From Oscillatoriophycideae cyanobacterium NC_groundwater_1537_Pr4_S-0.65um_50_18 (GTDB taxonomy: Bacteria; Cyanobacteriota; Cyanobacteriia; Elainellales; Elainellaceae), in NCBI GenBank assembly GCA_016208305.1, contig JACQYI010000056.1:1-64000 (forward strand): a stretch of 64,000 nucleotides of DNA, read 5' to 3'. The notes beneath the pieces were generated by a model. That model was not told the DNA's origin. It searched no databases and saw only the letters and a program-made list of their open reading frames with translations. How positions within the stretch are numbered: position 1 is the first letter of the stretch; every line of letters begins with the position of its first letter. Position numbers and translations under genes: made by a program. This document shows, piece by piece, positions 1 through 64,000 of this stretch.

Positions 1-1
1 C

Positions 2-118
2 TTGTTAGTACCATTGCGTCCAAATCGAGTTGAGCCTAGAGTTGTTAAACGCAGACCCAAACCTTTTCCCAGGATGCAGCAGCCTCGTTCAATGCTGAAA
101 GCTAAACTGGCTGCTTAA
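2..118 (+). CDS. IS4-type transposase, C-terminal tail (partial)
   Basis: The frame that opens at the window edge and ends in TAA at 116-118 reads ...RPNRVEPRVVKRRPKPF... and finishes KAKLAA. The motif R-x-E-P-R-x-V-K-R-R-P-K-P is a familiar C-terminal signature of cyanobacterial IS4-family DDE transposases. Only 38 residues are visible, so it cannot be said whether the element is intact to the left. No obvious terminal inverted repeat was recognised in the following bases. It marks mobile DNA just left of the window and near tRNA-Asp. The identification rests on one motif recalled from the family. Confidence 0.6.
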   Translation: MLVPLRPNRVEPRVVKRRPKPFPRMQQPRSMLKAKLAA

Positions 119-498
119 TTCTGCTTCCGTCAGTGCCATTCGTCCATAGTGCGCTCCTGGATAGGGTATCAACTATGTCTTAATTGACCTGTCGCTGCTG
201 CGATCGAGTCCCCTGATTGTCGCGTTAGCCTGACATGAGCCTAGCCACAGCTAGGACGCGCAATCGTAACTCATAGAAACGTAACTTACAGAGAAAGGCT
301 GCCGACAGAACAGTGGCTGTTGCTTTATATTTCACCTCTGAGACCTTGATCTGTCAAATCTGCCTAGGTTTCAGATACGTATAAGCTATAGATTGCAGAA
401 TTCTAAAGGCTGGGTTTCAGAGGTGTGGAACGCCTTTGAAATCCAGCCTTTAGGAAAAACAGGAACATCTTATGATCCAATGAGTTCCAGTTAAAGAA
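119..498. other. Intergenic stretch between transposase tail and tRNA-Asp
   Basis: No convincing reading frame was found. The only strong structure is the long hairpin at 403-453, described separately. If the transposase belongs to a complete element, its right end should lie in the first part of this stretch, but I could not delimit it. Confidence 0.5.
403..453. repeat. Long hairpin, copy A of a two-copy family
   Basis: CTAAAGGCTGG at 403-413 pairs with CCAGCCTTTAG at 443-453, and most of the sequence between continues the stem. A related hairpin sits at 49210-49260, with CTAAAAGCTGG and CCAGCTTTTAG ends and a similar TTTCAGAGG / ATTCCAGA interior. Two copies of one stem-loop in unrelated intergenic spaces suggest a REP-like dispersed palindrome rather than two chance terminators. 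Confidence 0.6.
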
Positions 499-572
499 CG
501 GGATCGACGGGGCTCGAACCCGCAACTTCCGCCGTGACAGGGCGGTGCTCTAACCAATTGAACTACGATCCC
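499..572 (-). tRNA. trnD: tRNA-Asp (GTC)
   Basis: The minus strand folds as a 74-nt tRNA. The acceptor stem GGGATCG pairs with CGATCCC and the discriminator is G, as expected for tRNA-Asp. The T arm reads GGTTCGAGCC. The anticodon stem and loop CCGCC-CTGTCAC-GGCGG puts GTC in the anticodon position. No CCA is encoded. It is preceded by a 185-base spacer from the next gene, which runs the opposite way. Confidence 0.93.
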
Positions 573-757
573 ATGTAGTTGGCGCGTTTCAGCGCGATCT
601 CCATATTCACCTAGAAATCAGGATTTGTCAAACACTTCCCTTAAAGTTTTATTTCAGAGCTGGCTTTCTACCCTGATACAATTCGATTTGCGGCAACTTT
701 GCCTGAGCTTTTATCGCCAGCCCGATCGCCGCACGTTCTGTCAAAAGCCTTGCACCC

Positions 758-1948
758 ATGACCTCTTCACTCAACCTTCTAGAACAGCACCGCCAGCAAT
801 TTCCAGCCCTTGCCAACAAGATGTACTTTAACTATGGCGGCCAAGGCGTCATGCCCCAAAGTGCGATCGCCGCCATTCTCAACGCCCATGAACACATCCA
901 GCAGGTAGGGCCTTTTTCGGCAGCCATCAATGAGTGGGTGACAGAAGAAATCGTCAATATGCGAGAAACCATTGCCACTGAGCTAGGTGCAGCGTCCGGC
1001 ACGATCGCCCTCACCGAAGATGTCTCTGTCGGCTGTAACATTGCGCTTTGGGGCATCGACTGGCAAACAGGCGATCATCTGCTGCTGTCCGACTGCGAAC
1101 ACCCAGGAATTATTGCCGCAGCTCTCGAAATCCAGCGGCGGTATGGGGCAGAAGTTACCTTTTGCCGATTGATGGAAACCTTGAATACGGGCGATCCCGT
1201 TACGACCATCACGCAAAATTTGCGTCCTACTACCCGTTTAGTCGTAGTGAGCCACATTCTTTGGAATACAGGGCAGGTTTTACCGATCGCGGCCATTGCC
1301 CGTGCCTGTCATGACTACCCCACCCCCCGAAAACCTGTGCGGCTTCTAGTCGATGCCGCACAGTCGGTAGGCGTGCTGCCCATCAACTTGAGCAAGCTAG
1401 GCGCAGACTTCTATGCCTTCACAGGGCACAAGTGGTGGGGTGGGCCTGCGGGTATCGGTGGACTTTACGTTCATCCAGAAGCCCTATCTAGCCTTAGCCC
1501 CACCTTTATCGGCTGGCGCAGCGTTCGCAAGAACTCCTCTGGCTACCCCACCGGATGGATGCCAGACAGCAGCCGATTTGAGATAGCCACGTCAGACTAT
1601 CCCCTCCTGAGCGGGCTGCAAGCCGCGATCGCCCTGCAAAACGAATGGGGTTCAGCCACAGAACGCTTTCAGCGGATTCGAGAACTGAGCCTTTATCTCT
1701 GGCAGCAGCTAGCCAACTTACCCCATATCACCTGTTTGCGTACGGCTGCCCCTGAAGCAGGGCTAGTTTCCTTTAAAGTCGATCGAGAAGGAAATGGCAT
1801 TCACAGTCGGCTAGTGCAAGAGCTAGAGCAGCAATCCATTTTTCTCCGCACCATTCAAGATCCAGACTGCGTCAGGGCTTGCATTCATTACCTGACTTTG
1901 GAGTCAGAAATTGATCGACTTGTTGAAGCTATTCAAAAGTTTGAATGA
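758..1948 (+). CDS. Class V aminotransferase-fold PLP enzyme, probable L-cysteine/cystine C-S lyase
   Basis: This is a 396-residue enzyme of the NifS/class V aminotransferase fold. FTGHKWWGGPAGIGGLYV carries the Schiff-base lysine (HK), and LLVDAAQSVG supplies the Asp that pairs with the PLP ring nitrogen. The short GHKW-WGGPAG segment and the total length resemble the cyanobacterial cystine lyase C-DES, which cleaves cystine and can supply sulfur for Fe-S clusters, more than SufS or IscS, which carry a mobile-loop cysteine near the C-terminus; no such cysteine motif is evident here. Isopenicillin-N-epimerase-like proteins share the fold, so the substrate is inferred. The ATG at 758 starts the conserved fold directly. 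It is a single-gene unit. Confidence 0.8.
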   Translation: MTSSLNLLEQHRQQFPALANKMYFNYGGQGVMPQSAIAAILNAHEHIQQVGPFSAAINEWVTEEIVNMRETIATELGAASGTIALTEDVSVGCNIALWGIDWQTGDHLLLSDCEHPGIIAAALEIQRRYGAEVTFCRLMETLNTGDPVTTITQNLRPTTRLVVVSHILWNTGQVLPIAAIARACHDYPTPRKPVRLLVDAAQSVGVLPINLSKLGADFYAFTGHKWWGGPAGIGGLYVHPEALSSLSPTFIGWRSVRKNSSGYPTGWMPDSSRFEIATSDYPLLSGLQAAIALQNEWGSATERFQRIRELSLYLWQQLANLPHITCLRTAAPEAGLVSFKVDREGNGIHSRLVQELEQQSIFLRTIQDPDCVRACIHYLTLESEIDRLVEAIQKFE

Positions 1949-2170
1949 AAATATGTCTTCCGCGTAGCTATAGTTACCTAGTAGCCCCCTTCCCTAGGTT
2001 AAGCTCTGTATCAGGCATAACTTTACTAAACTTTGCACAAATCACTGCTCAGGTTTAGGATTTAGACGTGCTTTAAGCGAGTTAAGAAATCAAATTTTGA
2101 AACAGAGCCTAGTCTGAGCAGGTTTAGTCTGGGAACTCAAGGACAGCATCACACGAAGGAGTTGCTAGAA

Positions 2171-3523
2171 ATGGTAGAAGTTGCTGAAAAGCATCGGGTC
2201 GTAATTGTGGGGGGCGGCTTTGGAGGTTTATATGCGGCAAAAGAGCTAGGTCGTGCTCCGGTGGAAGTAACGCTGATTGATAAACGGAACTTTCACCTAT
2301 TTCAACCACTGCTTTACCAAGTGGCAACGGGAACCCTATCGCCTGCCGATATTTCTTCGCCCTTGCGCGGCATTCTTAGCGGCAACAAAAACACCAAAGT
2401 GTTGATGGACGAAGTAGCAGACATTGATGCTGAACAGCAGAAAGTGATCGTGCAGGGTGGAGAAGTCCCCTACGATACGCTGATCATCGCCACAGGAGTC
2501 AGCCACCACTACTTTGGCAATGATCACTGGAAGCCTACAGCGCCTGGGTTAAAAACTGTAGAAGATGCCCTAGAAATGCGGCGGCGGATTTTCATGTCTT
2601 TTGAAGCCGCAGAGAAAGAAACCGATCCTGAGCAGCGCAAAGCCTGGTTGACTTTTGTCGTAGTGGGCGGCGGCCCAACAGGCGTAGAATTGGCTGGAGC
2701 GATCGCCGAACTGGCTTTCAATACCCTCAAGCAAGACTTCCGCAACATTGACACAAGCGAGGCCAAGATTCTGCTGCTAGAAGGTCTCGATCGCATTCTG
2801 CCTCCATACCCTCCGGAGCTTTCAGAAAAAGCAGCAGAGTCATTAACTCAGTTAGGCGTCACAATTCGCACCAAGACACTCGTCACCAACATTGAGAACA
2901 ATGTCGTCACGGCAAAGCAGGGCGATCAGGTTGAAGAAATTCCGGCTCAAACCATTCTGTGGGCAGCCGGAGTCAAAGCCTCCGTCATGGGCAAAGTTCT
3001 AGAACAGCGAGCAGGGGCAACACTCGATCGCGTTGGGCGGGTCATCGTAGAACCCGATCTCACCCTTCCCAATCAGCCCAATATCTTTGTGATTGGCGAT
3101 CTATCGGTCTACACGCACCAAGATGGCAAACCGCTCCCAGGTGTAGCGCCTGTTGCCGTACAAGAAGGGCAATATGTCGCGCGTCTGGTGCGTGAGCGCC
3201 TTCAGGGAAATAGCCTACCGCCTTTCCGCTATAACGACATGGGCAGTTTGGCCATCATCGGGCAAAACAAAGCAGTAGCTAGCATGGGCGGCGCAAAGTT
3301 TTCGGGGCCTCTAGCCTGGTTCCTGTGGATCTTTGCTCACATCTATTACCTGATCGAGTTTGACAACAAGCTGATCGTGATGCTCCAGTGGGGCTGGAAT
3401 TACTTTACCCGCAACCGTGGAGCCAGACTGATCACCGGAGAAGGAGCACTAGAACAAGAGACTGTTGATGCAGATGGCAATTATGCCGTTTCTTCTAAAG
3501 ACAAAGCGGTTGTCAAAGCCTAA
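2171..3523 (+). CDS. Type II NAD(P)H dehydrogenase (NDH-2)
   Basis: This 450-residue flavoprotein oxidises NAD(P)H and reduces the quinone pool without pumping protons. The N-terminal FAD-binding Rossmann motif is VVIVGGGFGGLYAAKEL, a second dinucleotide motif VVVGGGPTGVELAG lies in the middle, and GDLSVY with GVAPVAVQEGQ is the FAD/quinone-side signature of NDH-2. The C-terminal part after PLAWFLWIFAHIYYLIEF is hydrophobic and probably forms the membrane-associating helices. A TTG at 2162 is also in frame, but AAGGAG at 2156-2161 lies nine bases before ATG 2171, so I take 2171 as the start. In cyanobacteria such enzymes (Ndb) are thought to sense or poise the redox state of plastoquinone. 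The gene stands alone. Confidence 0.88.
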   Translation: MVEVAEKHRVVIVGGGFGGLYAAKELGRAPVEVTLIDKRNFHLFQPLLYQVATGTLSPADISSPLRGILSGNKNTKVLMDEVADIDAEQQKVIVQGGEVPYDTLIIATGVSHHYFGNDHWKPTAPGLKTVEDALEMRRRIFMSFEAAEKETDPEQRKAWLTFVVVGGGPTGVELAGAIAELAFNTLKQDFRNIDTSEAKILLLEGLDRILPPYPPELSEKAAESLTQLGVTIRTKTLVTNIENNVVTAKQGDQVEEIPAQTILWAAGVKASVMGKVLEQRAGATLDRVGRVIVEPDLTLPNQPNIFVIGDLSVYTHQDGKPLPGVAPVAVQEGQYVARLVRERLQGNSLPPFRYNDMGSLAIIGQNKAVASMGGAKFSGPLAWFLWIFAHIYYLIEFDNKLIVMLQWGWNYFTRNRGARLITGEGALEQETVDADGNYAVSSKDKAVVKA

Positions 3524-3566
3524 GGAACGGGAATTAAGCGATGTTTGGGAGGGGCGAGTAAAGCCA

Positions 3567-3613
3567 GATTATGCTTTGAAATCCTCACAGAGCAAAGCTT
3601 TCAAAGCATAATC
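3567..3613. terminator. Long perfect hairpin after the NDH-2 gene
   Basis: GATTATGCTTTGAAA (3567-3581) and TTTCAAAGCATAATC (3599-3613) are perfect 15-bp arms around a 17-base loop. It lies 44 bases after the NDH-2 stop and may end that transcript, but there is no T tract after it, so a rho-independent terminator is not proven. Confidence 0.5.
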
Positions 3614-3801
3614 CACGCCTCAATCAATTAAAACCTGCCGTAAAACTTGATTAAAGCCCGAAAGCCTTCAGCACCATCCCCATGCTGGAGGCTTTATAGT
3701 AGTGTTAAGTAAATTTACTGAGCCACGCTATCCCTGACCCAATCTTCAAAAATCAAGGCTCTCTATACTAGTCATCCTCAGCCATTAACAGGAGATTCCT
3801 G

Positions 3802-4239
3802 GTGAAATCCTCAAAGCCCAATGCAGCGCTCAACGCAGCATCGACCCTTGATTCAACCCAAGTGAGTACCCTAACTTTAGAACTCGTGGGGTTTCGCAAC
3901 CTCATGGGTGTCGTTAACTTGGGGCTATTTAACAGTCCAGAAGGATTTCCCAACGCCATTGAATATACGGTGCGATCGGGGAGTTTTCCCATCACAGAAG
4001 CACCTTTAATTCTTACTTTCCCCGAACTGCCCTATGGGCGCTATGCCGCCACAGTTCACCATGACGAAAATCAAGATGGCACACTCAATGTTAATAGCTT
4101 AGGCATCCCCAAAGAAGGGATTGGCTTTTCAGGCGATCCGAAGATTTGGATGGGAGTCCCCCCGTTTCACAAAGCCGCCTTTGACTTTACGCCCAGCTGT
4201 CAGACGATCGCCATCACCATGAAATACCTCTTGCCGTAG
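3802..4239 (+). CDS. DUF2141 family protein
   Basis: A 145-residue protein matching the DUF2141 pattern: a beta-rich domain with LELVGFRNLMGVVNLGLF near the start, then ATVHHDENQDGTLNVNSLGIPKEG and FSGDPKIWMGVPPFHKAAF at the end. Function is unknown for the family. Most members carry a secretion signal; here the N-terminus (KSSKPNAALNAASTLDST) is polar and shows none, so export is doubtful unless the true start lies elsewhere. The start is GTG at 3802, chosen because CAGGAG at 3789-3794 is well spaced before it. Its last 26 bases overlap the 3' end of the convergent acyltransferase gene. Confidence 0.8.
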   Translation: MKSSKPNAALNAASTLDSTQVSTLTLELVGFRNLMGVVNLGLFNSPEGFPNAIEYTVRSGSFPITEAPLILTFPELPYGRYAATVHHDENQDGTLNVNSLGIPKEGIGFSGDPKIWMGVPPFHKAAFDFTPSCQTIAITMKYLLP

Positions 4240-5413
4240 CCTCTGCAAGCACATCCAAATTTCGCTGCACCGTATGATGAAGTTTTTGAACAACATCATC
4301 AACTGTGCCAGCGCGATCGCGCCGATAGTCCGCCACATACTCTTTAAGATTAATCGGCTTGCCAATGCGCAAGTACGCCTGACGATAGCCCTTAGGGGGA
4401 GGTTGATCGATCTTGAAAACCTCTCGCTCTAAGCGAATTAAGGTATCCAAAAATCTTTCAGGCGTTGGTTTCTCAGACACATAGCCATCATAAATGGCAT
4501 CAAAATTGAGAACCCGCATTGTCGCTTGCAGCATCACATCCCAGCCGTCTCTGCCATCCGGCAGCAGCGTACTTTGCCGAGTCTCCAGCACATGCCGGAT
4601 GCGATAAACTCGTTCTCGATCGGCTTCTCCCGTTGCAGAAGTCAACGCCAACTGTTCCTCGCACTGCTGCAAGACCTGAGCCTTTAATCGAGCAATACGC
4701 TGATTCCAAGTGAGATCATACGGTGAAGTCAGACCATATTCCCGCTCACAATTCACCAAAACATACTCAGCAATCACCCGCAGCCGCTGATAAACATCGC
4801 CCTCCGTTCGGGTATCGGTTGCCTTTTCTAAACGGTCAAGCGTTTTCTGAATCACCACAGACATTTTGCCCATGTAGCGATACTTAATGCTAATCGGCAC
4901 CGCATACAAGTCAGAAAGCTCATTTTGTTTTGCCAACGCCTGTAGCCCAATCTGAACGGCTCCCGATCGAAACGGCATCACCGTATCATTTTGGAACGAG
5001 CATCCGCCCTCTGGGAAAATAACGAGCTTACTGCCTGGACGAGAGACAAGAGCCAGTGTCTGCTTGACGCTAGCGCGATCGACCAGACCCCGCCGCACTG
5101 AATATGCCCCCATGCGCTGATACAGCCATCCCTTAATACCTTGGAATCTCTCATGGGCTGCCAAGTAATAGAAGGGTTGCCCCACCCGTGCTGACAGCAA
5201 AAACATCACCACCTCATCTTGAAAAGTGGAATGATTGCACAGTAAAAGACAGGGCTGCTGTTGCAGTGTAGCAATAGAGACTTCTGGCTCAGCACTCACC
5301 ACGAGCTCTAATCGATTAAGCCATCGGGCAATCCAAGGAGAGGCTTGCTGGAACATCCACACCAAATAGGGGTTAATTTTGGGAGGATAAAAAGAGAGCG
5401 ATCGCCGCGTCAT
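4214..5413 (-). CDS. PlsC-like 1-acylglycerol-3-phosphate acyltransferase family protein
   Basis: At 399 residues this is longer than classical PlsC (about 240). The acyltransferase block I motif H-x4-D is seen as NHSTFQDE, and block III as FPEGGCSF; PIRSGAVQIG-like sequence (MPFRSGAVQIGL) follows, as usual. The C-terminal ~180 residues, from around the LTWNQRIARL segment, are extra and helical and give no clear assignment. It probably acylates a lysophospholipid or related acceptor at the membrane, although no strong transmembrane helix stands out. The gene is convergent with the DUF2141 gene and overlaps it by 26 bases, and it is separated by 372 bases from the gene upstream. Confidence 0.8.
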   Translation of the reverse strand: MTRRSLSFYPPKINPYLVWMFQQASPWIARWLNRLELVVSAEPEVSIATLQQQPCLLLCNHSTFQDEVVMFLLSARVGQPFYYLAAHERFQGIKGWLYQRMGAYSVRRGLVDRASVKQTLALVSRPGSKLVIFPEGGCSFQNDTVMPFRSGAVQIGLQALAKQNELSDLYAVPISIKYRYMGKMSVVIQKTLDRLEKATDTRTEGDVYQRLRVIAEYVLVNCEREYGLTSPYDLTWNQRIARLKAQVLQQCEEQLALTSATGEADRERVYRIRHVLETRQSTLLPDGRDGWDVMLQATMRVLNFDAIYDGYVSEKPTPERFLDTLIRLEREVFKIDQPPPKGYRQAYLRIGKPINLKEYVADYRRDRAGTVDDVVQKLHHTVQRNLDVLAEATARGISW

Positions 5414-5785
5414 TCTAGATCAATTGCAGAGTACTTCAATGAAAGAGATCAACTCACAAAGCTTGCTTAACTCAGAGTAGTCCTCAAAAGGCAATGATTT
5501 TTGCTAGATGGGTAAAGCCCACCCCAGAAAAAATTATTACCTCACCACCCATAACCCTACAGGTTAGAACTCCAAGATTTCGCACAGGACTCGATCGCCA
5601 TCCATCCCTAAAAATATAGCAAAGCAGCCCTAGGAGGCTGCCTTAAGCAATAGGATTATACCCTGCTAAATTCTCAATACAAGCTTTATCAGTCAGCAAT
5701 TCTCATTTTGAAATAAAGCTCAAAAAGTGCGAACTCCCCATTCCAAATTCATCGCACCCTCCCCTGATAAAATTCACGCGCAACG
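5414..5785. other. Intergenic stretch with a possible minus-strand terminator
   Basis: No gene was found. GCAGCC (5624-5629) and GGCTGC (5636-5641) form a short stem with a 6-base loop. Read on the minus strand it is followed by TTTGCTATATTTTT, so it could terminate the EAL gene transcribed from 7552. The remainder would hold the promoter of the acyltransferase gene. Confidence 0.4.
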
Positions 5786-7552
5786 CTAAGGTATCGCAAC
5801 TTGTAGCATCTGTCTGCCAGCCATCACTTCTTCGGCATACAAACTGTCCTTGAGAGCATCACCCTTCACTACACCCCGCAGCATCGGCGTGATGACATCA
5901 GCAGGCATCGGGCGACTGAAATAGAAACCCTGACCTTCATGACAGCCTCGCTCATGCAGGTAATCGAGTTGCTCTTGAGTTTCCACTCCCTCAGCCGTAA
6001 TACTGAGCCGCAGACTTTTTGCCAAAGCGATGATAGCGTTAGTCACGGCAGCACTATCAGGATTAGAGGTAATATCCTGCACAAAAGATCGATCGATCTT
6101 GAGCATATTCACAGGAAACCGCTTTAGATAGTTTAGAGAAGAGTAGCCTGTACCAAAATCATCTAGTGCCAGAGCAACCCCTAGCGCCCGCAGTTGCTCT
6201 AGCGTTCTAATCGATCGCTGCATATCAACCATCAAAACGCTCTCTGTCACTTCCAATTCTAAATAAGCAGCATCCAGGTTTGTTTCTTCAAGGATCCGGC
6301 TCACAATATTGACTAAGTTAGGCTGCTCAAACTGTCGGGCAGATAGATTAACTGATATGCGAATTGGAGCATATCCGGCCAACTGCCAATCTCGGTTTTG
6401 GGCACAAGCCTTGCGCAAAACCCATTCACCAATAGGTACAATCAAACCATTGGCTTCGGCAATAGGAATAAAGGCCGCTGGAGAAATCAAACCCTCTGTA
6501 GGATGCTGCCAACGTGCCAGTGCCTCCATTGCCGTCACTTGGCCGCTGTTTAAATCAATCAAGGGCTGGTAGAAAACCATCATTTCATTACGCTCTAGCG
6601 CTCCATGCAAGGCATTTTGTATCATCAAACGCTCTTGCAAACGCGCATTCATCTCAGGCAGATAGAACTGGTACTGGCTGCGACCCTGCTGCCTCACTTG
6701 ATAAAGCGCCAAGTAAGCCTGTTGTAAAAGCTGATCCATGCCGTTGCGATCGTCTACATCATTGATAACAATGCCGATACTAGCCGTAATGTGAATGACA
6801 TCACCCTCAATTAAGAACGGTTTTGCTAAAGTGCTAAGAATATTTTCGGATAAATTGATAACGCTTTCAAACGAAGTAATTTCAATTCGAGCGACCGCAA
6901 ACTCATCTTCCTTCAGATGTGCAATCATATCCGATTCAGATACGCAGACTGCCAAGCGTTTAGCCACAGATCTCAACAGCAAATTAGATTTTTCATGCTC
7001 CAGCGCATGAACCATAGAAGAAAAATCATCAATACCCACCAAAAGAACAGCGATGAGCCGTTGACTATTTTGAGGCTGCGACAGAATTTGATGCAGGCGA
7101 TCGCAAAACAGATACCGATTGGGTAATCCAGTTAGGGCATCATAAGAGCTGATATAGTGAATCAACTCATCTAACTGATGAAGTGCTTGAGACGTGTTTG
7201 TCATTAACGTCCCGACTTCATCTGTAAATTCAGTAGGCAGTTCTGGCAAGGCTTCTGTATTTAGATAGTCTTGCAATGCGGTAGAAGTCACAATAACAGG
7301 AGAAAGCAAGCGATGCAGTGCGTAAAGGGTTGCTGCTGTGCCCGCCAAGGTTGCAAAAAGAGCAATACCCAACACCTGTATCGTCGCCTTTCCAGAATTG
7401 GTATTAGAAACGAGAAAACTAAGAAGTAGGGCAAGAAGTGGAATGTGCGTCCCCAAAAACGCTACTGCCATGATTTTAGCAATGTAGCTTTTTCTCAGGA
7501 GATCGAAACGATCTAGAAATGCGTATAAGTCAAGTTTAGGATAGAGATTCAT
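5786..7552 (-). CDS. Membrane-anchored GGDEF-EAL protein, probable c-di-GMP phosphodiesterase
   Basis: The 588-residue protein has two N-terminal membrane helices (about 26-48 and 57-80), a short linker, a GGDEF domain (about 130-300) and an EAL domain (about 310-565). The GGDEF domain keeps the YDALTGLPNR entry motif, but its active-site loop reads LKEDEF (213-218) in place of GGDEF, so cyclase activity is unlikely. The EAL domain looks active: MEALARW holds the EAL triplet at 343-345, and later NLSARQF, EVTESVL, LDDFGTGYSSL and KIDRSFV carry the usual metal and catalytic residues. The likely role is to hydrolyse c-di-GMP, with the degenerate GGDEF possibly binding GTP as a regulator. The lack of a sizeable extracytoplasmic loop argues against a periplasmic sensor. 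Confidence 0.9.
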   Translation of the reverse strand: MNLYPKLDLYAFLDRFDLLRKSYIAKIMAVAFLGTHIPLLALLLSFLVSNTNSGKATIQVLGIALFATLAGTAATLYALHRLLSPVIVTSTALQDYLNTEALPELPTEFTDEVGTLMTNTSQALHQLDELIHYISSYDALTGLPNRYLFCDRLHQILSQPQNSQRLIAVLLVGIDDFSSMVHALEHEKSNLLLRSVAKRLAVCVSESDMIAHLKEDEFAVARIEITSFESVINLSENILSTLAKPFLIEGDVIHITASIGIVINDVDDRNGMDQLLQQAYLALYQVRQQGRSQYQFYLPEMNARLQERLMIQNALHGALERNEMMVFYQPLIDLNSGQVTAMEALARWQHPTEGLISPAAFIPIAEANGLIVPIGEWVLRKACAQNRDWQLAGYAPIRISVNLSARQFEQPNLVNIVSRILEETNLDAAYLELEVTESVLMVDMQRSIRTLEQLRALGVALALDDFGTGYSSLNYLKRFPVNMLKIDRSFVQDITSNPDSAAVTNAIIALAKSLRLSITAEGVETQEQLDYLHERGCHEGQGFYFSRPMPADVITPMLRGVVKGDALKDSLYAEEVMAGRQMLQVAIP

Positions 7553-8075
7553 GAGATTCAGACAAGAGTCAAGATTTGAGAACAGAAACAGATTGTCGGA
7601 GTGGCAGACAAATCCAGCGAAAACCTCAAATGAGAACCAATTGACCTAACGCAGTTCTTGTTAATGCAACGATTTCCGCCAGAACGAGCATCACAGCCAG
7701 TAAATCTACCTTCTATGGTCAACTCTACAATCCAAAAACATCATCGTAGAATCACCGACTTACGTGTAAAATGTGCATAAATCAAATGCCTTTTACGCCT
7801 AAGCCGATGCCATCACTTTGCCGAATTTGCGAATTCAACTGATGCTTAGTCTAGGAAGGAATTACAGGGCGATCGCAGGGTTGAGATAATGGTATATAAA
7901 GATGCCGTTATAGAGTATGAAATGGAGTTTTTTACTGAAAGCACACTGAGATCAAAATATCTTGCCTAGGGCTACTAGGCGGAAAACAAATCCGCCAATT
8001 AGGCCAATCACTGGCAGAACAAATGAATGGATACAAACGTTAATTTCGGTAGAGAATGTTCGTCAGAGTACAAGT
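7553..8075. other. Divergent intergenic region
   Basis: This region separates the divergent EAL gene and the membrane-protein gene. A TTG-started extension of the downstream frame back to 7962 is open, but its sequence (PRATRRKTNPPIRPITGRTNEW) looks non-conserved, so I treat it as leader. TATATAAAG near 7893 is a possible -10-like segment; nothing else was recognised. Confidence 0.4.
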
Positions 8076-8753
8076 ATGCCCAATGTAATTCGTAAAGCTA
8101 ACCTGTTGCTCTACGCATCAGCCCAGTTCGTTGTTTTAACAATCGCCGCCATGTTGCTCTATCCAGGTAGCGCTAAGTATGAGCCGCAGAGCGATCGCTA
8201 CTTATTTTTTCAAAACTTTTTTAGCGATCTAGGTGCAACAAAAACCTACTCAGGTCTTGACAACATCAGCTCAATGCTTCTCTTCATCATTGCCCTATCC
8301 TCCATTGGAATCGCGCTGCTGATATTTTCGACCACCTGGAAAGCGATCGCATCTCACAAATCTGATCGGATCTTTGGATATGCTGCTCAAACCTTCGCTG
8401 GATTGAGCGGTCTTTGCTTCATTGGCATTGCCGCAACCCCCTGGAACCTCATGCTTGCCGCCCATAACAGCTTTGTGAAAGCAGCATTTAGCTTACTCTT
8501 GGGGTTTATCTTAAACTTGGTTATTCTGCAACTTAAAAACCACTGGCAAAAACAGTACAGCATCTTTAACCTTATCTACCTAGGTACCTTGTCAATCTAT
8601 GTTCTAATTTTGTTCTATGGCCCTGGTCTGGACACCCTTGAAGGTCTGGAATTTCAAGTTGCTGCCCAAAAAATTATTGTTTACGCTTCCGTTTTAAATC
8701 TAGGGCTTCAGGCTTGGGGAATGCGTCAGAGCGTTTTCAAAAGAATCAGTTAA
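8076..8753 (+). CDS. DUF998-like six-helix membrane protein
   Basis: From ATG 8076 the product has 225 residues with about six hydrophobic segments: LLYASAQFVVLTIAAMLLY, SSMLLFIIALSSIGIALLIF, FAGLSGLCFIGIAATPW, AAFSLLLGFILNLVIL, LIYLGTLSIYVLILF and IIVYASVLNLGLQAW. The conserved-looking loop YLFFQNFFSDLGAT between the first two helices, with F-x-S-D-L-G, resembles DUF998-type membrane proteins. Function is unknown. A longer frame starts with TTG at 7962, but the added 38 residues are polar and unlike a conserved domain. There is no strong ribosome-binding site for either start. Confidence 0.65.
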   Translation: MPNVIRKANLLLYASAQFVVLTIAAMLLYPGSAKYEPQSDRYLFFQNFFSDLGATKTYSGLDNISSMLLFIIALSSIGIALLIFSTTWKAIASHKSDRIFGYAAQTFAGLSGLCFIGIAATPWNLMLAAHNSFVKAAFSLLLGFILNLVILQLKNHWQKQYSIFNLIYLGTLSIYVLILFYGPGLDTLEGLEFQVAAQKIIVYASVLNLGLQAWGMRQSVFKRIS

Positions 8754-8919
8754 GTGCATCAACTGACATCGGCTTTGAATACTGTTTATGCCTAATAAGA
8801 TTGACGTTGTAGTACCAGATTTAATGATGCCTTAGAGACAAATAATCTTTCCTTAAACCTGTTTAAGAGTGAACCAAAGGATGATTGAAAATCCTTGTGG
8901 CAAAGCCTAAAATACAGGG

Positions 8920-10044
8920 TTAGCTTAGCCGCTGCTTTAGCCAAAAAGCCAGCAAAGGCATAGTGATGCGATAACCAAACTTAGCGCCATAAACCAGCCC
9001 TTTTTGCTCCAAACTACTGAGTGCGCCTTGTAAACCACCCCCTCGCGAGAGCTGATGTTTTTGGATATAGTCTCTGGCATGGGGTTTGTCGGTCGGGTCA
9101 AGCGCCAAGCTCTCTAAAACGCGCACCTGACTAGGAGGCAGCAGCAGAATCAGCGACTCAAACGTAATGGATAAATCTTCAGTGAGCGATAGGGCACTTT
9201 GGTAGACATCATCCGCATAAATGAGACTCTCTGATCCAGATACTGTTTGCAAACCTATGCCTTTCTGGTTTGCCTTATGGTTCACCGCCGCAGCATGATC
9301 GAGCCATACTCGCCGCGCCAAAGCGATCGCATCTCCCAAATGCCCCTGAACATAGCTCAAAAACCGTTCCAGAGCCTGATGGTCAAACCGCATTCCTTGA
9401 GAGGCCATCGTGCTAACCAGCCAAGCTCTAAGATCGTCTTCATCTAGCGGAGCCAAAGTAATCAGCTTTAGATTGCCCTGCATCCAAGGTTCAGCAATCG
9501 TTGAAATTAAGGCATAGCTTACTCGGCTTTGGCGTTGAATTTCCTGTCGCAAGTAGTTTTCCCATTCCCCTGTGCGATCCCAAGAGCGGATGTGAGGAAA
9601 ATTTTGAAACACAATCACCACACGGCAGTCTAGCCGCTCTGCCATGATCTGGGGCAGCGACAGCAACGTCTGAAATAGCGTCCAGCTTTGAACCGATATT
9701 GCTTGCCAGACCAATCGTGCTCTGGGCGGCGACTGCTCTAAACCGATCGCATGCTCTTGGCTCCAGTCCTGTATCAAAGCCATCTCCTGAGCGTCAGCAA
9801 AGGCTTCAGTCACCCCATCTGCCAACAGCCGCAAGAAGCGATCGGCATTAGTCGTTCTCAAAAAATCAATTTCCACAATCCTGGCTCCCACCTGCCGAGC
9901 CGCAGCCCGAATCAGCGATCGCCGCCCAATGCCTGGAGCGCCCACGACCAGCAAATCACCATCTTGCGCCAAAATCTGGTTGATCTGTTGCAGCTCATGC
10001 TGATGGCTCACCCAATGCTGAGCAAAAAAGGGGTTATTCGACAT
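8920..10044 (-). CDS. AAA/STAND-like ATPase-fold protein with degenerate P-loop
   Basis: A 374-residue protein with the shape of archaeal-type AAA/STAND ATPases: an N-terminal nucleotide-binding domain, a helical lid (residues around 205-260) and a C-terminal winged-helix-like region (LLPPSQVRVLESLAL to RITMPLLAFWLKQRL). The P-loop position reads GAPGIGRRSLI (35-45): the invariant Lys and the following Thr/Ser are both Arg. The Walker B strand reads RVVIVFQNF, with Gln where an acidic residue is expected. ATP hydrolysis is therefore doubtful, and it may act as a nucleotide-independent scaffold or regulator. It is a single-gene unit divergent from the P-type ATPase 177 bases away. Confidence 0.65.
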   Translation of the reverse strand: MSNNPFFAQHWVSHQHELQQINQILAQDGDLLVVGAPGIGRRSLIRAAARQVGARIVEIDFLRTTNADRFLRLLADGVTEAFADAQEMALIQDWSQEHAIGLEQSPPRARLVWQAISVQSWTLFQTLLSLPQIMAERLDCRVVIVFQNFPHIRSWDRTGEWENYLRQEIQRQSRVSYALISTIAEPWMQGNLKLITLAPLDEDDLRAWLVSTMASQGMRFDHQALERFLSYVQGHLGDAIALARRVWLDHAAAVNHKANQKGIGLQTVSGSESLIYADDVYQSALSLTEDLSITFESLILLLPPSQVRVLESLALDPTDKPHARDYIQKHQLSRGGGLQGALSSLEQKGLVYGAKFGYRITMPLLAFWLKQRLS

Positions 10045-10220
10045 CCGTTTGTGCCGAGAATATGAATGTCACAAAGCATCTCTATAGTTTGACATCGATA
10101 GTCTTAGCACTATTTAATAGTGCTATACAAGTTTTAACAGCGCTACATAAAAGTCCTGCATTCAAGTCCTGCATTCAAAGTATTGTATCCCTTAGTAACT
10201 GCCCAAAAGCTTGATCCCCT

Positions 10221-13013
10221 ATGTCGCCCAAACCTTCAACCGACGCTTCTCTCTCCACTCCCATAGCTTGGCACAGCCAAACAGCCGAGCAAGCAACGGA
10301 TTTGCTGAACAGCGATCGCGCCACTGGTTTAACAGAGAGCCAAGTTGCTGAACGCTTAGAAAAATATGGCTCCAATGAGCTGATTGAAATGGGGGGACGA
10401 TCGCCCCTAGAGATCCTGTGGGATCAGTTCAAAAACATCATGCTGTTGATGTTGATTGCAGTCGCCATCATCTCTGCAATTTTAGACATTCGGGAAGCGA
10501 TGGCTCTGGGGCAGTTTATTTTTCCCAAAGATGCAGTTGCCATCTTCGTCATCGTCTTACTCAACGGTATTTTGGGCTATGCCCAGGAAAGCGGTGCTGA
10601 AAAAGCGCTAGCCGCACTCAAAGATCTGGCGACTTCTAAAGTACGCGTCATTCGTAACGACAAAACCCTCGAAGTTGATTCTAAAGATCTGGTGCCCGGA
10701 GATGTCATGTTGCTAGAGGCAGGCGTCAAAGTCTCTGCCGATGGTCGTCTTCTCGATGCGTCCAATCTTCAAATCAGAGAATCGGCCTTGACGGGGGAAT
10801 CTCAGGCCGTTAACAAGCAAACCAACGCCCAGCTTTCAGAAAATGCCTCCCTGGGCGATCGCATTAACCTCGTATTTTCGGGCACCGAAGTGGTTCAAGG
10901 GCGAGGAACCGTTTTGGTAACCGGTACGGGCATGCAGACTGAGTTAGGCAAAATTGCCACTGCACTCCAGGAAGTAGAGACAGAGCCAACTCCGCTGCAA
11001 AAGCGCATGACACAGTTGGGTAACGTCTTGGTTACAGGCTCGCTAATTTTGGTGGCGTTAGTCATCGTCGGGGGTACCATCTTCCGCCCCAGCCTGTTTG
11101 AGGAATTGGTCAAAGTTTCTCTCAGCATGGCTGTAGCAGTCGTTCCAGAAGGTCTGCCTGCCGTCATTACAGTCACGTTGGCGCTGGGCACCCAGCGCAT
11201 GGTCAAGCGCAACGCGCTCATCCGCAAGTTGCCTGCTGTAGAAACCCTGGGTTCCGTCACCACGATTTGTTCTGATAAAACAGGCACGCTGACGCAAAAC
11301 AAAATGGTGGTACAGGTGACCAACACGGCCAGCGGTTCTACCTTCGTCACAGGCCAAGGCTATGCACCCACGGGTGAATTTCAAGTCGCAGGACAGGCGA
11401 TCGCCCCGCACACTCAGCCCGAACTTCAAGCGTTGCTGAGGGCTTGCGTTCTCTGCAACGATGCCATCTTGCAAAAGGAAAATGGCGAATGGGTTATTTT
11501 GGGTGATCCGACCGAGGGTGCTCTTTTGTCTGCTGCGGGCAAAGCCAGCCTGCGTAAAGACGAAGAGGAATATCGATTCCCTCGCGTTGCCGAGTTTCCC
11601 TTCTCCTCCGAGCGCAAGCGGATGAGCGTGATCGTCAAAAGCTCTGAGTCTGCTTACTGCATGTTTACCAAAGGTTCACCAGAACTCACGCTAGAGCGCT
11701 GTGTTTACGTGCAGATAGGCGATCGCCTAGAGGTGCTATCCGAAGCCCAGCGATCGCACATTCTAGAGCAAAACAACCAGTTGGCCAGCCGAGGTTTGCG
11801 CGTGCTAGGGTTTGCCAGCAAAGCCCTGACAGAGCTACCCCCCGAAGCTTCTGAAGAAGTCTCTGAAAACGACTTGGTTTGGCTAGGATTGGTGGGAATG
11901 CTAGATGCCCCCCGTCCTGAAGTGCGGGACGCTGTGGCGAAGTGCCGTACTGCCGGAATTCGTGCCGTGATGATCACGGGCGATCACCAGTTGACCGCCC
12001 AAGCGATCGCCGCAGATTTAGGCATCGCTCAAACAGGCGAAGCTTCGCTCACCGGACAGCAGCTAGAAAACTTGAGCGATCGAGAGCTAGAAAAGGCCGT
12101 TGGAGAAGTCAATGTCTACGCTCGCGTATCCCCTGAGCATAAGCTGCGCATTGTCCGGGCGCTCCAGAAACAGGGGCATGTCGTAGCCATGACCGGAGAC
12201 GGCGTCAACGACGCCCCAGCCTTGAAGCAGGCTGACATTGGCGTAGCGATGGGCATCACGGGCACAGATGTCAGCAAAGAAGCCAGCGACATGGTGCTGC
12301 TAGACGATAACTTCTCTACGATCGTTGCGGCTGTCGAAGAAGGTCGCGTGGTCTACACCAACATTCGGCGCTTCATCAAATACATTCTAGGCAGCAACAT
12401 TGGTGAAGTCTTGACGATCGCCGCTGCTCCCCTTTTGGGGCTGGGAGGCGTACCCCTCACCCCGCTGCAAATTTTATGGATGAACTTAGTCACAGATGGT
12501 CTTCCTGCTCTGGCATTGGCCGTAGAGCCAGGACGACCCAGCATTATGCAACAGCCGCCTAAAGATCCCAAAGAGAGCATCTTTGCCCAAGGTCTAGGCT
12601 CCTACATGATTCGCATCGGGATTGTCCTAGCCGTTGTCACCATCGCCATGATGGTATGGGCCTATGACTATACCGAGCAGGTACAGGGCAACGGACTCGA
12701 TCGCGAGCGCTGGCAGACTATGGTCTTCACAACCCTGTGTCTGGCACAAATGGGTCATGCCCTAGCGGTGCGATCGAGCAACCGTCTCACCATTGAGGTC
12801 AATCCCTTCTCTAATCCCTACGTGCTTGGGTCAGTGGTGGTCACGAGTATTCTGCAAATCTTGCTGATTTACGTTGAGCCTCTGCGCAACTTCTTCAACA
12901 CCCATTTTTTGAGTGCTACAGAACTATTGATCTGCATTGGGTTTAGCTCTTTGATCTTTATTTGGATTGAGCTAGAGAAACTGTTTATCCGATCGTTTTT
13001 GAGCAAGCGGTAG
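10221..13013 (+). CDS. P-type (P2A) calcium-transporting ATPase
   Basis: A 930-residue pump of the SERCA/PacL type. Domains in order: a cation-ATPase N-domain (20-85), two helices (72-118), the actuator domain with TGES (191-194), helices with the ion-site motif PEGLPA (309-314), the phosphorylation site SDKTGTLT with Asp352, a nucleotide-binding domain with FTKGSPE, the hinge [10 protein letters not shown] and [17 protein letters not shown], then six C-terminal helices. NIGEVLTI in M5 and [12 protein letters not shown] in M6 carry the residues that coordinate Ca2+ in SERCA, which favours calcium over Na+ or H+. It probably exports Ca2+ across the plasma membrane. The gene is monocistronic and convergent with the aldolase gene. 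Confidence 0.92.
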
Positions 13014-13087
13014 GTAACTTGAAAGTCCTTGGGTATAGCGTAAAGCATGACACCCAAGGGCTACACGTTCGCATACACTCAAGCCCA

Positions 13088-13115
13088 TAAAAAACCGGGT
13101 GGCGCACCACCCGGT
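13088..13115 (-). terminator. Rho-independent terminator of the aldolase gene
   Basis: On the minus strand ACCGGGTGG-TGCG-CCACCCGGT forms a 9-bp GC-rich stem followed directly by TTTTTTATGGG, the classic layout. It lies about 50 bases after the aldolase stop at 13166. On the plus strand it has no T tract, so it serves mainly the minus-strand gene. Confidence 0.85.
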
Positions 13116-13165
13116 CATCTTCCTATTCAGTAGGTCAGTAGCAACGGATTAGACCCTTATAAGTC

Positions 13166-14248
13166 CTAAACCTTCACCGCCGCTTTTGCGACCACAGCCG
13201 CCAATTCTCCCTTGACGTACTTCGCAGCGTAATCTTCCAACGACACCTGCTTGATCTTGCTGGCGTTGCCCGCAGTGCCAAACTGTTGGTAGCGATCGGA
13301 GCAAACCTTCTGCATGTACTTGATCGAGGGCTTGAGGAAAGCACGAGGATCAAATTCCTTCAGATCTTTGGATAGCGCTTCGCGCACAGCAGCCGTGATC
13401 GCCAGACGACAGTCTGTATCAATGTTGATCTTGCGAACACCGCTCTTGATCCCTTTCTGAATTTCTTCAACGGGTACACCGTAGGTCTCAGGAATTGCGC
13501 CACCATACTGGTTGATCATGGCCAGCAAATCTTCGGGCACCGAAGATGAACCATGCATAACCAAGTGGGTGTTGGGCAAGCGACTGTGAATTTCTTCAAT
13601 CCGGCTGATGGCCAAGATTTCACCCGTCGGCTTGCGGGTAAACTTGTACGCGCCATGGCTTGTACCGATCGCCACTGCCAAAGCATCAACCTGGGTTTGC
13701 TCCACAAATTGCACGGCTTCATCAGGATCGGTCAAAAGCTGATCATGGGATAGAACTCCCTCAAAACCGTGACCATCTTCTGCTTCGCCTTGTCCAGTTT
13801 CCAGAGAACCCAAGCAGCCCAACTCACCTTCAACGCTCACGCCGATCGCATGAGCCACCTTTACCACTTCGCGAGTAGTGTTAACGTTGTACTCAAAGCT
13901 TGCAGGAGTCTTAGCATCTGCCTCTAGTGAGCCATCCATCATGACGCTGGTGAAGCCATTCTTCATCGCAGAGTAGCAGGTGGCAGGCTCATTGCCATGA
14001 TCCTGGTGCATGACAATGGGGATATGGGGGTAGGTTTCGATCGCCGCCAAAATTAGGTGACGGAGGAAGTTTTCGCCCGCATACTTACGAGCACCTCTAG
14101 AAGCTTGCAGGATCACGGGGCTGTCGGTTTCATGCGCAGCCTGCATGATGGACTGGATCTGCTCCATGTTGTTGACGTTGAATGCGGGGATGCCATAACC
14201 GTTCTCGGCTGCATGATCCAGCAACAATCTCAGTGGCACGATCGCCAT
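13166..14248 (-). CDS. cbbA: Class II fructose-1,6-bisphosphate aldolase, Calvin-cycle type
   Basis: The 360-residue zinc aldolase condenses glyceraldehyde-3-phosphate and DHAP (and usually DHAP with erythrose-4-phosphate) in the Calvin cycle and gluconeogenesis. Seen in sequence: [14 protein letters not shown], the Zn-binding [12 protein letters not shown] near residue 80, [34 protein letters not shown] with a further Zn His, and [13 protein letters not shown]. These are typical of the CbbA/FbaA subtype of cyanobacteria and plastid-lineage bacteria. On the minus strand AAGGAG lies eight bases before the ATG at 14248. A strong terminator follows the gene. Confidence 0.94.
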
Positions 14249-14662
14249 GGGGGTTTCTCCTTATAAGTACGGTCAGCTAACTTCGGCTTGAAAAACGAGA
14301 ATTCTTACGACAATCTTAAGATACTTTCTGCTGCGAAGCGAATTGTATCTGAGATTTCAAATAGCGATTCAGAGTAGTCTCGTCAGACTCAGCAGATTGA
14401 CAGCAATTCTAAAGCTAAGTATAAATGCTCAAGGATTTCTTTGCCTAGCAGTTATCCCTGATTTTTGCTGGAAAAGAGCAGCCAATTTCTCAGTTCGTTG
14501 AAATTTCCGTTTTGTAAGATACAAAAAACGGGTTTAATAAAATCTTCCTGGCGATGAATTTATAAATCTGACGAAAGCATTACGATCGCGATCTAACGCA
14601 ATTAAAGCGTTATTTAAAAATCAGCAGCTACAAAACAGCAAGCGTAATTAAAAAATTGACCT
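14249..14662. other. Divergent promoter region between aldolase and cyanophycinase genes
   Basis: This AT-rich stretch presumably carries both promoters. No coding frame or strong palindrome was recognised; AAATTTCCG-TTTTG and ACAAAAAACGGG near 14500-14535 are suggestive but not a clean inverted repeat. Confidence 0.4.
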
Positions 14663-15523
14663 ATGGTTTCATCTAGCGAACGACAAGGGCAAACCCAAGA
14701 AGCGAAAGCTCAACAGGGGCAACAGTCCCAACAGGGGCAATTGGTCATTATTGGCGGTGGTGAAGATAAAGAAAATAACTGCACCGTGTTACGAGAATTT
14801 GTACGACGCGCCGGCGGAACTCAAGCTCGCATTGCCGTCCTGACAGCCGCAACCAGTCTCCCTAGAGAAGTCGGAGACACCTACACGGGTGTATTCAAGC
14901 GGCTTGGAGTCGAAGATGTGCGAGTCATTAACACCGAACGTAGGGAAGATTCTGAAAGATCAGAAGCTCTGGAATTGGCTGAGCAAGCCACAGGGCTGTT
15001 TTTCACTGGAGGCGATCAAGCTCGCATCACCGACTTGATCAAGGGCACTAAGTTAGATCAAATCATTCATAAGCGCTATAGCGAGGGTGCAGTCGTTGGC
15101 GGTACTAGCGCCGGGGCCGCCATGATGCCAGATGTGATGATTGTCGAGGGCGAGTCCGAGACAAATCCACGGGCAAATGTGGTTGAGATGGGGCCTGGTA
15201 TGGGCTTCCTTCCCGGCATTGTGGTTGATCAGCATTTTGCTCAGCGCGGTCGCCTGGGTCGGCTGATCTCAGCCTTGATGCTTCAGCCTGCCGTTTTGGG
15301 TATCGGCATTGACGAAGACACAGCCGTAATTGTCAGCGGCGATGAGTTTGAAGTGATTGGGCATGGCGCAGTCACCGTCGTGGATGAATCTGCCTCAACC
15401 CACAACAACGCCGATGGGACGCTTAAGGACGAAGCCCTAGCCGTCTGTGGCGTAAAGCTGCATATTTTGCCTCAGGGCTACCGCTTTAATCTCAAGACCA
15501 AACAGCCTATTGTCAAAGAGTAA
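14663..15523 (+). CDS. cphB: Cyanophycinase
   Basis: A 286-residue serine exopeptidase of family S51 that releases beta-Asp-Arg dipeptides from cyanophycin. The nucleophile motif is VVGGTSAGAAMM (Ser in GTSAGA). GGGEDKENN near the start and FTGGDQARI are the usual cyanophycinase blocks, and VVDQHFAQRGRLGRL carries the conserved active-site region. The first ~25 residues are Gln-rich low-complexity sequence (EAKAQQGQQSQQGQ), which may be a disordered tail. In many cyanobacteria cphA (cyanophycin synthetase) follows directly; here the next gene is an unrelated Uma2 protein 195 bases downstream. Confidence 0.94.
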   Translation: MVSSSERQGQTQEAKAQQGQQSQQGQLVIIGGGEDKENNCTVLREFVRRAGGTQARIAVLTAATSLPREVGDTYTGVFKRLGVEDVRVINTERREDSERSEALELAEQATGLFFTGGDQARITDLIKGTKLDQIIHKRYSEGAVVGGTSAGAAMMPDVMIVEGESETNPRANVVEMGPGMGFLPGIVVDQHFAQRGRLGRLISALMLQPAVLGIGIDEDTAVIVSGDEFEVIGHGAVTVVDESASTHNNADGTLKDEALAVCGVKLHILPQGYRFNLKTKQPIVKE

Positions 15524-15564
15524 AGCGCTTACTCGCCTTTTCACTTATAGGATTTCCACTTATG

Positions 15565-15594
15565 GGGTAGGACAGGCGCTCGTCTGTCCTACCC
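15565..15594. terminator. Hairpin after cphB
   Basis: GGGTAGGACAG (15565-15575) and CTGTCCTACCC (15584-15594) are perfect 11-bp arms with an 8-base loop, 42 bases after the cphB stop. There is no following T run, so it is a candidate transcript end rather than a proven one. Confidence 0.5.
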
Positions 15595-15718
15595 TACTGC
15601 TGTATTCGTCCGATCGCGTGAGCAGCGCGATCAATTCGGCTAGATTCGATCAAGGATTTTCTGAGAGCCTTACTCCGTAAAGTTAAGGATAATAAAGGAT
15701 GGAGTTTGGTAACTGCCC

Positions 15719-16495
15719 ATGACTCAAGAACTGCTCGACACAGAAGAAATCGTGACTGAGCTTGACATCAGCCATTTGGTTATTGAAGACGATGCGCCTG
15801 TAGATAATTTTCAGTCAGAAGAGCAACAACGGTTATTGGTAGAACCTCTGTACAGCTCTAAGGCTCTGTCCGTACCTTTTCTAGCGGCGGCTAATGTGGG
15901 ACTGTTCTACAAGCTCAAAGGCGAGCCGATCGTCCCCGATATGCTGCTGAGTCTGGGAGTGCAGCGACCTGAGGATTTTTCTCAGCGACAGAACCGCTCC
16001 TATTTTGTCTGGGAATTTGGCAAAAACCCCGAAGTTTGCATTGAGATTGTTTCCAACACGGAAGGAGATGAGCTGAGCCTTAGCAAAAAATCGCAACAGA
16101 AGGGGAAGACTGTCGCAAAGAAAGACCTATACGCTCAGCTCGGCATCCCTTACTATGTCGTGTTTGACCCGCTCCAGCAGGTTCAGGGCAAGGCCGAAAT
16201 GAATGGGGCGATGTTGCGAGTCTGGACGATTTCGCCCGTGGGCTACCTAGAGTTGACAGCATCTCCCGGCATTGTTGCGATCGGTCAGTCTGTCTGGTTA
16301 GAGGGAGTAGGCTTGGGGCTGACCCTCTGGGAAGGACAGTTTGAGGAAGAAGTCACTCGGCTATGGTTGCGCTGGTGCGATCGCCAAGGGCAAGTCATTC
16401 CTACGGGTGCCGAACGGGCAGACGAAGCAGAGTTGAAGGCACAACGATTCGCTGAACGCCTGCAAGCAATGGGAATTAACCCAGACGAGATCTAA
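15719..16495 (+). CDS. Uma2 family (DUF820) PD-(D/E)XK nuclease-fold protein
   Basis: A 258-residue member of the large cyanobacterial Uma2/DUF820 group. The fold core is visible as VPDMLLSLGVQ (acidic residue of the motif), YFVWEFGKNPEVCIEIVS (the E-x-K-like strand) and KKDLYAQLGIPYYVVFDP. The C-terminus, RADEAELKAQRFAERLQAMGINPDEI, is the helical tail common in the family. Members occur in tens of copies per genome and their biological role is not settled, so nuclease activity is only inferred from the fold. It has a probable own promoter. Confidence 0.88.
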   Translation: MTQELLDTEEIVTELDISHLVIEDDAPVDNFQSEEQQRLLVEPLYSSKALSVPFLAAANVGLFYKLKGEPIVPDMLLSLGVQRPEDFSQRQNRSYFVWEFGKNPEVCIEIVSNTEGDELSLSKKSQQKGKTVAKKDLYAQLGIPYYVVFDPLQQVQGKAEMNGAMLRVWTISPVGYLELTASPGIVAIGQSVWLEGVGLGLTLWEGQFEEEVTRLWLRWCDRQGQVIPTGAERADEAELKAQRFAERLQAMGINPDEI

Positions 16496-16535
16496 AGGCT
16501 AAATATCTAAACGCTAAATTGAGAGGCGCTCTGAA

Positions 16536-19500
16536 TCATTCCCCTACCTCTCCGCTTTCCAATTCCTCTTCCACATTCTGCCCCAGCTCCAGCAGAAACT
16601 TCAGTGCCTTAGCCACATAGGTAGCGCAAGTAAAAGGAGAAGTGGCATAGAACGATCGCCATGCGGCTCCTTTCTGCTGGTCGTAGTGTTCTGCATGGTC
16701 GGGGTGCTGGTCTAACCAGGCCAGACGAACAGCATGACCGATCAAGACATCTAGAACGATCGGGTTTTCGATCCGCAGGGTGGGGTTTTGTTCAGCGATC
16801 GCCCCTAGCTCCATCAATGCCTCGACATTGACCTGACGGTATTCTGGAGCCTGAATTTTGTTGAGCAAATGCTCAATCCGCAAGGCAAAGTTTTTCTCAC
16901 CGGGCGTCATTTCGGCTAGGAGCAGCTCGCTATCGAGTCGGTTGCGGCGATCGAGCTTGTCGCCAATCACCAGCCCTTTGCAGTGTTCCATAATCTGCCA
17001 GACCTTAGGGTAAAAGCCTTTGGGCACGCGATTCACAGCTCCATCGCGCTGGCGTTGCTGCCACCAGTCCGTGACAGCCTCAGCTTCCGCTTCAGCCGCA
17101 ACAACCCACTCAATCTTTTGCTGTTGGCTCTGCAACGACTCTTGCTGAAACAGCGTTTGGTTAACATCCTCATACTCTGCCAAGACCTGCCGGAGTCGAG
17201 TCCGAATCTCAAACGGACTGAGCCGCATTAGGTGTTCGTAGGCTTCATCTTGGGTCACCTGTAGCTCTTGCGCCAGGTTGCTGGTGATCAGCAAAATTAG
17301 AAAGCCAACGCGTAAGGTTAGCATGCCGTCAAACAGCCCCGGCTCTGTTTTGATCAGCACGCTCAAGTACAGAATAATTTCTTGCGTCAGCGGATGTTCG
17401 CGCACATCATTGCCGCTGAACTTCTGGATCTTCTCCATAATGTCGATCGGCTGCAACGGACTGCTGATCAAGGAAGCCTCGCTATAAGATTTGCCCACCG
17501 CAATCTGTTTGCCTCGGATCAAAATAGTGGCGACCGCGTCCGCTAGACCAATATCTACTTTGTTCAGCAAGCCCGCCGCCTGCCGAATCACCGTCCAGAG
17601 CTGCAACTGTCTGGCTTTGTTATAGACTTCGTTGAGTAAATCGGCCAGCACAACCGGTTTGCCGGGGCCACCCAGCCCTGTGTCAAAGCCAGAACCCTGA
17701 AGCTGGCTCAGCGTTTTCAACAGACCAATTTGCTCATAAAGATTGCAAGACTGCTGCAAGCGGCTCAACAGCTGCGGCACCTCGGCGGCATACTCTAGCA
17801 AAAACTCCTGCGTGTTGTTGAGCGGAATAGTGCAGTCGAGCGTATTCGACAAATACTGCGGCGCAGACTCCGTCCCTTGCATCGGAGGTTCACCAAACTG
17901 AAACTCATGCACAAAATCGATCCGCTCCGTCCCGGCGGTCAGCATGAGCTGGTTGAGGTGTCCTAGCTTCACAGTCACCCCATTGCAGTCCCCCTCTTTT
18001 AGCTCCTTTAGCAGCTTGAGGAAAGGCGATCGATCGATCGCGCCCACCCGTCCCCGCTCAAACATTTCATGGGTTAGCAGCAGCGACATAATGGGGCGTC
18101 CCAAATGGTACCAATGGCGCTGGATATAGACGAGTTCACCCCGAATTTGATCGACCAGAAAGTGGTAATCAAGCGTGAGATAAAACTGCTGCTGGTCTAG
18201 GAAAGAGGGCAAAAACACCAGCGTTTCGCCTCGGATGCGGAAAATCCGGGAGGTGGTGAGACTGCGGAGACGACGAATGGGGCGTCCCGTTAGCCCTAGT
18301 TTGTCATTGCGCCCGATCTGGTGATAGACCAGAGCTAACTCATCAGAATGACGTACCTGAATCGGCGCAACCTGAGCGGGGGTTTGCGTCTCAATGCCAT
18401 AGGTGGCTAGCTCTGCTTGCAGAGCCTCATCTTCAGCGAGTAGGGCAATTTGCACCAGGGGCAGCTGCCGTCCGCCTAGGCGCAGGTGCCGACCCAACGG
18501 ATCAACATCGCCCACAGCAATCAGGCGATCGCGGATGAGCTGCCCCAAGATGTATAGGCTTTGCGCCCAAACCAAGGGCACATTGTCGTTGGGCAGCCGG
18601 GGCTGGCTGTAGGGTTCAGCCCGTTCGGCAGCAATGCTTTCGGCAGGCACATAATAAACCTCTGGCAGCAGCTTAAAGCCATCTCTCTCTACCAGCAGCG
18701 GCTGAAGACGTTGATAATAATCATCGGCCTGAGCGCGATCGCCCTGAAACAAGGCATCCAGCATCAAGTAGGTAAAAAACAGCGGCCACTCACACTCAAT
18801 ATGCTCAAACTGCTTCAGCTCCCAAGGCTCATAGTGTAGGCGTTGAGCATCTTCAATGACCGCCTGATGCCCATCCCGCAAAAAGCGCTTGCAGCCATAT
18901 TTTCCCTGAAGCTTGGTGACAATCTTGGTGCGGGTACGCTCTATCAGCGCCACATCTTCGACCGCAAAGGCCGGAAACCCAATAACGCTGAGCAGGGCAG
19001 CATCCACTTCTTTAGAGCTAGACTCTCTCGGCAGCAGAGATTGCAGCGTCGTCCGGGTACGGGCAATTTCATCCAGCAGCACATGAATCACCGAAGCCTG
19101 ACTGCCGCGCACGCCAAACAAATCCAGCCCGTTCATAGCCTCTAGTGCTGCCTTGGCCATGCCCACCGAACTGGCATTTAGCTCCGGATTGCCGTGGTTA
19201 ATTTTATTACCCCGCTCCCAGATGCCGTAGTCAGGTGTGCGGTAGGCGCGACCGATGTAGTAAACCAGATTTTGAACAAAATTTACCTCATCGATCGTGA
19301 AAATAATTTGCAGCCCCGAAGCCGTCATTTGAGCCAGCATCAGCAAATAAAGGGAGGTGGCATCAAGCTGAAGGTGTCCCCATTGGTCATCGCCGACGAC
19401 AGTATCTGCGGTAGCCGTAGCATATTTAGCATGGAGAGCATCAAGCGGGTGCTGCGTTGCTTTAAACCGCTCCACTTTGTTAGCCTGCCGCATCATCGCA

Positions 19501-19805
19501 AACAGCAGCCCTCGCATCAGTTTGACAACGCTTTGCTCTAGCTCATAGGTGCGCCCCTGATCAGCATCAAGCTTGCGATAGGCGATCGCCAGCCCCCAAA
19601 CAGCCAAGATGCTGTAGACATTGTCTCGCACCCAGGCATCGGTGTAATTGCCGTGGGCATTAATGGCAGTGCTGGCAGGCATCAAGCCTGTAATCGGATT
19701 TTGCCGCGACAAAATCACCGCTTGCACTTCCTGGTAATAGGCATCGAGCTGATTGCGCAATAGCGTAGGCGAGGGCAGAGAAGACTGAGCGGCAGACGAA
19801 ATCAT
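16536..19805 (-). CDS. GH15 / phosphorylase-kinase-alpha-like glycoside hydrolase family protein
   Basis: A 1,089-residue protein of the GH15-like (alpha/alpha)6 barrel superfamily. GNYTDAWVRDNVYSILAVWGLAIAYRK near residue 50 and HIECEWPLFFTYLMLDALF near 335 are the blocks shared by glucoamylase-like proteins and eukaryotic phosphorylase-kinase alpha/beta subunits. LNASSVGMAKAALEAMNGLDLFG and DNVPLVWAQSLYILGQLI are also typical. The C-terminal half (about residues 650-1,085) is the extended region seen in the PhK-like group. It may act on or bind glycogen-type glucans, but whether it hydrolyses them is unknown. It is monocistronic. Confidence 0.82.
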   Translation of the reverse strand: MISSAAQSSLPSPTLLRNQLDAYYQEVQAVILSRQNPITGLMPASTAINAHGNYTDAWVRDNVYSILAVWGLAIAYRKLDADQGRTYELEQSVVKLMRGLLFAMMRQANKVERFKATQHPLDALHAKYATATADTVVGDDQWGHLQLDATSLYLLMLAQMTASGLQIIFTIDEVNFVQNLVYYIGRAYRTPDYGIWERGNKINHGNPELNASSVGMAKAALEAMNGLDLFGVRGSQASVIHVLLDEIARTRTTLQSLLPRESSSKEVDAALLSVIGFPAFAVEDVALIERTRTKIVTKLQGKYGCKRFLRDGHQAVIEDAQRLHYEPWELKQFEHIECEWPLFFTYLMLDALFQGDRAQADDYYQRLQPLLVERDGFKLLPEVYYVPAESIAAERAEPYSQPRLPNDNVPLVWAQSLYILGQLIRDRLIAVGDVDPLGRHLRLGGRQLPLVQIALLAEDEALQAELATYGIETQTPAQVAPIQVRHSDELALVYHQIGRNDKLGLTGRPIRRLRSLTTSRIFRIRGETLVFLPSFLDQQQFYLTLDYHFLVDQIRGELVYIQRHWYHLGRPIMSLLLTHEMFERGRVGAIDRSPFLKLLKELKEGDCNGVTVKLGHLNQLMLTAGTERIDFVHEFQFGEPPMQGTESAPQYLSNTLDCTIPLNNTQEFLLEYAAEVPQLLSRLQQSCNLYEQIGLLKTLSQLQGSGFDTGLGGPGKPVVLADLLNEVYNKARQLQLWTVIRQAAGLLNKVDIGLADAVATILIRGKQIAVGKSYSEASLISSPLQPIDIMEKIQKFSGNDVREHPLTQEIILYLSVLIKTEPGLFDGMLTLRVGFLILLITSNLAQELQVTQDEAYEHLMRLSPFEIRTRLRQVLAEYEDVNQTLFQQESLQSQQQKIEWVVAAEAEAEAVTDWWQQRQRDGAVNRVPKGFYPKVWQIMEHCKGLVIGDKLDRRNRLDSELLLAEMTPGEKNFALRIEHLLNKIQAPEYRQVNVEALMELGAIAEQNPTLRIENPIVLDVLIGHAVRLAWLDQHPDHAEHYDQQKGAAWRSFYATSPFTCATYVAKALKFLLELGQNVEEELESGEVGE

Positions 19806-20056
19806 GTCAAAAATTTCCTGATCTAGCCCTTAAACGGGAGAATGAGCAGCGGAGTAAGCTGTGGATCAACTTGTATCGCTAGTTACCTATATCCAGTTAA
19901 CTATTGTCATCGCGTCGCGTCACGGAATCTGTAGCTTTTCTTGCGGATTGGGCAGATTGCAGCGTTGAGGCGATCGCACCTTCCTAACCGCAGATTTACC
20001 CATAAACTCAGAGTAGACCTCAATCATTCAGGATCAGTCATCCAAGAAATGGCTTC

Positions 20057-20680
20057 ATGACAACCTCTTTCAACCCGAACCTATCCACTGACTTTGCCCC
20101 AATTCTGTCACAGGCGGCCGCTGCCAATCCAGCAGGGCAACAGCGTCCTCCAGCCAAAACGGTAGTGGCCGCTCTGCTAGAGGCCGAAAAAACCGCCAAA
20201 CAGCAGCGGCTGCGCTATCCCTTTTCTTCGCTCCAGGGCACTTGGCGGCTCTGCTTCACGACCGGGACGCGCAAAGCCAAACGCGGTGGTATTGCCTTGG
20301 GCAACGGCTTTTATATGCCCAAGCTGGCACCTGCCTACATCACCTTTGCTGCGGCTCATCCGGCAGCAGAATCACAGCCTGAGCTAGGGGAAATCACCAA
20401 TCAGATTCAGCTAGCAACCGTGAAGCTGCGGCTCACGGGTCTGTGTCGCTACAGCAGTCCCAAAAACTTGCTGGCTTTTGATTTTAACCACATGCAGATC
20501 GCCGCTTTCAATCGTCCCCTGTACCAAGGTGCCTTTCGGGGCGGCAAAGAGCAGGCCGAGAAGTTTTCTCAGCTTTCGATCGCCAAACTCCCTTTCTTCG
20601 CCTTTTTCTGCGTTACCGAGGGCTATATTGCGGCGCGTGGCCGTGGCGGTGGATTAGCCCTCTGGCGTCGAGAGTCGTAG
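20057..20680 (+). CDS. Plastid-lipid-associated (fibrillin)-like protein, putative
   Basis: A 207-residue soluble protein. AAANPAGQQRPPAKTVVAALLEAEK is followed by PFSSLQGTWRLCFTTGTRKA, similar to the LxGxWRLxYT block that opens PAP/fibrillin domains, and a beta-rich region ends with FFAFFCVTEGYIAARGRGGGLALWRRES. Cyanobacterial fibrillin-like proteins bind thylakoid lipids or carotenoids. The match is by pattern only and the family could be different. Its 3' end overlaps the convergent PHP gene by 27 bases. Confidence 0.5.
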   Translation: MTTSFNPNLSTDFAPILSQAAAANPAGQQRPPAKTVVAALLEAEKTAKQQRLRYPFSSLQGTWRLCFTTGTRKAKRGGIALGNGFYMPKLAPAYITFAAAHPAAESQPELGEITNQIQLATVKLRLTGLCRYSSPKNLLAFDFNHMQIAAFNRPLYQGAFRGGKEQAEKFSQLSIAKLPFFAFFCVTEGYIAARGRGGGLALWRRES

Positions 20681-21499
20681 ATCAAACGCCGCTTTTTGCA
20701 GAGGTTGCAACAGCTGGTCTGATAGATGAAGCTGGTTCAGCCCGGCATGGCGATCGTCTTTTTCCCCTATCTTCGTGCCGTGATAATCGCTGCCCCCTGT
20801 CATCAGCAGCGCATATTCTTGGCAAAAGGCTTCCAGGGCGCGCACTTGGCTGGGCGTGTGGGTGGGGTGATACACTTCCAGACCCAGCAACCCAGCCGCA
20901 ACCAGTTCGGGTAGCACCGTGGCTACCTCTCCCCCGCGAAACAGGTAGGGATGCGCCCACACAGGCACAGCCCCACAGTCTCGCAGCAGCCGAATGCCAT
21001 CGATCGCCGAAAATTTCTCATATTCTACGTAAGCCGGGCGATCGTCTCCTAGCCAACGCTCAAAAGCCTCCTGAGAAGATTGCACATAACCTGCCTTCAC
21101 AAGGGCTGCTGCCACATGGGGCCTTCCAGGAGCCATACTGCCTTCCCTAGGCTGTAGCTCAACGGGATAGCCCAAAGCAGCCAGCTTCTCGACCATAAGG
21201 TTCGCTCGCCGCTGTCGTCCTGCCAGACGCTCCTGTAAAGGAGGCTGAAGCTTGTCGCGATTGGGATAAAAACCCAAAATATGCATCGATCGCCTATTCC
21301 AAACGGTGCTGAGTTCCAGCCCAGGCACAATCTCGATCGGGCGGTGCTCAGCACTCGCAAAAGCCTCATCCCAGCCGGATACCGTGTCATGGTCAGTAAT
21401 CGCCAAAACGCGAACACCTGCCTCGATCGCGGCCTCTACCAGTTGAGCAGGTGTCAGCGTTCCATCCGAGTGGGTCGTGTGGCAGTGCAACTCCAGCAT
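20654..21499 (-). CDS. PHP-domain phosphoesterase (3',5'-nucleoside bisphosphate phosphatase/RNase AM-like)
   Basis: At 281 residues it has the size and motifs of the TrpH/YciV group of PHP proteins. MLELHCHTTHSDGTLTP contributes the first metal-binding HxH and D, LAITDHDT the second block, IVPGLELS the Glu ligand, VPVWAHPYLF another His, and MTGGSDYHGTK the final D-x-H. Related enzymes remove phosphate from 3',5'-nucleoside bisphosphates or trim RNA 5' ends. The gene is 175 bases downstream of cysK on the same strand, so co-transcription is possible but a hairpin lies between them. Confidence 0.87.
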   Translation of the reverse strand: MLELHCHTTHSDGTLTPAQLVEAAIEAGVRVLAITDHDTVSGWDEAFASAEHRPIEIVPGLELSTVWNRRSMHILGFYPNRDKLQPPLQERLAGRQRRANLMVEKLAALGYPVELQPREGSMAPGRPHVAAALVKAGYVQSSQEAFERWLGDDRPAYVEYEKFSAIDGIRLLRDCGAVPVWAHPYLFRGGEVATVLPELVAAGLLGLEVYHPTHTPSQVRALEAFCQEYALLMTGGSDYHGTKIGEKDDRHAGLNQLHLSDQLLQPLQKAAFDLRLSTPEG

Positions 21500-21597
21500 G
21501 GTCTTTTCCTGTTTTTCTCCAGGGTACCCTCATCTGCCTGGATTTTGCCGAATGAAAGAATAGCGGCCATAGCCAGAACGCTATTCCTTCATCCAGC

Positions 21598-21636
21598 GAT
21601 GAGATTATTTTGAGGGACGCTCAGAATAATCTCATC
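21598..21636. terminator. Long hairpin between cysK and the PHP gene
   Basis: Arms of 17 bases (21598-21614 and 21620-21636) pair with one G-U-type mismatch around the loop GGACG. It begins 38 bases after the cysK stop on the minus strand, and a weaker 8-bp stem lies at 21558-21586. The core 12-mer AGGGACGCTCAG recurs at 29731-29742. It may end cysK transcription, but no T tract follows. Confidence 0.45.
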
Positions 21637-21673
21637 GATATAAATCAGCAACGCCCGCTATGCCTGCCCACCG

Positions 21674-22639
21674 TTAAACCAGACTCAACTCAGGCAACTC
21701 CAAATCTTTGAACAGCACCGTACTGAGGTAGCGTTCGCCAAAGCTAGGCTGAATCATCACAATCAGCTTTCCGGCATTCTCAGGACGCTTGCCCACCTCG
21801 ATCGCTGCCGCCAGAGCTGCCCCCGAAGAGATGCCAGACAGCAAACCTTCTTCGCGCGCCATCCGACGGCTAAAGGCGATCGCGTCATCGTCTTTTACCC
21901 GCACGACCTCATCGATTAGATGGGCTTGCAGCACCTTAGGAACAAAGCCTGCCCCAATGCCCTGAATTTTGTGGGAACCAGGTAGCCCTCCCGATAGCAC
22001 AGGGCTGCTAGCAGGCTCAACAGCGATCGCCTTAAACCCAGGCTTGCGCTCCTTAAGCACCTCGGCTACGCCCGTCAGGGTGCCGCCTGTGCCAATGCCC
22101 GAAACCAAAAAATCCACCTGACCATCGGTGTCTGCCCAGATCTCTTCAGCGGTCGTTTCCCGATGAACCTTAGGGTTGGCCGGATTGCTAAACTGTTGCA
22201 GCATATAAGCGCTAGGCGTTTTGGCCACAATTTCTTCCGCCCGCTGAATGGCTCCTCGCATCCCTTCAGAGCCAGGGGTTAGCTCTAGATAAGCCCCATA
22301 GCCACGCAGCATCGATCGCCGCTCCAAACTCATGGTTTCAGGCATGGTCAAGATCAGGCGATATCCTTTAGCTGCCGCCACCATAGCCAAAGCAATGCCT
22401 GTGTTGCCCGAAGTCGGCTCCACCAAAATGGTTTTCCCAGGATGAATCAAGCCCTGCTCTTCGGCCACCTGAATCATGCTGATTCCAATCCGGTCTTTGA
22501 CCGAAGCCGCCGGATTCATGCTCTCTAACTTCACCACAATTTGAGCCACGCAGCCTTCAGCTTGGGGGATTTTGTTCAGCTGCACCAGGGGTGTTCGACC
22601 AATCAGTTCTGTAATATCTTTGGCAATTCGCATAGTCAT
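21674..22639 (-). CDS. cysK: Cysteine synthase A (O-acetylserine sulfhydrylase)
   Basis: A 321-residue PLP enzyme that makes cysteine from O-acetylserine and sulfide. ASVKDRIG holds the PLP lysine, [13 protein letters not shown] the substrate loop (TSGNTG), [11 protein letters not shown] the phosphate-binding glycine loop, and [17 protein letters not shown] the C-terminal Ser that contacts the pyridine nitrogen. Length and motifs fit CysK rather than CysM or cystathionine beta-synthase. Two ATG codons lie close together (22639 and 22633); AAGGAA sits only about three bases before the first, so the second may be used. Confidence 0.93.
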
Positions 22640-22949
22640 TGTTCCTTAGCCCTTACCCTTGGGCGCGATCGCATTGGTTTAAGTAGAATCAACGCAGTGA
22701 TGATTCTGATCATCTTACTCCGGTATCCCGACTGATCTAGGGGATTGTTATTAGGCTTTAACTAAGCATATCGATAACCCGGTGCCTCTGAACAAGCTGT
22801 AGGAAAAATGCCCTGACGTGTCGCCATAGCAATAGATTTTGGATTCCAGAAAAAATCTAATACGCTAGGAAAGATTCCCATTCCCTCCCTCGCCTTCAAC
22901 GGCTCACAAGGGACAAAGGATTAATCCAAAATCTAAAATTCAAAATCGG

Positions 22950-23951
22950 ATGGTTTTTGCTTCTATCGTACTTCCCACCCCTCGAACCTACGCTGTTTTG
23001 GGCACAGGTGCGCTAGGCGGCTTTTATGGTGCCAGATTGCAGCAAGCAGGCTCAGAGGTGCATTTTCTGCTGCGGCACGACTATGAATTTGTCCGACAGC
23101 ATGGCCTAATCGTAGAGTCGCCAGACGGTAACTTTAACCTACCCCAAGTCAATGCCTACGGTGATAGCCAGCAGATGCCAGCCTGTGATGTGGTCATCGT
23201 TGCCCTCAAAACCACCCAAAATCATCTCTTACCCCAGCTCTTGCCACCTGTCCTCAAGCCGGAAGGCGTCGTGCTCGTGCTGCAAAACGGCTTGGGCATT
23301 GAGGCCGAAGTTGCCAACATTGTCGGGAGCGATCGCGTCATGGGTGGCTTGTGCTTTCTCTGCTCCAACAAAGTTGCCCCCGGCCATATTCGCCATCTAG
23401 ACTACAAGCAAATTACGTTAGGCGACTATGGCATAGGCACAGGTGGAGCAGGCTATGCGCCTCAGGGTGTCACCGATCGCATGCAGCAAATCGCCTCTGA
23501 TTTTGAACAGGCGGGCATCCCCATAGACTGCTCCGACGATCTGTTCATTGCGCGCTGGAAAAAGCTGGTGTGGAATATTCCCTTTAACGGTCTGTCGGTG
23601 GTGTTAAACGCAACAACGCATCAAATGATGGCAGATGAACAGACCCGATCTTTGGCCAAGCAACTCATGGAAGAAGTGGTAGCCGCTGCCGCAGCCTGCG
23701 TCCAGGCGATCGATCCCGGCAGCAGTCGCGCCGTACCCCCCAGCTTTATCCAAACCATGCTGGACTACACCGCCAAAATGACGCCTTATCGCACCAGCAT
23801 GAAAATTGACTACGACGATCGCCGTCCGCTCGAAATAGAAGCCATTTTGGGCAATCCGCTGCGGATGGCAAAACAGGCCGGAGTCGAGCTACCGCGCATT
23901 GCCATGCTCTACCAACAGCTCAAGTTTTTAGATACCCGCAACAGATTGTGA
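22950..23951 (+). CDS. Putative 2-dehydropantoate 2-reductase
   Basis: A 333-residue ketopantoate-reductase-family protein (KPR/ApbA fold). The NADP-binding motif YAVLGTGALGGFYGARL starts the Rossmann domain, DVVIVALKTTQNH and LVLQNGLG follow, and the C-terminal domain carries RWKKLVWNIPFNGLSVV with the catalytic Lys, and SMKIDYDDRRPLEIEAILG. It would reduce ketopantoate to pantoate in CoA synthesis, but several paralogues of unknown substrate exist in cyanobacteria, so I leave the symbol blank. It stands alone, with a 310-base upstream spacer shared with cysK. Confidence 0.82.
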   Translation: MVFASIVLPTPRTYAVLGTGALGGFYGARLQQAGSEVHFLLRHDYEFVRQHGLIVESPDGNFNLPQVNAYGDSQQMPACDVVIVALKTTQNHLLPQLLPPVLKPEGVVLVLQNGLGIEAEVANIVGSDRVMGGLCFLCSNKVAPGHIRHLDYKQITLGDYGIGTGGAGYAPQGVTDRMQQIASDFEQAGIPIDCSDDLFIARWKKLVWNIPFNGLSVVLNATTHQMMADEQTRSLAKQLMEEVVAAAAACVQAIDPGSSRAVPPSFIQTMLDYTAKMTPYRTSMKIDYDDRRPLEIEAILGNPLRMAKQAGVELPRIAMLYQQLKFLDTRNRL

Positions 23952-24194
23952 TCCCGTTTTTTGATCCTGTCTAAATAGACAGGTCAGCCCTGTTCAGCTC
24001 ACCTCTGAAGCGAACTGGATGGCGATCGCCCGCAAGCCGCCTGTCCTTAAGATTAGACTTCAAGGTTTTGTGTCTAGAGATACGATAGAGCTGATTTTCA
24101 AATTCTATGGTGCAGTTACTGAAGCGGTATGCCCAGTCCGGCGATCGCAAAATATTCCCTTCAATATTCTGTCTCTTCACTATAAGGTCAGCCC

Positions 24195-25478
24195 ATGAAA
24201 ATGCATTACTCCGTTGCTATCATTGGAGGCGGTCAAGCAGGTCTATCCATGAGCTATTGCTTAAAGGAAAGAGGGCTTGACCACATTGTGTTTGAGAAGA
24301 ACCAAATCGGCTATGCATGGCGTTCAAAACGTTGGGATACCTTTTGTTTGGTGACACCCAATTGGCAATGTCGGCTACCCGGCTATCACTACCCTGGTAG
24401 CGATCCCAATGGCTTTATGCAAAGAGACGAAATCGTTCAATACATCGAAGATTACGCCGCATCATTTGATCCTCCCTTAAAAGAAGGCGTCGAAGTCTCT
24501 AAAGTTCGCAGAAACGAAGCTGACAACGTTTTCGAAATCACAACATCCATTGGAGATTTCACCGCAGATCAAGTCGTGATTGCCGTCGGCGGCTACCATA
24601 CTCCCAAACTGCCCATCCTCGCCGGGCGATTTCCCGAAGAAATTGTTCAATTACATTCTTCAGAGTACAAGAATCCCCAGTCGCTACCCGATAAAGCCGT
24701 CTTGGTCGTGGGTACAGGCCAGTCGGGCTGCCAGATTGCCGAAGATCTGCACCTCGCCGGAAAGCAGGTTCATCTCTGCGTGGGGGGTGCGCCGCGATCG
24801 CCCCGCCGATATCGCGGCCAAGATGTCGTAGACTGGCTTGACCAAATGGGCTACTACGACCTCTCAATTGATGAGCATCCTCAGAAAGAGAAAGCCCGCA
24901 GCAACACCAACCATTACGTAACCGGACGGGGCGGTGGCCGCGAAATTGACTTGCGCCAGTTTGCCCTCGAAGGCATGCAGCTTCACGGCAAGCTCAAGCA
25001 GGTGAGCGGCAAGCAGCTAGAATTTTGGGAAAATTTGAAGCAGAACTTAGATCAGGCGGATGCCGTAGCTGAAAACATCAAGAAAAGCATTGACGCCTTC
25101 ATTGAGAAAAACCAAATTTCTGCACCCACAGAACCGCCCTATCAACCCGTTTGGCAGCCCGAAACTGAAATCCTCACCCTAGATTACGAACAGGCCAATA
25201 TCGGAGCGGTCATCTGGTGTACTGGATACCAGTCTGATTTTAGCTGGGTCGAAGTTCCAGTCTTTGACGGCAAAGGCTACCCCGGACATGATCGCGGTGT
25301 CACAGGTGTTCGCGGACTTTACTTCCTGGGTCTTCCCTGGCTCTACACCTGGGGTTCAGGTCGATTTTCAGGCGTGGCGCGAGATGCAACCTATCTAGCC
25401 GATACGATCGCCGCCAAGAGAAAGTTTTCTTACTCTAACTCTTGGAGTGTCGTCAATGAATTTCTTCTAGGATCATAG
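24195..25478 (+). CDS. FAD-dependent monooxygenase of the FMO/CzcO type
   Basis: A 427-residue flavoprotein. VAIIGGGQAGLSMSYCL is the FAD dinucleotide motif, WRSKRWDTFCLVTPNWQCRLPGY matches the segment seen in bacterial flavin monooxygenases, VLVVGTGQSGCQIAEDL is the NAD(P)H motif, and GAVIWCTGYQSDFSW is the ATG-like C-terminal motif. Such proteins hydroxylate or Baeyer-Villiger oxidise small molecules; the substrate is unknown. The ribosome-binding site AAGG at 24184-24187 fits ATG 24195. The gene is monocistronic and ends 39 bases before the minus-strand tRNA-Lys. Confidence 0.83.
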   Translation: MKMHYSVAIIGGGQAGLSMSYCLKERGLDHIVFEKNQIGYAWRSKRWDTFCLVTPNWQCRLPGYHYPGSDPNGFMQRDEIVQYIEDYAASFDPPLKEGVEVSKVRRNEADNVFEITTSIGDFTADQVVIAVGGYHTPKLPILAGRFPEEIVQLHSSEYKNPQSLPDKAVLVVGTGQSGCQIAEDLHLAGKQVHLCVGGAPRSPRRYRGQDVVDWLDQMGYYDLSIDEHPQKEKARSNTNHYVTGRGGGREIDLRQFALEGMQLHGKLKQVSGKQLEFWENLKQNLDQADAVAENIKKSIDAFIEKNQISAPTEPPYQPVWQPETEILTLDYEQANIGAVIWCTGYQSDFSWVEVPVFDGKGYPGHDRGVTGVRGLYFLGLPWLYTWGSGRFSGVARDATYLADTIAAKRKFSYSNSWSVVNEFLLGS

Positions 25479-25517
25479 GCACAGATGACAGCAAAATCAA
25501 TCTGCCTGAGCTGCCTA

Positions 25518-25589
25518 TGGGTGACCTGGGACTCGAACCCAGAACCAACGGATTAAGAGTCCGATGCGCTACCATTGCGCTAGTCACCC
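25518..25589 (-). tRNA. trnK: tRNA-Lys (CTT)
   Basis: The minus strand gives a 72-nt tRNA: acceptor GGGTGAC with GTCACCC, discriminator A, T arm with GGTTCGAGTCC, and anticodon loop CTCTTAA, reading anticodon CTT (Lys). The outermost anticodon-stem pair is T-T rather than a Watson-Crick pair, so the stem has four good pairs. A CUU lysine tRNA normally supplements the UUU species for AAG codons. Confidence 0.88.
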
Positions 25590-26008
25590 GTTTGCTCTTG
25601 CCATGTTAGCAGACTTTGCGTTTCCTTGGGGTCAGGTTTTGAGCAGAGACTGGTTTTGAGCCAGATCAGAAGCGATCGCCTCACCCGAAGTGCTTCAAGG
25701 TAGCTTTGGTATAAACCACAAAATAAAGCTGAAAAAGGTTCGCCAATGCCGCGCCTTTTTCAGCTTTATTTTTGCAGTGAAATTTTTTGCAGCAAGAGAC
25801 AGCGTTGATCAATTACGCCCGATCGCCAGCCCGTCGCCAAACCATCTCATGCGCTCCCTTCATGCAATTTGAATAGGTTTCTCACTTTGGAGAGATGGCA
25901 TATTCAGTGCTGCGATCGATTCTTAAGCTAAAGGCATCTATAGATTTAATTGGAACGCAGACTATTTTGCAGATTATTCAAGGTTTTCTTTGGGAAAGGT
26001 ATGAAATC
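25590..26008. other. Intergenic stretch carrying an 18-bp hairpin
   Basis: It separates tRNA-Lys from the large repeat protein. It holds the hairpin listed at 25721-25771. An ATG at 25895 extends the downstream frame by 38 residues, but the sequence shows no domain and its nearest purine run is too close, so I treat it as leader. Confidence 0.5.
25721..25771. repeat. Perfect 18-bp inverted repeat
   Basis: AAATAAAGCTGAAAAAGG (25721-25738) and its exact complement (25754-25771) enclose a 15-base loop. It has A-rich and T-rich flanks on both sides, so it could terminate transcription in either direction or fold as a small RNA. It lies about 240 bases before the next start codon. Confidence 0.7.
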
Positions 26009-29000
26009 ATGGCAACCGCTACAGCTTTACTCGAAAAGTTAGCCTGGATAGGGCAAATTCCAGTCGCACCTGAAACAACAGATTTAGTCACTCCTGGAGC
26101 CACTTCTGTTATTTTTTCAGGGCCACAGTTTTTCATTGCATTGATCTCTGGCGTTTTACTAGCCTTTGCCTTTCAGTTGGCACTCACCAATCTCTCCGTC
26201 GCAGCCGGAATTTCCTATTTGGGTCGCTCCTCAGATAGCACTTCTGATTCCCACAGCGATGACTCTAATTTAGAAGATACAGGTCATACCGTTCGCAAAA
26301 TTAGTGCCCGCGTCGGAATTTGGACGGTCATCACCGTGACGTTGGCACTGTTCCTGGCCTGTTATCTCGCTGTTCAGCTCAGTTTACTCGCAACAGCTCG
26401 GTTGGGTGCGATCGTTGGGTTAGTCATCTGGGCAGCCTATTTCTCTATCCTGGTTTGGGTTAGCTCTACGGCAGTTGGTTCGTTGATTGGTTCTGTGGTA
26501 GGAGCAGCCACATCTGGATTTCAGGCCATTTTGGGCACTGCAACTGCGGCGATCGGCGGCAAAGTCGCCCAACAGCAAATGGTTTCAACGGCAGAAGCTA
26601 TGGCAGCCGCTGTCAAAAACGAGATCGGCTCAGGCATTGACCCTAGCAGCATTCGCAGCTCACTTGAAGGCTATATTCAACGCTTGAGCTTGCCTGGATT
26701 TGATGTCTCTAAGATTCGGGGAGACTTTGAACAGTTATTGAATGATCCCGAACTTGAGGCTTTGGCAAACAGCGATCGCCTTCAAGGGATCGATCGCCAA
26801 ACTTTTGTGGATTTAATTAGCCGTCGCAGCGATTTCACACCCGAAGAAGTCAATCGATTTGCTGACCTGCTAGAAGGCGTGTGGCGGCAGACAATTGGCC
26901 GCAAGCAAAAGCGCAATTCCATGTCAGAGCTAGTGGACTATCTCAAGTCGGCTCAGCCCGGACAAATTAAAGCAGATGAATTAAATGCCAAACTCGATCG
27001 GCTTTTGGCCGAGCGGAGTCAGACCCAAAGCTCTAGCGGTGGCATGCAATCGGTGCTTCAATCTGGCATGAATACGCTGATGGGTGTATTAGCCGGACGC
27101 ACCGACCTCTCAGACTTAAAAATCGAGCAAATTCTAGAGCGGCTGAAAGCGGCTCCCGATCAGGTGGGCGGACAAACCTCTAAGCTGATGGGGCAATTGA
27201 CCGGAGACGCTGAGGAAGCCCACAGCCCTATCCGCACAGATGTCGAACATTATCTGCTCAACACCTACTCCTGGCAAATGAATGCCGGGACGATCGCCAA
27301 AGATTTTCGTAACGTGCTGTACGATGTCGATGCCGATCCCGATGCGGTGATTGTTCCCCTTGCGCGCATGAATCGCACCTACTTTGCCGATTTGCTGCGA
27401 TCGCGGGGGGTATTTACCCAAGACAAAATTCAGCAAATTGTCGATCAGCTAGAAGTCGTTCGCCTAGAAGTCTTGTCAGAAGCCCGTGCAGCCAAAGAGC
27501 GCGAAACTGCCCTAGAGCTGAGAAAGCATGTTGAAGCCTACCTGACACAAGCTCCCAAATCAGAACTTGCTCTCGATCCAAATCCGGCATTCCAGGCGCT
27601 GCTGCAAGATGAAGCCGCAGATTATGACCTGATTAGCGCCCGGTTAATGACTTACAGCCGGGAAGCGCTGCGGCAGATTCTGCTCAGACGCTCTGACCTG
27701 ACGCTAGACGAAACCGAAAGCACGCTCAATGCGCTAGAAGCCAACCGCGATCGCGTCCTGTTTGAATCTCAGTCCTTAAATGAGCAAGCCAAACAGCGCC
27801 TAGCCGACACGCAGCAAAAACTTGAAGACTATTTGCGCAACACTGGCAAAGCAGAATTAAACCCCGAAGGCATCAAGCGCGATTTGCAGCTTCTGCTCTC
27901 CGATCCGCAGTCAGGAGTTTCGGCTCTGCGTCATCGGGCGGCCCATCTCGATCGTGATACCGTGGTGAAGCTGCTGAGCCAGCGTCAAGACATGACCGAA
28001 GCTGAAGCCAATCAAGTAGTCGAGCAAGTGGAATCGAACTGGCAGATGCTGCTCAATTCCCCGCGTGCGGCTGTAGAAACGGTCAAAGACCAGGCCGATC
28101 AGACACTTAGTTCCCTCTCGGACTACCTGCGCCGCACCCAGCTTGAAGAACTTGACCCCGACGGGATTCAACGCGATCTCACCCAGCTTCTAGACGATCC
28201 CAAAGAAGGTGCATTAGCCCTCAGACATCGGCTGTCTAAAGTCGATCGTCAGACGCTCGTGAAACTCTTGGGTCAGCGTCAGGACTTGTCAGAAGCGCAG
28301 GTCAACCAAATCATTGACCAGGTGCAAGAGGCTATTCGTAAGATTCTGCGATCGCCCCGTCGCTTGGCTCTACGGGCACAGCAGCAGGTCGTAGACTTTG
28401 AAACCACGCTAGAAGACTATCTGCGCAACACCGACAAAGACGAACTCAATCCCGACGGCATTAAGCGCGATCTGCGATTGTTGGTGCAGTCGCCTCAAGT
28501 AGGGCTACAAAATATCGGCGATCGCTTCTCACGGTTCGATCGCAACACCTTGATTGCCTTACTGTCTCAGCGTCAGGACATGACTCCCGAAGAAGCCGAA
28601 CGGATTGTCAGTCAGTTTGAGTCTGCTCGGAACCAAATTCTAGAGCAAGCCCGTCAGATTCAGCATCGCTTTCAGGAAATTATCGATCGCATCTTCGGAC
28701 GCATTCGAGACTACCTTAACTCTCTCGATCGCCCTGAACTCAACTACGAAAGCATCACCCAAGATGTTCGTACCCTGTTCGATGACCCCCAAGCCGGATT
28801 TGAAGCTCTCCGCACTCGCCTGAGCCACTTCGATCGCCAGACCTTGGTAGCGCTGATTAGCTCTCGCAAAGACATGTCAGAAGCCGATGCCAATCGCCTG
28901 ATTGACCAAATCGACTCTGCCCGCACAGGCGTTTTGCAGCAGGCAGAACGGATTCAAAACGAGGCGCAAAGACGAGTCGAGTCTGTCAAAGCGCAGGCAC

Positions 29001-29116
29001 AACGCCAAATTGAGGAAACGCGCAAAGCCGCCGAAGCCGCAGCTTGGTGGCTGTTCATTACTGCTCTCATTTCGGCACTAGCCTCCGCCGGAGCGGGTGC
29101 GCTCGCTTCTAGCTAA
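26009..29116 (+). CDS. Large membrane-anchored helical-repeat protein
   Basis: From ATG 26009 the product has 1,035 residues. The first ~150 residues contain three or more hydrophobic helices (for example FFIALISGVLLAFAFQLAL and LGAIVGLVIWAAYFSILVWV) and a Ser/Asp-rich loop. The rest is soluble and made of about eight diverged units of 90-120 residues with the pattern DYLRxTxxxELxPxGIxRDLxxLLxDP, then HRLSxxDRQTLVxLLxQRQDMxExEANxIxxQ. The last 25 residues are again hydrophobic (AAWWLFITALISALASAGAG). Function is unknown; a tethered, elongated helical scaffold is the simplest reading. AAAGG about ten bases before 26009 favours that start over ATG 25895. Confidence 0.75.
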   Translation: MATATALLEKLAWIGQIPVAPETTDLVTPGATSVIFSGPQFFIALISGVLLAFAFQLALTNLSVAAGISYLGRSSDSTSDSHSDDSNLEDTGHTVRKISARVGIWTVITVTLALFLACYLAVQLSLLATARLGAIVGLVIWAAYFSILVWVSSTAVGSLIGSVVGAATSGFQAILGTATAAIGGKVAQQQMVSTAEAMAAAVKNEIGSGIDPSSIRSSLEGYIQRLSLPGFDVSKIRGDFEQLLNDPELEALANSDRLQGIDRQTFVDLISRRSDFTPEEVNRFADLLEGVWRQTIGRKQKRNSMSELVDYLKSAQPGQIKADELNAKLDRLLAERSQTQSSSGGMQSVLQSGMNTLMGVLAGRTDLSDLKIEQILERLKAAPDQVGGQTSKLMGQLTGDAEEAHSPIRTDVEHYLLNTYSWQMNAGTIAKDFRNVLYDVDADPDAVIVPLARMNRTYFADLLRSRGVFTQDKIQQIVDQLEVVRLEVLSEARAAKERETALELRKHVEAYLTQAPKSELALDPNPAFQALLQDEAADYDLISARLMTYSREALRQILLRRSDLTLDETESTLNALEANRDRVLFESQSLNEQAKQRLADTQQKLEDYLRNTGKAELNPEGIKRDLQLLLSDPQSGVSALRHRAAHLDRDTVVKLLSQRQDMTEAEANQVVEQVESNWQMLLNSPRAAVETVKDQADQTLSSLSDYLRRTQLEELDPDGIQRDLTQLLDDPKEGALALRHRLSKVDRQTLVKLLGQRQDLSEAQVNQIIDQVQEAIRKILRSPRRLALRAQQQVVDFETTLEDYLRNTDKDELNPDGIKRDLRLLVQSPQVGLQNIGDRFSRFDRNTLIALLSQRQDMTPEEAERIVSQFESARNQILEQARQIQHRFQEIIDRIFGRIRDYLNSLDRPELNYESITQDVRTLFDDPQAGFEALRTRLSHFDRQTLVALISSRKDMSEADANRLIDQIDSARTGVLQQAERIQNEAQRRVESVKAQAQRQIEETRKAAEAAAWWLFITALISALASAGAGALASS

Positions 29117-29123
29117 AACCCTG

Positions 29124-29150
29124 TCTGGGAGGAGCGACGCTCCTCCCAGA
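29124..29150. terminator. Palindromic hairpin between convergent genes
   Basis: TCTGGGAGGAGCG-A-CGCTCCTCCCAGA is a perfect 13-bp palindrome with a single central base, 8 bases after the repeat-protein stop and 9 before the stop of the convergent hydroxylase gene. Its position suggests a bidirectional transcript end. Confidence 0.65.
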
Positions 29151-29158
29151 TGTCAACT

Positions 29159-29647
29159 TTATCGCCAGCGCAGCTCCAGATATCCTCGCTCCGGACGGTT
29201 TAGCTCCTCTTCAGTTAGCCAATCGACCAACTTATAAGTGCCAAACACATGATCCCACCAATCTACGGCTAGGCCAAAATTGTGATTCCACATGCCGTAC
29301 TTATGGTGAACATAGTGAACGGGCATCTTCATCCAAAAGCACTTAACCGGGTTTTCATGCTGGAGCTGATGGGCATAAGCTGAAAAAGCAGCATAGACGA
29401 GCGCCCCCAGAAACCAGCCCAACCCCGCCTGCCAAGAGACAAAGAACATCAAGAACATGACGATCGCACTGCCCTTGACATAGTCCAAGAATTCCCAAAC
29501 CACGCCCTGCCCCTCGTTGCGACGGTGGTGATCCCGGTGACGTTCTCCCACCTTAGGCGAGACATGCATCAGCCGATGCAGCCAATACTCCACAAGGCTC
29601 GCCAACACAAATGCAACAACAAAACAAGCGATCGCAATCATCCACAT
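29159..29647 (-). CDS. Sterol desaturase/fatty-acid hydroxylase superfamily protein
   Basis: A short (162-residue) integral membrane di-iron enzyme. The histidine boxes are all present: HRLMH, HRDHH, HQLQH and HYVHH, the last followed by NHNFG and WWDHVFGTY. Membrane helices include MIAIACFVVAFVLASLVEYWL and SAIVMFLMFFVSWQAGLGWFLGALVYAAF. Related proteins hydroxylate fatty acids, sterols or carotenoids; the small size resembles the CrtZ-like and bacterial hydroxylase group, and the substrate is not known. Confidence 0.83.
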   Translation of the reverse strand: MWMIAIACFVVAFVLASLVEYWLHRLMHVSPKVGERHRDHHRRNEGQGVVWEFLDYVKGSAIVMFLMFFVSWQAGLGWFLGALVYAAFSAYAHQLQHENPVKCFWMKMPVHYVHHKYGMWNHNFGLAVDWWDHVFGTYKLVDWLTEEELNRPERGYLELRWR

Positions 29648-29858
29648 AAGCTTGCTGCTCTCCTATCACACCATTTTGGGCCATCTCCCCCTCTCCGCCT
29701 CAGTCTTGTTCCAAAGGTGCCATTGATGTTAGGGACGCTCAGCATCTCTTTCAATCAAATCAGCTCTGTCTAGAACATGACCTCTGACAGCGATCGGGGA
29801 GATAAGTTCCCTACTTTAATTTTACTCTGGATGCGCTGGGCGGCTATCCTCCTGGCGG

Positions 29859-32180
29859 CTACAGCTCTCCAGGGTCGCTCACCTCTTTGGCTGCTAGACC
29901 AGGCATCACTTTAGAGCGATCGAGCTTTAGCATAATTACGCCCAGCGGCGGCAGGCAGAGATCGATCGAATAAGGGCAGTTGTGGTAAGACCATTCTTCT
30001 GCCCACTTGCCGCCCAAGTTGCCCATGTTGCTGCCACCATACTCTCGTGAGTCGCTGTTGAACAGCTCCGTATAAAAGCCCAGCTCTGGCACGCCTACCC
30101 GATAGTGCGCATGGGGCTGGGGTGTAAAGTTGCAGACCGTAATCACATACTCGCTAACATCATCTTTGGCTCTGCGCAAGAAAGCCACAACGCTGTGGCG
30201 GTTGTCGCTACAGTCAATCCACTCAAAGCCGTCGGCTGAGAAGTCCTGGGTATAGAGTGCAGGCTGGCTCTTGTATAGCTCATTCAAGCGGCTAATAAAG
30301 TACTTCAGCTTTTGGTGTGGCTCAAATTGGAGCAGATGCCAATCCAAATCACCCCAGACATTCCATTCTGTCCATTGCCCAAACTCCATGCTCATGAACA
30401 GCGTTTTCTTGCCAGGATGGGCAAACATGTAGGTGTAAAGCGCCCGTAGGTTGGCGAACTTTTGCCACTCATCTCCTGGCATCTTGCCAATCATCGGACT
30501 CTTGCCATGCACGACCTCATCATGAGAGAGCGCCAGCATAAAGTTTTCGCTGAAGGCATACATGATGCTGAAGGTGACGTTGTTTTGGTGGAACTGGCGG
30601 AACCAGGGGTCCATGTGGAAATAATCCAGCATGTCATGCATCCAGCCCATGCTCCACTTCAGGTTGAAGCCCAACCCGCCCATATAAGTCGGCCAGGACA
30701 CCATCGGCCAGGTAGTGGATTCTTCGGCGATGCTGAGCGCACCCGGAAAATAGCCAAACAACACATGGTTCATCTGGCGCAAAAAGTCAGCCGCCTCAAT
30801 GTTTTCGCGTCCGCCATACTGGTTGGGCACCCACTCGCCCGTAGGACGCAAATAGTCCAGATACAGCATCGAAGCCACCGCATCCACCCGAATGCCGTCA
30901 ATGTGGTACTTATCAAACCAGAACAGCGCGTTGGCAACGAGGAAGTTACGCACCTCATTGCGCCCGTAGTTAAACACCAGCGTGCCCCATTCCTTATGCT
31001 CACCTTTGCGGGGGTCAGCATGTTCGTAAAGCGCCGTACCGTCAAAGTTTGCCAGTCCATGTCCGTCTTTGGGGAAGTGACCGGGCACCCAGTCTACAAT
31101 CACCCCAATGTCGTTAGCATGGCACTGATCAACAAAATACATAAAGTCTTCGGGACTGCCATGCCGAGACGTGCAGGCATAGTATCCCGTGACCTGATAG
31201 CCCCAAGAGCCATCAAAGGGATGTTCGGCGATCGGCAATAGCTCAAGATGGGTAAAGCCCAATTCCTTTGCATAGGGAATCAGGCGATCGGCCAACTCGC
31301 GGTAGGTCAAGAATCGGGCACCTGGCTTCAAATCTGCCACAATCACGGGCGGCACAGGATTACCTTTAGAATCCAGCCCAGGTTCAGAGGCAGCTCCATG
31401 CAGCCAGGAACCCAAATGCACCTCATAAACAGAGATGGGTTTGGTTAAAGGCTCCGTGTGGCGGCGCTTCTCCATCCACTCACTATCGTTCCAGGTGTAG
31501 CGATCGAGATCAGCCACGATCGAGGCCGTTTTGGGGCGAACCTCTTGAGAGTAGCCATAAGGATCAGATTTTTCGTAAATATGACCCGCCTGATTTTTTA
31601 CCTCGTACTTATAGCTCGTACCGACTTCTAGCCCTGGGATAAACAGTTCCCAAATGCCATTGCCTAAGCGTCGCATCTGGTGTTCGCGCCCATCCCAATG
31701 GTTAAAATCCCCTAAGAGAGAAACGTTGCGAGCGTTGGGTGCCCATACCGCAAAGTAAACCCCTTTCACACCCTCGACTTCGCTCAGGTGTGCCCCCAGC
31801 TTTTCATAGATGCGGTGGTGATTGCCTTCGGCAAACAGGTGAATGTCTAGGTCAGTAATGTGAGGAGAGCGGAACGCATAAGGATCGTAAGACACATAGG
31901 AGCGATCGCCCTCCTTCACCCGCAGCTGATAGTTCTTGATCTCTGGTGTATCCAGCACGCACTCAAAGAAATGAGGATGATGCACGGAAGTCATAGGAAA
32001 TTCTGTGCGCTCTTCCGGAAAGACGACCCACGCTTCGCTGGCGCGGGGGAGATAGGCTCTCACCACCCAAATTTTTTTGCCCTCTTGTTCTACTTGGTGA
32101 GGTCCTAATACTTCAAACGGGTTTTGGTGCTGATTCCAAACAATCCGTTCTATCTGATCCGGCGCAACGGTCATTCCCAT
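29859..32180 (-). CDS. glgB: 1,4-alpha-glucan branching enzyme
   Basis: A 773-residue GH13 enzyme that introduces alpha-1,6 branches in glycogen. An N-terminal CBM48-type region ([24 protein letters not shown], about 140) precedes the barrel. Catalytic blocks: [22 protein letters not shown] with the Asp nucleophile, [10 protein letters not shown] with the acid/base Glu, and [10 protein letters not shown] with the transition-state Asp. The extra N-terminal ~100 residues are usual for cyanobacterial GlgB. The start is ATG 32180 or the in-frame ATG six bases later. It is monocistronic; the GH15-like protein and the alpha-amylase elsewhere in the window act on related glucans. Confidence 0.95.
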
Positions 32181-32485
32181 GAAACTACCTACCTAAATCG
32201 AATTACTAATCGCTAAATATGGAATTGTCTGAAAACCTGTGAAAAATCCGATTTTTGCAGTGGAAAACTACAAAAACATCATTTCCCTGTCGATGCGGTC
32301 TTTCCGTCAGTGCATTAGCAAGATCATCAAAGTTGATTCTAATGCTTGCTGAGCGATCATTTGAATGAGTTGAGTCACCGCTTACAATGGCTGAGATAGC
32401 TAAAACAACCTGGACTAGACGCTTTTATAAAGAGCAGATCATAAACCTTAACAAAGCGTAGCAAATTGCGGTTCAACTCTCAAAT
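32181..32485. other. Upstream region of glgB
   Basis: No reading frame or strong repeat was found. It should carry the glgB promoter and the 3' end of the alkyltransferase-like transcript, which stops at 32486. Confidence 0.4.
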
Positions 32486-32836
32486 CTAATTTGAGCCGCC
32501 TGGAGACAAGTCAGATACCAGACTCTCTACAGAAGGTTGCCATCGATAATCTTTGAGACTGACCTTATTTTCAGCGCTAAAGACGATACCTTCCTGCTCA
32601 AGCAGCGATCGCTGTAAGTAGTCGGCTCCTTGCCGAAAAGAAGAATAAGAGATCTCGCCCTTGGCATTAATCACACGGTGCCACGGCAAATCAGAGCGCT
32701 GCATCTGAAATAAGGCATAACCTACTAGGCGCGCTTGTCCTGGCAGATGAGCAAGTTCGGCAACTTGTCCATAAGTGGCAACCCTACCCCAAGGAATTTG
32801 GCGAACTACAGCATAGATGGCATCGTAGGTAGACAT
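32486..32836 (-). CDS. Alkyltransferase-like (ATL) DNA repair protein
   Basis: A 116-residue protein with only the C-terminal DNA-binding domain of O6-methylguanine methyltransferases. IPWGRVATYGQVAELA is the helix-turn-helix, GQARLVGYAL the arginine-finger region, and the active-site motif PCHRV is replaced by PWHRVI. Cys to Trp at this position defines ATL proteins, which bind O6-alkylguanine without repairing it and hand the lesion to nucleotide excision repair. Length and domain content match stand-alone bacterial ATLs. Confidence 0.88.
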   Translation of the reverse strand: MSTYDAIYAVVRQIPWGRVATYGQVAELAHLPGQARLVGYALFQMQRSDLPWHRVINAKGEISYSSFRQGADYLQRSLLEQEGIVFSAENKVSLKDYRWQPSVESLVSDLSPGGSN

Positions 32837-32970
32837 TTAGATCAAGAGATCACCCTGTTATAAAAGTTAATGATTTAGAACTATTTGGATCGGATCAGGA
32901 GATGCCGATCGCTGCCCATCTTGGTATGCTCGTAGTCATTGTCCCTTAAGTGTTGCTGTACGGATTGATT

Positions 32971-33750
32971 GTGTCACAGGCTACTCCCCAGATTGATCAG
33001 TTTGTCGCCTGGTTGCAAGGCTCTTCCCTAAGTATCGTAGGCTCTCAGCCCCTCAAGCGTGTTAAGCAATGGCGCGATCGCCTCAAGCATTCCTGGCGCT
33101 TGCTTTTGAGTCTGGCGGTGTTGGGGCTACTGGTGATGTGGAATGTCTCGCTGGTGTTAGCGCTTGGCTCCGGTCTGGCAGTAGCTATCTGGGTATATCT
33201 GGCGAGGCTGGGCTGGTGGCAACTGCCCCAAAAAGAGATCTGGCAGAAACTCTGGAGTCAGCCCCATCGATCGCTGTCTCTTGCCGTAGTCAGCGGGAGT
33301 GTCACGGTGGCAGGCTGCTATGTCGGATTAGGCATTTGGCAAGAGTCGCAGCATTCTTGGCTGGCTCTAGGCGTGATTATTGAAGGTCTGGTGACAGTTG
33401 CTATTTTGCTGCTGCTCATATGGCAACTGTGGGTTCAGCGGTTGGGGCAAACGGCACAATTCAGCGATCGTCAGTTAGCGCTGCTAGAAGATCTAGCGGC
33501 CACCGATCCCCTGAAGCGGCTCATTGCCGTCCGGCGGCTAACACAACAGGCGACTCATCCTTTGCCTCTCGAAGCAGCGCATTTGGCAGATTGCTTTCGG
33601 CTGATGCTGAACCGCGAAACTGAGCCGATGGTCTGTAGCGCCCTGCTGGATGGACTGCACCACCTCAATCCCCAGATCAACTCAGGGTCGCAGCCAGGTC
33701 GCAAGGCGCTATCAAGCCGCATAGAAACGGGCGATCGCCCTAATACCTAA
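32971..33750 (+). CDS. Membrane protein with armadillo/HEAT-like C-terminal region
   Basis: About 259 residues from GTG 32971. Three or four hydrophobic helices (LLLSLAVLGLLVMWNVSLVLALGSGLAVAIW, LSLAVVSGSVTVAGCYVGLG, WLALGVIIEGLVTVAILLLLIW) are followed by a helical C-terminal segment, LLEDLAATDPLKRLIAVRRLTQQA and FRLMLNRETEPMVCSALLDGL, that reads like HEAT/armadillo helices. No enzyme motif was seen. GTG at 32950 is an alternative start adding seven residues; neither has a strong ribosome-binding site. The gene precedes thyX by 90 bases on the same strand and might be co-transcribed with it. Confidence 0.65.
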   Translation: MSQATPQIDQFVAWLQGSSLSIVGSQPLKRVKQWRDRLKHSWRLLLSLAVLGLLVMWNVSLVLALGSGLAVAIWVYLARLGWWQLPQKEIWQKLWSQPHRSLSLAVVSGSVTVAGCYVGLGIWQESQHSWLALGVIIEGLVTVAILLLLIWQLWVQRLGQTAQFSDRQLALLEDLAATDPLKRLIAVRRLTQQATHPLPLEAAHLADCFRLMLNRETEPMVCSALLDGLHHLNPQINSGSQPGRKALSSRIETGDRPNT

Positions 33751-33840
33751 ACCTCTGTTGGTCAATATTAAAGTCTGCGATTTGCAGCAGAAATCTGATC
33801 CGAGGTTATTCTATAGAGTCGCGTTCTAGCCCAATTTCTT

Positions 33841-35898
33841 ATGGATCGTTTTTTCACTGTCGAGGTTCTTTCTCAGTCTATTAACCCGCAGCAAATTATC
33901 TATGCGGCTATGCACCAAGACTATGCCGAGGGCTTTGTCTGGGCAGAGCGCGATCGCTTTCCAGACGAAGCCAAGGCGGGTGAGCTAGTAGTCAGGAACC
34001 TGCTGCTCGGCAACCGGGGACATTACGGCCCGCTAGAGCACCCTCAAATTGTCCTGAACTGCGGCTTTTTCCCCCACTCCACCATGCAGCAAATCCGCAC
34101 CCATCGCGTTGGCATCAGCTTTGATGTGCAATGTTTGGCTGGGGATACAGAAGTCACATTTGTGAAGACCTCCGGTGCGCTCCATAAAGTAAAAATCGCT
34201 GAACTTTATGACCTGTGGAACAATGGCGAGCAGGCTGTACGAGAACGCAAAATTCGGGGTCGCCAAGGAGAAGCACCGGGCGAGTATCGTCGCGACTGCC
34301 AGAAACGGCTGCGTCGGATGAAACTCAGAGTTCTGAATGAAGCCACTGGCGCTTTTGAAATCAGTCATATTCAGGATGTGATGTGTAGTGGCACCCAGCC
34401 TGTTTATCGGTTAACGATGGCGGATGGAAAAACCTTGGACTGCACTACCAACCATCGACTCTTTACGAGCAACGGTTGGCAGCACATGGGAGACGCTGTT
34501 GGGTTAATCACCGATGATCAGCATCATGTGCTCGCAATGACCCAGTCTTGCGAGGTGATGTGCAATGGTTTAGTCAGAACGGATGCGCTTTATAGTCAAA
34601 AATCTTGGTTTGTTGCTCAGGCTCAGCAGGGTCTAACGGCCCGTGATCTGGCTGAACTCTGTGGCTGTTCTATTGCGGTCATTGGTCATTGGTCGAAGCG
34701 TCATGGGGTGAAATTAGCGTCGGGTCGGCAGCGGGGATTGAAAACCGTTGTGGGAAATGGTCTATATCGCGATCGCGACTGGCTAGAATCCCAGTTAGCT
34801 CAGGGTCTTCATGCCGACGAAATTGCGCAACTGGCGAACTGTTCGATCGAAGCCGTGAAGAAATGGGTCTATCATCATGAATTGCAGTTAAACAAGCGTC
34901 CTCCTGGCACAACGATTCCTTGGAATAAAGGTCGTGGTGGTTATGAACTTAATCTTTCCCCTGAAAGCCGAGCACTCCGGCAGCTAAATGCCAAGCAATA
35001 TACCCGCAGAGGCGCTGATTCTAACTTCTGGAAAGGCGGGGCATCCAGCGATCGCACGTTGATCGGAGCTTGGACTCGTCAGATTGCTCCTCAGGTACAT
35101 GCAAAGTTCGACTACGTCTGCCAATCTTGTCGCCAGAGAGGTGTCGAACTCCATGCCCACCATCTCGTCCCCGTCTTTGCGGATCAATCTCTGGCCTATG
35201 AGTTTGATAATCTGGTGACCGTTTGTCAGCAATGTCATGAAGACATCCATAACCAACACCGTGAAGCTGAATTTGCCAAAAATTTTCAACCGATTCTAGA
35301 ACCGCAAAGCTGGGTGCCAAAACCTAAACCCAATGGTCGAAAATTGATGACCCATCCAGTTAAGGTAGTTCATGTAGAATTTCTTGGTCTGCAAACGACT
35401 TATGACCTTGAAGTTGCAGGGCAATGGCATAACTTTGTGGCCAATGGTGTGGTGGTTCATAACTCTTTCCGCTACACGGGTAGCCGCATCACAGATGTGG
35501 TCGAGGGCAAACGAGATGTTGAGGAAGTCTTCTATCTGCGCCCCTTGGGAGCCTACACCGATCGCCAGGGCAAGCGCTATGACTACACCGAAGACATTCG
35601 GCAACAGGACGTGGAATGGTGTTTGGCCGCCTGCAAGCGCTATCAAGAACGCATTCATCAGGGCTTCTCAGAAGAACATGCTAGAGGCATCATTCCTTTT
35701 GATGTGCGGCAGCATTGGGTGATGTCGGCCAACGTCCGATCGCTGATGCATCTGCTTGACCTACGTTGGAAGCTAGACGCCCAGTTAGAAGCCCAGCAAC
35801 TGTGTGAGCTAATCTGGAATTCTTTTGAAAAATGGACACCCGCGATCGCCCAATGGTATGAGAGCAACCGCGCCAAAAAAGCCCGTCTCGCTCCCTAA
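33841..35898 (+). CDS. thyX: FAD-dependent thymidylate synthase precursor, interrupted by an intein
   Basis: The 685-residue precursor contains ThyX split by an in-frame intein (listed separately). N-extein: residues 1-97, ending QQIRTHRVGISFDVQ. C-extein: 144 residues starting SFRYTGSRI and containing QLWVMSANVRSLMHLLDLR-like sequence (HWVMSANVRSLMHLLDL). Joined, they give a normal 241-residue ThyX that methylates dUMP with methylene-THF, FAD and NADPH. The extein junction lies inside the ThyX signature (RHR-x7/8-S), so the host enzyme is inactive until splicing. No thyA is seen in the window. Confidence 0.93.
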   Translation: MDRFFTVEVLSQSINPQQIIYAAMHQDYAEGFVWAERDRFPDEAKAGELVVRNLLLGNRGHYGPLEHPQIVLNCGFFPHSTMQQIRTHRVGISFDVQCLAGDTEVTFVKTSGALHKVKIAELYDLWNNGEQAVRERKIRGRQGEAPGEYRRDCQKRLRRMKLRVLNEATGAFEISHIQDVMCSGTQPVYRLTMADGKTLDCTTNHRLFTSNGWQHMGDAVGLITDDQHHVLAMTQSCEVMCNGLVRTDALYSQKSWFVAQAQQGLTARDLAELCGCSIAVIGHWSKRHGVKLASGRQRGLKTVVGNGLYRDRDWLESQLAQGLHADEIAQLANCSIEAVKKWVYHHELQLNKRPPGTTIPWNKGRGGYELNLSPESRALRQLNAKQYTRRGADSNFWKGGASSDRTLIGAWTRQIAPQVHAKFDYVCQSCRQRGVELHAHHLVPVFADQSLAYEFDNLVTVCQQCHEDIHNQHREAEFAKNFQPILEPQSWVPKPKPNGRKLMTHPVKVVHVEFLGLQTTYDLEVAGQWHNFVANGVVVHNSFRYTGSRITDVVEGKRDVEEVFYLRPLGAYTDRQGKRYDYTEDIRQQDVEWCLAACKRYQERIHQGFSEEHARGIIPFDVRQHWVMSANVRSLMHLLDLRWKLDAQLEAQQLCELIWNSFEKWTPAIAQWYESNRAKKARLAP
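34132..35463 (+). other. ThyX intein with HNH homing endonuclease
   Basis: The 444-residue intein starts at Cys98 (CLAGDTEVTF, block A) and ends ...VVVHN before Ser +1 of the C-extein. Block B is CTTNHRLFTSNGW, block F YDLEVAGQWHNFVANG, block G VVVHN, so all splicing residues (Cys1, Thr-x-x-His, penultimate His, terminal Asn, Ser+1) are present. The middle holds two helix-turn-helix-like units (LTARDLAELCGCSIAVIGHW and HADEIAQLANCSIEAVKKW), WNKGRGG and FWKGG motifs typical of NUMOD-type DNA contacts, and an HNH nuclease: CQSCRQRG, LHAHHLVPV, FDNLVTVCQQCHEDIH. Both splicing and homing look functional. Confidence 0.93.
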
Positions 35899-35990
35899 CC
35901 CCTTTTGGCATGGCTCAATCTGGCGATGAAATTTATAGGGAAGTTGTACTCTGCGCAGCTTCCCCATAATCGCTGATTAAATTCGCAACC

Positions 35991-37814
35991 CTAGGGGCGC
36001 ACTGTCAAGGCAGAACCGCCGCCGCGCCGAACGGGTTCAGCCGCCGCCAAGATAGCTCCGTCCGGTTGGATCATCAGTCCGGTGGCAGCGCCAATTTCAG
36101 GAGAAGGCTCCAGCACATGCCCCAGTGCCGTCAGTGCCTGACCCAGTGCGCCAGTCTCTAGACCGCTATCCACCTGAGTCACACCTCCATTACGCTGAGA
36201 AATGCGGGGTGCAGCGATCGCCTCATCGATCGGCAACCCTAAATCCATTAAATTTACCGCGATGCCCAACACCGTCGTGATAATCGTAGAGCCACCGGGA
36301 GAGCCAAAAGCCATCACCCGGCCATCTGGCGCAAAGGCGATCGTCGGAGCCATGCTGCTACGGGGACGTTTGCCCGGTTCAGGCGCATTGGGATGCGGAC
36401 TAGCAGGGTCAAAATCAGTCAGTTCGTTATTGAGAATAAAGCCATAGCCCGGCACAACCATGCCCGAACCACCTGTAGACTCGATCGTTAGCGTATAGGA
36501 CACGACATTGCCAAAGCGATCGCTCGTCACCAAATGCGTCGTTGACAGCCCTTCCTCGGTCTTCACAGCGGCTGCAACCGGGAGAGCCGTCAAGCTAGGG
36601 CTAGGGTCTATGTGATAGGGCAAAGGATTTCCGGCAGCCGCACGAAAGGTCTTTTCATCGGCAGGGGCGCGATCGCTGATCTGCTGCCGTCGCTGGCTGG
36701 TAAAGTTCTCACTCCGTAGCCCCATCAGCGGCACATCCACATATTCTGGATCGCCTAGATAGGCATTGCGATCGGCAAAGGCCAGTCTCTCTGCTTCGAT
36801 CACCTGATGCCAGACCTGAGAGCGATCGATCTGGCCTAGATCCTGGCCTCGATCAAAGCCCTCTAAAATCTTTAGCCCTTCACCCGTGGTAATGCCGCCA
36901 CTGCTGGGCAAGCCCATGCCGTAAATCTGATAGCCGCGATAGGAGGTCTTGACGGCAGGCCGCACCCGCACCGCATATTGATCGAGATCGGCTAGGGTCA
37001 TGCCACCTGAAATCACCCGAAAGGGCGGATTGCTGACGGTGGGGGGCTGCTGAACCGTTTGCACGATCGCCCTCCCAATCTCTCCACGATAAAAGGCATT
37101 AACGCCTTGCTCAGCCAGCAGTCGGTAGGTTTTTCCTAAGTCAGGATTTTTGAAGACTTCGCCTACGCCAAGGGGCTGACCTTGGGGCAGATAGAGCGCT
37201 TGGGTAGAATCAAACGCCGTAAACCGAGCCTGATTTTGAGCCGTCTGGCTGGCAAAGGTGGCATCGACCGCAAAACCATTCTCGGCTAGGGCGATCGCAG
37301 GCTGTAGCGCTTGTGCCAGCGTCAAAGTTCCGTAGCGGCTCAGTGCCTCTGCCCATTCTGAAGGCGTACCCGGCACGCCTACTGCTGCCCCGTTACTGAT
37401 GCGGTTGGGCATAAAGGGGAGCAGATCCCCCGTTGAGCTATCGGGATCTTTGAACATATCCACGGTTGCCGTTGCCGGAGCCTGTTCGCGCCCGTCAATC
37501 GTAATCACGCGATCGGCATTCTTCAGGTAAATCACCATAAAGCCCCCGCCGCCGATCCCTGCCGAAAATGGCTCGACTACGCCTAAAGCTGCCGCTGTGG
37601 CAACTGCCGCGTCAATGGCATTGCCTCCCGCCTTCAGCACATCAATGCCTACCTGAGTCGCGCGAGAATCTACAGTGGCGATCGCTCCCCCATGACCCTT
37701 AGCGACTGCGGGGTTTAGCGGCTGAGCGGGTGCCTGCGCTAATGTTGGAGAACGCTGCCAGAAAAGCGTCAACACCAAAGCTAAAGTCAGCACCCCTAAA
37801 AAAGTTCGTTTCAT
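35991..37814 (-). CDS. ggt: Gamma-glutamyltransferase
   Basis: An Ntn-hydrolase of about 607 residues from ATG 37814 (a TTG six codons upstream is also in frame). MKRTFLGVLTLALVLTL with ...PTLAQA is a signal peptide, so it is periplasmic. The precursor self-cleaves before the catalytic Thr in GLSTTHLVTSDRFGNVVS. GREQAPATA near the N-terminus carries the Arg that binds the glutamyl carboxylate, and PGYGFILNNELTDFDP and RPRSSMAPTI are further substrate-site blocks. It hydrolyses or transfers gamma-glutamyl groups from glutathione. It is transcribed alone, opposite to thyX, with convergent 3' ends 92 bases apart. Confidence 0.93.
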   Translation of the reverse strand: MKRTFLGVLTLALVLTLFWQRSPTLAQAPAQPLNPAVAKGHGGAIATVDSRATQVGIDVLKAGGNAIDAAVATAAALGVVEPFSAGIGGGGFMVIYLKNADRVITIDGREQAPATATVDMFKDPDSSTGDLLPFMPNRISNGAAVGVPGTPSEWAEALSRYGTLTLAQALQPAIALAENGFAVDATFASQTAQNQARFTAFDSTQALYLPQGQPLGVGEVFKNPDLGKTYRLLAEQGVNAFYRGEIGRAIVQTVQQPPTVSNPPFRVISGGMTLADLDQYAVRVRPAVKTSYRGYQIYGMGLPSSGGITTGEGLKILEGFDRGQDLGQIDRSQVWHQVIEAERLAFADRNAYLGDPEYVDVPLMGLRSENFTSQRRQQISDRAPADEKTFRAAAGNPLPYHIDPSPSLTALPVAAAVKTEEGLSTTHLVTSDRFGNVVSYTLTIESTGGSGMVVPGYGFILNNELTDFDPASPHPNAPEPGKRPRSSMAPTIAFAPDGRVMAFGSPGGSTIITTVLGIAVNLMDLGLPIDEAIAAPRISQRNGGVTQVDSGLETGALGQALTALGHVLEPSPEIGAATGLMIQPDGAILAAAEPVRRGGGSALTVRP

Positions 37815-37944
37815 CAAGTGGTGCTCTCGCAAGAGAAATAAAGAAATCTATTGAAGCGATAGTATCCCCTGTCAGCAGGTGCCGCAAGGGTAGAAAGTTT
37901 CGTCCTGTCACTATTCTCACAGCGGGTAAGAGCACAGCAACGGC

Positions 37945-38991
37945 TCACTCATGCAGCTTGCCATCAGGCATAATGGCTCCCGTCAAGCAAGCTCCCTCTA
38001 GATTGGCATTCCAGAGATTGGCCTGATGCAAATTGGCTTGACTCAAATTAGCTCTCGTTAAATTTGCCCCCGTCAGGTTCGCCATATTCAAATTCGCCTT
38101 GACGAGCTTTGCACCCATGAGATTGGCTTTGCCTAGACTCGCTTCACGCAAGTCAGCCTCATCGAGTCTTGCCCCCTGAAAATTAGCCGTGTAGAGATTG
38201 GCTCCAATTAAATTTGCGCCGATTAAGGTCGATCGCTTCAAGTTAGCATGGCTCAGATTGGCCATGCAGAGGTTGGCTAAGCTGAGGTTGGCTTGAGATA
38301 AATTGGCTTTGTACAGTGTCGCCCCCACCAGATTAGCCAAGCAGAATATGCTCATACTTAGATCGGCTTCTCGTAAATTGGCTTCTCGCAAATTGGCTTG
38401 ACTCAAAATAGCCTCCCGCAAGTCGGCATGGCTTAAGTTGGCCGCATACAGCGTAGATTGGCTCAAGTTAGCGGTGTAGAGCTTGGCAGCCGTTAAGTCG
38501 GCCTGGGTCAAGTCGGCTCCTGTAAAATCGGCAAGACAGGCATCGACTTGGCTAAGATTGGCAAAGCTAAAGTTGGCCTGAAACAGGTTCGCCTCCCGCA
38601 AATTGGCCTGCCGCAGGTTCGCCATGCGGAGAGAGGCATGTTGGAGATTGGCTTTGTATAAACTAGCGGATTGCAGGCAGGCTTCACGCAAATCTGCCCC
38701 TTCTAAGTTGGCCTGCCGCAGGTCTGCCGCCTCTAGATTTGTAGTGTAGAACAGCGATGCTCGGAGGTCAGCCTGTTGTAGATTTGCCCGACTCAGATCA
38801 GCCATGCAGAGATCAGCATGGCTTAACATAGCTCCCTGGAGGTTGGTCTTCTCTAGAGCTGCCTCGCGGAGATTGATCTGATTGAGATTTGCCTGACTCA
38901 GATCGAGATGAACACCCCGATGTTGGTTGCGCCAATGATTCCAAACAGATGTTCCCTGTTTGAGCAGTGTCAAATGCGCCTGATTAACCAT
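37945..38991 (-). CDS. Pentapeptide-repeat protein
   Basis: A 348-residue protein composed almost entirely of A(D/N)Lxx pentapeptides (for example ANLRQANLREANLFQANF), about 55 consecutive units after a ~25-residue leader. It should form a long right-handed quadrilateral beta-helix roughly the size of a DNA segment. Such proteins are abundant in cyanobacteria; a few mimic DNA and protect gyrase, most have no known role. No signal peptide or fused domain is seen. The DNA is internally repetitive for the same reason. Confidence 0.95.
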   Translation of the reverse strand: MVNQAHLTLLKQGTSVWNHWRNQHRGVHLDLSQANLNQINLREAALEKTNLQGAMLSHADLCMADLSRANLQQADLRASLFYTTNLEAADLRQANLEGADLREACLQSASLYKANLQHASLRMANLRQANLREANLFQANFSFANLSQVDACLADFTGADLTQADLTAAKLYTANLSQSTLYAANLSHADLREAILSQANLREANLREADLSMSIFCLANLVGATLYKANLSQANLSLANLCMANLSHANLKRSTLIGANLIGANLYTANFQGARLDEADLREASLGKANLMGAKLVKANLNMANLTGANLTRANLSQANLHQANLWNANLEGACLTGAIMPDGKLHE

Positions 38992-39172
38992 CAGAGTTGT
39001 CTTTGCATCCTGCTCTTAGGGCGTAAATAGGGCTGAGATTAATTATTCCCCCTTCTTGAAGTTTTTGATGCATCGAGGGAAAAAACCAGCCCAGAGGGTG
39101 ACGCGATCGCCTTTCTAGAACCGCAACCAGCACCCTGAAAACATTGTGCCTGTTCGGTCAGCAGCCATTGAA

Positions 39173-39200
39173 AAAGCACTCCATAAATCTGGAGTGCTTT
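39173..39200 (-). terminator. Terminator of the petC-petA operon
   Basis: On the minus strand AAAGCACTCC, an 8-base loop and GGAGTGCTTT form a 10-bp stem followed by TTTTTC. It starts 27 bases after the petA stop. Confidence 0.85.
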
Positions 39201-39226
39201 CAGCAATTTGCAGAATTCAAGAGATC

Positions 39227-40207
39227 CTAGAAGGTCATTTCAGCCGCTTGAACCCGCTCCACCTGCTTCTTCTTCAGCACCAGCATGATCTGAGACAGCG
39301 TGACAGCCCCCAAGAAGGCCAACAGACCTTTAATCCGGTTGGGGCTTTGCAGAACGATTTCTACATCTTTTTGTCCAAAGCCGCCCACATTAGGATTTGA
39401 GGTGATGGCAGCACCCGCAGCCACCTCTTCGCCCTGAGACACGATCAGCTCAGGCCCCGCAGGTACGGTATCTGTAGCCGTTGTGCCATCTGCCTTGGTG
39501 ATGGTGACGTCATAGCCGCCGTCATCTTTCTTGGCGATCGCAGATACGACTCCAGAGACAGAAGCGTTGTAGACAGTATTGTTGCTCTTTTCGCCCGTTG
39601 GGTAAACCTGGCCGCGACCCCGGTTAGCGCCCAGATGAATCTGGTATTTGCCAAACTGAACCGCTTTGTTGGTGCCAGGGTCAGGAGAGAGCACTGGGAA
39701 AACAATCTCCTGATATTGCTCACCGGGTAGAGGCCCAACCAGCACGATGTTTTCCTGGGTTTCGCTATAGGGTTGGAACAGGTAGCTAGGGCCTACCTCT
39801 TCCTTCATTTCTTCGGGAATCCGATCTTCTGGCGCAATTTTGAAGCCTTCTGGCAGCATTAGCACTGCGCCGACATTCAAACCGCCTTTGTCACCGTTGC
39901 TCAAAACCTGTTGGGTACTGAGGTCATAGGGAATCTTGACAACCGCTTTGAACACCGTATCGGGCAGCACTGACTGAGGCACTTCGACCTCGGACGGCTT
40001 AGCGGCAAGGTGGCAGTTTGCACAAACGATGCGACCTGTCGCTTCACGCGGGGAGGCATAGTTTTGCTGTGCCCAAAAAGGATAGGCAGCAGCAGATTGG
40101 GGCGTAACCAGGTCACTGCCCAAGAAAAGAGTAACCGTAGCCAAGGCAATGCAGAGAATCAGCTTTCGGCTGCGGGTCAAAAGGGTTGACCGAAGGGTTA
40201 GTCTCAT
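39227..40207 (-). CDS. petA: Apocytochrome f
   Basis: The 326-residue precursor has a 41-residue signal ending ...SAAA, so the mature protein begins YPFWAQQNY, where the N-terminal Tyr amino group is an axial haem ligand. The c-type haem site CANCH is at 62-66. A large lumenal domain and the C-terminal membrane helix ([27 protein letters not shown]) follow. It passes electrons from the Rieske protein to plastocyanin or cytochrome c6 in the b6f complex. It is the second gene of petC-petA, 74 bases after petC, and ends in a clear terminator. Confidence 0.97.
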
Positions 40208-40281
40208 GGGTAACAGGCGTTCTTTAGACTTTACAAAAGACTTGACAAAGGATCTAGCAGGTGAGGGTCAGAGGCAGGACA

Positions 40282-40824
40282 TTAAGCCCACCAAGGCTCT
40301 TCTTCGGTACGGAAATCGGTCTCAGTCCACTGCGTGAAGGCAACCTTGCCATCTTCGGTAGCAGCAGCATGAACCAAAGCCAGCGACAAAGGTGCAGGGC
40401 CGCGCACAACTTTGCCTTCGCTGTTGTACTGAGAACCATGACAAGGGCACATGAACTTGTTCTCGTTCGCGTTCCAAGGAACGACACAGCCCAGGTGAGT
40501 GCAAACGGCGTTAAGACCATAGCTGGCGATCGCATCCGCCCCTTCAACAGTAATGTAGGTCGGGTCGCCCTTCAGTCCCTGAGCCAAAACCCGCTCACCT
40601 GTTTTGTGCTCTGCTAAAAACTTGCTCAGCACAATGTCATTGCCCAGAGCATCTTTAGCGGTGACACCGCCGCCCGCTCCGCCGCTAGACGGGGGAATAA
40701 AATACTTAACCACAGGATAGAGCGCGCCTAGCGCTGTGCCTGTGACTGCACCAAAAGTGAGCAGGTTCATGAATTGGCGACGACCCAAATCGGGTACATC
40801 AGGATTTCCAGAGAGTTGAGTCAT
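40282..40824 (-). CDS. petC: Cytochrome b6f Rieske iron-sulfur subunit
   Basis: A 180-residue protein with the Tat-like leader [15 protein letters not shown] whose hydrophobic stretch (to YFIPPSS) stays as the membrane anchor, a Gly-rich hinge (SGGAGGG), and a Rieske domain. The 2Fe-2S ligands are C108-T-H110 in CTHLGC and C126-P-C128-H129 in CPCHGS, with the disulfide Cys in both loops. It accepts electrons from plastoquinol and passes them to cytochrome f, encoded by the next gene. Several petC paralogues are usual in cyanobacteria; linkage to petA marks this as the main one. Confidence 0.97.
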
Positions 40825-41226
40825 GGTTTGACCAGAGAATATCAGTGAGAGGGGTTGTCAGGTCGCTACAGGCGGCAATTAAGTGACGCTATGCGCCCAC
40901 TTTTTTCTTAAGTCTGCTTCTTAAAGTGAGAATTGTGCAGACAGAAACATCAGGCTGTGAGGTTGAGTGAATCGCAAGTGCGATCGCCACTACCATCATT
41001 CAGCAAGAAGTTCACAGCTTTTCTACAGATATTATTGCATGGTATGCAGCCGCAATTTGTGGGCAGACCTCTGCAATATTCAAGATCAAGAGCTGTAGTT
41101 CTTCTAGCAGAGAATCCTGACAAAAGAAAATTCAGGTGCGCCATACCGCCAACCGGATGATGGCTGTATGAATTGCGGCTGTAGTATTATGGCTGTGCTT
41201 GCCGTTGTCTAGCCTGTACTCCCGTT
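40825..41226. other. Divergent upstream region of petC-petA
   Basis: Carries the petCA promoter and that of the secreted protein gene. Small open frames on both strands (for example 40933-41160) lack conserved features or ribosome-binding sites and are rejected. No strong palindrome was seen. Confidence 0.4.
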
Positions 41227-41949
41227 ATGCATCATTCTGATTTGCGATCGCCCCACCGCTTCTTGAGCAAAGCTCATTGGATTCGCCTGTCTGTCGCGCA
41301 ACTGGCATCGGCTGGATTGTTGGCTGCGGCAATCCCAGCTTCTGCTCTCACTTCTTACGACACCAACCATTCTGACAGCACCTATCGCAGCACCAGCGCT
41401 CACTACCGCACCTGTGTTGCTCAAATTACGGGAACCGGAATTGCTGCCGCTGATGCAACTGCCGCCTGTGCCGCTGCCCTCTACCCCAGAGACTTGGCAA
41501 AATGTGTCGTCAATATTGACTCTAAAACAGCACTGACGGCGACAGATGCGATCGCCAACTGTACGAAGGTGCGTCGCCCTGTCGAACTCTCTACCTGTGT
41601 AGTAGACATCGGCGATATTGACGATCCCACAGAATCGGCTCCCCTGCTCAACATTGTCGATCACTGTCGTCGTAGCCTACTGCCGCTGAGGTTTTCAGCT
41701 TGTGTCGTGGGGTTGAGAAGTCAGGTAGATTTTGCCACAACTGCCGCCTTGTCAGACTGCATCGCTGCCACTAACCGGCCCCGCAACGTGCTGCCCAATT
41801 TCCTTCCTGGCAGCATGACGCCTACAGAGCCACCCACCATGCAGCCCATGCCTGACGCAGTGCAGCCTGTGCCTGACGCAGTGCCTTTACCTGACGCAGT
41901 GCCTCTACCTGAAGCTGCTCCCTCTAACTCAGCAGAGCCTTCTCAGTAA
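41227..41949 (+). CDS. Secreted Cys-patterned repeat protein with Pro-rich tail
   Basis: 240 residues, family not recognised. SVAQLASAGLLAAAIPASA is a signal peptide. The exported part contains four diverged units in which a Cys precedes V(V/A) by one residue and a second Cys follows about 15-25 residues later: YRTCVAQITGTG..ATAACAA, LAKCVVNIDSKTA..AIANCTK, LSTCVVDIGDID..VDHCRR and FSACVVGLRS..ALSDCIA. Paired Cys in each unit suggest disulfides in the periplasm or thylakoid lumen. The C-terminus is low complexity, with tandem PDAVQPVPDAVPLPDAVPL. It is divergent from petC-petA and followed by a strong terminator. Confidence 0.7.
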   Translation: MHHSDLRSPHRFLSKAHWIRLSVAQLASAGLLAAAIPASALTSYDTNHSDSTYRSTSAHYRTCVAQITGTGIAAADATAACAAALYPRDLAKCVVNIDSKTALTATDAIANCTKVRRPVELSTCVVDIGDIDDPTESAPLLNIVDHCRRSLLPLRFSACVVGLRSQVDFATTAALSDCIAATNRPRNVLPNFLPGSMTPTEPPTMQPMPDAVQPVPDAVPLPDAVPLPEAAPSNSAEPSQ

Positions 41950-41980
41950 TATCAAATCCGCACAGATATCGTTCATCAGC

Positions 41981-42015
41981 AAAAAACGCGTGGCGAAGAG
42001 TGCCACGCGTTTTTT
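41981..42015. terminator. Bidirectional rho-independent terminator
   Basis: AAAAAACGCGTGGC, a 7-base loop and GCCACGCGTTTTTT give a 9-bp GC-rich stem extended by A/T pairing, with T tracts on both strands. It ends the secreted-protein gene and can also serve the minus-strand TPR gene. Confidence 0.88.
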
Positions 42016-42092
42016 AGGATCTTCTAGAAAACAACCAGAAACCTTTAGAAAGGGTGCATCTCGTCGTTAGGGGAGCAGAAATTTTGAGTAAT

Positions 42093-42145
42093 GAGAGAGT
42101 GGCATGATGGGAGAGCCAACGGCGATCGCATCATGCCACTCTCTC
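42093..42145. repeat. 16-bp inverted repeat between convergent genes
   Basis: GAGAGAGTGGCATGAT (42093-42108) is exactly complementary to 42130-42145 across a 21-base loop that includes GGCGATCGC. It lies 78 bases beyond the terminator above and 54 before the stop of the TPR gene, so termination is one possible role. No T tract follows. Confidence 0.6.
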
Positions 42146-42199
42146 GCTCTCGTAACATCTAGAGGCTTCCCCAACTGCTAGATGCGCCCCTCCAGAAAT

Positions 42200-43195
42200 T
42201 TACTGTCTCTGTTGATTGCTCTGTTGATTGCCCTGCCAGTTAACCGACCCACTGCTGCAAGCATCGGGGTTGCGATTGCGCGACTGCTGGAAGGTGCGGC
42301 ACCCTTCTCGGCTCAGTTGCCGGACAAGGCTCTCAGGAAAGCGATCGCGCAATGCCCAGGCTTTACGGAAAAAGCGGACGCTGTCTTGACGGGTTTTGCT
42401 TTGCTCATCGCCCTGAAGCTTGTCGCTCTTTAGCCGCAGGATTTGTGCCTTGAGGTAAAACAATTCTGGGTTAACGCCCCCCGGTGTGAGCTTGATGGCT
42501 TGTTCCACAGCCGTCAGCGCTTTGTCGGGCTGCTCTAAATCGCGGTAGCCGATGGCAATGCCCCGCTGTGCCAAATATTCCGGCGCAGCATTAGAGGTGA
42601 GTCGCTCGATCGCCTGGTCAGGATTGGCAAAGGGCAGGTTAACGGCCAACATCAGATCCATATAGCCCTTCATCAGATTTAACTCTGGATCTTGAGGCGC
42701 AATCTTCTCGGCCTGAGACAAATTGTCAAAAACCTGCTGGAGTTTCGCTAAGACTGTCGGTGTTGCAGCTACCGTTCCCTGTGTAGACAGCGTGTAAGCT
42801 CCTTCGAGGAAATGTCCTGCAGCGACGTAAAGATGCCCTCTCAACGCATCACTAGCCACCAGCTTTTCAGCCGTTTCGCGCGTGAGGCGGGCGCTTTCGC
42901 CCATCGTTTCCCAGTCCTGATCAACATAGGCAAGCGCGGCTAGCATGGCATGAGCAAGCGGCTCATCTGGCTCAGCCGCTCGCAGCATTTGCTCTGCCTG
43001 CTGATAGTTGCCTTGCTCAAATAGCGTCTTGAAAGCCTCTTCTGTCTTGGGTCCAATTGCACGCGCATCGCCACTGCGAAACGGATCGGCTTGAGCAGGA
43101 TGGAGCCAAAGACTGAGCATGAGGCTGAGGGCGATCGCCGTCCCCATTCTGTTAATCGGGTATCTGAAGAATTTTGAAAATAAGCGGATTGTCAT
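42200..43195 (-). CDS. Exported TPR-repeat protein
   Basis: About 331 residues from ATG 43195; the frame extends to a GTG at 43267, but the added residues are polar and unconserved. MGTAIALSLMLSLWLHPAQA, shortly after the start, is a signal peptide or anchor. The body is helical, with TPR-like units such as EEAFKTLFEQGNYQQAEQMLRAAEPDEPLAHAMLAALAYV and IAIGYRDLEQPDKALTAVEQAIKLTPGG. It resembles the cyanobacterial Sll0314-type periplasmic proteins, whose role is unclear. The C-terminus is Asn/Gln/Ser-rich. Confidence 0.75.
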   Translation of the reverse strand: MTIRLFSKFFRYPINRMGTAIALSLMLSLWLHPAQADPFRSGDARAIGPKTEEAFKTLFEQGNYQQAEQMLRAAEPDEPLAHAMLAALAYVDQDWETMGESARLTRETAEKLVASDALRGHLYVAAGHFLEGAYTLSTQGTVAATPTVLAKLQQVFDNLSQAEKIAPQDPELNLMKGYMDLMLAVNLPFANPDQAIERLTSNAAPEYLAQRGIAIGYRDLEQPDKALTAVEQAIKLTPGGVNPELFYLKAQILRLKSDKLQGDEQSKTRQDSVRFFRKAWALRDRFPESLVRQLSREGCRTFQQSRNRNPDACSSGSVNWQGNQQSNQQRQ

Positions 43196-43594
43196 AGCGG
43201 TTTTTGTCGTCGTTGCAAGTCTTTGCTTAAAGTCTTTGAACTCCAATTTAGCCTTTTGTGAATTCACTGGAGTCGGAGGTCAAGAAAAATGCCCTTAATA
43301 TTGTGCGATCGCCCCTGGTTTTTGCCGTGGAGTCTAGATGACATCAACGATAATTTTTACCTAAATTTTCTCAAACATTTATTCTGAGAAGCTTGGGAAT
43401 CGATGGGGGAATAGCAGCACTGACGCGATCGGCTCTTACAGGGTTCCGGCGATCGCCTGGTACCGATTCTTTCACCTGCCGCAGCGACTGCACCACCCCA
43501 ATCCTCACCTCGCTGTTTACGGCTATACAGATCTCAGCCACAAAAAATGAGGTGGACTCTGTCCACCCCACCACATTCGAAAATAACGATCTGC

Positions 43595-45061
43595 TTAGAC
43601 TTTATGCATCTCGTCAAATCTGAGGTGCGAAGCCTCAATATCCCGCTCCATTTCTTCAATCACACCCGGAGCTTTCATCCGCAAATACATAAACCAGCCT
43701 GCCCCGATCGCCAGGTACGCCAGGAAGAAGTAGGGGAAAATATTATAGGGCGCGGGTGGAACAGGAAAGAGGCTATTTTCGCCAGGGATGCCAATACTGC
43801 TAATGACCGGAATCATCATAAACAGGACACCCAACGCAGAAAACAAGATATGTCTCAGCCGCAGCCGACCCTCACGCGCCAAGTAGCAGGGGGCAGCGAT
43901 CGAGATCAGAATGTAGGCAACGAGAAACCCGTAGGTGGCGATCGTGCCAAAGTAGGCAAAGCTATCCAATACGGCCACACCCGACAGCAGCGTTCCCCCC
44001 GTGATAGCCAAAATCAGCAATGCCGAGAGAGTGACAGCCACATGGGGCGTTTCGTTGCGGCCATGTGCCCGACCAATCCGCCGATGCAAAACCCCATGCC
44101 GCCCCATCGTAAACAAAATCCTTGAGCAGGCATTGATACAGGCAATGGCACAGGCAAACATGCTAATAGCAGCACAAAGCGAAATCAGAATGCCAAAGAA
44201 TCCAACTCCCATCGCTTCTGCCAGATCACTCAGCGGTGCAGTACTTTGGCCTAGCGTAATGGGCATGCCGCTAAAGCCCAGCACTTCAACATAGGACATC
44301 ACGATAAAGAACAATCCAGACGCCACTGTGCTAAGAATCACGGCTCTGGGGATGGTGCGCAGCGGTGCTTTGGCTTCCTCTCCCAACGTTGTAGCGCTCT
44401 CGAACCCTACATAGCTCAAGACACCCAACACCAATCCGTACATAATGCCGCTGGGTTGTGCCCCTTGCAACGTGAGCTGTGCCGGGTCAATCACGGTACC
44501 TTTTTTGAAGACGACGATCGCAGCCAGTAGCAAAATCAAGCCAACCGAGACTAGCTCTAGGATCAGCATGAGAGCGGCTGAAAGCTGCACATCTTTATAG
44601 GCAAAATACCAAGCCAGACCCAGACCCGCCACCAGCAAAAACAAAGGAGCGAGGGGAATGCCCAATGGCGCGAAGATCGCTTGCACAAAGTTGATAAAGC
44701 CGCACTGCACCGCCATTGCAGTAAACAAATACGCCAAAATTAGCGACCAGCCTGTGATTACGCCTGCGGTCGCGCCCAGCCCTTTGGTAATGTAAGCGTA
44801 GAGCGATCCGGGCGAAGCCGAGCGACGCGCAAACTGATTGATATTTGTCCCTACGAAGACAAGACCAATCGTGGCAATTAGATAGGTAAACCAGGTTCCT
44901 GTTCCAGAACTGGCAAACACCAAAGCAATCGTCAGGGCAGGAGCGGCCGTAGGGGCAATATTGGCGATCGACTGTGCCAACACTTCTGAGAATGGCAAAC
45001 ATTCGGGTCGCAAACCCGAACGAGATAAAATAGAAACCTCTGATCTAGTTTTAGTATCCAT
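43595..45061 (-). CDS. APC-superfamily amino acid/amine permease
   Basis: A 488-residue transporter with about 12 membrane helices. The N-terminal IANIAPTAAPALTIALVFASSGTGTWFTYLIA and FARRSASPGSLYAYITKGLG carry the unwound TM1 and the SPGSLY motif of the APC fold, and GFESATTLGEEAKAPLRTIPRAV is the TM6-loop signature. The gene lies 95 bases downstream of the copper amine oxidase gene on the same strand, so it is likely co-transcribed and may import the amine that the oxidase consumes. The substrate itself is inferred from context only. Confidence 0.85.
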   Translation of the reverse strand: MDTKTRSEVSILSRSGLRPECLPFSEVLAQSIANIAPTAAPALTIALVFASSGTGTWFTYLIATIGLVFVGTNINQFARRSASPGSLYAYITKGLGATAGVITGWSLILAYLFTAMAVQCGFINFVQAIFAPLGIPLAPLFLLVAGLGLAWYFAYKDVQLSAALMLILELVSVGLILLLAAIVVFKKGTVIDPAQLTLQGAQPSGIMYGLVLGVLSYVGFESATTLGEEAKAPLRTIPRAVILSTVASGLFFIVMSYVEVLGFSGMPITLGQSTAPLSDLAEAMGVGFFGILISLCAAISMFACAIACINACSRILFTMGRHGVLHRRIGRAHGRNETPHVAVTLSALLILAITGGTLLSGVAVLDSFAYFGTIATYGFLVAYILISIAAPCYLAREGRLRLRHILFSALGVLFMMIPVISSIGIPGENSLFPVPPAPYNIFPYFFLAYLAIGAGWFMYLRMKAPGVIEEMERDIEASHLRFDEMHKV

Positions 45062-45156
45062 AGAAGTTGCAAGGTAGACTGCGGTGAATCAAATGAAAGA
45101 TTCCACTCAAAGCACCAAAGCACAGAGAGTGGAATCTTGCGGACACTCAGCTAAAC

Positions 45157-47100
45157 CTAATGACACTTGTGCTTAGCCACTGATGGCGGTACATCATTAG
45201 CGGGGTTTAGATCAAAGAAATTGACAGGCTTGAGCATAAAGCCGATGTATGCGGTTGGCATTACAGGCCAATCTTCAGCGCGAGGAACATGGGTGTGCGC
45301 CATCGTGTACCACAGCACGATATCGGTGTCCTCAACGGATTCATTAGCAGCCGTCCATTGCGGCAAACCTGCCCCCCCTGAATGTTGGTTAGGATACTCT
45401 CCAGCCGGATAGCGCTCGGCTGCATCGTAGGGAGTTACCCACAGGTGTTTCGTCATGTATCCCGCCCGCTTCATCACGCTAGAATTCGGCAGGGCAAACG
45501 GCAACCCATTCTCGCCGTGAACCAGCTTGTAGCTGACGGGATAACCCATGCGGTTGGTCTTAGCAGGATTCACGACTTTCCAGTAGCGCGCCTTGAAGGG
45601 ATCAATCAATCGCTGAGCTTCCTGCTCAGTTTTGAGCAATGTTGACTTAGCATAAAAGGCGTTTCCGTAGGGATTCTCTTCTGGAGGTGCAGGTTCAGTA
45701 TCGACCTCGTATACCGAGTTATTCATCCCATCTACCGACATATCCAAACGCACGCTGAAGATATGTTGATGATTTTGAGCATAGAGCTGAGGTGCAATCA
45801 GCGTTCCATATTTGGGTACAACATCAGGTGCAACAGCGGTCGTGTTCATCATACCCGTCAGCTTTGCCTCGTACTGAATGGACCCATCCTGATAGAAGTA
45901 CCAGAAAAAGCCATATTCGTAGTTACCGACAGTCGCAATAAACGAAACAACCAAACGCCGCGATCGCCGCACTTCAGTCTGATCGGTGCGCCAGTCCATA
46001 TGTTTCCAGAGAATGCCATAGTCTTCTTCATGCAGACAAACGGCATTTTTGATGATGACAGGTTCCCCTTTGCTGTTGGACAGCGTGGCATCAAAATACT
46101 GAATGACACCCAAACAGTCGCAGCCCAGCGTCAAAGAGTTTGCCAGCATGCCCACGCCATACTCGCCCACATCAAAGGCATTTTTGCGGTAGCACTGCAC
46201 CTGGGGATCGCCATAGGGCACCGTCATTTCTGCCAGCGATGCCCGATATAAAATGGGACGCACTTGGCCTTGATCTTCGTAGCCCACCGTATGGAGAACT
46301 AACCCTTCACGCGGCGTAAAGCCAATCCGCATTCTCCACTTTTGCCAACGCACTTCCTGCCCTTGCACCGTGAAACTTGGCCCTTCAGGCTGCACAATTT
46401 CTAGCGGCTTCAAATCGGTGCGGAAGTTTTTGACATGTTCCGTCGTGTAGTTACAGTCTTCCGGCGGAATGGGCACAACCCCGTGATCTTCAACGCGAAG
46501 CACCTGCATGGCGTTAAGGTCTACGATCGCCAGTACTCCCTCAACGGGGTGAGCATAAAGGTTATCGGTCGGGTGGCTGCGCACCCAGCACAAGGTTCGC
46601 ACCAAACGTCGTCCTGTATCCCCTTCGGGTTCGTCACCGTAGTAACCTGCCGACCAAGGATCGATCGCCACCAGGCTCATATCTGTGATGCCACGCTTCT
46701 GGAGTGCCGCCTGAAAATCAGGATCGGCTCGAACCGCTGCTTCGCACTCAAAAAACTCATCAAGAGCGATCGCGGGCTGCACGCCTGGAATGAGCTTCCA
46801 GGAGGTGACGGCATTAGCCGTGAGGGAGACAATAGCCTCATAGGTGCCGCGACTAGCGTTATCAAGCAACACCATTTCCACTTCACGGTCAAAAGGCTGT
46901 CCCGATTCAAAGCTCAATACTGTGCCCTTGGGAGGCTCATGTAGCGAGACTGAAATAAACCGAACTTGCTCACCTAAATTCTGCTGTGTTTTAACAAGGC
47001 TAACCGCTGCCTCAATCTCGGCAGCGCTAAGGGGGTCTAGGGGATGTTTGGGTTCACTTTCTGGTTTCGACAATACAGGCTTTTCCAAACTCGCAGTCAT
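45157..47100 (-). CDS. Copper-containing primary-amine oxidase
   Basis: A 647-residue topaquinone (TPQ) enzyme that converts primary amines to aldehydes with release of NH3 and H2O2. The TPQ precursor is Tyr394 in VGNYEYG, the catalytic base is Asp310 in FDVGEYGVG, and the copper ligands are His444 and His446 (NHQHIF) with His604 (AHTHVPR). Length and spacing match the bacterial histamine/phenethylamine oxidase type. No signal peptide is present, so it is probably cytoplasmic. It is followed by an APC permease and divergent from a FadR-type regulator, which suggests amine use as a nitrogen source under that regulator's control. Confidence 0.94.
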   Translation of the reverse strand: MTASLEKPVLSKPESEPKHPLDPLSAAEIEAAVSLVKTQQNLGEQVRFISVSLHEPPKGTVLSFESGQPFDREVEMVLLDNASRGTYEAIVSLTANAVTSWKLIPGVQPAIALDEFFECEAAVRADPDFQAALQKRGITDMSLVAIDPWSAGYYGDEPEGDTGRRLVRTLCWVRSHPTDNLYAHPVEGVLAIVDLNAMQVLRVEDHGVVPIPPEDCNYTTEHVKNFRTDLKPLEIVQPEGPSFTVQGQEVRWQKWRMRIGFTPREGLVLHTVGYEDQGQVRPILYRASLAEMTVPYGDPQVQCYRKNAFDVGEYGVGMLANSLTLGCDCLGVIQYFDATLSNSKGEPVIIKNAVCLHEEDYGILWKHMDWRTDQTEVRRSRRLVVSFIATVGNYEYGFFWYFYQDGSIQYEAKLTGMMNTTAVAPDVVPKYGTLIAPQLYAQNHQHIFSVRLDMSVDGMNNSVYEVDTEPAPPEENPYGNAFYAKSTLLKTEQEAQRLIDPFKARYWKVVNPAKTNRMGYPVSYKLVHGENGLPFALPNSSVMKRAGYMTKHLWVTPYDAAERYPAGEYPNQHSGGAGLPQWTAANESVEDTDIVLWYTMAHTHVPRAEDWPVMPTAYIGFMLKPVNFFDLNPANDVPPSVAKHKCH

Positions 47101-47453
47101 AGTTTCTCCAGGAACTTGGCAGATAACAGAATGAGTTTACCTAAACCCGCCCACACAAAAACCGATCGCCATAACCCGCTACAGATAAGGGCGATCGCCA
47201 TTCGTAATGTGAGCCGAGATAGGACAAAATTTAACGCGATGCAAAATAAAGGTACAATTCTGTACCTTTAAAGTAAATGATTTACGGTCACAAGTTCGTA
47301 GCCAGAATAACAATTGCTCAGCGGTTAGGCAACAGAGGAAACAGATTTCCCTCTCATCAGGTTAATAATCTCAGGATTGGAGATAATAAGCTGCTAGTAG
47401 TATCTTCTTCTGTAACAACCCCCTAGTCAGTTGGCGCAAAAGTAATAAGTCCT
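47101..47453. promoter_or_regulatory. Divergent promoter region of the amine cluster
   Basis: The 353 bases between the amine oxidase and regulator start codons carry the operator-like palindrome at 47247-47270 and several HIP1-type GCGATCGC sites near 47162-47200. No coding frame is convincing. Confidence 0.6.
47247..47270. promoter_or_regulatory. Candidate FadR/GntR operator
   Basis: TAAAGGTACA-ATTC-TGTACCTTTA is a perfect 10-bp inverted repeat with a 4-base spacer, centred 147 bases before the oxidase start and 195 before the regulator start. FadR-group GntR proteins bind short palindromes with a GGT..ACC core. The position in a divergent intergenic region next to its regulator makes this the natural autoregulatory and operon operator. 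Confidence 0.65.
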
Positions 47454-48221
47454 ATGACCGCTGGGTATTTTTCATTTCCTGCAATTCCCAAGCGTCCGAT
47501 GCTCACACCCGCAGAGGCGCTGTTAAGAGGGCTTAAACCGACCACAAATGCCTTTGAAGTGACCATTGAGCGGTTAGGCTCAGTCGTGCGCATGGGGCTA
47601 TATGAGCCGGGTGCTCGATTGCCTTCAGAGAGAGAAATTGCCGAAATTATGGGTATCAGCCGCACGACTGTGCGCGAAGCGATTCGCGTGTTGTCCGAGC
47701 AAGGCATTCTCACCGTCAAGCGAGGCAGGGCGGGCGGAACGTTTGTCTCTGAAACGCTCATGCCGCCCAACGTGATGCAATTTCGCCGTCAGTTTCATGA
47801 TGCAGGGCGATCGCTATCAGATATCCTCGATCATCGCCTGATTGTAGAAGCCGGAATTGCAGAGCTAGCTGCCCAACGCGCCACGATTGAACACACCGAC
47901 GAGCTGCAGGATCTCATTCATGCAATGCGCCATGTCGAAGATGACTTTACGGCTTATCGCAAACTGGATACAAGATTTCATTTGGTGATTGCTCAAGCTA
48001 CAAACAATAGCCAACTGCAAGCCGTAATTGCTGACATCCATGCTGACTTATCTGAGTTGGCACTTGTTGTTCCCTATAGCAAAGCAGCATTAACGTACTC
48101 TACTAGTAAGCACCAAAAAATTGTTGACGCAATTAAAGCCCGTCGTGCATGTCTGGCGCGCCAACTCATGCAAGAGCATGTAAAAGCTTCTAATAGTTTT
48201 CTCACCGGACTTCTGGGCTAA
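47454..48221 (+). CDS. GntR-family regulator, FadR/FCD subgroup
   Basis: A 255-residue regulator. The N-terminal winged helix is clear: GARLPSEREIAEIMGISRTTVREAIRVLSEQGILTVKRGRAGGTFVSE. The C-terminal helical FCD domain follows, with DHRLIVEAGIAELAAQRAT, the DTRFHLVIAQATNN block with a metal-binding His, and a later HQKIVDAIKARRACLARQLMQEHV with a second His. FCD proteins sense small carboxylates or amine-derived acids. Divergence from the oxidase-permease pair and the palindrome between them point to local control, probably repression relieved by a substrate or product. Confidence 0.9.
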   Translation: MTAGYFSFPAIPKRPMLTPAEALLRGLKPTTNAFEVTIERLGSVVRMGLYEPGARLPSEREIAEIMGISRTTVREAIRVLSEQGILTVKRGRAGGTFVSETLMPPNVMQFRRQFHDAGRSLSDILDHRLIVEAGIAELAAQRATIEHTDELQDLIHAMRHVEDDFTAYRKLDTRFHLVIAQATNNSQLQAVIADIHADLSELALVVPYSKAALTYSTSKHQKIVDAIKARRACLARQLMQEHVKASNSFLTGLLG

Positions 48222-48513
48222 GCGCAATCGCTCTCTGGAGTGAATTGTTGCGTAGATTCGCTGCACAACAATTCACACCTTTATGCAAGGCATTGCATGC
48301 GTGAGGCTAATAGGATTACATATTTTTGTAAACTTCCGTTCATAATGCGTTTACAAAAACATCCCACCTCAGCGTATGCTCCGAAACACCGATTTGCCAT
48401 CACGCAGGATACTTCTATGGATGGGTGCGCAACTCTAAAGATTCCGATAAATTTATGCAAAAGGTTGCAAATTTAGATGCCCGAACGTGGGTGTAATTAG
48501 GAGCTAACAGACT

Positions 48514-49176
48514 ATGGCATATACAGATGAGCCTCTAGGTAGAGTCGTTGACCGAGTGGTTGTTCCCCCAGCTGATTATCACGATCGCGTGCGTTGGGGC
48601 CCCATTTTTGCAGGATTAGTTGTGGCACTCAGCACTCAGCTTGTTTTGAGTGGCATAGGAGCAGCGATCGGCCTCACCTCGATTGCCGGTTCGGGCGCAC
48701 CCCGCTCAGATGCTGCTGATGTAGGTTCAGCCGTTGGCATTTGGGCAATCATTAGCCTCCTGATCTCCCTCTTTTTGGGGGGTTGGATTACAGCTAGGGC
48801 TTGTGGCCCCATGAGCCGCAGCACAGCTTTGCTGAATGGAGCTATCCTGTGGGCAACAACGTTGGCGATTAGTGCATGGTTGTTATCTAGTGGTGTCTCA
48901 GGCGCATTTGGCGTTGTAGCACAAAATGCGACGGGTATTGTTGAGCAGGCTCAGCAGAGCGGTGTTGCTGTTCCTGGAGTAGATACTCCTGTTCCTAGCC
49001 CTAGTGTCACAGCTCAGCAAACTCGTGATATTGCGGGCAATGGGGCGAAAATCGGCTGGTCCTTTGCATTAGGCTCACTGCTGGGTTTACTTGCTTCTTT
49101 GATCGGGGCTTCTACAGGTGCTCGGCATCCTCGGACAGTTACAACAGCTAGAGACGTGGAAAGTTACTCTAGGTAG
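48514..49176 (+). CDS. Four-helix membrane protein (PhnA-like)
   Basis: 220 residues with four hydrophobic helices: WGPIFAGLVVALSTQLVLSGIGAAIGL, VGIWAIISLLISLFLGGWITA, ALLNGAILWATTLAISAWLLSS and IGWSFALGSLLGLLASLIGASTGA. The VRWGPIFAG start and GGWITARACGP loop resemble proteins labelled PhnA-like in proteobacteria and cyanobacteria, a label without functional support. A Gln/Pro/Val-rich loop (residues 150-180) separates helices three and four. TTAGGAG lies about ten bases before ATG 48514. Function is unknown. Confidence 0.7.
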   Translation: MAYTDEPLGRVVDRVVVPPADYHDRVRWGPIFAGLVVALSTQLVLSGIGAAIGLTSIAGSGAPRSDAADVGSAVGIWAIISLLISLFLGGWITARACGPMSRSTALLNGAILWATTLAISAWLLSSGVSGAFGVVAQNATGIVEQAQQSGVAVPGVDTPVPSPSVTAQQTRDIAGNGAKIGWSFALGSLLGLLASLIGASTGARHPRTVTTARDVESYSR

Positions 49177-49209
49177 GTTAGGTAGACCGCAAAGTCATCC
49201 TAATTTTTT

Positions 49210-49260
49210 CTAAAAGCTGGATTCCAGATGCGCTTCGCACCTCTGGAATCCAGCTTTTAG
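49210..49260. repeat. Long hairpin, copy B of the two-copy family
   Basis: CTAAAAGCTGGATTCCAGA at the left pairs with TCTGGAATCCAGCTTTTAG at the right, 19-bp arms around ATGCGCTTCGCACC. It is related to the hairpin at 403-453 in stem ends and interior. Located just downstream of the PhnA-like gene. Confidence 0.7.
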
Positions 49261-49294
49261 TTTTTGTGGCGCGCAGAGCGCGCCACAAAAACTA
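49258..49294. terminator. Near-continuous 17-bp hairpin, probable bidirectional terminator
   Basis: TAGTTTTTGTGGCGCGC (49258-49274) pairs exactly with 49278-49294 around a 3-base loop. It abuts the previous hairpin, sharing TAG, and sits between convergent genes. The A/T-rich outer stem provides a T-rich tail in either direction. Confidence 0.75.
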
Positions 49295-49333
49295 ATTTGC
49301 GATCAGGCTGGCTAGAGCAGAATAAAAACTGGC

Positions 49334-49996
49334 TCAACCTTTTCGAGAGACAGCCGGACAATCCGTTAAGTACCAGCGCCAGGGAAGCTCTACACCCTGA
49401 GTTAAGCCAATGCGGGTGGTTTGCGTGAGAGACAGCTTGCCCTCTGTCATCTGCTGCTGAAACAAAGGATGACGATGCTCTAGCCAAAGCGGCTGACCGG
49501 GTTGCAGCGGGATTGCCGTCAAGGTGCGATCGATTTGAAATGCGCGACAGAGTTTTCCAGGGCCAGCCGCTGCACGTTGCAGTTTTTGTGGCTCCAGCCA
49601 GCTCGGAAGAGTCTCTATTTGAAGGGCACGAATGAGAACCGCACTGGGAATATTGGGCTGATCGGTCACAACGTTAAAGCAATGGTACATCCCATAAATC
49701 AGATAGACATAGGCCACGCCTGCCACGCCAAACATTACCTGATTGCGAGCCGTGGCGCGGCGATAGGCATGCATCGCTGGATCACCAGGCCCATAGGCTT
49801 CGGTTTCTACAATTAATCCGCGCAGGATCGTTCCATCAGCCATAAGCCGAACTAAGGTGCAGCCAATCAGCTCAGGAGCGACGATCGTAGAGTCGCGGCT
49901 TAGCCACTGAGCGTCAATCTCTAGGGGCGCTACATCTTTAGGACAAGCCGCATTAAGATCAAGATTAGGATTAGTCGGTGCTTGCAAGTCTTCCAT
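49334..49996 (-). CDS. mpg: DNA-3-methyladenine glycosylase (AAG/MPG type)
   Basis: A 220-residue base-excision repair enzyme of the eukaryotic AAG-like family. LIVETEAYGPGDPAMHAYR holds the catalytic Glu and the conserved Asp/His segment, RNQVMFGVAGVAYVYLIYGMYHCFNVVT the DNA-intercalating Tyr region, and AAAGPGKLCRAFQID the GPGKLC-like block. It excises 3-methyladenine, hypoxanthine and similar lesions. The first ~30 residues are variable. It is a single-gene unit. Confidence 0.92.
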   Translation of the reverse strand: MEDLQAPTNPNLDLNAACPKDVAPLEIDAQWLSRDSTIVAPELIGCTLVRLMADGTILRGLIVETEAYGPGDPAMHAYRRATARNQVMFGVAGVAYVYLIYGMYHCFNVVTDQPNIPSAVLIRALQIETLPSWLEPQKLQRAAAGPGKLCRAFQIDRTLTAIPLQPGQPLWLEHRHPLFQQQMTEGKLSLTQTTRIGLTQGVELPWRWYLTDCPAVSRKG

Positions 49997-50299
49997 GCCA
50001 AATTGAGCCTCTACGTTGCCTCTCCTTGAACCTATCCTCTAAAAGAAACTGCTTCAAGTGGGCTTCAATTGCTGCTTCACCCATCGTAGACGCGATCGCC
50101 ATGTTCTGCTTCTTAGACTTCACAGGCAATATTACGGATCTACAGCTCAGATCGCAATGGTGAACATTGGGGATATCAAGGGCAATGATTTTTTGCGGTA
50201 CTACAAAACCCAGACTGCAAAAAATCATTGCCAGATGTCGCCTATCAAATCCTTTCAACTCTAGCGGCTCTCAACACTTGTAGCTCTCAACACATGTGG
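49997..50299. other. Intergenic stretch with a 16-bp hairpin
   Basis: No gene. GGCAATGATTTTTTGC (50181-50196) pairs exactly with 50217-50232 across a 20-base loop. It lies between the start of mpg and the stop of the alpha-amylase gene and could end the latter's transcript about 70 bases past its stop, but it also resembles the other long intergenic palindromes of this window. Confidence 0.6.
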
Positions 50300-51916
50300 C
50301 TATTTCTCAACCCAGACGGACACCGATCCGCCATTACAGCGAAACTCGCCCCAGCCATCCGAGTTGGTTTGAACAGGTTCCTGAATGTGCTCTGTGATAT
50401 CGTAAAAGGCTGTATTGGGCTTCCCTACTTCCATCCACTTACCGCCACCCGCTCCATCACTCATGATGACAGCCATAGCGCTAGGGTGCTGCTCTGTTCC
50501 CAGTCGCGTCCAGCCAATAATATCGGGGTGATCAAAATAGTCATACTGCGGGCCATAGGCAAAGTTTTTGCGGGCAAACAGTAAGCGATCGATAATCCAT
50601 TGATGAGAATTCATCCAAATTTCATACTCGTTACCATCTCTTCCCTTATCTTTATAGTGAGCACCGTAGTAGTCACAATAAAAGATGCAGGGATAGCCCT
50701 CTGCACGCAGCAGCGTAATCGCATAGGCCAGCGGCTTAAACCACGACTCCACCATAGATTCCAACGCCTGAAGCGGCTGAGTATCGTGGTTATCGACAAA
50801 AGTGACAGCAAAGAGCGGCAGATTTTTCATCAATGTGCCTTCTAAGATCGATCGCATATCAAAGCTGCCGCCCGCCTTGCTAGCCCGATAAAAGTTGTAG
50901 TGCAGCGGTACATCAAATAGGTTCAGTCTGCCCCCTGCATTGCCGATATACCAGCTCAAAGCGCCAAAGTCTTCAGTCCAATATTCACCCACACAAAACA
51001 AGTTTCGCTGGGTATGGTTTTCCAGGTGATCCAGCCAGTCATTGAAGAAGTCACCCTGAATATGTTTGACAGCATCTAGCCGAAAGCCATCGACGCCCAC
51101 CGTCTCCATGATCCACTCGCCCCAATACTTCAGCTCACCCCGCACCTGTTCATTATTCATATCCAGATCGCAGCCCATCAGGTAATCATAGTTACCCGAT
51201 CGCAGATCCACCTTAGTTTCAAAGTTTTTGTCCTTCATCCGGTATACGGCACGGTAACCCGGATCGTAGCTGTTGTAGTCTACAGAGTCGAAGTGCCACC
51301 AGTGCCATTTCATGCTGGAATAGGTGTCTCCCCGCCCCGGAAAGTTAAATTGCGTCCAAGACTTAATTTTTCGAGGCTCACCTAACGGGCGATTGCGATC
51401 GTTGGGATCAAAGGGAATCACCTCAAATTCTTCTTCAGCATCTCCTCCCATCTTGTGGTTAAACACAACATCGGCATAGATCTGGAGACCTGCCTGCCTT
51501 GCAGCCTGCACTGCAGCAACATATTCCGCCTTAGTGCCATATTTGGTGCGAATGCTGCCCTTTTGATCAAACTCGCCCAAGTCAAACAAATCATAAATGC
51601 CATACCCGACATCCAGCCCGCCACCGTTTGCCTTGTAGGCAGGCGGCAGCCAAAGAGCGGTAATACCCGCATCTGCCAACGCTTTAACATCCTGCTTTAA
51701 TGTCTTCCAATGATTGCCGTCACTGGGGTTATACCAGTGAAACCACTGCATCAAAGTTCCGTTAAATTCAGCATCCGCTTTCTTCTCAGCCAGTTTAGCG
51801 GCATTTTCTGTCAACCATTCCCTTAAGTATGTTTTAGCATTCTCTAAAACGACGGGTTGTAGTTCTTTACCGAGTGATTTGAATCGTTGCTGTAATTGTT
51901 GAAAGGGGCTTGTCAT
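50300..51916 (-). CDS. Alpha-amylase, GH13 (cytoplasmic type)
   Basis: A 538-residue GH13 enzyme. The barrel opens with TLMQWFHWYNPSDGNHW, a start typical of subfamily 5 liquefying and cytoplasmic amylases. Catalytic blocks: DVVFNHKMG, GVDGFRLDAVKHIQ with the Asp nucleophile, FCVGEYWTEDFGAL with the Glu acid/base, and FVDNHDTQPLQ with the third Asp. No signal peptide precedes the ~50-residue helical N-terminus, so it should act on internal glycogen or maltodextrins. No strong ribosome-binding site is seen before ATG 51916. Confidence 0.92.
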   Translation of the reverse strand: MTSPFQQLQQRFKSLGKELQPVVLENAKTYLREWLTENAAKLAEKKADAEFNGTLMQWFHWYNPSDGNHWKTLKQDVKALADAGITALWLPPAYKANGGGLDVGYGIYDLFDLGEFDQKGSIRTKYGTKAEYVAAVQAARQAGLQIYADVVFNHKMGGDAEEEFEVIPFDPNDRNRPLGEPRKIKSWTQFNFPGRGDTYSSMKWHWWHFDSVDYNSYDPGYRAVYRMKDKNFETKVDLRSGNYDYLMGCDLDMNNEQVRGELKYWGEWIMETVGVDGFRLDAVKHIQGDFFNDWLDHLENHTQRNLFCVGEYWTEDFGALSWYIGNAGGRLNLFDVPLHYNFYRASKAGGSFDMRSILEGTLMKNLPLFAVTFVDNHDTQPLQALESMVESWFKPLAYAITLLRAEGYPCIFYCDYYGAHYKDKGRDGNEYEIWMNSHQWIIDRLLFARKNFAYGPQYDYFDHPDIIGWTRLGTEQHPSAMAVIMSDGAGGGKWMEVGKPNTAFYDITEHIQEPVQTNSDGWGEFRCNGGSVSVWVEK

Positions 51917-52041
51917 CTTTCTAAGGGGGGAATTATTTAAACGATCACAGAAGACTATATAGCAAGGCGGTTTCTTCCCAAGGTTCGCTGTTTAACATTC
52001 CTTATCATTCAGGTTGGTTTTGAATCGAATTGGATTCAAAA

Positions 52042-53172
<1,131 letters not shown>

Positions 53173-53247
53173 TTAGCCGCCGTTTGGCAGACTCATCATA
53201 GGATGAAAGAAACTCTTTCATTATTCCTTTCTCTGAGCGAAGTCACC

Positions 53248-54516
53248 ATGCTGCCCGCCCAACAAGCAGAAGCCCTGATCTTAGACCTGGTTCAACCTTT
53301 AGATCACCTGCGAGATGTAGAAACCCTGGATCTTCTATCGGCTCAAGGGCGAATTTTGGCAGCAGCCGTCAGCGGCGCTTTAGATTTTCCCCATTGGGAT
53401 AACTCAGCAATGGATGGCTATGCGGTTCGCTATGCCGATGTTAAAACTTGCAGCGCCGAGCAGCCCGTGACGCTCGACATTATTGAAGAAATTCCGGCTG
53501 GATATCAGCCACAGCAAACAATCCAACCTGGGCAAACGGCTCGGATTCTCACCGGGTCAATGATGCCGACCGGAGCCGATACGATCGTCATTCAAGAAGA
53601 AACGCAGCGAGAGGGCGATCGCGTCACGCTATTTGCGGCTCCCAAACCCGGTGCTTTTGTGCGTCACCGCGCCGAATTTTATCAGGCAGGCAGCCCGCTC
53701 CTGCCCCCCGGCATTCGGCTCTCTGCCGCTGAGATAGCGGTGCTGGCGACCGCGCAGACAGTACAAGTCCCCGTCTATCGGCGGCCCCGCGTGGCGATTT
53801 TGTCTACCGGAAGTGAGCTGGTATCGTCAGAACAGACGCTCCAGCCCGGACAAATCGTAGATTCAAATCAATATGCTTTGGCGGCTCTAGTTGCCAGCAC
53901 CGGAGCAGAGCCAATCTGTCTCGGCATCGTGCCCGATCAGCCAGAGGCTTTGAGCCGGACGATCGCCCAGGCAATTGCCACAGCCGATCTGGTGATCTCG
54001 TCCGGAGGGGTTTCAGTCGGAGACTATGACTATGTCGATCGCATTTTGGCAGAGTTGGGAGCAGAAATCCATGTGCGAGCGGTTGCCGTCAAGCCGGGGA
54101 AGCCGCTCACGGTTGCCACATTCCAAGCGTCAGGCCAAAACCCAGAACTGCGGCGATCGGTGCTTTATTTTGGGCTACCGGGCAATCCGGTTTCTGCTCT
54201 CGTCACCTTTTGGCGGTTTGTCCAGCCTGCCCTGCGTAAGCTCTCAGGTCTGTCTAGCTCCTGGCGACCCATGTTTGTCAAAGGGCGATCGCGCCAAGAA
54301 TTGCGATCGGACGGCAAACGGGAAAGCTATCTCTGGGGGCAAACGCACCTTATCGATGGAGAATACGAGTTTCATTTGGCAGGCGGCTCTCATAGCTCTG
54401 GCAACCTGATCAACTTGGCGCAAACCAACAGCCTTGCCATGCTGCCAATGGGTCAAACCACCCGAAAGGCAGGAGAAGAAATTCAAATTATGTTAGTTAA
54501 TTTACCGATTGTTTAA
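53248..54516 (+). CDS. moeA: Molybdopterin molybdenumtransferase MoeA
   Basis: About 422 residues from ATG 53248, which starts LPAQQAEALILDLV, the usual MoeA beginning. Longer in-frame starts (53203, 53146) would overlap the divergent cyclase gene or add unconserved sequence. Domain features: DFPHWDNSAMDGYAV, ILTGSMMPTGADTIVIQEE, then the MoCF domain with ILSTGSELV, QIVDSNQYALAALV, DLVISSGGVSVGDYDYV and KPGKPLTVATF, and the C-terminal barrel after GLPGNPVSALVTFWRF. It inserts molybdate into adenylated molybdopterin, giving cofactor for example for nitrate reductase. Confidence 0.94.
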   Translation: MLPAQQAEALILDLVQPLDHLRDVETLDLLSAQGRILAAAVSGALDFPHWDNSAMDGYAVRYADVKTCSAEQPVTLDIIEEIPAGYQPQQTIQPGQTARILTGSMMPTGADTIVIQEETQREGDRVTLFAAPKPGAFVRHRAEFYQAGSPLLPPGIRLSAAEIAVLATAQTVQVPVYRRPRVAILSTGSELVSSEQTLQPGQIVDSNQYALAALVASTGAEPICLGIVPDQPEALSRTIAQAIATADLVISSGGVSVGDYDYVDRILAELGAEIHVRAVAVKPGKPLTVATFQASGQNPELRRSVLYFGLPGNPVSALVTFWRFVQPALRKLSGLSSSWRPMFVKGRSRQELRSDGKRESYLWGQTHLIDGEYEFHLAGGSHSSGNLINLAQTNSLAMLPMGQTTRKAGEEIQIMLVNLPIV

Positions 54517-55099
54517 GGCTCGATCGTTCAGACTGCTACAGCTATGCTGCCTCTGGCGAACGTAGTATAGCTGTAGCCATAGCTGTTAGAGCATTTTTGT
54601 AAGCGCTCAGAGCATCTACAAAATGTCTCTGCCCTCACATTTGTAACGATTGATTTTGGAACCGATTTTTTATGTTGTTTTGGTGAATTTCTCTGTTAGC
54701 TCTTTCAACCTCAAGGGCGAGTGCGGTAGAAAAAATGCATTCCCGTGATTTTTGCAGCGACGTTGCTGAATAGTAGGGGTAACTCCGTGACGGTGTTGCC
54801 ACCCGTAGCGGTGTTGCACTACCCCTCTCTACGAAGTTCATCCTTTCGCTCAACCACATCTTTTTAAGCTGTGATCAATTGTTCTATAGCTGGAAGATAC
54901 TTTAAGGATAGGGCTTGTTGAGAAAGGCGATCGTTCTTTTCTTAAGCAACCTATTTGGAACAGCATCTGTCTAGAACATCATCAGTAAATCGATACGCGA
55001 TCGATATGAAATCGATATAAAAAAGCCAGTATCCTGGCAAATAGTAGAAGCCGTTACATGATAAAACGCTTTGTCTTTCTATGGATAGTGGGAACCTAG
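54517..55099. other. Intergenic stretch with a hairpin after moeA
   Basis: CTACAGCTAT (54536-54545) and ATAGCTGTAG (54567-54576) form a 10-bp stem with a 21-base loop 20 bases after the moeA stop, a candidate transcript end. A short imperfect repeat GACGGTGTTGCCACCCGTAG/CGGTGTTGCAC lies near 54788-54820. Three ATCGATA-type motifs occur near 54985-55020, shortly before the acyltransferase gene. No reading frame is convincing. Confidence 0.5.
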
Positions 55100-56770
55100 A
55101 TGCTGTTTAATTCTATAGAATTTCTAGTATTTCTAGTTATTGTTTATACTCTCTATCGAGTCTTGCCTTTTCGAGGGCAAAACCTGATGCTGTTGGTAGC
55201 CAGCTATATCTTTTATGCCTGGTGGGATAAACAATTTCTGTTCTTAATTCTGTTAATTACCTCTATCGATTTTTGCTCTGCTCTCATTATTGGTCGAGGT
55301 GAATTAACGGCAAAACAAAGGCAATTGCCGTCTTTAGTTTTAATCTTATCTTCATTTTTCTGCGTCACGGTTCAGTGGGAAGCTATTCGCTTCTCGCTCA
55401 ATCCCATGTCAATAGCAATCGAATGGGGACGCTTGTTTCCCCAGGAAAGTATCGGTTGGTTTGTGTTTTTAGGATCGATTGCGGCTGTAACACTTGCCAA
55501 CTCTTACTATCCCAAACTGATTGCTTTGCCTGAGCAAAGACGCAAGAATATCTGTCTGGGGCTGAGCATCACAGTCGATCTACTCATTCTTGCCTTCTTC
55601 AAATACTTTAATTTCTTTGCGGATAGCGCCGTCTCTTTACTGCAATCTGTAGGGTTGCCAGCTAACCCCGTAGCGCTCAATATTTTGCTGCCTGTAGGCA
55701 TTTCTTTCTACACGTTCCAGACCATGAGTTACACGATCGATGTGTACCGTAGAGAGTTAGAGCCAGCCAGCCGATTTTCTGATTTTGCCCTTTCGGTTTG
55801 CTTTTTCCCTCATTTGGTTGCGGGCCCCATCGTTCGGGCAGCAGACTTGATGCCGCAGTTTGTCTTACCCCGTACTATTACGTTCGACCAGACCATTCGC
55901 GGGCTGTATTTGATTTTATTTGGCCTGTTTAAGAAAGTGGCGATCGCTGATGGTGTGGCGGGTTCTGTCAACGCAGTATATAACTCCACAGGGGCAGTTT
56001 CTTGGATAGATGTTGTGGCCGCAACGCTGTTATTTACGTTTCAAATCTACTGCGATTTCTCTGGATATACAGACATCGCTCGGGGCGTTGCTAAGCTATT
56101 TGGCGTTGAGCTAGTGGTTAATTTCAATCTGCCCTATTTCTCGAAAACGCCGAGCGAATTTTGGCAACGATGGCACATTAGTTTATCGACTTGGCTTAGA
56201 GATTATCTTTATATCTCATTGGGGGGCAATCGCAAAGGAAGCTTGAACACCTATCGTAATTTAATGGCAACGATGGTGCTAGGAGGACTTTGGCATGGAG
56301 CTGCCTGGAACTACGTTTTGTGGGGATTTTATCAGGGAGCCTTGCTCTGTATCTATCGAGTTTTAGGAATTCGTGATTCCAAAAGATCGACTCAGTCTAA
56401 AAATCAATCTTCGTTTAATTTAAAGCGATTCCTGAGTTCGGCAGGGGCTACTCTGATTTTCTTTGGGCTAACCTGTTACGGATGGCTGTTGTTTCGTGCC
56501 AATTCTCTAGATCAAATTGTTTCCTTCACGCGAATTCTATTTACAGATGTGGGCAATTTGTCGTTGAGTATGCCCAAGCCAACCCTCTCAGGGCTGTTTG
56601 GACTTACTGTTCTCATCCTTTACGAATTGACAGAATACAGCATCAACAAGGTGCATTTTTACCGCCAGTATCCTGCCTTACTGCGCGGTGCTTTCTACGC
56701 GATTCTAACTCTGCTGATCTTGATGGGGACAAGCAATGCGCCAGCCCAATTTATTTACTTCCAATTCTAA
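55100..56770 (+). CDS. MBOAT-family O-acyltransferase (AlgI-like)
   Basis: A 556-residue integral membrane protein with about ten helices. It begins LFNSIEFLVFLVIVYTLYR, standard for AlgI/DltB-type MBOATs. LILAFFKYFNFF, LPVGISFYTFQTMSYTIDVYR, FFPHLVAGPIVRAADLMPQF, YCDFSGYTDIARGVAKLFG and NLPYFSKTPSEFWQRWHISLSTWLRDYLYISLGGN are conserved. The catalytic His is in MVLGGLWHGAAWNYVLWG. It moves acyl groups across the membrane onto extracellular polysaccharide. It overlaps the next gene by 35 bases, so the two are co-transcribed and probably translationally coupled. Confidence 0.92.
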   Translation: MLFNSIEFLVFLVIVYTLYRVLPFRGQNLMLLVASYIFYAWWDKQFLFLILLITSIDFCSALIIGRGELTAKQRQLPSLVLILSSFFCVTVQWEAIRFSLNPMSIAIEWGRLFPQESIGWFVFLGSIAAVTLANSYYPKLIALPEQRRKNICLGLSITVDLLILAFFKYFNFFADSAVSLLQSVGLPANPVALNILLPVGISFYTFQTMSYTIDVYRRELEPASRFSDFALSVCFFPHLVAGPIVRAADLMPQFVLPRTITFDQTIRGLYLILFGLFKKVAIADGVAGSVNAVYNSTGAVSWIDVVAATLLFTFQIYCDFSGYTDIARGVAKLFGVELVVNFNLPYFSKTPSEFWQRWHISLSTWLRDYLYISLGGNRKGSLNTYRNLMATMVLGGLWHGAAWNYVLWGFYQGALLCIYRVLGIRDSKRSTQSKNQSSFNLKRFLSSAGATLIFFGLTCYGWLLFRANSLDQIVSFTRILFTDVGNLSLSMPKPTLSGLFGLTVLILYELTEYSINKVHFYRQYPALLRGAFYAILTLLILMGTSNAPAQFIYFQF

Positions 56771-57947
56771 AGCCTCTCTGCTCAGTACTGTCTTTCAAAC
56801 CGCTACCCGTCAAAGAATTCGAGGTTGTGCCAAAACCGCTTTGGGATTTGTCCTGACATTGGCGGCTTTAGATGTCGCAATTAATTTACTGTTTCCCTAT
56901 CCCAGCGATCCGCTCAATACTTCACCCGGAGCGATGAACCTGTATTTTGACTACGGGCGATCGATCGAGGGTAAAGTCACTCGCCAACTTGGCCCTACCG
57001 ACGAAACGAGTGCCCCTATTGCCAGGCCGGGCTGGCTAGATGCTCGGTTGGGCGAGGGACAGCCTGTAGAGCCGATCGGTCAAAACTTGTTGGTAGCCGT
57101 TTACGGCATGTCGTTTGCAGCAAATACGGGTAAAGCAATGGCACAGCTTGATCCCAATCTGACAATCCGCATTGTTGCTGGCCCTTCTGCACCCCCCAGC
57201 TACTCTTTTGCCGCCTACGAAGCCGATCGTGGCAAACACAAAGCCGATGTCGTGCTGTTGGGTATCTTGGCCTCTAGCCTCAAAGGGATGGGAGCCATGA
57301 CCGGAATGACTTGGGGAGCGGAGGTACCTGCACCCTATACTTTCCCAAAATACAGCTTGGAGCAAGGTCGTCTAAAGGCCGTACAGCCGCAGGTCACATC
57401 TCTAGCTCAGTTCCGAACCACGATGCGCGATCGCCCCCAGCGAGATGCTTTTGTGGCACAGCTCCAGCAACATGACCAGTTTTTCAATTCCTTTGTGTTT
57501 GAACAAAACTGGCTAGATCAGTCGGCTCTGGTGCGGATGATCCGACGCGCCTTGGCCAAATCGCATCAAGACAACATTACCAGCCAAATCCATACGCCAG
57601 ATGGATTTAACCCTGAATGGGAGCAGGTGCCTGTCTTGAAGAAAATAGTGCAGGAGTTCGCCACAACGGCTCAAAAAGATGGAAAACTGCCGATCATTTT
57701 GCTCTTTAACGATCGGGGCTATGATGATCACCTTTATCGACTGCTGCAACCGACTCTAGAGCAAAATCAGATTCCATTCGTCAGCACTCACGAGATTGCG
57801 CCCGCAACAGACGGAACTAATTTTGTTGGCGATGGCCACTTTACCGAGGCGATAGACCGACAGATTGCCCAAAAAGTCTTGGCGTTAATCAACGAGAAGC
57901 GCGATCGTACTTCTACCCCACCTCCAGGTCTGACGCAGGCTCCGTAG
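56736..57947 (+). CDS. SGNH-hydrolase-like partner of the MBOAT acyltransferase
   Basis: 403 residues. One N-terminal helix (ALGFVLTLAALDVAINLLF) anchors the protein with its bulk outside. NLLVAVYGMSFAANTGKAMAQ aligns with the nucleophile block of GDSL/SGNH enzymes, with YGMS in place of GDS. ADVVLLGILASS is a second block, and DGTNFVGDGHFTEAIDRQIAQ supplies the C-terminal D-x-x-H pair (GDGHFT). It plays the role that AlgJ/AlgX play in alginate O-acetylation: it accepts the acyl group from the MBOAT protein and places it on a sugar. The polymer is unknown. The start ATG 56736 lies inside the upstream gene. Confidence 0.75.
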   Translation: MRQPNLFTSNSKASLLSTVFQTATRQRIRGCAKTALGFVLTLAALDVAINLLFPYPSDPLNTSPGAMNLYFDYGRSIEGKVTRQLGPTDETSAPIARPGWLDARLGEGQPVEPIGQNLLVAVYGMSFAANTGKAMAQLDPNLTIRIVAGPSAPPSYSFAAYEADRGKHKADVVLLGILASSLKGMGAMTGMTWGAEVPAPYTFPKYSLEQGRLKAVQPQVTSLAQFRTTMRDRPQRDAFVAQLQQHDQFFNSFVFEQNWLDQSALVRMIRRALAKSHQDNITSQIHTPDGFNPEWEQVPVLKKIVQEFATTAQKDGKLPIILLFNDRGYDDHLYRLLQPTLEQNQIPFVSTHEIAPATDGTNFVGDGHFTEAIDRQIAQKVLALINEKRDRTSTPPPGLTQAP

Positions 57948-58218
57948 AATGCAATCTCACAAGCGAGGTTTCCAAGGTGTTGCCTTCAAGACGCAGGTAT
58001 AGCCAGATTAATCCTCACCCAAAACTCGCTTCGAGAAGAACATAAGGAGAGGCTGCATTTTTGAGGAGGCAAAACCAGCGTACCTAAAATGGCTGCGTCC
58101 AAACTGTTTTGGCTGTGGCCATTCCTGAAATTTTTCTGAATGAACAGGCTAATTTTTGAGGATTTCCATTACACGACTGCCTATTAAGGCTGCTATAATC
58201 GATGATCGTTGGCTGTTT

Positions 58219-58290
58219 GCCGATGTGGCTCAGTGGTAGAGCACTCGATTCGTAATCGAGCGGTCGGGAGTTCAAATCTCCCCATCGGCT
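58219..58290 (+). tRNA. trnT: tRNA-Thr (CGT)
   Basis: A 72-nt tRNA with acceptor GCCGATG paired with CATCGGC, discriminator T, T arm GGAGTTCAAATCTCC, and anticodon stem-loop CTCGA-TTCGTAA-TCGAG giving anticodon CGT. It stands at the left border of the accessory-looking region. CCCCCT (58300-58305) and AGGGGG (58324-58329) just downstream can form a hairpin and may end its transcript. Confidence 0.93.
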
Positions 58291-59050
58291 TCTGCAATAC
58301 CCCCTTGGAACTTAAAAGTTTTGAGGGGGATGTTGCATGATGGGCAAAAGTTGCATGATGGACAAAATAAGAGAATAGCGACTGATCCCGCAACACTTTA
58401 AGAACGAATTCCAACCGTCTCAAGCGTAGCGGGTATTCGGACAAGGTGACTCCCTGATGAAGGGGTGTAAGGTTTGCTGGTTGTCCAATCCCACGGACGA
58501 GTGCGATCGCAGATAGAAACTTCCGTCTCATTTCGCTAATCATGCCGAGGTAGAGCAGCGTGAAAGCTTCATAGCCTCTTACCTTGGGGAACGACTCTTT
58601 AAAGGGTTGGCAAGACTCGTCTACCCATCGAATCGCCCCTCAAAGCAGTCTTGGGCACCGCAAGGGTTAGCGGTAGCATAGTCCATCCTACAATTCATTC
58701 CACCTACCTATTGATGAAATCTTAAAAGATTATTTAATCGTTTAAGTTGAACAAAATAGAGAACCATTTTTATTTAGTAATAGATACTAATTCGATTTTC
58801 ATAAAGTGCAGCCGCTCCGGTTAGGGCAGATTGCAAGAGTAGAGCCTAGCTTTCCAGCTAAGGGAAATTTCCTCACATTCGCCTGAGTCTGATGCCCTAA
58901 GCTATGTGGATACAGCGATACGTTGGCTTTACTGTTTTGGTTTACTCTTCGAGATTAAGATTCGGTATTATGGTTCGGCTCGAAGCTCTATTGTGATTAG
59001 TCAATAAGCCGGTTGGTTACTTAACTTCACTAGTTAACCGCGTTAACCCT
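58291..59050. other. Long non-coding stretch left of the ferredoxin-HTH gene
   Basis: After the tRNA hairpin an 18-base unit GTTGCATGATGG(G/A)CAAAA is repeated twice in tandem (58332-58367). On the minus strand 58380-58665 is open and reads protein-like sequence (RWVDESCQPFKESFP, EAFTLLYLGMISEMRRKF), but its left end runs into the tRNA and nothing homologous is recognised; it may be a gene remnant. Right of 58700 the stretch is AT-rich, contains the shared element at 58722-58758, and two GTTAAC palindromes (59033-59038, 59042-59047) just before the start codon. Confidence 0.45.
58722..58758 (+). promoter_or_regulatory. Shared upstream element, copy 1
   Basis: This 37-base segment begins TTAAAAGAT and contains TATTTAAT, nine variable bases and TGAACAAAATA. 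The same TATTTAAT-N9-TGAACAAAATA occurs at 62412-62439 before the paralogous gene, preceded by TTAAGAAAC. By eye 27 of 37 positions agree. It lies 293 bases before ATG 59051 and is a candidate promoter or operator common to both genes. Confidence 0.5.
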
Positions 59051-60682
59051 ATGGCGCATACCATCACGAATCACTGTACGCAGTGTGGAGATTGTATTCC
59101 CCAATGCCCCAAAGATGCTATCAAGCTTGAGCAAGGGGCATTCTGGATTGATCCCATGGTGTGCAACGACTGTGAAGGCTATGCCGATGCACCTCAATGC
59201 GTGAGTGTTTGTCCGATCGAACTTCCACCAATGCCATTACAGGCAAAAAAAGGGCGTTGCAAAACGACCACCCGCATACTTCCTAGCCCTAGCCTGTTTG
59301 TGAATGGTAAAAGTAACCCGTTTGCGTCTGCGATCGCTGTGTGGGAAGCGTGTAATGTGTTGGCACAACGTCAATCACTGCCCTGGAACAGTGATCCAGA
59401 TGGAAAGCTCTATTACGAGCGACAGGTAAAGGGCGGGCGGGGAAAGATCGCCTTCCGCCTCGCCAGTACCCTCGACTCAGAAGCCCAGAGTAGCCTCGAC
59501 AGTGCCCCTGCACAGGCGGAGCTGGCCAACTGGGATGTACGCGCTGCCTGCTTGCACCTGATTTATGCTGCTCACGCGATGGCGCTAGATCGACCTTGGG
59601 AGCAGGAGTTTGTGATCAGCGATCGTCAAATTGAAGCCTATTTAGGGTTAGAAAAACGCAAAGACCTGAGCAAGCTTGCCAAGTTAACCTTAATCAAAGA
59701 GTTGGTTCAACAGCCCTGTAGACTCCTACTTGACATCCACTGGTTTCAACAGGGACGAGTGAAAGGCTTTTCACTGGAGCATAGCCGCCTCTGGCATTTG
59801 CTCAACATTCAGCACCACTTTCAAGACGACGATTTGGGCTGCAAGCACCTCACGGGGCTGACGTTTCAGGTCAAAGCCGGAGCTTGGTCGAAATACTTCC
59901 TCAACCGACAGGGAGCACGAGACAGTACTGCTTTCTACCAGTACAGCAGTTTGCCTCAATCACTTCTAGGGATTGTAACCAGTTTGTGGCAGCAGCATGA
60001 AGGGGCTTGTCGTATGCTGCTATGGCTCTTGTTTAAAACTAAAATGAGTGGCGAACAGCGCCTCACCATACCGACACTCATGCGGATCGCATATGGTGAA
60101 GCCAAAGTTGCTCAAGCCATTACACAACGAGAGCAGCGTAAACGCTTGCTGCGATCGTTTGAGAGTGATCTGGAGGTACTTAATCACTATGGGCTAAAAC
60201 CGCTTTTCGATCCCATCACCTACCCCTCTGACATTCAACCTTTTTGGGCAAAATTAGCAGATCTACCCGATGATGCTGAAGCCGCACTAGAATTTTGGAC
60301 AAATGATGGCAGCAACCCCAGTTGCCTTACTGCTGCTGCTCCGCGCGATAAATGGAAGCGGTTAATGCAAGCGCGGCTGTTGTGTTTTGAGTTGCCCAAA
60401 GGCTGGGAAGCCCAATCGACTCAAGCCTCGAAAAAGAAAGTACGCAACGCTCAACGTCAATCCCTGAAACACCAACGAACTAATAAGTTAGCGGCTGCGC
60501 GATCGCCCCTTTCAGCTCAACAGATCGTTGCTGCCAGAAAAAAGCTGCAAATCAGCCAGCGAGACCTAGCAACCCATGTAGGCAAAAGTCAAAGCTGGGT
60601 CCGTGATATTGAAAACGGTCGTCTGCAAGTTGGCTTCAAAGATCAACAGCTTTTATTGAAAGTATTAGGCATAAATTTATAA
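59051..60682 (+). CDS. 2[4Fe-4S] ferredoxin-like protein with C-terminal Cro/C1 helix-turn-helix
   Basis: 543 residues in three parts. Residues 1-70 are a bacterial-ferredoxin-like domain: C9-x2-C12-x2-C15-x3-C19-P and C38-x2-C41-x8-C50-x3-C54-P, enough for two 4Fe-4S clusters. The opening MAHTITNHC resembles that of cyanobacterial CnfR/PatB (MAYTITSQC...), regulators with ferredoxin plus HTH domains that activate nif genes or heterocyst functions. Residues ~85-460 are not recognised; ISDRQIEAYLGLEKRKDLSKLAKLTLIKELV looks like a winged helix. Residues ~488-543 are a Cro/C1 HTH (ISQRDLATHVGKSQSWVRDIENGR). A redox-responsive DNA-binding protein is inferred. No Shine-Dalgarno precedes ATG 59051. 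A close paralogue starts at 62632. Confidence 0.75.
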   Translation: MAHTITNHCTQCGDCIPQCPKDAIKLEQGAFWIDPMVCNDCEGYADAPQCVSVCPIELPPMPLQAKKGRCKTTTRILPSPSLFVNGKSNPFASAIAVWEACNVLAQRQSLPWNSDPDGKLYYERQVKGGRGKIAFRLASTLDSEAQSSLDSAPAQAELANWDVRAACLHLIYAAHAMALDRPWEQEFVISDRQIEAYLGLEKRKDLSKLAKLTLIKELVQQPCRLLLDIHWFQQGRVKGFSLEHSRLWHLLNIQHHFQDDDLGCKHLTGLTFQVKAGAWSKYFLNRQGARDSTAFYQYSSLPQSLLGIVTSLWQQHEGACRMLLWLLFKTKMSGEQRLTIPTLMRIAYGEAKVAQAITQREQRKRLLRSFESDLEVLNHYGLKPLFDPITYPSDIQPFWAKLADLPDDAEAALEFWTNDGSNPSCLTAAAPRDKWKRLMQARLLCFELPKGWEAQSTQASKKKVRNAQRQSLKHQRTNKLAAARSPLSAQQIVAARKKLQISQRDLATHVGKSQSWVRDIENGRLQVGFKDQQLLLKVLGINL

Positions 60683-60714
60683 AAGGGAGTATGAAACAAT
60701 CAGCAGCACCCATC

Positions 60715-60804
60715 CTCCCGTTATCCCACCCTCTCGTTATCCCATCCCATCCTCCCGTTATCCCCCCACATCCCTTCCTCCCGTTATCTCACCCTCCCGT
60801 CACC
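60715..60804. repeat. Iteron-like tandem array
   Basis: Five units of CTCCCGTTATC or near matches start at 60715, 60731, 60752, 60778 and 60794 (the second reads CTCTCGTTATC, the last CTCCCGTCACC). Spacing is 16, 21, 26 and 16 bases. The last two overlap the 3' end of the ParB-like gene and encode its Gly/Asp/Arg tail. Such arrays can be partition or replication sites, but pyrimidine-rich short repeats are also common neutral sequence in cyanobacteria. Confidence 0.5.
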
Positions 60805-61704
60805 TCCCCCTCCCTCTTGATCCAACAACGCTTCCAGCGCAGAAAACAACACCTGCGCCTGTGTCCAGCGCTGAGTATCTTCCCATAGCTTCGCCTTCAG
60901 GAGTCGTCGATGTAGCGTTGTCACGAGAGCTTTAGGCGTTTGAAGCTCTGGGTCTAGTTTGATTAATTTGATACAAGCTCGAATCTGATTGAGGGAAAGA
61001 TTCTCTTCAATGGCTTGCTTGAGCAGTGATTGACGCTGGGTTTCATCTTTAACACGGGAGATCGCCAAAGCCTTGGTATAGGCAATTCTGCCGCTGCGAA
61101 TGGCATCCAGAATCTCTCTGGGCAAGTTGAGTAACGGCAATCGATTGCATGTGAATGAGAGCCAACTCATCAGCCCCAGTTCTTCAAAAACAGCCTGAAT
61201 TTCTTGCTCTTGCTCCAATCTGGCATTAGGAATAACATTATTCTTGTCGCCACTGTCCCGCTCAAGCGTATTTTTCATTTGATAGAGTAAGGTTGGCAGT
61301 GCCTGTACTGTCAGATTTAACCTGAAGGCCAGCAATTGCAAGATTCCTTCTGTTTCTTCAATGGGATTTAGATCTTCTCGTTGAAGATTTTCAATTAAAG
61401 CTAATTGCAGCGCCTCATTATCATTCAGTTGTCGAATCACAACAGGTACTTCAGGTAAACCGAGCTGTAGAGCTGCTCGATAGCGACGTTCTCCTGCTAC
61501 CAATTCATAGTGGTTTGTCTTTAATGGGCGCACCAGCAAAGGCTCTAAAATGCCATGCTGTGCGATCGATCGCACCAGTTGCTCTAGCTTGTCTGGATCA
61601 AAGTAATGCCGTGGTTGCTCACGAGTTGTGATCGACCTAGGTGAAACCCATTCAGCAACATTTGCCGTTTCCCGACTCGTCATTTCTCGAATATGGGATT
61701 TCAC
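60784..61704 (-). CDS. ParB/Spo0J/RepB-family DNA-binding protein
   Basis: About 306 residues. The N-terminal ParB domain is clear: SITTREQPRHYFDPDKLEQLVRSIAQHGILEPLLVRPL, VAGERRYRAALQLGLPEVPVVIRQL (the GERR/CTPase-type motif) and ALIENLQREDLNPIEE. A central helix-turn-helix-like region follows (FRLNLTVQALPTLLYQMKN), then ILDAIRSGRIAYTKALAISRVKDETQRQSLLKQA. No parA is adjacent. I choose GTG 61704 because GGAGG lies eight bases before it; a TTG at 61722 and ATG at 61683 are alternatives. It sits between two ferredoxin-HTH paralogues, convergent with the first and divergent from the second. Confidence 0.82.
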   Translation of the reverse strand: MKSHIREMTSRETANVAEWVSPRSITTREQPRHYFDPDKLEQLVRSIAQHGILEPLLVRPLKTNHYELVAGERRYRAALQLGLPEVPVVIRQLNDNEALQLALIENLQREDLNPIEETEGILQLLAFRLNLTVQALPTLLYQMKNTLERDSGDKNNVIPNARLEQEQEIQAVFEELGLMSWLSFTCNRLPLLNLPREILDAIRSGRIAYTKALAISRVKDETQRQSLLKQAIEENLSLNQIRACIKLIKLDPELQTPKALVTTLHRRLLKAKLWEDTQRWTQAQVLFSALEALLDQEGGGGDGRVR

Positions 61705-61881
61705 CAATACTGCCTCCAGCAAGCCAAAGTAAGCCTGAATCCTAAACGTAACTTCTCTGCTTATACCAGATCGCTGAACGTCAGCAAGTGCAGTTCATTT
61801 CCAACAAATTGTGAAATCCATTAGTGTTGTACTCAGCCGCTCAAATCTTCATAGGTCTTAAAATTAGGGAAGCATTAGGAG

Positions 61882-61953
61882 CAGGGTCTAAGCATTTTTT
61901 GGTCAGATAATGAGTATTTATGGGGCAGGGTTCTAGCATTTTTAGTCAGATTT
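61882..61953. repeat. Direct repeat pair upstream of the ParB-like gene
   Basis: GCAGGGTCTAAGCATTTTTT (61882-61901) continuing GGTCAGATA is matched by GCAGGGTTCTAGCATTTTT (61926-61944) continuing AGTCAGATT. The units are about 28 bases and their starts are 44 bases apart, close to four helical turns, which would suit two proteins bound on the same face of the DNA. Confidence 0.5.
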
Positions 61954-62402
61954 TCAACTTAAGTTGAGTAAAAAGATCTATCACCTCGACATCTCAAGGA
62001 ACTCAACTTTTTTTGAATAGTAGTCGTCAGCAATTATTTTTCCAGACGCTTAAATTCACAGTCTGGTAGTCCGGAAAAAGAACCAATCAGTTCAGAATTT
62101 CGGAGAGGTGCAATATGAGATTCAATATTTTTGGAATGATTGCAAGCTGTATCTAGCCGATATTGCACTCATACGGCTCAAGGCTTGATGTGATTCAGGT
62201 TGCGCTTATAGGTGAGATCTTTTTAATCGATGATCTCAATATTTATGCTCATCAGCAACGATATTGCTAGCAATGACATTTCTAACGAGAAAGAATAGGT
62301 GTATCAATAATTTGAACATAGGCAATCATCGATACATTCAACTTTATGCACCCACAGAAAATTAGATTTCAAGACAGCTAATTTCTGTTCTTAAGGGAAA
62401 CA

Positions 62403-62439
62403 TTAAGAAACTATTTAATGGCTCCTAATGAACAAAATA
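62403..62439 (+). promoter_or_regulatory. Shared upstream element, copy 2
   Basis: This segment contains TATTTAAT (62412-62419), nine variable bases and TGAACAAAATA (62429-62439), matching the copy at 58722-58758. It lies 193 bases before ATG 62632. AATAGATA also occurs a little downstream in both copies. Confidence 0.5.
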
Positions 62440-62631
62440 AAAAGTATTTATCAATTAAAAATGATAATAGATAATCTTGAGAGCTTTGACTGAGATAATC
62501 TTTTAATAGCTGTAATTAAACTTGAATTTTTTGATGGTATAGCAATCCTATTTGCTTAAAAAGAAGCATTAGGGTAAGCGTCAAGACTTGAGTTTTAAGT
62601 TCACAATTCACTTTCAAGTAATTACAAGACT

Positions 62632-64000
62632 ATGGCTTATACCCTGACGAGCTTTTGCACTCAGTGTAATGACTGTTTTCCGATGTGTCCTACGGGTGCT
62701 ATCAAGCAGGACGGTGAAAAACTCTGGATCGATCCGACGCTGTGTAATAACTGTGAGGGTTTTTATGAACAGCCGTTATGTGCATCAATTTGTTTAAACA
62801 ACGTACCTGTGCCATTGCAGGCCAAGAAAGGGCGCTGTAAAGTTGATGCTAAAGTCACCACCAATCCTAGGCTCTTTTCCAACGGCAAGACCCACACCTT
62901 TGCATCTGCGATCGTAATTTGGGAAGCGTGCAATGTGTTAGCCCAACAGCAATCTTTGCCCTGGCAGACGGATGAGTCTGGCAACTTTTGCCATCGGCGG
63001 CAAGTGAGCGGCGGCAGGGGCAAGGTGACGCTTTACGTTACAGATACTTGCACTTCAGATTTACCTGTGGCTTTGTCAGAAGAAGCCGCTCAATTAGCGA
63101 TCGCCTCCTGGGATATTCGGTCAGCGTGTCTGCATCTCATGTACGCAGCTTATGCAACTTCCCTAGATCGCCCTTGGGAACAGTCCTTCACGGTCAGCGA
63201 TCAAGAAATTTCTGACTATTTGGGATTAGGCAAGCGTAAAGACCTAAGTAAACTGGCAAAATTAACCTTGATCAAAGACTTAGTCGAACAGCCCTGCAAA
63301 CTGCTAGTAGCGGCTGACTGGTGCCCAAAGGGTAGATTCAGCCAGATCACACTCCCCCAAAGTCATTTGTGGCACCTCATCAAAACTCAGCATCACTTTC
63401 AAGAAGATGATTTAGGGTGTAAACACCTGACTGGGCTGACGTTTACCGTCCGGGCAGGACAGTGGGCGCAGTTCTTCCTCAATCGACGGGGTGCTAAAGA
63501 ACGAACGATGTTTTACCAGTATGGTACTTTGCCAAAATCGCTCTTGACGAATGTGATGAGTCTTTGGCAACAGCATGAGGGAGTGGCTCGGATCATGCTA
63601 TGGCTCCTATTTAAAACACGCATGGGTGCTGAACAACGGATTACGGTACTGAAGCTGATGCAGATTGCTTATGGGGAAAAAAGAGTACTCAAAGCTGCCT
63701 CTCATCGGGAAGAGCGTAGACGCTTGATGCGATCGTTTGAAAGTGATCTTGAAGTACTCAATCGCTACCAGCTTCAGCCTGTTTTTGATCCATTGACCTA
63801 TCCAGTTGAAATTCAACCTCTATGGGTGAAACTAGCGGATTTACCAGACGATGCTGAGGCTGCTTTGGAGTTTTGGACGAGCGATGGCAGTAGTGATCAT
63901 CGCTTGACGGATGCCGCTCCTCGCAACAAGTGGCAACGGCTGATGAATGCCCGTTTGCTGAGATTTGAACTGCCAGACGATTGGATGCAGCAGCCCGTCA
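62632..64000 (+). CDS. 2[4Fe-4S] ferredoxin-like protein, second paralogue (runs off the window)
   Basis: The frame is open from ATG 62632 to the window edge, 456 residues so far. It starts MAYTLTSFC, with cysteines at 9, 12, 15, 19, 38, 41, 50 and 54, exactly the spacing of the copy at 59051. Large blocks are nearly identical to that copy, for example KRKDLSKLAKLTLIKDLVEQPC, QHHFQEDDLGCKHLTGLTF and RSFESDLEVLN, and the middle region aligns throughout. By analogy a Cro/C1 helix-turn-helix should follow beyond position 64000, but this is not visible. The opening MAYTLTS-C is even closer to CnfR/PatB than in copy 1. No Shine-Dalgarno is seen. Confidence 0.75.
   Translation, partial: MAYTLTSFCTQCNDCFPMCPTGAIKQDGEKLWIDPTLCNNCEGFYEQPLCASICLNNVPVPLQAKKGRCKVDAKVTTNPRLFSNGKTHTFASAIVIWEACNVLAQQQSLPWQTDESGNFCHRRQVSGGRGKVTLYVTDTCTSDLPVALSEEAAQLAIASWDIRSACLHLMYAAYATSLDRPWEQSFTVSDQEISDYLGLGKRKDLSKLAKLTLIKDLVEQPCKLLVAADWCPKGRFSQITLPQSHLWHLIKTQHHFQEDDLGCKHLTGLTFTVRAGQWAQFFLNRRGAKERTMFYQYGTLPKSLLTNVMSLWQQHEGVARIMLWLLFKTRMGAEQRITVLKLMQIAYGEKRVLKAASHREERRRLMRSFESDLEVLNRYQLQPVFDPLTYPVEIQPLWVKLADLPDDAEAALEFWTSDGSSDHRLTDAAPRNKWQRLMNARLLRFELPDDWMQQPV

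Follow-up and report, generated by a model that had tools for sequence, protein, structure and literature searches.

The locus lies in a 64,000 nt stretch of DNA (hereafter the window) from a cyanobacterial genome of 6.94 Mb, and comprises three genes together with a set of predicted regulatory elements between the outer two transcription units:

43595–45061, minus strand: APC-family permease, 488 aa, gene 2 of the CAO operon (ORF and Pfam AA_permease)
45157–47100, minus strand: predicted copper/TPQ primary-amine oxidase (CAO), 647 aa (ORF, Pfam, NCBIfam and residue alignment)
47247–47270, no strand assigned: predicted operator palindrome TAAAGGTACA-ATTC-TGTACCTTTA, core GGT-N10-ACC (comparison across genomes)
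47270–47275, minus strand: candidate −10 box of the CAO-APC operon, TACTTT (TAN3T), in contact with the operator (promoter pattern scan)
47298–47311, minus strand: candidate NtcA-type site GTTATTCTGGCTAC, differing from GTAN8TAC at one position (22 nt separate it from the −10 box that follows)
47454–48221, plus strand: GntR-family, FCD-type (FadR subfamily) regulator, 255 aa, divergent (ORF and Pfam)

As the first-pass annotation had described, permease, TPQ oxidase and divergent FCD-type GntR protein form a compact unit in which all ORFs are intact, and ORF and Pfam analysis placed no glutamine-synthetase-like (GS-like) gene among the three. The only ORF upstream of the palindrome on the minus strand is one of 115 aa, antisense to the regulator gene.

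By its fold and active-site residues, the product of the first gene of the operon is a predicted primary-amine oxidase. Pfam identified Cu_amine_oxid (567 bits) together with the N2 and N3 domains, and NCBIfam model PRK11504 was passed with a score of 992.6 against a cut-off of 651. Alignment located Tyr394 (in GNYEYG), Asp310, His444, His446, His604 and Tyr296, bearing out the earlier claim that the catalytic and copper residues are complete; from the literature on AGAO, the Arthrobacter globiformis phenylethylamine oxidase, we take Tyr394 to be the TPQ precursor, Asp310 the catalytic base and the three histidines the copper ligands. The top PDB matches were AGAO and HPAO-1, full-length homologues that share the TPQ and copper residues and the N2, N3 and catalytic domains, with the phenylethylamine oxidase closest over the whole length. 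At what is presumably the gate position the window enzyme carries Ala308, like HPAO-1, the Hansenula/Pichia peroxisomal methylamine oxidase, where AGAO has Tyr; Ala occupies this position in 76 of 80 CAO loci. Unlike AGAO and HPAO-1, the window CAO belongs to a bacterial operon that has a dedicated regulator, and a CAO–GntR pair was seen at none of 80 CAO loci elsewhere (tblastn, E ≤ 1e-5), where a number of the contigs end near the gene. The N-terminus is not strongly hydrophobic (best 12-residue Kyte–Doolittle mean of 1.28 within the first 45 residues), which, as a rough check, agrees with the reported lack of a signal peptide. The genome encodes a second CAO (C4). The absence of a visible dehydrogenase, also remarked upon previously, holds for the neighbourhood but not for the genome, in which an aldehyde dehydrogenase query found five matches, the best of them 41 % identical.

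The permease has its six closest relatives (among 146 genomes) at 64–69 % identity, one of them in the same genome, and each of the six adjoins a GS-like gene. It is only about 24–27 % identical to the ethanolamine permeases, passes no NCBIfam cut-off and gave no TIGR00908 row at E ≤ 0.001, whilst the permeases of G032 (395 bits) and G005 (411 bits) exceed the cut-off of that ethanolamine permease model (381.75 bits). As such, the substrate may differ.

With GntR (59.3 bits) and FCD (81.3 bits) domains both over the Pfam cut-offs, the regulator belongs, on domain content, to the FadR (FCD) subfamily of the GntR family, with an N-terminal wHTH and a C-terminal FCD domain. Its residues Asp172, His176, His196 and His220 are invariant in four aligned sequences and resemble what we take to be the FCD metal site. 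Solved relatives include FadR, NanR and 2di3, the last named LldR in the excerpted text of PMC4494728. Of 388 genomes searched in the class, 12 (its own among them) carry orthologues at E ≤ 1e-35, and in none of the 11 others does a CAO gene adjoin them. Their neighbours are instead permease, aldehyde dehydrogenase (ALDH), GS-like, SDR and C26 hydrolase genes: six of the 11 adjoin an ethanolamine-type permease with ALDH and/or GS-like genes, and ethanolamine-type genes stand beside eight if G011 and G027 (with ALDH) are counted. The best-scoring matches in the window's own genome to these ethanolamine permeases, GS-like proteins and ALDHs are 23, 31 and 41 % identical, respectively. The regulator gene is broken in G011, G028 and G133, and looks intact in G027 and G246. 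In the regulator tree the window sequence branches outside the other ten (fork support 91/95), a topology that gives no direction of recruitment.

In gene content (permease, ALDH, GS-like, SDR and glutamine-amidotransferase-like hydrolase), the orthologue loci resemble the glnA4/epuRI ethanolamine cluster of Streptomyces coelicolor, as portrayed in the excerpt of PMC6529630. There, EpuRI is a negative regulator whose gene runs in the opposite direction to glnA4, and the route runs via gamma-glutamylethanolamide. Unlike that cluster, the unit in the window has a CAO and a different permease, and its three genes include no GS-like gamma-glutamylethanolamide synthetase.

The intergenic palindrome had been called perfect, and TAAAGGTACA-ATTC-TGTACCTTTA is indeed exact over 24 bp (47247–47270). 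A search of the whole genome, as the first-pass annotation had proposed, found no second copy at ≤ 2 mismatches; at ≤ 3 mismatches AAAGGTACANNNNTGTACCTTT matched 47247–47270 (0 mismatches) and two further places (3 each), with one place matched by the reversed-pattern control. Of 3000 Markov-shuffled versions of the 353 bp intergenic region, 0.27 % contained an inverted repeat with arms of at least 10 and a gap of ≤ 8. Seven such repeats occur in the 64 kb window, for which 30 shuffles averaged 0.67, and thus the palindrome is one of several. In each of the seven loci where an intact regulator stands beside a permease or CAO operon (the window, G032, G005, G235, G218, G224 and G325), the region separating the two contains a GGT-N10-ACC palindrome in which 8 or more of the 12 pairs are symmetric; the core alone would be expected by chance in 2.6–5.7 % of such regions. 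The strict site is absent in five of the 12 regulator-bearing genomes (G011, G028, G133, G027 and G246). FadR-subfamily operators follow the general form NyGTNxACNy, typically with 3 nt between GT and AC and with listed exceptions, according to the excerpt of PMC4494728; the sites described here fit this general form, and the regulator shares its GntR wHTH and FCD domains with NanR, LldR and FadR. All eight sites read GT-N10-AC rather than the typical 3 nt spacing, which is not family-defining.

We also built a leave-one-out model (R1) from seven sites on both strands, excluding that of the window. In the window's own genome (G000), 47247–47270 was the sole place at E ≤ 10 among the 150 of 1404 first-look candidates that were scored, with 13.7 bits and an E-value of 0.61; with filters off, the runner-up place in the window reached 6.8 bits. 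At default filters R1 matched nowhere in 45 CAO loci lacking the regulator, nor near paralogous permeases, GS-like genes and CAOs (15 loci). Seven matches of 11.7–14.7 bits fell away from regulator loci (three in G218, one each in G005, G011, G027 and G028), that at G218:C162 (14.7 bits) scoring above the window site. Given these matches, an E-value of 0.61 is weak alone, and it is the position of the site that carries weight. The off-locus matches of G027 and G011 are conserved as a pair, ∼60 bp before an unknown protein. With the site class beside six orthologues and the R1 match, comparison upholds the proposal that the palindrome is the predicted operator of the neighbouring regulator, and, as the same class of site accompanies different neighbour genes, operator and regulator appear to move together while the enzymes are exchanged. 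For a wider regulon in this genome there was no signal (WWGGTN10ACCWW matched 77 times per strand, its reversed control 86 times).

Abutting the operator, before the CAO operon, we found the layout GTTATTCTGGCTAC-N22-TACTTT (GTT-N8-TAC), an NtcA-type promoter signature with one core mismatch. In a post hoc test its probability by chance is 0.0069 for any position upstream of the operator and 0.0004 if the −10 box is to lie ≤ 6 nt away; a sigma-70 scan of the intergenic region gave one match against 0.6 in shuffles. The same order of elements recurs in G005, with a strict NtcA site, whilst no strict site occurs within 400 bp for the operons of G032, G218, G224, G235 and G325. The relaxed promoter with 22 nt spacing is present in six of six related APC-GS clusters and before eight of 42 cyanobacterial CAO genes versus none of 36 other CAO genes; within 400 bp it was found neither for the second CAO nor for its relatives in G005, G011 and G032. 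With the canonical NtcA-activated promoters in the excerpt of PMC3898017, the candidate promoter of the CAO operon shares GTN10AC, the 22 nt spacing and TAN3T, and it differs from them in its core mismatch and in a −10 box that touches a GntR operator. By the 41.5 nt rule for NtcA promoters (same excerpt), transcription would start near 47263, within the operator. The earlier reading of the locus had overlooked the NtcA-type element, the genes that usually accompany the regulator in other genomes, the second CAO and the aldehyde dehydrogenase matches.

One rival reading is that the palindrome itself is an NtcA site (GTA-N8-TAC: GTACAATTCTGTAC), with the GntR gene an incidental neighbour. A perfect GTAN8TAC core does lie inside the window palindrome and both G005 sites, every GGT-N10-ACC site contains GTN10AC, the highly conserved part of NtcA sites in the excerpt of PMC3898017, and two of the three strict NtcA-type sites that precede CAO genes also read GGTA. 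In those three sites, however, only 4–6 of the 12 pairs are symmetric, whereas the window palindrome has 10, and GTAN8TAC is absent from five of the eight sites. TAN3T stands 3 and 18 nt from the window core on the CAO side and 3 and 17 nt on the GntR side rather than 22, the R1 site is missing from the 45 CAO and 15 paralogous loci that have no adjacent regulator, and a separate NtcA-type site with correct spacing is present. On core, spacing, symmetry and locus comparisons we set NtcA aside as reader of the palindrome and consider this reading improbable. More improbable still is that the palindrome forms a hairpin in the CAO leader RNA and serves as terminator or attenuator: one 10-pair stem with TTTT after it was found on the minus strand against 0.3 in shuffles, but the stem holds only three G-C pairs, the sites of other genomes keep GGT/ACC and not the T-tract, and, with only the 115 aa antisense ORF upstream on that strand, nothing is likely to need a terminator. 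LexA was rejected by eye, as the GTAC words stand 6 nt apart here and we take the cyanobacterial LexA box to have a spacing of 4 nt.

A further alternative concerns the substrate, namely that the switch is the same but the enzyme acts on an aromatic amine or a polyamine and that the regulator senses a carboxylate product and not ethanolamine. Phenylethylamine oxidase is the closest full-length structural match, the permease is unlike ethanolamine permeases, and FadR-subfamily regulators bind ligands such as carboxylic acids (excerpt of PMC4494728); the metal-site-like residues of the window regulator are invariant in the sequences aligned. Against this, Ala308 matches the yeast methylamine oxidase and not the Tyr of phenylethylamine oxidase, and ethanolamine-type genes adjoin the orthologues in eight of 11 other genomes. 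We judge this alternative unlikely, if far from negligible. As the regulator–operator module would, by gene content, control ethanolamine import and gamma-glutamylation in related genomes, the most likely substrate here is ethanolamine or another small primary amine like it.

Taken together, we consider it reasonably probable that the CAO-APC operon scavenges amine nitrogen under two-input control by NtcA and the GntR protein. In the scheme that we infer, nitrogen shortage would lead NtcA to activate the operon from 47298–47311, whilst the FCD-type protein on 47247–47270, over the transcription start, would act as a repressor rather than an activator, blocking the operon and probably its own gene also, until an amine-derived ligand lifts the block. 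The permease would then import the amine, the cytosolic CAO would convert it to ammonia, an aldehyde and H2O2, and the aldehyde may pass to an aldehyde dehydrogenase encoded elsewhere in the genome. That amines are broken down for their nitrogen is plausible, and the NtcA-type promoters on related clusters lend this support. A more far-reaching reading, in which one module has moved between two cyanobacterial routes of unrelated chemistry for drawing nitrogen from ethanolamine-like amines, gamma-glutamylation in the relatives and copper-enzyme oxidation here, and is fused to an NtcA promoter so that both nitrogen shortage and substrate are needed, is offered tentatively and is probably too strong; were it true, the CAO would be an ethanolamine (or small amino-alcohol) oxidase, its glycolaldehyde leading to glycolate and the photorespiratory route.

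Amines as a cyanobacterial nitrogen source seem little described, as the first-pass annotation had supposed. Among titles in open-licence PubMed Central, the matches listed for cyanobacterial CAO contained none on the subject, sole-nitrogen amine use through an amine oxidase in cyanobacteria returned only a paper on the Arthrobacter enzyme, and there was no title for regulation of a cyanobacterial amine oxidase with NtcA or for cyanobacterial ethanolamine use; nor did that collection yield anything on a FadR-subfamily GntR operator in a cyanobacterium. The comparison defines an operator, gives an exact candidate for the promoter and supplies a group of relatives, and thus the ligand of the regulator and the link to NtcA can be tested together. 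If the proposal is true, the locus would be an instance of a repressor staying with its operator through an exchange of the enzymes under their control, and it suggests that dissolved amines may be an NtcA-controlled nitrogen source in a number of cyanobacteria.

We found the three genes of the amine catabolism cluster described in the first-pass annotation, together with the palindrome between them, as follows (CAO, copper/TPQ primary-amine oxidase):

43595-45061, reverse strand, APC permease
45157-47100, reverse strand, CAO
47247-47270, 24-bp inverted repeat, the candidate operator
47454-48221, forward strand, divergent GntR/FCD regulator

The window is treated as cyanobacterial, in line with the first-pass annotation, with Rieske and cytochrome f ORFs that we recognised by eye, and with the large number of cyanobacterial records among relatives of the CAO. 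None of the three proteins (CAO, APC permease, FCD regulator) is unusual by itself. Over its full length the CAO matches the bacterial primary-amine oxidase family (PRK11504; 992.6 bits, cut-off 651), the N2, N3 and catalytic domains are all present, and the residues that we take to be its catalytic and copper positions (Tyr394, Asp310, His444, His446 and His604) are in place, as had been read from the sequence. Its best full-length relatives in the PDB were phenylethylamine oxidases, followed by yeast peroxisomal enzymes, whilst the top match of a 65-residue segment enclosing the active-site Asp was yeast methylamine oxidase. Residue 308, presumably the gate position, is Ala, the same as in yeast methylamine oxidase and in 76 of 80 related CAO loci. 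Ala308 and the yeast-like active-site region hint at small aliphatic amines as substrate, and do not prove it. The permease is an APC-superfamily protein that passed no NCBIfam cut-off.

Orthologues of the window regulator were identified in 11 other genomes (388 searched, at class level), ten with 51-61% identity and one, G133, as a split gene with pieces 45 and 63% identical. A CAO adjoined the regulator in none of these 11; at E ≤ 1e-100, the five that belong to the window's own family carried a CAO elsewhere, and the six outside it had none. In five genomes (G032, G235, G218, G224 and G325) the regulator gene and an operon are transcribed divergently; the operon opens with genes for an ethanolamine-type permease and aldehyde dehydrogenase, followed by a glutamine-synthetase-like (GS-like) enzyme and a short-chain dehydrogenase in four of the five (the G325 contig stops before this position), and additionally by a C26 hydrolase in G032, G235 and G218. 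In G005, the regulator is followed by a permease, a GS-like enzyme and an oxoprolinase/hydantoinase-like protein, and in G011 and G027 it lies upstream of an aldehyde dehydrogenase, with a GS-like gene next in G011 and the end of the contig in G027. No permease/aldehyde-dehydrogenase-type operon was found in the stretch fetched around the regulator in G246, G028 and G133. The G032 and G005 permeases, the only two run, pass the NCBIfam ethanolamine-permease cut-off; the remaining ethanolamine-type permeases share 83-85% identity with the G032 protein. These adjoining genes fit the pathway proposed for Streptomyces in PMC6529630: oxidation of gamma-glutamylethanolamide by a dehydrogenase and an aldehyde dehydrogenase, followed by hydrolysis. 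The regulator gene is in pieces in G133 (L119) and G028 (L118), and in G011 (L117, ~9062-10400) is interrupted by a stretch carrying an ORF without a Pfam match; it seems to have decayed repeatedly across these genomes.

The palindrome is beyond chance; an inverted repeat of such kind arose in 0.27% of shuffled versions of the intergenic region, though the window holds seven of them. Perfect inverted repeats with arms of 18 and 14 bases, perhaps terminators, are seen at 49257-49295 and 41981-42015. The search for further copies that the first-pass annotation had proposed returned no second copy at ≤ 2 mismatches in the 6.94-Mb genome, and 3-mismatch versions at two places. Its proposal that the regulator reads this palindrome is supported by comparison, as GGT-N10-ACC within a near-perfect palindrome lies between regulator and operon in the window and at each of the six loci where a permease adjoins the regulator, and A-x-GGT...ACC-x-T is present in every row of the eight sites on both strands. 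The 10-nt GT-AC spacing differs from the 3 nt described as typical of the FadR subfamily in PMC4494728. A site model (R1) was made from the seven non-window sites and applied to 12 genomes. Its sole place up to E 10 in the genome of the window was the palindrome at 47247-47270, matched in both orientations (E 0.61 at 13.7 bits, with 150 of 1404 candidates scored), and on the window with filters off the runner-up reached 6.8 bits. R1 matched none of 45 CAO loci lacking the regulator and none of 15 loci that surround paralogous permeases, GS-like genes and CAOs. Off-locus matches in other genomes numbered seven, at 11.7 to 14.7 bits (three in G218; one each in G005, G011, G027 and G028), and as one of them, G218:C162:6233-6252 (L209), scores 14.7 bits away from the regulator, above the window site, a window-level score is not unique to true sites; the weight of the window site would lie in the sole match of its genome falling at the predicted place.

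The G218:C162 site falls within a 153-aa ORF as called. An operator-like GGTCTAAGCCTATACC is kept in G027 and G011, of one genus (L205 and L206, ~position 1500), ~60 bp upstream of an unknown protein in both. A second operator copy in G005 (L114, 7461-7484) lies within the longest called PhyH frame; should PhyH and GATase start where those of homologues do, as inferred from lengths, it would probably fall in the gap between the two genes. This copy suggests that the G005 regulator may also control these genes. The strict site is absent in five regulator-bearing genomes, three with a broken regulator gene (G011 and G028, fragments; G133, split) and two without such breakage (G027 and G246); G027 and G011 have degenerate versions only, upstream of the aldehyde dehydrogenase.

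The NtcA core GTAN8TAC also occurs within the palindrome, so NtcA was weighed as a possible reader and set aside: the core is present in only three of eight sites, and that of the window is without TAN3T at 22 nt. A separate NtcA-type element is visible towards the CAO, with GTTATTCTGGCTAC at 47311-47298, 22 nt, and then a candidate TACTTT -10 box at 47275-47270 that abuts the palindrome; in G005 a strict NtcA site (GTAN8TAC), 22 nt and TACGTT stand immediately upstream of the operator. In shuffles, a test set up after the G005 and window matches had been seen, this layout arose in 0.69% anywhere upstream and in 0.04% within 6 nt of the operator. Placing the transcription start 41.5 nt from the NtcA site centre (PMC3898017) would put the predicted CAO start at ~47263, within the operator, a layout expected of an initiation-blocking repressor. 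No strict NtcA site was found in 400 bp of the operons in G032, G218, G224, G235 and G325, so not every operon has the two-input layout.

The NtcA signature extends beyond this locus. Among 146 genomes, the window permease has its six nearest relatives (64-69%) beside a GS-like gene; in five of these clusters two PhyH-type dioxygenases and a GATase are present too (the G002 contig ends early), and one such permease/GS-like cluster is in the window's own genome. The GATase-PhyH-PhyH-APC-GS-like cluster is conserved in L129 (G000:C49, this genome), L187, L188, L190 and L191, and looks like a gamma-glutamyl amine route with two PhyH-type dioxygenases; upstream of the permease in all of these is a strict or relaxed NtcA-type promoter. 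Within 400 bp, the relaxed promoter at 22 nt was present in 6/6 permease/GS-like clusters and the strict form in four, against 0.006 expected, with one match in total at other spacings from 16 to 28. For cyanobacterial CAO genes with 300 bp upstream, 8/42 had the relaxed promoter at 22 nt and three the strict one (0.03 expected), with 0 to 2 matches at every other spacing; the other, non-cyanobacterial CAO genes gave 0/36 at 22 nt and 0 to 2 at every other spacing. These counts are not all independent, because some loci are close kin (the L014 and L017 CAOs are 80% identical).

A second CAO in this genome (C4:468884-470779, L128) is 64% identical to the window CAO, has GEH in place of GEY in the motif by its active site, and has 77-79% identical relatives in G005, G011 and G032; neither it nor these relatives have the relaxed NtcA promoter in 400 bp, and no permease or regulator orthologue was near it in the 18 kb fetched. 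Among 80 CAO loci, a close relative of the window permease is paired with the CAO in L014 and L017 and in pieces in L002, and no regulator orthologue was found. G055 has a GS-CAO-APC arrangement, and more distant APC-type genes (24-30%) are found close to the CAO in L005, L019, L048, L054, L059 and L075.

In the proposed model, the permease would take an amine into the cell, where the cytosolic CAO would yield ammonia, aldehyde and H2O2, with nitrogen status signalled through NtcA and substrate through the GntR protein. We read the regulator as a putative repressor because of its position and of the analogy with EpuRI, which PMC6529630 describes as negatively regulating Streptomyces glnA4 and as transcribed oppositely to it. 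The earlier remark that no dehydrogenase was visible does not extend to the whole genome, which has five aldehyde dehydrogenase matches elsewhere (the best of them sharing 41% identity with the query, and one lying within a 1009-aa frame). For the relatives' ethanolamine permease and GS-like enzyme, the best-scoring matches in this genome reach 23% and 31% identity, so close orthologues of both are missing from the assembly (98.46% complete). Ethanolamine is the first candidate for both regulator ligand and CAO substrate, since the amine itself would be common to both routes; counting against it are the ligands described for FadR-subfamily regulators, such as carboxylic acids (PMC4494728), and a window permease from another branch. 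What is new lies not in any single protein but in the combination, a putative regulator-operator module common to oxidative and, by gene content, glutamylation routes, adjoining an NtcA-type promoter.
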